Part shown: piece after piece, positions 1 through 33,363 of the stretch
Position numbering within the stretch: the first letter of the stretch is position 1
Layout: the number at the start of each line of letters is the position of its first letter
NCBI GenBank assembly: GCA_025928885.1
Contig: JAICIM010000006.1
Location: forward strand, 1-33,363
Direction of reading: 5' to 3'
Origin: Ktedonobacteraceae bacterium
Lineage (GTDB): Bacteria > Chloroflexota > Ktedonobacteria > Ktedonobacterales > Ktedonobacteraceae
Length of the DNA stretch: 33,363 nt
Program-made: the position numbers and the translations under genes
The notes under the pieces: generated by a model
What the model saw: the letters and a program-made list of their open reading frames with translations, nothing else
Told to the model about the DNA's origin: nothing
The model's database searches: none

Positions 1-613
1 GGATATTTTGCAACTATACCGCCAGCAACCCCTCAGCACACGCTCAGGACAAGATACAGTTTCTCTCTGGTCACCCGATGTGGCAGCCCGCTTAGCACAA
101 GAGGAGACCTGGGAAGAGACGCTGCACGCACGTAAGCTAGCACGGCAGGCGGCAAAGTTCGCCGATCAGCGCCTCGGCTGGCACTATCTCGACCTCCATC
201 TCCGCTTGCCCGATCTGCTTGTCGGTCCAGCTCAGCAACTCGCCATACAAGAACGCATGGCGATACGCACGCCATACCTCAATACCGATGTGATGGAGAT
301 GCTGACGCGGCTCCCTTCCAATGATGAAGGTGATAAGGCTGTTTTGTTGCAAAATCTGTTACAAAGATACGTGCCAGAGAGCGCGGGTTCTCCGCTCCCA
401 CTCAGCGGCCCGATGGCATCGCTACAACACGTCGCCGATTCAGAGCTGCTCCAACAAACGCTTTCAACCGAAGCGATACAGACGACGGGGATTTTCAATC
501 CTCAACTTGTGGAGAACTTGCTGAAAGAGAAGCTGACAGACGCGAACAGGCGCAAATTGCTGCTGGTATTTACGACGCAGCTAGTGTGCCAGATTTTTGG
601 GCTGAGTTTGTAA
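1..613 (+). CDS. Asparagine synthase-like protein, C-terminal part (truncated by window start)
   Basis: Frame is open to the window edge. 'YLDLHLRLPDLLVGPAQQLAIQERMAIRTPYLNTDVMEMLTRLP' resembles the asparagine synthase C-terminal segment (…D.-sMa-s-E-R-PfLD…), but only weakly. Confidence 0.6.
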   Translation, partial: DILQLYRQQPLSTRSGQDTVSLWSPDVAARLAQEETWEETLHARKLARQAAKFADQRLGWHYLDLHLRLPDLLVGPAQQLAIQERMAIRTPYLNTDVMEMLTRLPSNDEGDKAVLLQNLLQRYVPESAGSPLPLSGPMASLQHVADSELLQQTLSTEAIQTTGIFNPQLVENLLKEKLTDANRRKLLLVFTTQLVCQIFGLSL

Positions 614-1285
614 TACATCTGATGGTACTTCAAAAAGCTTACAGAACCATTGTAATAGAAGTTGAGCATGTATGGATTTAATATCGACAAATCGTTTTGT
701 TATGGCAAGCCCCATTGGTTTTCCAGGTTCTTTTTGCCAGGCAAGCCAGGTGTGAAGGCAGGCTTTACTTTTATATGTGGGACGAAAATGAGCGCCTTTT
801 TCAATCACCATCTGCACAATATCTTCAGCCATAGGCCAAAAAATATCATCAACAGGGCGCAAAAAACTGATAAAATCCTCCATCATCCCTGGGAACCGAT
901 TATCCGGCATCAGCCAGACTCCCACAATTGGTAGAGTTTCCTGTTTCATAATTGTACCTTGAGGATCTGGCTCTAAGGGGATTTCTCTATAGCCTGTACT
1001 TCTTAAGATCTCATATAACTTTTGCCATGTTTTGCTCAGATCGGTATCGACATCTATGACAACACCAAAACGTTGAGCATAACCACTTTTGAGAGCAATC
1101 TTTAATGCTGCTAGGAGCTTATCAACACCTTCATGTTCATTAATATTAAATTGTTCTTTTCTTCTTTCAAAAACATCAATAATATTGTAGCAATTTAATA
1201 AACTTCTAAATACAGCCTGGTCATCCCTACCTTCCACATAGAGAAAGTTCCTGAGACTTTCCTTGCTCATCAAGCTATCGCTCAA
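581..1285 (-). CDS. TOPRIM/DUF3226-like (OLD-family TOPRIM) protein, partner of the adjacent ATPase
   Basis: 'FLYVEGRDDQAVF' (TOPRIM Glu motif) and 'GVVIDVDTD' (DxD). The TTG start abuts the ATPase stop codon; an alternative ATG lies at 1270. Confidence 0.7.
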   Translation of the reverse strand: MSDSLMSKESLRNFLYVEGRDDQAVFRSLLNCYNIIDVFERRKEQFNINEHEGVDKLLAALKIALKSGYAQRFGVVIDVDTDLSKTWQKLYEILRSTGYREIPLEPDPQGTIMKQETLPIVGVWLMPDNRFPGMMEDFISFLRPVDDIFWPMAEDIVQMVIEKGAHFRPTYKSKACLHTWLAWQKEPGKPMGLAITKRFVDIKSIHAQLLLQWFCKLFEVPSDVLQTQPKNLAH

Positions 1286-2446
1286 TTACCTCACCTCTAT
1301 CTGTTCCCTGGTTGCAATCGCCAACTCTTCTTCGTTGTACAACGTAGCACTGATTTCACCATTTCTGCTTTGCAAGCGAATAAGAACTCCCTCTTCTTGC
1401 TTATCCTCTTGCGCAGCCTTCTGAAACCCTTCAATACAATCCCAACTATGCGTAGTGGCAAAAACCTGCACATTGAGGCGGTGAGCAATCTGGAAAATCA
1501 ATCGCCAGAGATCAGCTTGCACAGAATAGTGTAAGCCATTCTCGAACTCATCAATGAGCAACATACCATCTCTAGCATTGACCAGCGCTAATGCGATACC
1601 TAGCGCACGCTGCATACCACCACCTAAACTAGCAAGAGGGATTGGCTCCTTAATGCCTGTAACCTTTACAATTGGAATAGCTGTGCGCTGCTCTTGATCT
1701 CTCAAGCTAACTTCTCTAATAAGGCGCTGACGGAAATTAGTATCACCAACAAGATTCAAACGCTCAATACCAGGAGCAATAATACGCAATGCGGTAAGTA
1801 TATCTGTTTCGGCTTCTCGGAGTACAACACCATCCCAAAGATTCTCTAACAGTCCTCGATCTAGCCCATTAGCGGTTATAGAAATACAATTAAATCTATT
1901 CGATCCGGGAAATCCCGCTCTTCCCAGAGAATAATTTCTACTCACCTCCTTAAAAGAGACAATAAAACGAGGAATAGGATTTTCTGCGCTATCATATTCC
2001 TCCGGTTGGAGCAATCTTAGTCTTCTGATCCCTTCCTCCTCATCCGTCTCCATCATAAACCAGCCAATCGAAAGATTGAGCGAATCTGTAACAGAGTGCA
2101 TTGGCCCAATTACAACAGGAGCAAGCCTCAAGCCAATATTTATTTCTTCCCGTCCATAAAACAAATACTTCAATCCTGTAAGTTGACTGCTTACCTCAAC
2201 GTCGCCCAGCACGCGAGATTCTCGATCATACGGATCATATCCGCTCTCATCGCGGCTGCGTAAAAGTTGCCGTATTACATATGGATCAGCTCCGGTCGCA
2301 TAAATTTGCAGAGCATCAAGAAGGCTTGATTTTCCCACATTATTCTTACCCACCACCAGATTAACTCTTCCCAGCTTCTCTATTTGCAACTGGCGAAAGC
2401 CGCGAAAACCCTGAATTTCTAATGAACTTAATATGAGTTTTCCCAT
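1286..2446 (-). CDS. AAA family ATPase (AAA_15/AAA_21, OLD-like)
   Basis: Walker A 'GKNNVGKSS', signature-like 'LASLGGGMQRAL', Walker B 'MLLIDEFENGLHY', H-loop 'FATTHSWD'. Confidence 0.88.
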   Translation of the reverse strand: MGKLILSSLEIQGFRGFRQLQIEKLGRVNLVVGKNNVGKSSLLDALQIYATGADPYVIRQLLRSRDESGYDPYDRESRVLGDVEVSSQLTGLKYLFYGREEINIGLRLAPVVIGPMHSVTDSLNLSIGWFMMETDEEEGIRRLRLLQPEEYDSAENPIPRFIVSFKEVSRNYSLGRAGFPGSNRFNCISITANGLDRGLLENLWDGVVLREAETDILTALRIIAPGIERLNLVGDTNFRQRLIREVSLRDQEQRTAIPIVKVTGIKEPIPLASLGGGMQRALGIALALVNARDGMLLIDEFENGLHYSVQADLWRLIFQIAHRLNVQVFATTHSWDCIEGFQKAAQEDKQEEGVLIRLQSRNGEISATLYNEEELAIATREQIEVR

Positions 2447-2661
2447 AATAAGTTTTCTCTTTCTTTTTATCTGTAAGGCGCTTCTATATTAGAATACTGC
2501 TTAACAAGCTTTCAAGAGTATTATATCATGTCTATATTATACTGAAATATACAAATTTCCAACATCTATCACAACCGCCTGACTTCGCGTACTCAAAGCT
2601 GTACGCTTTTATGAAGAAGGATATGCCTGATATTAATTACCAGACCTATCCTTCCTTTCAC

Positions 2662-4290
2662 CTAATCCTGGGACATACTGTACATCTCGTATTGCTTTCT
2701 GAGTACTTTTTTATCGAACTTGCCAACACTCGTTTTCGGGATCGCTTCGATAAAGAGTACGTCATCAGGCAGCCACCATTTGGCAACGTGGGGACGCAGA
2801 TAATCGAGTATCTCCTCTGCGCTGATCTGATTGGCAAATTCGGGCTTCGGCACCACACAGGCCAGCGGCCTCTCCGCCCACTTGGGATGCGGTATACCAA
2901 CAACGCACGCCTCCAACACCTTTGGATGCCCCATAATCAAGCCCTCTAACTCAACCGAAGAGATCCACTCGCCACCCGACTTTACCAGATCCTTCGTACG
3001 ATCCACAAGTTGTAGCGTGCCGTTCTCATCCACCACCGCCACATCGCCGGTCCGCAACCAGCCATCGGCAAATTTCGCATCTGATTCGCTATCGTTGTAA
3101 TACGCACGCGCAATCCAGGGGCCACGCACCTGCAACTCGCCAAACGTTTGATTGTCCCACGGCACCTCCTCGCCTGTTCCCATATCCACCACGCGGAAAT
3201 CTACACCCGGCAATACCGTTCCCTGCCTGGCTTTGATACGAAATTGCTCTTCTAAAGGGAGATCTTCTTGATAGCTGCGAAGCTTGGAGAGCGAGGCCAG
3301 CGGCGAGGTCTCAGTCATCCCCCAGGCATGCACAATGTTGATATGCTTCTGATATAATCCCTCAATCAACGCCTGCGGAACGGCAGAGCCACCACAATAA
3401 ATAGCACGCAACGAAGAGAGGTCTATCTGCTCTTTGCCCAGCAAGCTCAAGATCCCGATCCAGATCGTCGGAACCGCCGCTGAGACGGTCACACGCTCGT
3501 GCTCGATCATTCTGGCGATGCGCATCGGGTCCATAAAACGGCCCGGAAAAACGAGCCTGGCACCAACAAAAGCGGCTGCGTGAGGCAAACCCCACGCATT
3601 TGCATGGAACATTGGCACAATCGGCAGAACCACATCGCGTTCGGACACCTCCATTCCATCAGCCAGACACAGACCCATCGAATGCAGATAGATAGAGCGA
3701 TGGCTATAGACGACGCCCTTTGGATGGCCGGTCGTGCCGGAGGTGTAACACATCGCGGCGGCGCTATTTTCGTCCAGGCGCGGCCAATCATAGGTGGTGG
3801 GATGGCTACCGATAAACGTTTCGTAATCGACCGATGGCTGTAATTTACCCGTCGCGTGAGCCGCCTCGCCCATAATGACATACAGCTTCACCGTTGGAAA
3901 TTGCTCAACATGTTCCTCCAACAACGGCACCAGATCACCATCGACAAAAATCACTTTATCCTGGGCATCATTGACGATATAGACGAGCTGCTCGGCAAAG
4001 AGGCGAATATTGAGCGTATGCAGGACAGCACCCATACAGGGGACGGCGTAGTAGAGTTCGAAATGGCGATAGGTATTCCAACCAAACGTGGCGATCCTAT
4101 CTCCCTCCACGACTCCGGCCTGCTTCAGGGCTGCGGCAAGCTGTGCCACACGCGCACCCCAATCGCCGTAGGTGTAACGATGTGGTTCACCATCGGTCTG
4201 CGTGACAATTTCTTTACGAGGGAAAATATGGACGGCGCGGCGAAACGCATGTTGCAAGGTGAGGGGATAATCCATCATCAGAGATTGCAT
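2662..4290 (-). CDS. Long/medium-chain fatty-acid--CoA ligase (AMP-binding enzyme)
   Basis: AMP-binding motif 'AMCYTSGTTGHPKGVVYSHRS', 'GMTETSP', 'DGWLRTGDVAVVDENG', C-terminal 'KTSVGKFDKKVLR'. ATG at 4290 has a GGAGG Shine-Dalgarno, so it is a better start than 4302. Confidence 0.92.
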   Translation of the reverse strand: MQSLMMDYPLTLQHAFRRAVHIFPRKEIVTQTDGEPHRYTYGDWGARVAQLAAALKQAGVVEGDRIATFGWNTYRHFELYYAVPCMGAVLHTLNIRLFAEQLVYIVNDAQDKVIFVDGDLVPLLEEHVEQFPTVKLYVIMGEAAHATGKLQPSVDYETFIGSHPTTYDWPRLDENSAAAMCYTSGTTGHPKGVVYSHRSIYLHSMGLCLADGMEVSERDVVLPIVPMFHANAWGLPHAAAFVGARLVFPGRFMDPMRIARMIEHERVTVSAAVPTIWIGILSLLGKEQIDLSSLRAIYCGGSAVPQALIEGLYQKHINIVHAWGMTETSPLASLSKLRSYQEDLPLEEQFRIKARQGTVLPGVDFRVVDMGTGEEVPWDNQTFGELQVRGPWIARAYYNDSESDAKFADGWLRTGDVAVVDENGTLQLVDRTKDLVKSGGEWISSVELEGLIMGHPKVLEACVVGIPHPKWAERPLACVVPKPEFANQISAEEILDYLRPHVAKWWLPDDVLFIEAIPKTSVGKFDKKVLRKQYEMYSMSQD

Positions 4291-4419
4291 AATGACCTCC
4301 ACAATGAAGTACAGCGCCCGAAAGATTCTGCAAGAGACAACGCCTCAAGAATCTAACGCATTACAGTGCAAATAATCAGTGATAGCCTGCTCCATTGCAG
4401 GCTTGCAGACACGCGAGAT

Positions 4420-5841
4420 TTAGTGATCAACACCTCCTATTTCAGCAGCGGCAGTGGCACTGCCATGCGTGGCAGCCCAGCGCAACGCCTCTCCCGCCAG
4501 ATAGACCGAACCAGTTACACAGATCAGATCGCTGCTATCGGCCAGATCGAGAGCCAGATCCATCGCCTCATTCAGATCGCCTGTTGTATAACGATCCACA
4601 TCCGGCGCATGCTCAATAAAAGCAGCTTCCAACGTCTCGATAGCGGTCGTCCGAGGATTATGAATCTTTGTCAGCACGACCGCATCGACATCTGCCAACT
4701 CACGAGCAATGCCGCCCTGATCTTTATCCCTGTTCGTCCCTAGCACAACAACCAGACGATGCATATCAAACGAGGCACGAAGCGCCTGCACCAGCTTTTG
4801 CATCGAATCGCCATTGTGCGCACCATCGACCACAATCGTCGGCTTCTGCCCAACGACCTCTATACGAGCAGGCCAGTGAACCAGCTCCAGACCCCGCCGC
4901 AACGCCTGCTCATCCCAGGCCACGCCACGCTCACTGAGCTGCTCAAGCGTCGCCAGGGCCAACGTTGCGTTCTCCAGCTGATGCTCTCCGGCCAGAGGGA
5001 TCTCCAACCCATTATACACCCGCTCTGGCGTCCAGACCGTGAAACGTTGCAGTTGCCCGTGCCGCTCTTCCAAACGATAACGATAGCTCAACGGGGGAAG
5101 CTTGCCAGCATCGACCTCTGCTTGAGCGGAATCGCCATCAGCGGGGCCGACACGAATCATTCTAGCCTCGCGCTGCTGGGCGATACGGGCAATGGCAAGC
5201 AGAGCTTCTGGAGGACGAGCAGAGGTCACCACCAGGCCATTCTGTTTGATAATCCCGGCCTTTTCCGTCGCAATCTTATCCAGCGTATTTCCCAGAATGC
5301 TCATATGATCGTAGCTGATCGAGGCAATTACAGAGACCAGCGGCTGGGTCACGTTCGTTGCATCCAGTCGCCCGCCCAGGCCAACCTCAACGACCGCATG
5401 CTGCACCTGTTGGCGGGCAAAATAGAGCAAGGCAAGGGCAGTGCCGACTTCATAGGTAATGAACGGCTCAAATGTATGCCAGGATTGAATCCGCTCGACA
5501 GCAGAACGCAATTCTGGCACCAGTTCTGCGACCTCCTCCTCGCTGATCATTCTCCCGTTCACCTGCGCCCGCTCACGAAACGTATGCAGATCGGGCTGCG
5601 TATAGAGGCCGGTAGTGATGCCCGCCTCGCGCAAAACCCGCTCGATAAAGGCCGCCGTCGATCCTTTGCCCTTTGTTCCAGCAATCAGCGTATTGCTATA
5701 CGTTTGCTGCGGATTACCAAGCTGGTCGAGCAGCGCCTTTTCGCGCTCCAGGTTTTCGTTGCGATCACGTACATATTTGCCAGAGCGTTCATAATCTATA
5801 AAGCTGTAAATATAAGCCAGAGCTTCTTGATACTTCATCAC
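4420..5841 (-). CDS. folC: Bifunctional folylpolyglutamate synthase/dihydrofolate synthase
   Basis: 'AGTKGKGSTAAFIERVLREAG', 'EVGLGGRLDATN', 'DGAHNGDSM'. Adjacent to folP. Confidence 0.93.
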   Translation of the reverse strand: MMKYQEALAYIYSFIDYERSGKYVRDRNENLEREKALLDQLGNPQQTYSNTLIAGTKGKGSTAAFIERVLREAGITTGLYTQPDLHTFRERAQVNGRMISEEEVAELVPELRSAVERIQSWHTFEPFITYEVGTALALLYFARQQVQHAVVEVGLGGRLDATNVTQPLVSVIASISYDHMSILGNTLDKIATEKAGIIKQNGLVVTSARPPEALLAIARIAQQREARMIRVGPADGDSAQAEVDAGKLPPLSYRYRLEERHGQLQRFTVWTPERVYNGLEIPLAGEHQLENATLALATLEQLSERGVAWDEQALRRGLELVHWPARIEVVGQKPTIVVDGAHNGDSMQKLVQALRASFDMHRLVVVLGTNRDKDQGGIARELADVDAVVLTKIHNPRTTAIETLEAAFIEHAPDVDRYTTGDLNEAMDLALDLADSSDLICVTGSVYLAGEALRWAATHGSATAAAEIGGVDH

Positions 5842-5875
5842 AACACTATGTATCCCCTTAATAAATATCTCTTAC

Positions 5876-6748
5876 TTATGATAACGTAAATGTACCACGA
5901 ACGACTGCATCGCTCATTTTTACGACGCGCATCATCTCGTGGACATCATGCACGCGAACGATATCGACTCGCTGAGCGATGCTCAGAGCCACCGTTGCCG
6001 CCGTACCTTCCAGGCGCTCAGAAGCTGGTAACCCTCCCAAAACGCGCCCGATGGATGATTTACGCGACGTTCCCACTAACACGGGCCGTCCCAGGACGCG
6101 CAGTTCTCCTAAGCGTCGCAGCAGCGTCATACTCTCTTCGGGAGTCGTGCCAAAACCGATGCCTGGATCAACGATAATGCGCTCCCAGGCCACGCCAGCT
6201 GCCAGCGCTATATCGATGCTGCCAGCGAGGAAGCGCACCACATCACTCACAATCTCGCGCTTTTGATATCCGCGCATATTCGCCATCAGGATCACCGGCA
6301 CCTCGTATTTAGCAGCAACCTGTGCCATTGCGGGATCGCCGCGCAACGCCCGGATATCATTGATGATACAGGCTCCCGCTACCAGCGCCTGCTCTGCCAC
6401 CTCAGCTTTATAGGTATCGATGGAGATCATCGCCTCAGCTGGCAATGCTTCACGCAACGCCCGAACAACTGGGATCACACGAGCTATTTCTTGCTCTACC
6501 GAAACGGTTGCGGCCCCCGGGCGGGTCGATTCGCCGCCAACATCGATAAAGGTTGCACCCTCTTCAACAAACGTTCGGGCCTGTGCCACCGCCTGTTGAA
6601 CCCGAACCTCTGCAGAGAGCGTATCAATAGCGAGGCCATCGCCCGAAAACGAATCGGGCGTCACATTGACGATACCCATCACATAGGTTTGCGCACCCCA
6701 TTCTACACGATGATCGGACCAGACAGTAGGAGGAAAAGATACAGACAT
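5876..6748 (-). CDS. folP: Dihydropteroate synthase
   Basis: 'VMGIVNVTPDSFSGDG', 'EEGATFIDVGGESTRPGA', 'IIVDPGIGFGTTPEESMTLLRR', 'VLVGTSRKSSIG'. Confidence 0.96.
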   Translation of the reverse strand: MSVSFPPTVWSDHRVEWGAQTYVMGIVNVTPDSFSGDGLAIDTLSAEVRVQQAVAQARTFVEEGATFIDVGGESTRPGAATVSVEQEIARVIPVVRALREALPAEAMISIDTYKAEVAEQALVAGACIINDIRALRGDPAMAQVAAKYEVPVILMANMRGYQKREIVSDVVRFLAGSIDIALAAGVAWERIIVDPGIGFGTTPEESMTLLRRLGELRVLGRPVLVGTSRKSSIGRVLGGLPASERLEGTAATVALSIAQRVDIVRVHDVHEMMRVVKMSDAVVRGTFTLS

Positions 6749-6775
6749 AGCCAGTCAATCCTTGTTACATTTGTG

Positions 6776-6804
6776 ATGATGATAGTGCTGTTTGTTATCA
6801 TCAT
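6776..6804. promoter_or_regulatory. Inverted repeat ATGATGATA-N11-TATCATCAT upstream of folP
   Basis: Perfect 9-bp arms at 6776-6784 and 6796-6804, located 5' of the folP start (6748, minus strand). Confidence 0.35.
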
Positions 6805-6952
6805 ATCTTTTCGCATTGCTGAATGGCAAATCACAATGTTATACTTGGCATACCGGCTATAAATATAGTTTTACGACCTACGATAATAAAATACGATTAC
6901 AAAATTTTGGTCATCATTCGGGATCGTCCGAATGATCGCATGAGGAAATACG

Positions 6953-7447
6953 ATGCAAGATACAGGTGAAATCAAACATATTCATCGCCCTGTGACCGCC
7001 TCCCGGCGCTGCCACGAGTGTAGCGACGAAGCGCTAGGCCGCTGTCCCGACTGCGGCTTCAGTTTTTGTCAGGATCATTTCCCCAAGCAGCAGCACGCTC
7101 CTTGCGCGGAAAAACAAATGAAGTTGGCCCAGACGCAGGTGTGCTACGTCTGTGGCGTTCAGGTCTACCCCGATCAATGGTCGCTCTCAAAAACCCTGCA
7201 CTTTGTCGATCAATTCACCTGCCGGGGATGTGGCAGGCATATCTGCGATGCGCTACATACCAAGCACAAAACAGAGGATGTAATGATCGTCAGAGAAGGT
7301 ATGCGCGGCCACCGTTACCAGTATGTGAACCGCTATTGCGATCTCTGTGCGCCACTCTCTTCTGTTGGAGGTATTAAGGGGCTGGCCCGCTTTATCGTTG
7401 TTGCGGGAACAATAGCCGCTACTATCCTATTTTTCCTTCGTCCCTGA
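6953..7447 (+). CDS. Cysteine/histidine-rich zinc-finger protein with C-terminal transmembrane anchor
   Basis: Repeated CxxC/H patterns (CHECSDEALGRCPDCGFSFCQDHF; CYVCGVQV; CRGCGRHICD; CDLC) and a hydrophobic C-terminus 'FIVVAGTIAATILFFLRP'. Confidence 0.75.
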   Translation: MQDTGEIKHIHRPVTASRRCHECSDEALGRCPDCGFSFCQDHFPKQQHAPCAEKQMKLAQTQVCYVCGVQVYPDQWSLSKTLHFVDQFTCRGCGRHICDALHTKHKTEDVMIVREGMRGHRYQYVNRYCDLCAPLSSVGGIKGLARFIVVAGTIAATILFFLRP

Positions 7448-7490
7448 TCGCGTTCCCATCTATCGCTAGAAGAGGAAAACGAGCAAACTT

Positions 7491-8606
7491 ATGGCCCTGT
7501 CATCTACGATCCAATCGACATTGCTACGCCATCACCACGAGATCGAGGCCGCGCTGCAAACGGTTGTCGCCACCGTGGCAAGGCGTACAGGTACTCAGGA
7601 AACTGATCCTTTTTATGGACAAATTCAGTATCATTTAGGGTGGGTAGATGCAAACCTTGTACCGACGAAAAACAATATGGGCAAACTGCTACGTCCGACC
7701 CTCGTGCTACTAGCCTACGAAACGGCTGGCGCAGGAGGCAGAGCGAACGCTGGGGAGGCGGAGAGTGCGTACTTACAATGCGCACTCCCTGCCGCCATAG
7801 CTGTTGAACTTACACACAACTTTACCCTTGTTCACGATGATATCGAGGATGGAGACGCAGAGCGCCGCCACCGTCCGACCTTGTGGACGATCTGGGGAGT
7901 GCCACAGGCCATCAATACAGGAGATGGGCTGCATTCGTTAGCACGTCTGGTATTGTGGAAAGTCCTCGATTACGGCGTCGATGGACATACCGCCATCCAC
8001 CTTGCCGACCTGCTCGATCGTGCCAGCCTGACCCTTACAGAAGGACAACATCTCGATATCAATTTTGAACAACGGCTCGATATTTCTCTTCCAATGTACC
8101 TGGATATGATCCGTCGTAAAACAGCGGCGTTAATCGCCTGCTCAACCGAGATGGGGGCCTGTTTGGGAACGGCCAATCAGGAAATCGTTCACCATCTGCG
8201 CAACTTTGGAGAGGCCACTGGTATCGCCTTTCAGGTTCGAGACGATCTGCTCGGCGTATGGGCCACCAGCGCCGAATCGGGCAAAACTCCTGCTGGCGAT
8301 ATCTACCGACGCAAAAAGAGCCTCCCGATCATCCATGCCCTCGCGCATGCCAGCGAGCAGGATCACCAGAGCTTAATGGCTATCTATCAACAAATCAATG
8401 CAATCAATGCCTATCAGGTGGAGACTGTGCTGAATGTGATGGAGCGCACGCAGACGCAGGAGTTTTGCCGTCAGTTTTTACTGGAACAATGCCAACTGGC
8501 CTATGAAGCGCTCAAGAAGGTGCCATATCTCACGAATCCTCTCTCCCGGCATGCATATCACGATTTAGAGGTTATAGTGCGTTTTATCGAAGAGGCGGCT
8601 CATTAG
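7491..8606 (+). CDS. Polyprenyl (geranylgeranyl/farnesyl-type) diphosphate synthase
   Basis: First Asp-rich motif 'LVHDDIEDGDAERRHRPT', second 'FQVRDDLLGVW', 'NNMGKLLRP'. Confidence 0.9.
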   Translation: MALSSTIQSTLLRHHHEIEAALQTVVATVARRTGTQETDPFYGQIQYHLGWVDANLVPTKNNMGKLLRPTLVLLAYETAGAGGRANAGEAESAYLQCALPAAIAVELTHNFTLVHDDIEDGDAERRHRPTLWTIWGVPQAINTGDGLHSLARLVLWKVLDYGVDGHTAIHLADLLDRASLTLTEGQHLDINFEQRLDISLPMYLDMIRRKTAALIACSTEMGACLGTANQEIVHHLRNFGEATGIAFQVRDDLLGVWATSAESGKTPAGDIYRRKKSLPIIHALAHASEQDHQSLMAIYQQINAINAYQVETVLNVMERTQTQEFCRQFLLEQCQLAYEALKKVPYLTNPLSRHAYHDLEVIVRFIEEAAH

Positions 8607-8618
8607 AACAAGTACAAT

Positions 8619-8661
8619 GGGCGTTGGTGTAGGGAGCTATGCCATCTCTACATCAACGCCC
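8619..8661. terminator. Hairpin between convergent polyprenyl synthase and WD40 genes
   Basis: GGGCGTTGGTGTAGGGA (8619-8635) pairs with TCTCTACATCAACGCCC (8645-8661), with two G-U positions. The second arm overlaps the WD40 stop codon. Confidence 0.55.
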
Positions 8662-10195
8662 AGATGTTCACGACGTTCCCAGCTGCTGTTGCCAGATGCC
8701 TGCTATCGGGCGACCAGGACAGGCTGCGGACGATCTGCTTGATTGCTATGGTTACAAGTGATTTTTGAGTCTGCATAGGGTCCCAGAGCGAGAGCATGCC
8801 GTCTGCCGTCCCAACCGCAAGCAGGCGGCTATCTGGCGACCAGGCAAGCGAACGAACAGCACTCTTTGAGACGGAGAGGCGTTGCGGCGTATCCATACAT
8901 TGCGGCCCAAAGAGACCGTTGCCCTGCTGCTGACAGTTTAATCCGTTCCAGAGCCGCACCTTGCCATCAGCGCCACCAGCCGCCAGCATCATCCCTGTTG
9001 GAGCAAACGCGACCGCATTAAACGATACCTGCCCGTCAAGATACAACCCATGCACCTCTTTGCCATTCGCAGCACGCCAGACGCGCACAACACCGCCCTG
9101 AGACGCCGAGGCAACCGTTGTCCCGTCGCCGGACCAGGTAACGGCATCGAGCGCGGTAGTATGGCCGGTAAAGATCGTCTGCACACGATAATTCGTCGTG
9201 TTCCAGACAATTGCTCGTCGATCCATACCACCGGAAACTACCTGCATCTGGTCGTGAGCCGCCCAGGACAGGCCAGTGATCTGCGCGGTATGTCGCTGAT
9301 TCGGGCGGGCAAGCACCTGTCCATTCTGGGCCTGGAAGAACGTGATTTGTGTGTTTGCGCCAGTCACCAGACGCTTGCTATCGGCTGACCAGGCCAGAGC
9401 ACGCACAGATGCCGGATGGGCCAGAGTCTGCTGCACCGTTCCGTTCATGCTCCAGAGAAACACCTTTGTATCATCAGCCCCGCTCGCCAGTAGCGCCCCA
9501 TCTGGCGACCAGGTGACGGCACGGACGGCTCCTTGATGGCGCGTAAACGTCAGGGCAGAGGTCATCTTTGTTGGGAGCGTTGGTTGAGCCGTTACAGCAG
9601 GAGGAGCGGTTTTGGTCGTCGCCTTCTGTTGGATCATGCTTTGCGCCGTCGTCTGCACCACATTACCCAGCGTCTTAAAGGCTCCCGCTTGATAGGCGGC
9701 ATAGCCAACGCCACTCCCGACAACCCCTAGCACCATACCGCTTAAAAGCAGGAACCCACGACGTGTTGGGCGCGATTTTCGTTTGACCGGCGACAAACTC
9801 TCGGAGGTATGTCTATCCCCTGATGAAGGCAGGTTACTAAAGTCCGCAACAGTTTGCGAAGAATACAGGGCAGGATCAGGAGGAGGCGGCTCGGGCTTGT
9901 CAACTGTCTTGACAAGCGTTGCAACCGTTCCATCAATGACATAGGAATCCAGGGCCAGACGCATACCAGTAGTGATACCCGCATCGAGCAGCGTACCATT
10001 TTCTGGGAGAATGCGCCCTCCCATAGACTGGCGCAACATGTAGACCAGTTGCTTCCCAAATAAATCTGTTTTCGGGAGCTTCAACTCTTCCACCAGAGCA
10101 GGCACCAGCGCGGATACAGGTGCATCCGCAACTACCTCCATCGGGCGGACGGCTCCAAAGGCATTCTCTTCTATCAAAACCTCTAGCGTTTGCAT
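8648..10195 (-). CDS. YukD/EsaB-like ubiquitin-fold N-terminus, TM helix and WD40 beta-propeller protein
   Basis: N-terminus 'MQTLEVLIEENAFGAVRPMEVVADAPVSALVPALVEELKLP…LLDAGITTGMRLALDSYVIDG' looks like a YukD-type ubiquitin-like domain. TM segment 'GFLLLSGMVLGVVGSGVGYAAY'. At least six WD-like repeats ('VRAVTWSPDGALLASGADDTKVFLW', …). Confidence 0.82.
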   Translation of the reverse strand: MQTLEVLIEENAFGAVRPMEVVADAPVSALVPALVEELKLPKTDLFGKQLVYMLRQSMGGRILPENGTLLDAGITTGMRLALDSYVIDGTVATLVKTVDKPEPPPPDPALYSSQTVADFSNLPSSGDRHTSESLSPVKRKSRPTRRGFLLLSGMVLGVVGSGVGYAAYQAGAFKTLGNVVQTTAQSMIQQKATTKTAPPAVTAQPTLPTKMTSALTFTRHQGAVRAVTWSPDGALLASGADDTKVFLWSMNGTVQQTLAHPASVRALAWSADSKRLVTGANTQITFFQAQNGQVLARPNQRHTAQITGLSWAAHDQMQVVSGGMDRRAIVWNTTNYRVQTIFTGHTTALDAVTWSGDGTTVASASQGGVVRVWRAANGKEVHGLYLDGQVSFNAVAFAPTGMMLAAGGADGKVRLWNGLNCQQQGNGLFGPQCMDTPQRLSVSKSAVRSLAWSPDSRLLAVGTADGMLSLWDPMQTQKSLVTIAIKQIVRSLSWSPDSRHLATAAGNVVNIWALM

Positions 10196-10595
10196 ACGTT
10201 TTCACTCAGCCCCTGATCTCAAAATCTCTTCCCTAAAAATACTACACGTAGTTTACCTCCTATCTTTTCATTTCCCCTGTTCAAACCAAAAAGGCTAGCC
10301 ACAAGATGCTAATGCCGTTATGATATTAGCAGTGAGGGAAAAAAAGATGAGGAAGAGGCTATGACCTCTATTTATCGCAACAAGCTTCGTTGTACTTATA
10401 TACAACATACTGATAAGGGGAGCCGCTCCAGCGTCCTTCAAAGACGAAGAGCCAGAGCAAAGAATGAAAGTAGATATTATAGACAACGCTAAGCTTGACG
10501 ACACCTTCATAATAGACGACACAATGAGTGACATGGATGACGTAGAAGAGATAGATGTTGCGTTACCGGAGATCACTCTTGCATGGAGACAAACT

Positions 10596-12248
10596 ATGAT
10601 GCGACCCATCTATGTAATCGGCCATAAAAATTCTGACATGGACTCCGTTGCCTCTGCCTATGCCTATGCAAAACTCCTCCAATTGCAAGGTGAAGAGGAA
10701 GCCATCCCTGCACGTAATGGTGAATTGAAACCCGAAGTACAATGTGTGCTCGACCGCTATCAGGTCGAGCCACCTGAAGCGCTCGATGATGTCTACTTAC
10801 AGGTACGGGATGTCATGCGCCGGGGAGTGACCTCCGCACGTCTCGATCAGCCATTGCTGGAAGCCGGGCAATTATTGCAAGAACACAATCGGCGCTCTAT
10901 GCCCGTTGTAGATAATGATAATAAAGTACATGGAATTATAGCCAACGAAGATTTCGCTAAACTCTTCTTCAATGATCTCGATCCACGTGCGGTCAATCGC
11001 ATTCCACTTGATCGCGATAATCTGGTTCGTGTCCTCAAAGGCAGCGTGCTAGTCGAGGGTCGCCGCAAGCTGGGCAATCGCGTGCTGGTAGCGGCGATGG
11101 AGGCGGAAACGATGGCCGACTACATCGAGCCAGGCTGCCTCGTCGTGATTGGTGATCGGGAAGACGCGCAACTCAAAGCAATCGAGCGAGGTGCCGCAGC
11201 CCTGGTCATTACCGGTGACCTGCTCGTCTCTGGAAAAACCCTCGCTACCGCCCGCAAGCAAGGCGTTATGGTGATCAGCACCGGCCACCACACCTTTACT
11301 GCCGTCCGCCTGATTAATCTCAGCATCCAAACGCAAGAGTTTATGACCCGTGAAATAAGCTATTGCCACCCCGAAGACCTTATGAGCGAGATACAGCCAA
11401 CGCTTGCTCGGAAGCGCTCCATGCCAGTCGTGGATGGCGAAGGCAGGTTGGTTGGCTTCCTCTCACGCACCGATCTCATTAAAGCTCGACCTAAACGCGT
11501 CGTACTGGTCGATCACAACGAGCGCTCACAGGCGGTTGACGGCATCGAGGAGGCCGATCTCCTGGGCATCATCGATCACCACCGCATCGCCGACGTGCAT
11601 ACAACCAGACCGATTATGTTCCGTGCCGAACCCGTTGGCTGCACCGGCACAATCATCGCCGGGCTGTATCACGAGGCTAACATCCCTATCCCTCGCGAAG
11701 TCGCCGGTCTGCTCCTGGCCGGTCTGCTCTATGATACTCTGATCCTGCGCTCTCCAACCTGCACCTCCAAAGATGAGCGCGTTGCCGCCGAACTGGCCGC
11801 CATCGCAGGCGAGGATCTTGAGGAGTACGGACAGAGCATCTTTACAGCTGCCGCCAGCGATCTGAACGAGAAGCCTGCCGAGGCGCTGATTACCTCCGAT
11901 TTCAAAGAATTCACGGTTCGTAATACGACTTTTGCTATCGGCACCGTTGAAACGGCCAGCCCCGCGACCATTGAGAAGCGTATCCCTGAACTTCTTGCCG
12001 CAATGCAACAAATCGCACAAAATCGCGGCTACGCATCATTTCTTTTCATGATCGTTGATATCATCAATATGCGCTGCCACCTGTTGATCTATGGTGGCGA
12101 ACATGCGGTTGCTGAGGCGCTGGGTGTGCCTTTAGAGGAAAATGGGCATTCGGCGTTTGTAGAGGGGCTGGTCTCGCGCAAAAAGCAACTGGTCCCGCTG
12201 CTGCCGCGCATTCATGCGGCCTTCGCAGATGCTGGTGGCGGCCTCTAA
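10596..12248 (+). CDS. ppaC: Family II (DHH) inorganic pyrophosphatase with CBS-DRTGG-CBS regulatory insert
   Basis: 'YVIGHKNSDMDSVASAYAYAK', 'VVLVDHNERSQAVDGIEEADLLGIIDHHRI', CBS motifs, DRTGG-like 'VVIGDREDAQLKAIERGAAALVITG', DHHA2 'SRKKQLVPLLPRI'. The ORF track starts at 10464; ATG 10596 has a closer GGAG. Confidence 0.92.
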   Translation: MMRPIYVIGHKNSDMDSVASAYAYAKLLQLQGEEEAIPARNGELKPEVQCVLDRYQVEPPEALDDVYLQVRDVMRRGVTSARLDQPLLEAGQLLQEHNRRSMPVVDNDNKVHGIIANEDFAKLFFNDLDPRAVNRIPLDRDNLVRVLKGSVLVEGRRKLGNRVLVAAMEAETMADYIEPGCLVVIGDREDAQLKAIERGAAALVITGDLLVSGKTLATARKQGVMVISTGHHTFTAVRLINLSIQTQEFMTREISYCHPEDLMSEIQPTLARKRSMPVVDGEGRLVGFLSRTDLIKARPKRVVLVDHNERSQAVDGIEEADLLGIIDHHRIADVHTTRPIMFRAEPVGCTGTIIAGLYHEANIPIPREVAGLLLAGLLYDTLILRSPTCTSKDERVAAELAAIAGEDLEEYGQSIFTAAASDLNEKPAEALITSDFKEFTVRNTTFAIGTVETASPATIEKRIPELLAAMQQIAQNRGYASFLFMIVDIINMRCHLLIYGGEHAVAEALGVPLEENGHSAFVEGLVSRKKQLVPLLPRIHAAFADAGGGL

Positions 12249-12285
12249 GCGGTTGCAAGCAATTCATAAACAGATCGAGATACAC

Positions 12286-12322
12286 AAAACAGGTACATCC
12301 AACGTTTGGATGCACCTGTTTT
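12286..12322. terminator. Hairpin downstream of the family II pyrophosphatase
   Basis: AAAACAGGTACATCCAA … TTGGATGCACCTGTTTT with a single internal mismatch, followed by an AT-rich stretch. Confidence 0.6.
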
Positions 12323-12334
12323 ATTTACTACAGT

Positions 12335-12586
12335 CTATTTTCGACGCAGCAAGGCAATGCGCCAGACGAATATACCGCCGAGGAAGATCAGACCAGAGGT
12401 GAGTGCGAGCTGCCAGACACCCTCGTTGCGACCCGACAGGTACAGATCAAGCGCTATCGTTAGCAACCAGAGTTGCAACCCCATCAACAGGACTCCTACC
12501 ATCACGATCACTACACGTCCAGCAGGGGGATTGCGCTCAACATCCCCGGTCGTCTCGCTCAAAATCGTATCGTTCTGTGTACTCAT
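12335..12586 (-). CDS. Small two-TM membrane protein
   Basis: 'VVIVMVGVLLMGLQLWLLTIALDLYL' and 'LTSGLIFLGGIFVWRIALLRRK'. Start overlaps the stop of the upstream ORF (12583-12586). Confidence 0.55.
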   Translation of the reverse strand: MSTQNDTILSETTGDVERNPPAGRVVIVMVGVLLMGLQLWLLTIALDLYLSGRNEGVWQLALTSGLIFLGGIFVWRIALLRRK

Positions 12587-12852
12587 TGCGGACGCTCCTC
12601 TACTGCATACAACATCTCACCGTCCTGGCGAATCGCGATCTTCGGCAATGGGTGCTGGATGATATGGAAAAACTTGCCAAACGGGATGGAGAGCAGCAAG
12701 AGCACTACAGTGACCTGATGCGTCAGGGAAATAAACCAGTAAAATCTCCCTCCCCACAACATCGACGATCCGGTCAAGCCCAGCCCGGTGACAGCGATGG
12801 CGATCAACAACACTAGCGGCACCAGGTCGAAGCTAAAGCGCTGTACAATCAA
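12583..12852 (-). CDS. Small two-TM protein resembling the C-terminal part of a b-type cytochrome membrane subunit, possibly 5'-truncated
   Basis: 'LVPLVLLIAIAVTGLGLTGSSMLWGGRFYWFISLTHQVTVVLLLLSIPFGKFFHIIQHP' has His residues in TM contexts. No ATG in frame upstream; the frame stays open to about 13029. Confidence 0.45.
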   Translation of the reverse strand: MIVQRFSFDLVPLVLLIAIAVTGLGLTGSSMLWGGRFYWFISLTHQVTVVLLLLSIPFGKFFHIIQHPLPKIAIRQDGEMLYAVEERPQ

Positions 12853-12889
12853 CAGAACGGCAGCGTGATCGCCAGGGCTTTCCAGGCGC

Positions 12890-12954
12890 CGTGACGGCTT
12901 TGTGAGAAGAAGGTAGCTTGCTGTGATTGCGCTGTAACTTTTTTCAGGTGTAAT
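12890..12954 (+). promoter_or_regulatory. narK promoter: four-half-site direct-repeat box plus -10
   Basis: CGTGA 12890, TGTGA 12901, TGTGA 12922, TGTAA 12933 (spacing 11-21-11); -10-like TGTAAT at 12949-12954. Confidence 0.7.
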
Positions 12955-13028
12955 AGCGTTAACAAAACGATGACGAAAACTACCTCCCGTTCCGACGGGA
13001 TAGCGCTCTACGGAAGGATTAGCATTTC

Positions 13029-14219
13029 ATGAACACACGCAAAGCGTCCCTTGCGTTGGTGATGGCAACTCTGGCTTTCACCGTCTCTTTTGCAGCCTGG
13101 TCGTTGCTATCGCCGCTTGCTCCCCAGTTGCAACAACAATATCATATCAGCGACCTGAACATCAGCATACTGATCGCCATTCCGGTTATTCTCGGATCGC
13201 TGGCTCGCATTCCAATGGGTCTGTTAACGGACCGTTTCGGTGGTCGGAAAGTGATGACTGCCCTCTTACTTTTCGCAATCATCCCTCTCATCGGTATGAC
13301 AACGGCCACCAGTCTGACGGCCTTCCTGTTCTGGGGTTTCTTGCTCGGTATGGCTGGGAGTAGCTTTGCGGTTGGAGTGCCTTTCGTAAGCCGCTGGTTC
13401 AGTGCCGAACGCCAGGGCTTGATCGTGGGTATCTTCGGTATGGGCAATATTGGTACAGCTATTAGCGCACGCTTTGCCCCGCAGATCGCCAAGACAAGTG
13501 GCTGGCAGACGGTCTTCTTGCTCTGCGCAGTTCTGGTGCTGATTATGGCTGTCGCTTTCTACTTCCTGGCTGGCGACGAAACGAGAATAGCCGCGCCGAA
13601 GTCATTCGGACAACAGCTCGCAATCTTGAAACGTGAAAAACTGGCCTGGGCCTTCAGCCTGTTTTACTTTGTCACCTTTGGCGGCTTCGTTTCCTTCAGC
13701 CTCTACCTGCCGAAATTACTGGTTGACCAGTTTAGCCTGGATAAGCTGGATGCAGGCAACCGCGTCGCCATCTTCGTTATCATGGCGACGCTGGCTCGTC
13801 CCGTTGGTGGCTGGCTCTCCGATCGCTTAGGCGCGGCCAACGTCCTGCTTGGAGCCTTTGTGGGCATCCCGCTGCTGGCGCTAATCCTCTCGCTCTCGCC
13901 GAACATAATCATTCTCACCGCGAGCTTCCTGCTGATGGCGATGTTGTTCGGAGCTGGGAGTGGAGCAGTCTTCAAGCTAGTGCCGCAGCACTTCCAGAAA
14001 GAGGCTGGTACCGTGACCGGTCTGGTTGGTGCGGCTGGCGGCCTGGGTGGATTTTTCCCACCAATCGTGATGGGCCTCTGCAAATCAACGATCGGCAGCT
14101 ATGCACCCGGATATGTCCTGCTTGCTATCGCAACCCTGGGCTGCCTGCTGGTCGCCTGGATAGTGCTGGTTCCCCATCATCACACCCAGGCTCAGAAAGC
14201 CGCTCACGCACACAAGTAA
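13029..14219 (+). CDS. narK: NarK/NasA-type nitrate/nitrite MFS transporter
   Basis: 12-TM MFS with 'RIPMGLLTDRFGGRKVMTALLLF', 'GFLLGMAGSSFAVGVPFVSRWFSAERQGLIVGIFGMGNIGTA', 'GAGSGAVFKLVPQHF'. Confidence 0.85.
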   Translation: MNTRKASLALVMATLAFTVSFAAWSLLSPLAPQLQQQYHISDLNISILIAIPVILGSLARIPMGLLTDRFGGRKVMTALLLFAIIPLIGMTTATSLTAFLFWGFLLGMAGSSFAVGVPFVSRWFSAERQGLIVGIFGMGNIGTAISARFAPQIAKTSGWQTVFLLCAVLVLIMAVAFYFLAGDETRIAAPKSFGQQLAILKREKLAWAFSLFYFVTFGGFVSFSLYLPKLLVDQFSLDKLDAGNRVAIFVIMATLARPVGGWLSDRLGAANVLLGAFVGIPLLALILSLSPNIIILTASFLLMAMLFGAGSGAVFKLVPQHFQKEAGTVTGLVGAAGGLGGFFPPIVMGLCKSTIGSYAPGYVLLAIATLGCLLVAWIVLVPHHHTQAQKAAHAHK

Positions 14220-14246
14220 TACACACTCCTCTTTCTTTCCTGGGGA

Positions 14247-14280
14247 GGGGCCATGCCTGATACGCATGGCCCCTTTTTAT
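14247..14280 (+). terminator. Intrinsic terminator of narK
   Basis: GGGGCCATGC (14247-14256) / GCATGGCCCC (14264-14273) followed by TTTTTAT. Confidence 0.9.
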
Positions 14281-16853
14281 TCCTCCACAGCACACGTTTC
14301 CGCCGGATCTGAGAGGGACAGCGTGAGAAAGAAGGTCGATCCCTTATTCTCTAGCGACTCAAACCAGATATGGCCGCCCAGCCGCTCGATGAGTTCGCGA
14401 CAGAGATACAGCCCCAACCCCGTCCCGGTAATGCCATACATGCTGGCGTTTTCGGCCCGGACAAAGCGACCAAAGATACGCGGCTGCTGCTCCTGGGGAA
14501 TACCAATACCATAGTCGCGGACGCTGATCTGAGCCATTTTTTTCTCGCAGCCTCCCTCGATGGTGATATCCACCGGCCCCCCTTGCGGACTATATTTCAC
14601 TGCATTCGTAATGATGTTCGTTAATACCTGTTCCAGGCGTTGAACATCGGCCTCGACGATGAGATAGGGCAAATCAGTATGGAGCGATAGCGTGTGCTTC
14701 TCAGTGGTCATCTGGAGCCGCGTGACAACGCGACGCACCAGGGCAACCAGATCGCACGGTTCGTTAGAGAGATGCAGGCGACCGGCCTGCAACCGCGTCA
14801 CATCGAGGAGATCTTCGGTCAGGGCAACGAGGCGCACCGTCGCTTGATCGATATTTTGCAGCGCCTCCATCTGCCAATCGGCCAGTTCCGGGCCATTGCC
14901 GCGTGCCGTCTGGCGAATCAACATCTGAGCATACCCTTTGAGGACGGCAACAGGGGTTCGTAGTTCGTGGGCCGCGATCCCGATAAATTCATCCTTGAGG
15001 CGCTCCGCCTCTTTTAAAGCCGTCACATCCTGATGCACCACCAGCGCAGCCAGTTCCGAACCATCATCTGCTTCGTTCATATCAGAGAGCGGCAACAGCT
15101 TGAAATGCTTCATTTGTAGCGGCACAGCGTTCACCAGAACCGGCAGCGTCGTACCATCGGCGTGGCGAATGCTTTCCTGATGGTAATATACAGCCTCTCC
15201 CTGCTGGACCGCCCGCAGCGTCGCCAGTTGTGGGAGAGGCTGCTCTCCCCCATCAACGCTTGAGATGCGAATGTTGTTCTCACACAGAAACTCACACATT
15301 GGCTGATGTGTCGGCCAGACGGCACCCCATAATGTGGCGGCAGCCCGATTTGCCAGTACCAGGCGGGCCTCGGGACCATGCACCAGATAGACACTGCTGG
15401 GTAGCTCATTGAGGATCAATTGTAACAGAGCACGCCGAGCCTCGGTCTCGGCATGGATCGCACGTTCTTTCAGCAGACGCCGCACCTCCGTGACATCATG
15501 CCAGACAATCACGGCTCCCGACGCGCTCTCTGGATCGTACGACCTGCTTTTTTCGCGGCTGAGCAGGCGAGTCACAAGCGTGGTGGGCAGGCGCAACGGT
15601 GCCACATTCACGATGTATTCGCGGGTCTCCTGTGTCTCGTCGGTAACGCTGACCGCGATATCCGGTTCTCCCGCGTCGTTGAGCGCGTTGCGAACCGGCG
15701 CATACAAGAGCGCCTCCAGCGCCTGTTTGCCCTCAGCTGTGTTCTCAAGTTGTTTGCGCAGCCGATGAGCCGCACCGTTCTCGCGCAAGATCTGCCCCTC
15801 TGCATCGGCCAGGATCACGCCATCGGCAATGCTCTCAAAGGTTGCGTTGAGTTCCTGGGCGTGCAACTGCTCGACTCGATAGAGCCGCGCGTTCTCTAGC
15901 GCAATCGATGCCTGAGCGCTCAGGCCAACCAGTAGCGCCTCGTCCTCTAGCATAAAGTGGTCCGGCTCATCATGGCCCAACAGCAGCCCTCCACAGACCT
16001 CGCGCTCACGATTCAAGAGGGGCGCACCAAGAAAGCTGCGCATTCCCGGGTGGCTTCTGGGGAGATGAGTCGAGCGCGACTTCGCGTTCATCAGCTGTTT
16101 ATGGACCTTCTCGAAGTTCGTCTGGGATATCGCAAGAATATCGGGGATACGCACCGGCACCCCCTGTCGAAAGATCGGTGCAAGCAATCCCTTTCCACCC
16201 AGCGGCATTCTACGCAACATCTCTTCCTGCTCTGGCGTCACGCCAACCACCGCTGCCAGATGAAACCGGTCGCCCTCTGACGGCCCCAACAATTGCCCCA
16301 ACTCATCGGTCGGGCGCAGCGTGAAGGCGGCGATAGAGGCCCCCGTCAAATCACGAGCTGTACGTGCAATCAGATTGAGCAACCGCTCTTCATTTAGTTC
16401 GCTACTCAGAGCCGCCCCCACAGAATGGAGCGCAGCTATACGCTCAGTCTCATGCTCGGCAGCCGCTCGCCGTTCGCGGGCAAGTTGGACGAGCGCCAGC
16501 ACAAAACCGGTTGCCCCGGCCAGGATAAGCAATTGCACTACATCCTGGACAGTTGGAATCTTCAAGGCTCCACGGGGCGCGAGAAAGAAGAGATACACGC
16601 AGAACAACTGCAAGAGGGCAGCAATAATCGCATGGATAGCTCCCCAGTGATAGGCCAGCATCGCCACCAGAGGCAGGTAGATCAAACCAGGATTGGGCAG
16701 CGTCACAACAGTATGGTCGAAGATCCAGATACAGAGCGTTGCCAGTACTGTACCGCCTGACAATGTGGCCGCCCCCGAATAGGGGGTGTGTTGCCACTGG
16801 GTGATGATGGCTCGGCAATGAGCGACAAAAGGAGATTTGAACAAGGTACTCAT
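14277..16853 (-). CDS. Membrane sensor histidine kinase HK1 (KdpD-like DUF4118 TM domain, GAF, PAS, HisKA, HATPase_c)
   Basis: TM region 'LATLCIWIFDHTV…LATGFVLALVQLARERR', GAF 'ALSSELNEERLLNLIARTA…MRSFLGAPLLNRE', 'FIGIAAHELRTPVAVLKGYAQML', N-box 'EQVLTNIITNAVKYSPQGG', 'GTGLGLYLCRELIERLGG'. ATG at 16853. Confidence 0.93.
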   Translation of the reverse strand: MSTLFKSPFVAHCRAIITQWQHTPYSGAATLSGGTVLATLCIWIFDHTVVTLPNPGLIYLPLVAMLAYHWGAIHAIIAALLQLFCVYLFFLAPRGALKIPTVQDVVQLLILAGATGFVLALVQLARERRAAAEHETERIAALHSVGAALSSELNEERLLNLIARTARDLTGASIAAFTLRPTDELGQLLGPSEGDRFHLAAVVGVTPEQEEMLRRMPLGGKGLLAPIFRQGVPVRIPDILAISQTNFEKVHKQLMNAKSRSTHLPRSHPGMRSFLGAPLLNREREVCGGLLLGHDEPDHFMLEDEALLVGLSAQASIALENARLYRVEQLHAQELNATFESIADGVILADAEGQILRENGAAHRLRKQLENTAEGKQALEALLYAPVRNALNDAGEPDIAVSVTDETQETREYIVNVAPLRLPTTLVTRLLSREKSRSYDPESASGAVIVWHDVTEVRRLLKERAIHAETEARRALLQLILNELPSSVYLVHGPEARLVLANRAAATLWGAVWPTHQPMCEFLCENNIRISSVDGGEQPLPQLATLRAVQQGEAVYYHQESIRHADGTTLPVLVNAVPLQMKHFKLLPLSDMNEADDGSELAALVVHQDVTALKEAERLKDEFIGIAAHELRTPVAVLKGYAQMLIRQTARGNGPELADWQMEALQNIDQATVRLVALTEDLLDVTRLQAGRLHLSNEPCDLVALVRRVVTRLQMTTEKHTLSLHTDLPYLIVEADVQRLEQVLTNIITNAVKYSPQGGPVDITIEGGCEKKMAQISVRDYGIGIPQEQQPRIFGRFVRAENASMYGITGTGLGLYLCRELIERLGGHIWFESLENKGSTFFLTLSLSDPAETCAVEE

Positions 16854-16984
16854 GCTTGCATTTTCCGTTTTTATGTCAGACGTATCTTCTCTGAGCAGGA
16901 TCATACTATTCTTATTGGAGAGCATAGCACGATGAATACTCCGATGCAAGGTTGCTCTTTCTTCCCTTCTATCCCCAGCGAGAT

Positions 16985-17049
16985 TGTGACCGAAATGTGA
17001 GATTGAGAGATTACTTTGTGACAATGTTGATATCAAGCAGGAATATACT
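16985..17049 (+). promoter_or_regulatory. USP1 promoter: direct-repeat box plus -10
   Basis: TGTGA 16985, TGTGA 16996, TGTGA 17017 and a degenerate fourth site TGATA 17028; TATACT at 17044-17049. Confidence 0.7.
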
Positions 17050-17130
17050 CATATCAGTAGAAGGAACAAAAATAGAAAAGCATCATAGAAGAAGCGCACT
17101 TTTTCTCGCAAAGACGGGAGGAGGAAAACC

Positions 17131-18153
17131 ATGTTTCAGCGTATTATCGTCCCTCTGGACGGATCAAGCCGTGCCGAGCGTGCTATTCCAGTGGCCGCCA
17201 ATCTCGCGCGTGCCTCACAAGGATCGATCGTTTTTCTGCGGGTCGTTATCCCCGCGCATAGTGTAGGATTTTACGGTGCGGAGCCAGCGGTGGGAGTCGT
17301 ACCCACCATCCTTGAAACCAGCATTGCAGAAGCCGATAGCTATCTCACCTCGGTTGCCACCGTTTTCCGCAACTATCTCAAAGGTATTCGGGTAGAAACG
17401 GAAGTAGAGACCGGCTCAGCAGCATCGACCATCCTGTCTGCCACTCGTTGGGAGCATGGAGACCTGATCGTGCTATGCAGTCACGGCGATACAGGTTTGA
17501 AGCGCTGGATCTTCAATAGCATTGCCCTTCAGGCAGCTCGCAAGAGTCCTGTGCCGGTACTGATCGTCAACGAACATGGTGAGACTCACCCGTTGGAAAA
17601 TCTGACACATCCACTGCATGTCATGGTGGCGCTGGATGGTTCAATGCTGGCCGAGATCGCCCTGAACTCTGTGGTACACCTGATGACCGCCCTGAACCCG
17701 ACGGGACAGAACACGCTGCACCTGCTCCGCGTCATTGATGTTCCCGTTGTGAATGGCAGTATGAGGGGACATACACAACTCGAACCGCTCATTCGCGAGA
17801 AAGCCTGCACGCAGGCAAAAGCCTACCTGGAACAGGTGGTGAAACTTCTGCAAGAAGAGGTTCAGAGCAAGGGAACACTGGCGATCACTACATCGATTGT
17901 TGTTAGTTCTGATGTTGCTGGCGCCATTATCCAGCAGGCAGAAGAGAACACATGTGACCTGATCGCCATTGCCACACATGGGCGCGGCGGCCTGATGCGC
18001 ATCCTTATGGGCAGCGTCACCGAGCGTATTCTTGGCTACACCAAACTGCCGCTCTTCATCGTACGACCCCACGAGGCTGTAGTGGAACACAGCGAAGCAC
18101 ACGATCTTATCGCAGATGAGCGTGAGCTACCATCCTGGGTAGGTCTCCTCTAG
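17131..18153 (+). CDS. Tandem universal stress protein (USP1)
   Basis: Two UspA domains: 'FQRIIVPLDGSSRAERAIPVAANLA' and 'LHVMVALDGSMLAEIALNSV', ending 'LIAIATHGRGGLMRILMGSVTERILGYTKLPLFIVRP'. Confidence 0.95.
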   Translation: MFQRIIVPLDGSSRAERAIPVAANLARASQGSIVFLRVVIPAHSVGFYGAEPAVGVVPTILETSIAEADSYLTSVATVFRNYLKGIRVETEVETGSAASTILSATRWEHGDLIVLCSHGDTGLKRWIFNSIALQAARKSPVPVLIVNEHGETHPLENLTHPLHVMVALDGSMLAEIALNSVVHLMTALNPTGQNTLHLLRVIDVPVVNGSMRGHTQLEPLIREKACTQAKAYLEQVVKLLQEEVQSKGTLAITTSIVVSSDVAGAIIQQAEENTCDLIAIATHGRGGLMRILMGSVTERILGYTKLPLFIVRPHEAVVEHSEAHDLIADERELPSWVGLL

Positions 18154-18155
18154 AC

Positions 18156-18220
18156 TGAGATGTGTTCGTGATATTGTACAGTATGTTTGAGAGTTGGCTG
18201 TGACAGGAAAGACGTATGAT
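18156..18220 (+). promoter_or_regulatory. Weaker sixth copy of the direct-repeat promoter box
   Basis: TGAGA 18156, CGTGA 18167, TGAGA 18188, TGTGA 18199 (11-21-11); TATGAT at 18215-18220. Confidence 0.45.
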
Positions 18221-18510
18221 AGTAGTGCAGTAAGGAAATAGGTTGATGGTTGACATGCTGCACATAAAAGAGGAATGTTGTCGCTGACAGCAACTCCCCG
18301 GCCAGGACACTTGAAGCACGAGGCAATGATTGTCTCCAATGTAAGTGGGATTGATAATCCCCAAAGGTGCTTCTCGTTCGCCCTCCCGGGGAGCTTTCCT
18401 CTCTCCCCTCTTTAGAGATACAGAGCCACCCCTCTCGCAGTCATTTCATGCATCAACAAACTCGTGCATTTCTCCCTTGACAGTCGTTCAGTCAATATGT
18501 TACAACTCTT

Positions 18511-18530
18511 CTAGGCGAACGTTCGTCTAG
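18511..18530. promoter_or_regulatory. Probable LacI-family operator
   Basis: CTAGGCGAAC|GTTCGTCTAG, a 20-bp palindrome with one mismatched pair, about 15 bp upstream of the LacI-type gene. Confidence 0.75.
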
Positions 18531-18544
18531 AGGGAGTAGTAATT

Positions 18545-19627
18545 GTGACGCACGTCTCTCTCAAGGATATTGCTGCTCAGGCCGGGGTCAGCTTCCAGAC
18601 CGTCAGTAAAGTACTCAAAGGGAAAGGCAATGTTTCCCCTGAGACCAGAGCCTGGATTTTGCAGGTCGCTGATGAGTTGGGCTACGTTCCTAACGCGCTG
18701 GCACGTGGCCTCGTCAGTCAGCATACGTCCACAATTGGCATTGTTGCCAGCGATTTCAGCGATTATGTGCTTGCTCAATTTGTCGTCGGTGCCGAGCAAG
18801 AGGCACGCCGTCAGGATCAATGCACCATTATCGGCAATATTGATCTGGCCGGGTCCGACAGCGAGCGCTATATTCGCCTGTTGATCGAACGCCGGGTCGA
18901 TGGCATCGTCCTGGCCGCACCGCAATTGGAGCAGAATCAACAGGTGGGCAAGATGCTGCACGATCAGTTGCCAGTAGTAAGCCTGCATCATGTTCCCGGC
19001 CTGAAAGTCTCGCGCGTCGGCCAGGATCAGCTCCAGACGGGCTATCTGGCGACCCATCACCTGCTAGAGTTGGGACATCGCCGCATCGCCACCATCATAG
19101 GGCCGCGTGACCGTCGCGTAACACAGTTGCGCTTACGTGGCTATCAGCAAGCCCTCGAAAGCGCTCATATAGAGTATGATCCTGCCCTGGTTGAAGAAGG
19201 CAACTGGCAGGTAGAGAGCGGCTATGAAGCCGTACTGCGGTTGCTGGATCGCATGACAATCAGCGCGACTGATTTCACTGCTATTTTTGTACAGAACGAT
19301 ACAATGGCAATTGGCGTTCTCAGCGCGTTACAGCAGCGAGGATGCCGGGTGCCGGAGGATTACTCGGTTGTAGGATGCGACGATATTGAAATTGCTGCCC
19401 ACACCATTCCTCCCCTGACGACTGTACATATCCCCGTGTATGAAACGGGTGGAACCGCCGTTCGCCTGCTCCTTGATATCATTGCACAGCGAATTGTAGA
19501 ACCACAACGCATCATACTACCGGTTCATCTGGTGGAGCGAGCGTCAAGCGGTAGACTTGACAACAGTTCGACCATCGTCTTACCCTCGATGCAGAAGGAG
19601 ACTATTTGTGGCAAAGATCAAAATTGA
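18545..19627 (+). CDS. LacI-family transcriptional regulator
   Basis: HTH 'VSLKDIAAQAGVSFQTVSKVLKGKGNVSPETRAWILQVADELGYVPNALARGL' and a periplasmic-binding-like effector domain. Confidence 0.95.
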   Translation: MTHVSLKDIAAQAGVSFQTVSKVLKGKGNVSPETRAWILQVADELGYVPNALARGLVSQHTSTIGIVASDFSDYVLAQFVVGAEQEARRQDQCTIIGNIDLAGSDSERYIRLLIERRVDGIVLAAPQLEQNQQVGKMLHDQLPVVSLHHVPGLKVSRVGQDQLQTGYLATHHLLELGHRRIATIIGPRDRRVTQLRLRGYQQALESAHIEYDPALVEEGNWQVESGYEAVLRLLDRMTISATDFTAIFVQNDTMAIGVLSALQQRGCRVPEDYSVVGCDDIEIAAHTIPPLTTVHIPVYETGGTAVRLLLDIIAQRIVEPQRIILPVHLVERASSGRLDNSSTIVLPSMQKETICGKDQN

Positions 19628-21089
19628 TCTGGATCGTAAAATTGGCAACGTGGATCGTAGAATATATGGCGGCTTCATCGAACACCTGGGGCGCTGTATA
19701 TATGGCGGCATCTATGAGGAAGCTTCCCCTTTAAGCGACAGCGACAATTTTCGTAAGGATGTGCTGGAGGCCGCACGTCCGCTCCGCATGCCGTTATTGC
19801 GCTGGCCCGGCGGCAACTTCGTGAGTGGCTATCACTGGGTTGATGGCATCGGTCCGCAAGAGGATCGCCCGCGCCGCATCGAGCTGGCCTGGCTCTCTGA
19901 AGAGTCCAACCGCTTCGGCACTGATGAGTTTATGCATTACTGTTCAGTGCTGGGAACGGAACCATACATCTGCGTCAACATGGGTACGGGGACGATGGAC
20001 GAGGCTCAGGCGTGGGTCGAGTACTGTAATGGCACCAGCAACACCTACTGGGCCAATCTGCGCCGCAAAAACGGACACGAGGAGCCGTATCGCGTCAAGT
20101 ACTGGGGCCTGGGCAACGAAATGTATGGACGCTGGCAGATCGGCGCATTAAGTGCAGAAGACTATGTGAAAAAAGCCCGCGAATTTGCTAAAGTGATGAA
20201 GTGGATCGATCCAAGCATCGAACTGGTCAGCTGCGGCCAGACCGGGTGGACCGATTGGGATCGCATCGTGCTGGAAGGTCTCGCGCCCTACGTGAACTAC
20301 CACAGCATCCATATCTACACCGGCAGTTCCGATTACTACAGCAATGTGCTAGCTCCCCATCAGGCCGAACGTGCGCTGCGCAATTGCCGCGCCATGATCG
20401 ATCTCGTTCGCTATAATCAGAATATTTCTCACCCCATTCACGTGGCGTATGACGAGTGGAACGTCTGGTTCCGCGAGCGCACGCCCGAAAGCAAGCTGGA
20501 GGAGCGCTACACCCTGGCAGACTCGCTGGCGGTCGCGACCTATCTCAATATTTTTATCCGCTATTGTCAGACGGTCAAAATCGCGAACCTGGCCCAGCTT
20601 GTGAACGTGATTGCGCCGATATTTACCAATAAAGAAGGTCTCTTCCTCCAGACCATCTATCATCCGTTGCGCCTGTATGCCGAACATATGCAGGATATCG
20701 CGCTTGATGCTTTTGTCGAATGCGAAACCTACGCTCCGCAAGCAGACCAGGAGACCTCGCAATGGCCTCATCGCGTGGCCGATATGGGGCCGTTCAATCT
20801 CCTGGATGTCGCCGTTACCTGCGATACCACCGGCAAAGAACTGATGGTCTCCGTCGTCAATCGCGATCTGGAAAAGGCGCATACGACGACGATTCAACTG
20901 GCCGACAACGCTGCCATTGCAAGCGGTGTAGGCTACGAGGTCAACGGGGCCAATCCTGATATCGTCAATTCCTTCGAACAGCCCCACAATGTTGGCGTGC
21001 AAGAGCGCAGTCTCGATCTCGCCGGTCAGGACGTAACCTACACCTTCCCGGCTCACTCGCTCACAGTTTTGAAGCTCCGTCTCGCTTAA
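19608..21089 (+). CDS. Alpha-L-arabinofuranosidase, GH51
   Basis: 'GGFIEHLGRCIYGGIYEE', 'LRWPGGNFVSGYHWVDGIGP', acid/base 'YWGLGNEMYGRWQ', nucleophile region 'HVAYDEWNVWF'. GTG at 19608 with AAGGAG; overlaps the LacI stop. Confidence 0.95.
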   Translation: MAKIKIDLDRKIGNVDRRIYGGFIEHLGRCIYGGIYEEASPLSDSDNFRKDVLEAARPLRMPLLRWPGGNFVSGYHWVDGIGPQEDRPRRIELAWLSEESNRFGTDEFMHYCSVLGTEPYICVNMGTGTMDEAQAWVEYCNGTSNTYWANLRRKNGHEEPYRVKYWGLGNEMYGRWQIGALSAEDYVKKAREFAKVMKWIDPSIELVSCGQTGWTDWDRIVLEGLAPYVNYHSIHIYTGSSDYYSNVLAPHQAERALRNCRAMIDLVRYNQNISHPIHVAYDEWNVWFRERTPESKLEERYTLADSLAVATYLNIFIRYCQTVKIANLAQLVNVIAPIFTNKEGLFLQTIYHPLRLYAEHMQDIALDAFVECETYAPQADQETSQWPHRVADMGPFNLLDVAVTCDTTGKELMVSVVNRDLEKAHTTTIQLADNAAIASGVGYEVNGANPDIVNSFEQPHNVGVQERSLDLAGQDVTYTFPAHSLTVLKLRLA

Positions 21090-21149
21090 AACGCGGCCCG
21101 GCAGAAGCATAATGTCGTGCCTCTGCCGAGTCTGGTACGTTTACAATAG

Positions 21150-21191
21150 AAGCTGTTGAGCTTTTCCAACGTTGGAAAAGCTCAACAGCTT
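21150..21191. repeat. 42-bp perfect palindrome
   Basis: AAGCTGTTGAGCTTTTCCAAC | GTTGGAAAAGCTCAACAGCTT, 21-bp arms with no spacer. Confidence 0.97.
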
Positions 21192-21259
21192 TCAATGGCA
21201 ATCACCTCTTTTCATTACAGTTCATTGTAGTACTGTTATAGCATTGGTTGCAATTATTT

Positions 21260-21561
21260 CAGCCAGCCTGCTCAAAGATAGCTACGTCTGGGCGCAGGGC
21301 GGACACATTCCGGCATATCTGCCCGTCACCGAAAGCGAGCAATATAAGCAGCTCAAGCCACAGTCCAATTATGCAGGCGTGGCGAAAGAGGTTGTGCTTG
21401 ATCCCCCGGCCTGGTTCAGCGGCTCCGGCTCCCAGTTTGAATCGCAGGGTGAAGCGGCATTTCTGGCAGTGATGTCCGGCCAGATGACGGGGAAAGAGGG
21501 GCTGCAACAGTTCAAACAAGCGCTGCAAAAGCTGTTAGATACGCCGTCTCCCGTCATCTAA
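21260..21561 (+). pseudogene. C-terminal remnant of a sugar ABC transporter substrate-binding protein
   Basis: 'SYVWAQGGHIPAYLPVTESEQYKQLKPQSNYAGVAKEV…EAAFLAVMSGQMTGKEGLQQFKQALQKLL' resembles the C-terminal end of family 1 solute-binding proteins. The N-terminus of the ORF track call derives from the palindrome and intergenic DNA. Confidence 0.65.
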
Positions 21562-21690
21562 GGCGTGTGCGATGTACATGCGACACGAAATGACATAGTG
21601 GTCAACGAAAGGTGTTCGTTCAATGTCCGACATACTCGTGCAAAAATCAGCGGCGCAAGTGAGCACGCCGAGTTCCCAACAAAGCAGAAC

Positions 21691-21737
21691 CAGCAAAAGG
21701 GCCAGATACATGCAGAGTGTATCTGGCCCTTTTGCTG
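21691..21737. terminator. Hairpin between SBP remnant and PLD gene (convergent)
   Basis: CAGCAAAAGGGCCAGATACA (21691-21710) / TGTATCTGGCCCTTTTGCTG (21718-21737), perfect 20-bp stem. Confidence 0.75.
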
Positions 21738-21753
21738 CTCCATATACAATGGA

Positions 21754-22836
21754 CTACGAGGCGCTCTGAGAATCGCCCCAATCCTGCTGGAATGTTTGTT
21801 GCAAGATGGTGAGGACGTTCTGGTCGGAGACGATAATGCCCAGTTCGCGATTACGCTCCAACGAGGCCGTTGAGATGTTCTCTGATCCCACAAAAGCCTT
21901 TTGCCCGTCGGCAACGATAATTTTCGCATGCATATAGAGGTGCGAATCCTCTTTTACCTGCGCACCACCCTGCTGAATCGTCTGTATCCCCTGGCTGTTG
22001 CTATCGCCTGACGAACCGCTGGAGGCAGGCACAATCACCTGGACCTGCACGCCGCGTTTGGCCGCAGCAACGATCGCCTGCTCGATTTCGTTATCCTGCA
22101 TCTCCTCGGCTTCGATCAAGAGCGTCTTATGAGCGCCGCTGATAATCGAGGTGAAATCATTGCGCGAATTGACGGGACTGACGACCAGATTGGGATCGTT
22201 CAACTGGGGCGTGCTGCGGTTCCAATCGGCATTGAAGATGTCCGACACGGCCTGCACATCCTGGTCATTGGTGTCGATGATGCCATATTCGCGATTGGTC
22301 GTGCTCTTACTGCCACCCAGCGCTGAGATGGTGAAGTTGGAGGTCATAATATAGGCGGTCTGCCCGTCGATCACCATCCCCTTTTCATGGGTCAGGGCAA
22401 AGCTGGGGTTGGTGGTCTTGGCCTTCACCCCTGCGGCGTTTAAACGATCGAGGGTTTGTGTTGGCGAGATGCTGCCGCTCCCATAGGGATGGCCCTCCAG
22501 CATCACACGTACATCTACGCCACGATGGGCCGCCTCTTCCAGCCCCTGGATGACGTGGCGCTCGGTCAAAAGGTACATCTCCAGCTGAATCGATTTCGTG
22601 GCACCATTCAGCGCGTCGGTGATCACACGATAGCCCGCATCCGGCTCGACAAACACCTTCACGCCCTCTGCCCCTGAACCTACTGGCCCGGAGTTGGTCG
22701 TGCTATTCATCGTTCCCGCGCTGGTGCCGTTCTGCGCGATACTGACGGTACACCCCGCCAGCAACACACACAATGCCGCGATAACCAGAGCAAGATAGAA
22801 AAACTGTCTTCTATCATGAATTGATAAGCCAGGCAT
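21754..22836 (-). CDS. Phospholipase D-like (two HKD motifs) lipoprotein
   Basis: Lipobox-like 'LCVLLAGCTVS'; HKD motifs 'HEKGMVIDG' and 'HAKIIVADGQKAFVGSENIS'. ATG at 22836. Confidence 0.88.
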   Translation of the reverse strand: MPGLSIHDRRQFFYLALVIAALCVLLAGCTVSIAQNGTSAGTMNSTTNSGPVGSGAEGVKVFVEPDAGYRVITDALNGATKSIQLEMYLLTERHVIQGLEEAAHRGVDVRVMLEGHPYGSGSISPTQTLDRLNAAGVKAKTTNPSFALTHEKGMVIDGQTAYIMTSNFTISALGGSKSTTNREYGIIDTNDQDVQAVSDIFNADWNRSTPQLNDPNLVVSPVNSRNDFTSIISGAHKTLLIEAEEMQDNEIEQAIVAAAKRGVQVQVIVPASSGSSGDSNSQGIQTIQQGGAQVKEDSHLYMHAKIIVADGQKAFVGSENISTASLERNRELGIIVSDQNVLTILQQTFQQDWGDSQSAS

Positions 22837-23010
22837 GACTCTTGCGACCTCCCCTTCTACGTGTACGTCATAAACAAACTGTTCCGTACAGAGCATGTAG
22901 CAGCATATGCCATTATCTGTTACTGATCAGAAAAATCACAGCAGCAGGAAACAGCTGCCTTATTTCTAATACGGTTGTAGGGGGTGCGAAAGGATACAAA
23001 AGAGATATGC

Positions 23011-23058
23011 ATGAAAGAAGTACCAGTTCTGTGTAAATGAAACTGGTACTTCTTTCAT
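23011..23058. terminator. Hairpin downstream of H+-pyrophosphatase
   Basis: ATGAAAGAAGTACCAGTT (23011-23028) / AACTGGTACTTCTTTCAT (23041-23058), perfect 18-bp stem. Confidence 0.7.
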
Positions 23059-23073
23059 TTCGTATAAGCGACT

Positions 23074-25332
23074 TTATGGATGGAGAAACACGTAGAGTGG
23101 CGCGAGGACGAGCGTAATCGTGCTGAGCAGTTTGATAACGACGTGCAGCGAGGGACCAGCTGTATCCTTGAAGGGATCGCCAACGGTATCGCCAACGACG
23201 CTCGCCTTATGCGGTTCGCTCTTCTTCCCCAGCACGGTTCCCGTTGTATCGAGGCGATCAAGCATCTCGCCCTCGCTATCCACGCGCAAGTAACCGGCCT
23301 CGATATACTTTTTCGCATTATCCCACGCCCCGCCACCATTGTTGAGGAAGAGGGCCACCACAATACCACCCATCGTGCCAACCATCAACATCCCGGCTTC
23401 CGCCTGCGGGCCAAGAATCACGCCGACAGCAATAGGAGTCAGCACGGCAACGAGACCAGGTAGGACCATTGCACGCAACGCCCCACGAGTGCTGATATCA
23501 ACGCAGCGGGCATAATCGGGATCGACGCGATCCGCCGGGTTCTCTGCCATAATCTTCGGATTCTCACGAAACTGGCGGCGCACCTCCTCAATCATGCGTT
23601 TGGCTGCGGCACCAACGGCTTGAATCGCCAGCGCACTGAAGAAGAAGATGAGGGTCAGGCCAAGCAGAGCCGCGATAAAGACCGTGATATCGGCCAGATC
23701 CACGCGATAGACATCCGGGTTATGCTTGAAACTATACAGCACATCCAGATATGCGCTGAAGAGCAGGAAGGCCGCCAGAGCTGCCGAGCCAATGCCATAG
23801 CCTTTCGTCAGCGCTTTGGTCGTATTACCGGCGCTATCGAGTGCGTCGGTAATATCGCGCACGGACTCGGCCTCGCCACCCATCTCCGTAATGCCGCCAG
23901 CATTATCGGTAATGGGGCCAAACGTGTCCATTGCAAGGATATAAGCACAACTCATCAACATGCCCATCGTCGCCACGGCGGTCCCGAAGATACCGCCCAC
24001 GTTGATGACGTTGGGGGTTCCCGCAATCAGGGGGATATGTACCTGACTGCCCAGGAAGAACGAGAGACCGAGCGCCACGCAGATCGCCAGCACAGGCAGC
24101 GCCACACACTCAAAAGCGATGGCAACACCGGTGATGATGGTTGTCGCAGGTCCGGTCAACGTTGAGGATACGATCTGGCGCACGGGACGCCACGTACCAG
24201 CGGTGTAGTACTGAGTGATATAGACAAAGGCCACGCTCAACAGAATACCCACAGTTCCGGCTAGGCCAAACCAGACCCAGGCCGCGATCCCAGCATTGCC
24301 GGTCACGTTATCGTTATTCAGCAACAGATAACTACCCAGGAAGACGCCGATCACGGACAGCACGCAGGTAATCCAGTAGCCAATGTTTAATTGCTGCATA
24401 GCGATCTCGCCGGGATCGCGTCCGGCAGCTTTATCTGGCTCGACGACGACGGATGGGCGCACCCAGAGCAGGCCAAGAGCCGAGGCAATCAGGCCAAAGG
24501 CGCGTACCACCAGAGGGAAGATAATCCAGCCGATGTTGCGGGTTGCCAGATAGAGACCGACGCCAAGAATCATCGCACCAATGTTCTCTGCGGCTGTCGA
24601 TTCAAAGAGATCAGCACCACGACCAGCACAGTCGCCCACGTTATCGCCCACCAGATCGGCAATAACGGCAGGGTTGCGCGGATCATCCTCTGGAATGTTG
24701 GCCTCCACCTTCCCCACCAGATCGGCTCCCACGTCGGCAGCTTTGGTGTAGATGCCACCACCAAGCTGGGCGAAAAGGGCCACAAAGCTAGCCCCAAAGC
24801 CAAACCCGACAATCAGGCTGGGAGCGACATCGGGGCTTGTTAACCCACCATAAGCTGTAAAGACCAGCGATACCCCCAGCAGAGAGAGCGCAACAACCAG
24901 GAAGCCAGAGACAGCCCCTCCTCGTAGCGACACCATTAATGCTTCACCCAGGCTGCGCCTTGCTGCGCTGGCCGTGCGGCTGTTGGATTGGACCGCAACG
25001 TACATACCAATATAACCAGAGATACCCGAACAGAGCGCACCGATCAAGAAGGCGATCGCGGTATGCCACGCAAGGTTAAATCTGGCCTCTGGCGTTCCCT
25101 GACTGAGGAAATAGAGGACGGCAGCGACAATAATAGCAGCGAAGACGGCAAGAGTGGCGATGGTACGATACTGACGATTGAGGAAGGCCATAGCGCCTTT
25201 GAAAATAGCACTGGCTACTTTCTGCATGGCGGGCGTCCCGGTGTCCTTACGGAGAACAAAGTTTGCGAGATAGGCGGCAAACAGGACTGCAAGAAGTCCT
25301 ACCACAATTGGAACCCAGATATAGTAACTCAC
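23074..25332 (-). CDS. hppA: Membrane-bound proton-translocating pyrophosphatase
   Basis: 'GGGIYTKAADVGADLVGKVEANIPEDDPRNPAVIADLVGDNVGDCAGRGADLFES', 'DNAGGITEM', 'NNGGGAWDNAKKYIE', 'HKASVVGDTVGDPFKDTAGPSL'. GTG at 25332 after an AGGAGGG. Confidence 0.97.
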   Translation of the reverse strand: MSYYIWVPIVVGLLAVLFAAYLANFVLRKDTGTPAMQKVASAIFKGAMAFLNRQYRTIATLAVFAAIIVAAVLYFLSQGTPEARFNLAWHTAIAFLIGALCSGISGYIGMYVAVQSNSRTASAARRSLGEALMVSLRGGAVSGFLVVALSLLGVSLVFTAYGGLTSPDVAPSLIVGFGFGASFVALFAQLGGGIYTKAADVGADLVGKVEANIPEDDPRNPAVIADLVGDNVGDCAGRGADLFESTAAENIGAMILGVGLYLATRNIGWIIFPLVVRAFGLIASALGLLWVRPSVVVEPDKAAGRDPGEIAMQQLNIGYWITCVLSVIGVFLGSYLLLNNDNVTGNAGIAAWVWFGLAGTVGILLSVAFVYITQYYTAGTWRPVRQIVSSTLTGPATTIITGVAIAFECVALPVLAICVALGLSFFLGSQVHIPLIAGTPNVINVGGIFGTAVATMGMLMSCAYILAMDTFGPITDNAGGITEMGGEAESVRDITDALDSAGNTTKALTKGYGIGSAALAAFLLFSAYLDVLYSFKHNPDVYRVDLADITVFIAALLGLTLIFFFSALAIQAVGAAAKRMIEEVRRQFRENPKIMAENPADRVDPDYARCVDISTRGALRAMVLPGLVAVLTPIAVGVILGPQAEAGMLMVGTMGGIVVALFLNNGGGAWDNAKKYIEAGYLRVDSEGEMLDRLDTTGTVLGKKSEPHKASVVGDTVGDPFKDTAGPSLHVVIKLLSTITLVLAPLYVFLHP

Positions 25333-25899
25333 GACTGGAAATACCCTCCTTTGCGGAAGATGATACTGGTAGTCAACGCTGACCACCCAACTACATCGTG
25401 ACGAAACCATTGCAGAGAAGCACAAGAACGTCTTCTCTACCCATATCGATCCATTTCCACCTACGAGGAGCATCTAAGTCGAAGTATAGTGTAACATATG
25501 GATGGATGCACTGACAAGAGAGAATGAGATATGATTCATCAGAATCACAAAACTGGGGAAACAAAATAAAAAGCTCTACCACGTAAAGGTTATCAGCAAG
25601 ATAGATGACGGAACAGTACATGATATATATGATTTTCATCAATATATATATGGAAAGATTACCCATCATATATAGACAGGGATTGTGTTTTATCGCACGT
25701 CATCCTATTCATATCTATATTATTTCGATTCATGGTACATGTTTCTCAACAAGAAGTCTGATCAAGAGACAGCACTATTCGGGGAAGAAGGGTGCGTCTT
25801 CAAGCAAAGGAACAGAGAAGAAGGATGCTCTCCTTTTTCAAGAAGGCATCCTTCCAGCTTCAAGGCGATCCTGCCATACAGCACAATCTCATGCACATA

Positions 25900-26937
25900 T
25901 CAGTGCTGCAAGAGATATGTCCGCTCCTTCTCCATATCAGGTACTTTATGGGTATGCAGCGTGTCAACCGGACGTACGATCAGAATAGGCAGCGTTGTGG
26001 CGTGCAATACACGCTCTGTAATGCTCCCCATCGTCCAGCGCATCAATCCGCCTCGTCCATGTGTTGAGATGGCGATCAAGTCGCAAGGACCAAACGTTTC
26101 TAAGCCATCCTTACTCGGACCGTGCTCAGCAATATTGACCAGCGCACTCGCGACATCATCATCAAGTGAGACCGACCAGGTAACGGAGATATGACGCTCC
26201 GCCATGCCTGGCACAATATATCCTTCGCTCAATTGCTCAGCGGTTAAGCTCAAGTAATGGCTGGCCTTATTGAGGTCTCCCATACGCGGTGAAAGCTCCT
26301 CTTGATGTTCGTCCCCATGATGTGCAGGTTTCACAATACGCGCCAGATGCAGAGTTCCCTGCAACTGGTTGCTCGTCAAGGCTGTGAGCAGGTCTGTAGC
26401 AGGTTCAAGCGCACTCTTCGCATGAGTGGAACCATCTAATGGAACCAGCACACGCAAGGATTTCGAGCCAGCCGCCAGGCGTAATGGTAATTGGGAACCT
26501 TCACGCAGAATCAAGACGGGTGTGGTTGCATACCTTGCAATTTTTTCGGCGATACTCCCTATCAACCAGCGTGTGACACCGCTATAGCCGTGGCTACAGA
26601 TCATAATCAAGTCGGCAGCATACGAGCTGGCAACCGAAAGGATCGTCGAGGCGACCGGCCCAAATTGTGTGACCGTTTTTACCGCAACCCCGGCAAGTTC
26701 AGGGGACGAAGCAATGGTCGCCAGATAGCTTTCCGCCTCCGCTAATTCGCCGTCAACAGCTGCCTGCGCCATCGACGGATAGGGAGTCGTAATGGCAGGC
26801 CAGTAGTCGGTGGCAAGGCTGACGACACGCACGAGCACAAGCATCCCTTTTGTATTACGTGCCAGCCGCGCCGCCATCGGAAGGACGGACTCCGCACGTG
26901 CAGAGCCATCCAGTGGAACAAGAATATTTCGATACAT
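25900..26937 (-). CDS. Tandem universal stress protein (USP2)
   Basis: 'YRNILVPLDGSARAESVLPMAARLA', 'LRVLVPLDGSTHAKSALEPA', 'LIAISTHGRGGLMRWTMGSITERVLHATTLPILIVRP'. ATG 26937 preceded by GGAGG. Confidence 0.95.
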   Translation of the reverse strand: MYRNILVPLDGSARAESVLPMAARLARNTKGMLVLVRVVSLATDYWPAITTPYPSMAQAAVDGELAEAESYLATIASSPELAGVAVKTVTQFGPVASTILSVASSYAADLIMICSHGYSGVTRWLIGSIAEKIARYATTPVLILREGSQLPLRLAAGSKSLRVLVPLDGSTHAKSALEPATDLLTALTSNQLQGTLHLARIVKPAHHGDEHQEELSPRMGDLNKASHYLSLTAEQLSEGYIVPGMAERHISVTWSVSLDDDVASALVNIAEHGPSKDGLETFGPCDLIAISTHGRGGLMRWTMGSITERVLHATTLPILIVRPVDTLHTHKVPDMEKERTYLLQH

Positions 26938-27058
26938 CTTCACTCCTCCTAATTTATGCGGACTCGATTGTTAATTGCTGCGAACGCTGCCAACCGATCT
27001 GGCTCTCCACTCCGGGATAGAGGCGGTCTGCTTCCTACAAATACGTTGCGTTGAGCAC

Positions 27059-27123
27059 AGTATAGTATTCGCCACTAACGGTCAGATCACAACAAAGAAC
27101 GTCTATCTCACGGCTCCATCACA
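27059..27123 (-). promoter_or_regulatory. USP2 promoter: direct-repeat box plus -10
   Basis: On minus strand: TGTGA 27123-27119, CGTGA 27112-27108, TGTGA 27091-27087, CGTTA 27080-27076 (11-21-11); TATACT 27064-27059. Confidence 0.7.
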
Positions 27124-27183
27124 AGCTTATTGACAGCAGCGAGGCGGAACAGCTATGATGAAGAGGGTTATATATGCTCAGTT

Positions 27184-29457
27184 ATGAACAAGAGTGTTGC
27201 ATCAGAACAGCCAGAAAGAGAATCTATGCCATCGCAAGAGGTGAGCAAAAAGCTCCCAACGCCTGAACGTTTTGCTGCACTCAGTCGCGTAGGAGTAGCG
27301 CTTCTTAGCGAACTCAATGAGGAGCGACTTTTGCATTTAATCGCGGAAGCCGCATGTGAAATCACTGGTGCGACCTTTGCCGCCTTCACCTTACGCCCGG
27401 TCAGCGAAACCGGCCAGCCCCTTGTCCCTGCGGAGGGCAGCTTTTTCTATCTCGCCGCTATTGTTGGCGTCACGAAAGAGCAGGAGACCTTCTTTCGCCA
27501 TATATCGTTAGGTGGCGAGGGATTGCTGGCTCCCATTTTCCGTCACGGCGTCTCTGTGCGCGTCGATGATGTCCACACCCACCTCGATCCTGGCAATTAT
27601 AAGCAGGCCAAAAAGCAGGAACGAGCCACCGCGCAGGATCTCGCCTCAGCCTATGCGCAAGGCAAAATCTCCGCCTCCCAACTCCACTCAATGGGCGTGC
27701 CACAGGGCCATCCGATCATGCGCAGTTTCCTGGGAGCGCCCCTGCTGGATCGCGAGCGACAGGTACGCGGAGGATTACTCCTCGGGCATGCATTAGCTGG
27801 TCAATTCACTGCGGAAGATGAGCTTTTACTGGTTGCTCTGGCATCGCAGGCAGCCGTTGCTCTGGAGAACGGGCGGCTCTACCGCACTGCTCAGATCCAG
27901 GCGCAGGAACTTCAGGTTATTTTTGACAGCAGCGCCGATGGCATTACCCTTGTGGACAGCACTGGGCAGATCGTGCGTGAGAATCGTTCTGCTCAATACC
28001 TGCATCAACGGCTACAACAAGAGGCCGATGGAGCCAATGCCCTTGAACAATTGCTCTTCGCTCCAGCCCGTCTGTCCTTGCAAGCACAGGCGGAACAGCA
28101 GTATTCGGTCAGCCTTCAGCAGGGCGGCGAAACACACGACTATCTGGTTACGGCCTCTCCATTACGCCCGCCGCCTGAGACAAGCCCCCTCCTGTTAGGC
28201 ACACAGACCACCCCTCAGAACATCAGCGGCGCGGTCGTTGCCTACCATGAAGTGACAGAGATACGCCGCCTGCTTTCGATACAAAGAAAACAGGCTGAAA
28301 CGGAGGGCCGCGTCGCTCAACTACAACTTATTCTGGATGAGCTACCAAGCAGCGTCTATCTGGTGCGTGGACCTGATGCCCATCTGGTGCTGGCTAATCG
28401 AGCAACTGTGGGAATCTGGGGAGCGCAATGGCAACCGGGACAGGCATTGCAGGATTTTTTAGAGCGGCAACATATTCGCATTTTCGCTCCTGACGGCAAT
28501 CCGTTGTCATTTGAGAGTTTGGCAACCACACGAGCAGTTCGACAGGGCGAAACGGTCTATCATCATCAACAGGTGATTCGTCATCCTGATGGTTCCAATC
28601 TGCCAGTGCTGGTCAACGCGGTGGCGCTGGATCTACGCAGCCTGGATATCACGGTTCCTAGCGGTTCTCTACGCACTTCAGATCAACCCTCCTGGGCCGC
28701 GCTGGTTGTGCATCAAGATGTTTCCGCGCTCAAAGAGGCTGAGCAGCTCAAAGACGACTTCATCGGCATCGCCGCCCATGAGTTGCGCACTCCTCTGGCC
28801 GTGCTGAAGGGATTTGCCCAGACGCTGATCGTGCAGACTGCACGGCAGCAGGGGCCAGAACTGGCTGACTGGCAGATGGAGGCACTGGTGAGCATCGATC
28901 AAGCAACAATACGCCTGGTTGAACTGACCGACGACCTGCTCGATATCAGCCGCTTGCAAGCGGGGCGCTTAACCCTCCATCCCTCCTACTTTGATCTGGC
29001 ATCATTGACACAACGGGTGTTGACGCGCTTCCAGATGACGACCGAACGCCACCATCTGATGCTTCAGACAGACGCTGAATATTTTGTCGTTCATGCCGAT
29101 CAGGTACGCATGGAGCAGGTGCTCTCCAATTTACTTTCCAACGCAATCAAGTATAGCCCGAACGGTGGCCCCATCCAGCTGCGACTGGTCAGCGATAATG
29201 ATAATACGATTCTCAGCATTCAAGATAACGGCATTGGCATTCCCCAGGAGCAGCAGGTGTACATCTTTGGCCGCTTTGCCCGCGCCGAAAACGCCCGCAT
29301 GCATGGCATCAAAGGGACCGGGCTGGGGCTGTATCTCTGTCGCGAATTGATTGAGCAGCAAAGCGGACGCATCTGGTTCGAGTCTGTAGAAGGACAGGGG
29401 ACAACCTTCTACCTTTCCCTCCCCTCCATCGTGGAAAGTACAGACGACGAGTTGTGA
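27184..29457 (+). CDS. Soluble sensor histidine kinase HK2 (GAF, PAS, HisKA, HATPase_c), paralogue of HK1
   Basis: 'ALLSELNEERLLHLIAEAA…MRSFLGAPLLDRE', 'FIGIAAHELRTPLAVLKGFAQTL', 'EQVLSNLLSNAIKYSPNGG', 'GTGLGLYLCRELIEQQSG'. No N-terminal TM domain. Confidence 0.93.
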   Translation: MNKSVASEQPERESMPSQEVSKKLPTPERFAALSRVGVALLSELNEERLLHLIAEAACEITGATFAAFTLRPVSETGQPLVPAEGSFFYLAAIVGVTKEQETFFRHISLGGEGLLAPIFRHGVSVRVDDVHTHLDPGNYKQAKKQERATAQDLASAYAQGKISASQLHSMGVPQGHPIMRSFLGAPLLDRERQVRGGLLLGHALAGQFTAEDELLLVALASQAAVALENGRLYRTAQIQAQELQVIFDSSADGITLVDSTGQIVRENRSAQYLHQRLQQEADGANALEQLLFAPARLSLQAQAEQQYSVSLQQGGETHDYLVTASPLRPPPETSPLLLGTQTTPQNISGAVVAYHEVTEIRRLLSIQRKQAETEGRVAQLQLILDELPSSVYLVRGPDAHLVLANRATVGIWGAQWQPGQALQDFLERQHIRIFAPDGNPLSFESLATTRAVRQGETVYHHQQVIRHPDGSNLPVLVNAVALDLRSLDITVPSGSLRTSDQPSWAALVVHQDVSALKEAEQLKDDFIGIAAHELRTPLAVLKGFAQTLIVQTARQQGPELADWQMEALVSIDQATIRLVELTDDLLDISRLQAGRLTLHPSYFDLASLTQRVLTRFQMTTERHHLMLQTDAEYFVVHADQVRMEQVLSNLLSNAIKYSPNGGPIQLRLVSDNDNTILSIQDNGIGIPQEQQVYIFGRFARAENARMHGIKGTGLGLYLCRELIEQQSGRIWFESVEGQGTTFYLSLPSIVESTDDEL

Positions 29458-29518
29458 GCCATCCGTGATATGCATCTCCTCATACAGTGATGCATCTGTG
29501 ATCGCTGCTTGCTACACT
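29453..29518 (+). promoter_or_regulatory. D-LDH promoter: direct-repeat box plus -10
   Basis: TGTGA 29453, CGTGA 29464, AGTGA 29486, TGTGA 29497 (11-22-11); TACACT at 29513-29518. First half-site overlaps the HK2 stop codon. Confidence 0.65.
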
Positions 29519-29580
29519 TCTCGTAACGAGAAATTAAAAAAATTCTGGCTTTACATATGAAATGATCAGGTGTAGAAATT

Positions 29581-30603
29581 ATGGAAAAACCACTGGTAAA
29601 AGCACTGGCAACTGCCGTCAACGAAGAAGAGGGACGCTATCTTGAGCAGGCATTGCAGGGAATCGTGGAATTACAACTGACCTCTGGCTCGTTAAACGAC
29701 GTTGATCAGCACGACCTGGCCGAGATTGAAATTCTCATGCCCTTTATCCATGAGCATATTGGACATGCCGAAATAGAGAGAATGCCGCAACTCAAGCTCA
29801 TCGCAACGCGCTCGACCGGCTACGATCATATCGACCTCGCAGCTGCCACCAAACGCGGCATAATCGTTGCAAACGTCCCTGGCTATGGAGAAACCGCTGT
29901 TGCCGAACAGACATTTGCCCTGATGTTAACGCTCTCACGCAAAATGCACCTCGCCTATACGCGCACGCAACAGGGCGACTACAGCATCGAGGGGCTGCGC
30001 GGCTTCGATCTCTACGGCAAAACGCTCGGCGTTGTCGGGGCAGGCGCAATCGGCTTACACGTTATTCGCATCGCTAAGGGCTTTGGCATGAATGTGGTTG
30101 CCTCTGACGTAAATCAGAACCGCCTGTTAGCTGAGGTGCTGGGGTTCCGTTATGTAAAACTGGATGAACTGTTCGCCATCTCAGATATCATCACGCTGCA
30201 TGCACCAGCGCTACCATCAACGCAGCACATGATTAACCGTGAGACGCTCTCGACCATGAAACGCGGTGTACTCCTGATCAATACAGCTCGCGGCTCGTTG
30301 ATCGATACGCAGGCGCTCCTCTGGGCGTTGGATACAGGTATTCTCGCCGGTGCTGGCCTGGATGCAATGGAAGGCGAAGAGTTCTTACAGCACGAAGAGG
30401 AACTGTTGAATACACCAGCCACAGAGGACAAGTTGAAAATCCTGGTACACAACAGGCTGCTACAACGCCGCTACAACGTGGTCATTACGCCGCATATCGC
30501 GTTTAACACAGAAGAGGCGCTCAGGCGTATCCTGGATACCACGATCGAGAACGTCCAGGCATTTCTACAGGGGCATCCCTCTAATATTGTGAAAGCGAAG
30601 TAA
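29581..30603 (+). CDS. D-lactate dehydrogenase-like (D-isomer-specific 2-hydroxyacid dehydrogenase)
   Basis: 'LKLIATRSTGYDHIDLAAATKRGIIVANVPGYGETAVAEQTFALML', 'LGVVGAGAIGLHVIRIAKGFGMNV', 'LINTARGSLIDTQALLWAL', 'VVITPHIAFNTEEAL'. Confidence 0.92.
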   Translation: MEKPLVKALATAVNEEEGRYLEQALQGIVELQLTSGSLNDVDQHDLAEIEILMPFIHEHIGHAEIERMPQLKLIATRSTGYDHIDLAAATKRGIIVANVPGYGETAVAEQTFALMLTLSRKMHLAYTRTQQGDYSIEGLRGFDLYGKTLGVVGAGAIGLHVIRIAKGFGMNVVASDVNQNRLLAEVLGFRYVKLDELFAISDIITLHAPALPSTQHMINRETLSTMKRGVLLINTARGSLIDTQALLWALDTGILAGAGLDAMEGEEFLQHEEELLNTPATEDKLKILVHNRLLQRRYNVVITPHIAFNTEEALRRILDTTIENVQAFLQGHPSNIVKAK

Positions 30604-30707
30604 ATAGTACAACACTGGCAATTCCGTGAAAGGGTCGGTGCCGAGGAAGTCGGTTTACAACAGGCGGTTGAACGGTTGACCGTTCGATGCATGAAAGGAG
30701 TCACGCG

Positions 30708-31742
30708 ATGTGGCAGCATATTCTTGTTCCATTAGATGGCACGACAGGTGCGGAACAGGCTCTTCCTCTGGCGGCCCATATTGCCAGAGCAACAGGAGCG
30801 TCCCTGACCCTGCTACGTATTCAACCAACATTGTCCGAATCTACCTACCTGCTAGACGGCGGCCTGATGCTGGCAAAGATCAAAGAGTATGAACGCGAGC
30901 GTGCTGAGGCCAAAGAATACCTGAAGCATATCATCACTACTGACAACCTGGATGGTGTGGGCATCCGCACAAAGTTGCTCGAAGGGCAACCGGTTGATAC
31001 GCTGCTTCAGTTTGCTCAGGAGCAGCAGGCCGATTTGATCGTCATGTGCCGCCACGAGCATAACGGCCTCAAGCGCTGGGTCTCAAATCACACGGCGCGT
31101 CATCTCGCCCGTCAAAGCACGATTCCTATTCTCGCCCTGCACGAGGACGGTCCAATGACCTCTCCACATGAACAGAGTATTCCGCCACATCCATTCAGTG
31201 TCATGGTGGCTCTGGATGGGAGCAAACGGGCCGAAACAGCGCTGCTCGCCGCCGCAAAGTTGAGCGCGACGCTCTCGGCACCATTTCAAGGCATACTGCA
31301 TCTCGTTCGCATTATCCAGCCCCAGATAGCCTATAGCGAAAATGCTGAGGCGCAATTCAGCAAGCTCAAAAGACAGACAATTGTGCATGCCAAAGACTAT
31401 CTGGACGAGGTGGAATGGTGTATTCAACATGGCGATCTGGCGCGTTATCACCTTCAGATCACCTCTTCGCTGGCAGAAGAGACAGATATCGCACGTACGC
31501 TGATGCGCGATGTTGAGATGGGCGAACGCCTGGGCGATATTCGCTTGAGCGCTGGCTATGATACGATTGCGCTTGCCACACATGGACGCAACAGTCTCAA
31601 GCGCTTGCTGCTTGGTAGCGTGACCGAACGGCTTCTGGATAGAACATCTATGCCTGTGTTGATTGTGCATCCCGGTGAGCACGCCGCACTCCCTGACATT
31701 GCGGAGCAAACTATCGCTGAGCTTGAGGCGACTACATCTTAA
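30708..31742 (+). CDS. Tandem universal stress protein (USP3)
   Basis: 'WQHILVPLDGTTGAEQALPLAAHIA', 'FSVMVALDGSKRAETALLAA', 'TIALATHGRNSLKRLLLGSVTERLLDRTSMPVLIVHP'. ATG 30708 preceded by AGGAG. Confidence 0.94.
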   Translation: MWQHILVPLDGTTGAEQALPLAAHIARATGASLTLLRIQPTLSESTYLLDGGLMLAKIKEYERERAEAKEYLKHIITTDNLDGVGIRTKLLEGQPVDTLLQFAQEQQADLIVMCRHEHNGLKRWVSNHTARHLARQSTIPILALHEDGPMTSPHEQSIPPHPFSVMVALDGSKRAETALLAAAKLSATLSAPFQGILHLVRIIQPQIAYSENAEAQFSKLKRQTIVHAKDYLDEVEWCIQHGDLARYHLQITSSLAEETDIARTLMRDVEMGERLGDIRLSAGYDTIALATHGRNSLKRLLLGSVTERLLDRTSMPVLIVHPGEHAALPDIAEQTIAELEATTS

Positions 31743-31847
31743 CACTATCAACCTCGCACAGACGCGGCACACCTCCCATACATTGACAGGAGCAAATATG
31801 AATTTGCTATACTCTCAAAAAGGCTGTAACCACGCTGCGAGCAACGC

Positions 31848-31912
31848 TGTGATACATATGTGAGATAGCGTGATCTTGCTGTGATACGACAGTGAGATGA
31901 TCTCAGTATGAT
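31848..31912 (+). promoter_or_regulatory. Phosphoketolase promoter: direct-repeat box plus -10
   Basis: TGTGA 31848, TGTGA 31859, TGTGA 31880, AGTGA 31891 (11-21-11); TATGAT at 31907-31912. Additional TGTAA 31825 and TGCGA 31836 upstream. Confidence 0.75.
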
Positions 31913-32011
31913 AGGGGCAGGAAAGAAAGAAGCGAACATATACTCACTCGCTCATAAGATTTTTAGAACACCCTGCACGAGCGAGACAAACATATTCCGG
32001 TTAAGGAGTAG

Positions 32012-33363
32012 ATGATGTCAAAAATCGATCAAACGCGCTTACAATTAATGGACCGCTATTGGCAGGCGGCAAATTACCTTACCGTTGGTCAGATCTACCT
32101 GCAAAGCAATCCCTTGCTCAAAGAGCCACTGCGCCCCGAACAGATTAAACCGCGCTTGCTTGGCCACTGGGGAACCTCTCCGGGTTTAAGTTTCATTTAC
32201 GTTCACCTCAATAGACTGATTCAAGATCACAACGTCGATATGATCTATCTGGCCGGGCCTGGTCATGGTGGACCGGCTCTGCTGGCCAACGTCTATCTCG
32301 AAGGCACTTACAGCGAGATATACCCACGTATAACGCAAGATGAGGCGGGTATGGACCACCTGTTCCGCCAGTTCTCGACGCCCGGTGGCGTGCCGAGCCA
32401 TGTGAGCGTACCTACCCCCGGTTCCATCCACGAAGGCGGCGAACTTGGCTATGTGTTGAGCCACGCCTTCGGTGCAGCCTTCGATAACCCAAACCTGATT
32501 GTCACGGCTGTTGTGGGAGATGGTGAGGCCGAGACGGGACCGCTGGAAGGTGCCTGGAAAAGCGTCCGCTTCCTCAATCCAGAGCGCGACGGTGCCGTTC
32601 TTCCTATCCTGCACCTCAACGGCTATAAAATCTCCGGCCCTACCGTCTGGGGACGCTCCAGCGATGAGGAGATCCAGTCGTTCCTTTCAGGCATCGGCTA
32701 CGAGGTCTTCTTCGTCGAGGGCGATGATCCCATGACGATGCACCAGCTCTTTGCTGAGACGCTGGAGACCTGTTACGAGAAAATTCGCGCCTATCAAGAA
32801 GATGCCCGCAAAAATGGCTTTCAGGGCCGTCCGCGCTGGCCTGCAATCGTTCTGCGCACACCGAAAGGCTGGACCGGCCCCCACGAGGTCGATAATGTCC
32901 AGATTGAGGGTACCTTCCGCGCACATCAGGTTCCCGTATCCGAAGTCAAAACCAATCCAGAGCATCTCGCTATTCTGGAAAACTGGCTCAAAAGCTACCA
33001 TCCAGAAGAACATTTTGATGAGCGCGGCCACCTCGTACCAGAACTGGCAGCGCCGGCACCTCATGGCAATCACCGCATGGGAGCAAACCCACACGCCAAT
33101 GGTGGCAAACTCCTGATCAACCTCGTGTTACCCGACTTCACTGAATATGCCATTGATGTGAAAGAGCACGGCACAGAGCGTCATGAATCAACGCGCCAGC
33201 TCGGTAAATTCATGCGCGACATTTATGTACGTAATGCGCAGCACGAGAATTTCCGTCTGTTCTGCCCTGACGAAACCAACTCGAACCGGCTTGGCAACGT
33301 CTTCGAAGTGGAAAATCGCTGTCTGGTTGAACCCGTCCTGCCAAACGACGATCACGTTTCACC
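32012..33363 (+). CDS. xfp: Xylulose-5-phosphate/fructose-6-phosphate phosphoketolase, N-terminal part (runs off window end)
   Basis: My translation from ATG 32012/32015: '[35 protein letters not shown]…[22 protein letters not shown]…[27 protein letters not shown]…[60 protein letters not shown]'. Absent from the ORF track because there is no stop in the window. AGGAG at 32004. Confidence 0.96.

Follow-up and report, generated by a model that had tools for sequence, protein, structure and literature searches.

Introduction

The DosR hypoxia regulon of mycobacteria comprises universal stress proteins, Hsp20, a cation ATPase and oxygen-limitation genes, and DosR itself, of the NarL/LuxR type, recognizes a palindromic site. 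In another arrangement, the pho box lies directly before the -10 box and overlaps the -35 region, and tandem boxes are present in pstS.

Relatives of the OmpR type bind direct repeats, with 7-bp motifs and 4-bp spacers (PMC4832192); direct-repeat binding has likewise been described in a second study (PMC2648988). The PhoP operator of Mycobacterium tuberculosis is TCACAGC-N4-TCACAGC, and PhoP contacts DNA through Asn212, Val213, Glu215, Ser216, Tyr217 and Tyr220 (PMC4832192). The pho box of Escherichia coli PhoB consists of CTGTCAT direct repeats of 11 bp (PMC2648988). In the sensor DosS, the heme proximal histidine is His149, a numbering derived in this analysis from the construct (PMC4082495).

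In this study, a stretch of 33,363 nucleotides from a Ktedonobacteraceae bacterium (Chloroflexota), hereafter the window, was analyzed for an array of TGTGA words located upstream of a phosphoketolase gene. On the comparative evidence, these words are a real control site with fixed spacing that recurs across Ktedonobacterales. A search of the open-access literature yielded no account of a comparable regulon in Ktedonobacteria or Chloroflexi; the operator is of a kind already known, and the regulon appears to be undescribed.

Results

The array at the phosphoketolase promoter

The original prediction reported seven TGTGA-like words in steps of 11, 12, 11, 10, 11 and 11 bp, and all seven were found at those positions and steps. 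When words with at most one mismatch were chained in steps of 10-12 bp, the longest chain was 7 in the real window and at most 4 in 300 simulated windows (first-order Markov). The 32-bp repeat, described earlier as exact, is real; it covers 21 nt at 81% identity, and its identity is complete only at the ends, GCTGTGATAC and GTGAGAT. The features of the region are as follows.

31783-31813, plus strand: upstream promoter candidate TTGACA-N19-TATACT (TTGACA 31783, TATACT 31808-31813), weak and unproven
31825-31840, plus strand: extra words TGTAA (31825) and TGCGA (31836), in slots unconserved elsewhere
31848-31863, plus strand: distal direct-repeat pair TGTGA-N6-TGTGA (half-sites 31848-31852 and 31859-31863)
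31869-31873, plus strand: extra middle word CGTGA, in a generally unconserved slot
31880-31895, plus strand: proximal direct-repeat pair TGTGA-N6-AGTGA (half-sites 31880-31884 and 31891-31895), 32 bp from the distal pair and spanning the -35 region
31907-31912, plus strand: predicted -10 box TATGAT, at an offset conserved over 74 tetrads
32012-33363, plus strand: phosphoketolase (XFP) gene, continuing past the window end, with an AAGGAG ribosome site at 32003-32008

A 65-bp composite is the recurring unit

Comparative genomics defined the recurring unit as a 65-bp composite, TGTGA-N6-TGTGA-N16-TGTGA-N6-TGTGA-N11-TATRCT. Two pairs of 11-bp direct repeats are set 32 bp from each other and followed at a constant distance by a -10 box; over the loci scanned, the pair spacing was mostly 32 and sometimes 31 or 33, and the median distance from the -10 box to the start codon was 74 bp. 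The consensus half-site of 74 non-redundant tetrads was (C/T)TGTGA(T/G), and the only other strong signal among them was TATRCT at offset 59-64. Tetrads were selected with no part played by the -10 box; TA...T was found at this single offset in 56 of the 74, as against 0-4 at other offsets within 50-71. This signal is a -10 box, and the proximal pair occupies the usual -35 location. TATGAT, which the earlier reading overlooked, belongs to the array and sits exactly at the place predicted by the composite. The main phosphoketolase promoter is thereby placed, through the conserved -10 box, immediately 3' of the array, with a predicted transcription start at about 31919-31920. A second promoter had also been proposed upstream; its TTGACA and TATACT boxes are present, but they are separated by a 19-nt spacer and were not called by a sigma-70 scan that used spacers of 16-18 nt.

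The tetrad (GTGA at offsets 0, 11, 32 and 43) matched 18 times in the bacterium's own genome and once in the reversed-pattern control, while the full composite including the -10 box matched 17 times versus 0 (16 with at most two mismatches). A stricter tetrad searched in 251 genomes of the phylum gave about 95 matches versus 0 in the control, nearly all of them in Ktedonobacterales; outside this order, only four genomes contained a tetrad, one each. The own genome is a draft of 764 contigs and 85.7% completeness, so its regulon list is partial.

The set of composite promoters

The composite occurs in at least 16 places in the own genome. Six composites are in the window, in agreement with the earlier suggestion that the phosphoketolase promoter is one of a similar set. 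The other five are listed below.

29453-29518, plus strand: composite of the 2-hydroxyacid (D-lactate-type) dehydrogenase gene (29581); pair spacing 33, -10 TACACT
27059-27123, minus strand: composite of the universal stress protein gene 25900-26943; -10 TATACT
18156-18220, plus strand: composite with -10 TATGAT; a LacI-type gene begins 324 bp on, and the target gene is uncertain
16985-17049, plus strand: composite of the universal stress protein gene 17131-18153; -10 TATACT
12890-12954, plus strand: composite of the MFS transporter gene (13029); -10 TGTAAT

Gene starts were taken from a mechanical ORF caller. The composite at 16985 and the kinase gene 14277-17036, as called, share positions 16985-17036 at the start of the kinase gene, so the true start of this kinase is probably further downstream. 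Also in the window, a DUF3226 protein adjoins an AAA_15/AAA_21 ATPase (584-2446, minus strand), possibly a defence or mobile-element module.

In about a dozen relatives, phosphoketolase is preceded by a composite, with the same sense and spacing at 11 of the loci scanned; in some other phosphoketolase orthologues it faces the opposite way or is absent. One locus (L062) carries a sense composite at -106 and, on the minus strand, three pairs in the opposite sense spaced 31 bp apart at -148, -179 and -210 before phosphoketolase, possibly a larger array at a divergent promoter. A separate tandem repeat was observed in genome G000 (contig C198, 276-656), where TGTGAAGGCTTGTGA occurs six times, every ~72-75 bp.

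The candidate regulator

Tetrads are located around a kinase-regulator operon on contig C483.

Contig C483, locus L041, 6777-7532, minus strand: OmpR-family response regulator (Response_reg and Trans_reg_C) with a HisKA kinase in its operon

Orthologues of this regulator (62-80% identity) were found in 38 of 47 Ktedonobacterales genomes, and its nearest relatives outside the order, from Anaerolineae, are about 52% identical. The recognition helix GESHMLQVNxNRLRRK is almost invariant among the orthologues, and the closest solved structures are RegX3, RpaA, MtrA and PhoP. At ten loci from several genera, composites or tetrads stand before the kinase-regulator operon; in four genomes the regulator gene adjoins phosphoketolase. 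The bacterium's own tetrad upstream of the kinase is 32 bp from the called start, which would put the -10 box at or inside the called gene. On the same contig, rpoB begins beside the operon (L041, 9690-11162).

Regulator and tetrad also tend to co-occur. Among 30 Ktedonobacterales genomes, tetrads were present in 20 and absent from 4 with the regulator, versus 1 and 5 without it (Fisher p 0.005, only a guide as the genomes are related and partly incomplete). Exceptions are G001, which has tetrads but lacks an orthologue reaching the cut-off, and four genomes having the regulator without strict tetrads; these are for the most part drafts. Only 22 of 39 regulator neighbourhoods contain a tetrad with two mismatches or fewer.

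In place of the C483 protein, another OmpR-family response regulator, or a group of related ones, could recognize the same architecture. The own genome encodes about 29 OmpR-type regulators, so that a paralogue could bind instead, and two to four paralogues exceed the cut-off in several genomes; the tetrads of G001 without a close orthologue point the same way. However, the C483 regulator is the only one that shares a contig with a tetrad in the own genome, no tetrad was detected at ten paralogue loci checked (short loci of 2-3 kb), and both the linkage and the autoregulatory sites recur across genera. We consider a different regulator unlikely, and the C483 OmpR/PhoB-family response regulator is the best candidate for the composite.

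The three extra words

The original prediction regarded all seven words as functional units. This was not borne out, as the recurring unit contains four half-sites and a -10 box, and the extra slots are filled at about background level among the 74 tetrads (middle slot 4, -12 slot 6, -23 slot 2). A seven-unit array was rejected as the general unit. At the phosphoketolase promoter alone, a true seven-site array would spread extra dimers over 31825-31895 and allow a graded response; seven words are indeed phased there, and, once the four core sites are taken as given, the three extra slots would all be filled with a local chance of about 1e-4, a post hoc figure for slots picked after being seen. 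The phosphoketolase promoter of genome G005 also has a middle word, an exact TGTGA that lies one base off the slot. However, the 11-bp register is broken by the 12- and 10-bp steps, and a third pair placed 31-32 bp further upstream should lie at about 31816/31827 and not at 31825/31836. A seven-site array is thus improbable even for this one promoter, and the words at 31825, 31836 and 31869 are possibly due to chance or specific to it.

Direct repeats and the probable class of operator

Because TGTGA itself occurs more often than its reverse, the reversed-pattern control is weak for single pairs and was replaced by counts resolved by spacing. These covered 609 kb around the regulator orthologues, chosen by protein and not by motif, and were relied on in place of another spacing count that took in motif-picked loci. 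TGTGA direct repeats with a gap of 6 occurred 56 times versus about 2 at most other gaps, a direct repeat of ~11-bp period, as in OmpR/PhoB operators; pair spacings of 31 and 32 were counted 18 and 22 times, respectively. In 1.08 Mb of other bacteria, the TGTGA direct repeat was found once. The excess of direct over inverted repeats fits an OmpR/PhoB-type operator and argues strongly against a CRP palindrome. The C483 protein has the receiver and winged helix of this regulator class, and its assignment to the sites is by linkage only. The motif spacing also supports the earlier proposal of a helically phased, multi-dimer regulator site, which stands as a prediction. Although TGTGA is the classical CRP half-site, identical to that of E. 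coli CRP, a cluster of CRP/FNR-family half-sites was rejected as highly improbable, in that all four half-sites have the same orientation at fixed distances of 11 and 32 bp, and inverted TGTGA-N6-TCACA was found once in the 609 kb, the background level, versus 56 direct repeats.

Sensor kinases in the window

Two sensor kinases are encoded in the window.

27130-29457, plus strand: sensor kinase with a DevS/DosS GAF-A-like GAF domain and the histidine motif HPxMRxFLGxP; no adjacent response regulator
14277-17036, minus strand: sensor kinase (DUF4118, GAF, PAS), sharing this DevS-like GAF motif; no adjacent response regulator

For the GAF domains of both, the best solved-structure match was the mycobacterial DevS/DosS GAF-A (2w3d and others), and the position of the heme-ligating histidine was aligned. 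GAF/PAS kinases related to these two lone kinases are divergent beside the regulator operon in many genomes. The strict DevS-like histidine motif is present in just 4 of 37 related kinases; heme-based oxygen sensing by the window kinases is therefore a lead and not a result, and a heme-GAF kinase beside the regulator is not supported as a general rule.

Discussion

The genes located downstream of the composite in several genomes point to a common physiological theme. Cytochrome bd oxidase subunit I was found at three loci, pyruvate:ferredoxin oxidoreductase (PFOR) at two, Hsp20 at two and the NiFe hydrogenase small subunit at one. Other genes behind composites encode cation/metal P-type ATPases, alcohol dehydrogenase (ADH), flavodoxin and DoxX, as well as PRK12771-type flavoproteins, multicopper oxidases and universal stress proteins. 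From this gene set, we infer that the targets form a low-oxygen and energy-stress group responding to a signal of that kind. One response regulator probably switches on this set through the composite.

A mechanism can be proposed. The operon kinase and/or the GAF-PAS kinases of the window would phosphorylate the C483 response regulator, which would then bind as two tandem dimers on one face of the DNA, one per TGTGA-N6-TGTGA, with a distance of 32 bp (about three turns) between the pairs. The dimer on the proximal pair would cover the -35 region and recruit RNA polymerase to the predicted -10 box TATGAT, and the regulon switched on may include phosphoketolase, the D-lactate-type dehydrogenase, the universal stress proteins and others. 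Judging from the motif, its fixed spacing, the -10 box, conservation, co-occurrence and linkage taken together, it is fairly likely that the composite is an activator operator for two OmpR/PhoB-family dimers, likely of the C483 regulator, and that it serves a low-oxygen/energy-stress regulon.

If so, the little-studied soil bacteria of Ktedonobacterales (Chloroflexota) would gain a defined regulon with a candidate regulator and a 65-bp promoter code that allows any genome to be searched. A single predicted signal, low oxygen or energy stress, would tie together phosphoketolase, universal stress proteins, cytochrome bd, PFOR and NiFe hydrogenase; cultures of Dictyobacter or Tengunoibacter permit a direct test of this prediction.

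The closest operator is that of M. tuberculosis PhoP, which reads GCTGTGA-N4-GCTGTGA on the other strand and thus shares with the composite the 11-bp direct repeat and, almost letter for letter, the half-site; it is bound by an OmpR-family tandem dimer. The Ktedonobacterales system differs in the residues of the recognition helix (HMLQVNxNR in the C483 orthologues, aligned by eye), and in having two pairs at 32 bp with a fixed -10 box and another gene set. The PhoB pho box likewise has two 11-bp direct repeats, but its half-site is TGTCA where the composite has TGTGA, and the PhoB regulon concerns phosphate. Assignment to the PhoB pho regulon was rejected: the regulator scores 204 bits versus the TIGR02154 PhoB cut-off of 296, and the CTGTCAT half-site is lacking. 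By analogy, the composite works in the manner of tandem pho or PhoP boxes, but it is not part of a Pho regulon.

In gene content, the nearest counterpart is the DosS/DosT-DosR hypoxia regulon of mycobacteria (PMC4082495), with which the predicted set shares universal stress proteins, Hsp20, a cation ATPase and oxygen-limitation targets; hypoxia/dormancy genes recur among the predicted targets in several genomes. In sequence, the window kinases resemble DosS in their DevS-like GAF domains and in the aligned position of the putative heme-ligand histidine. In contrast to the NarL/LuxR-type DosR, the linked candidate of Ktedonobacterales is of the OmpR type and has direct repeats, so that the predicted regulon resembles that of DosR in content and not in regulator family. 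Ktedonobacterales may have independently built a counterpart of the DosR hypoxia/dormancy system, in which two cooperative dimers of a single OmpR-type regulator occupy a rigidly spaced 65-bp promoter, several kinases supply the input, and some of these kinases carry heme GAF domains of the DevS type; we find the balance for and against this view about even. Should the DevS-like sensors bind heme, this system and that of mycobacterial DosR would be convergent counterparts with different DNA-binding families.
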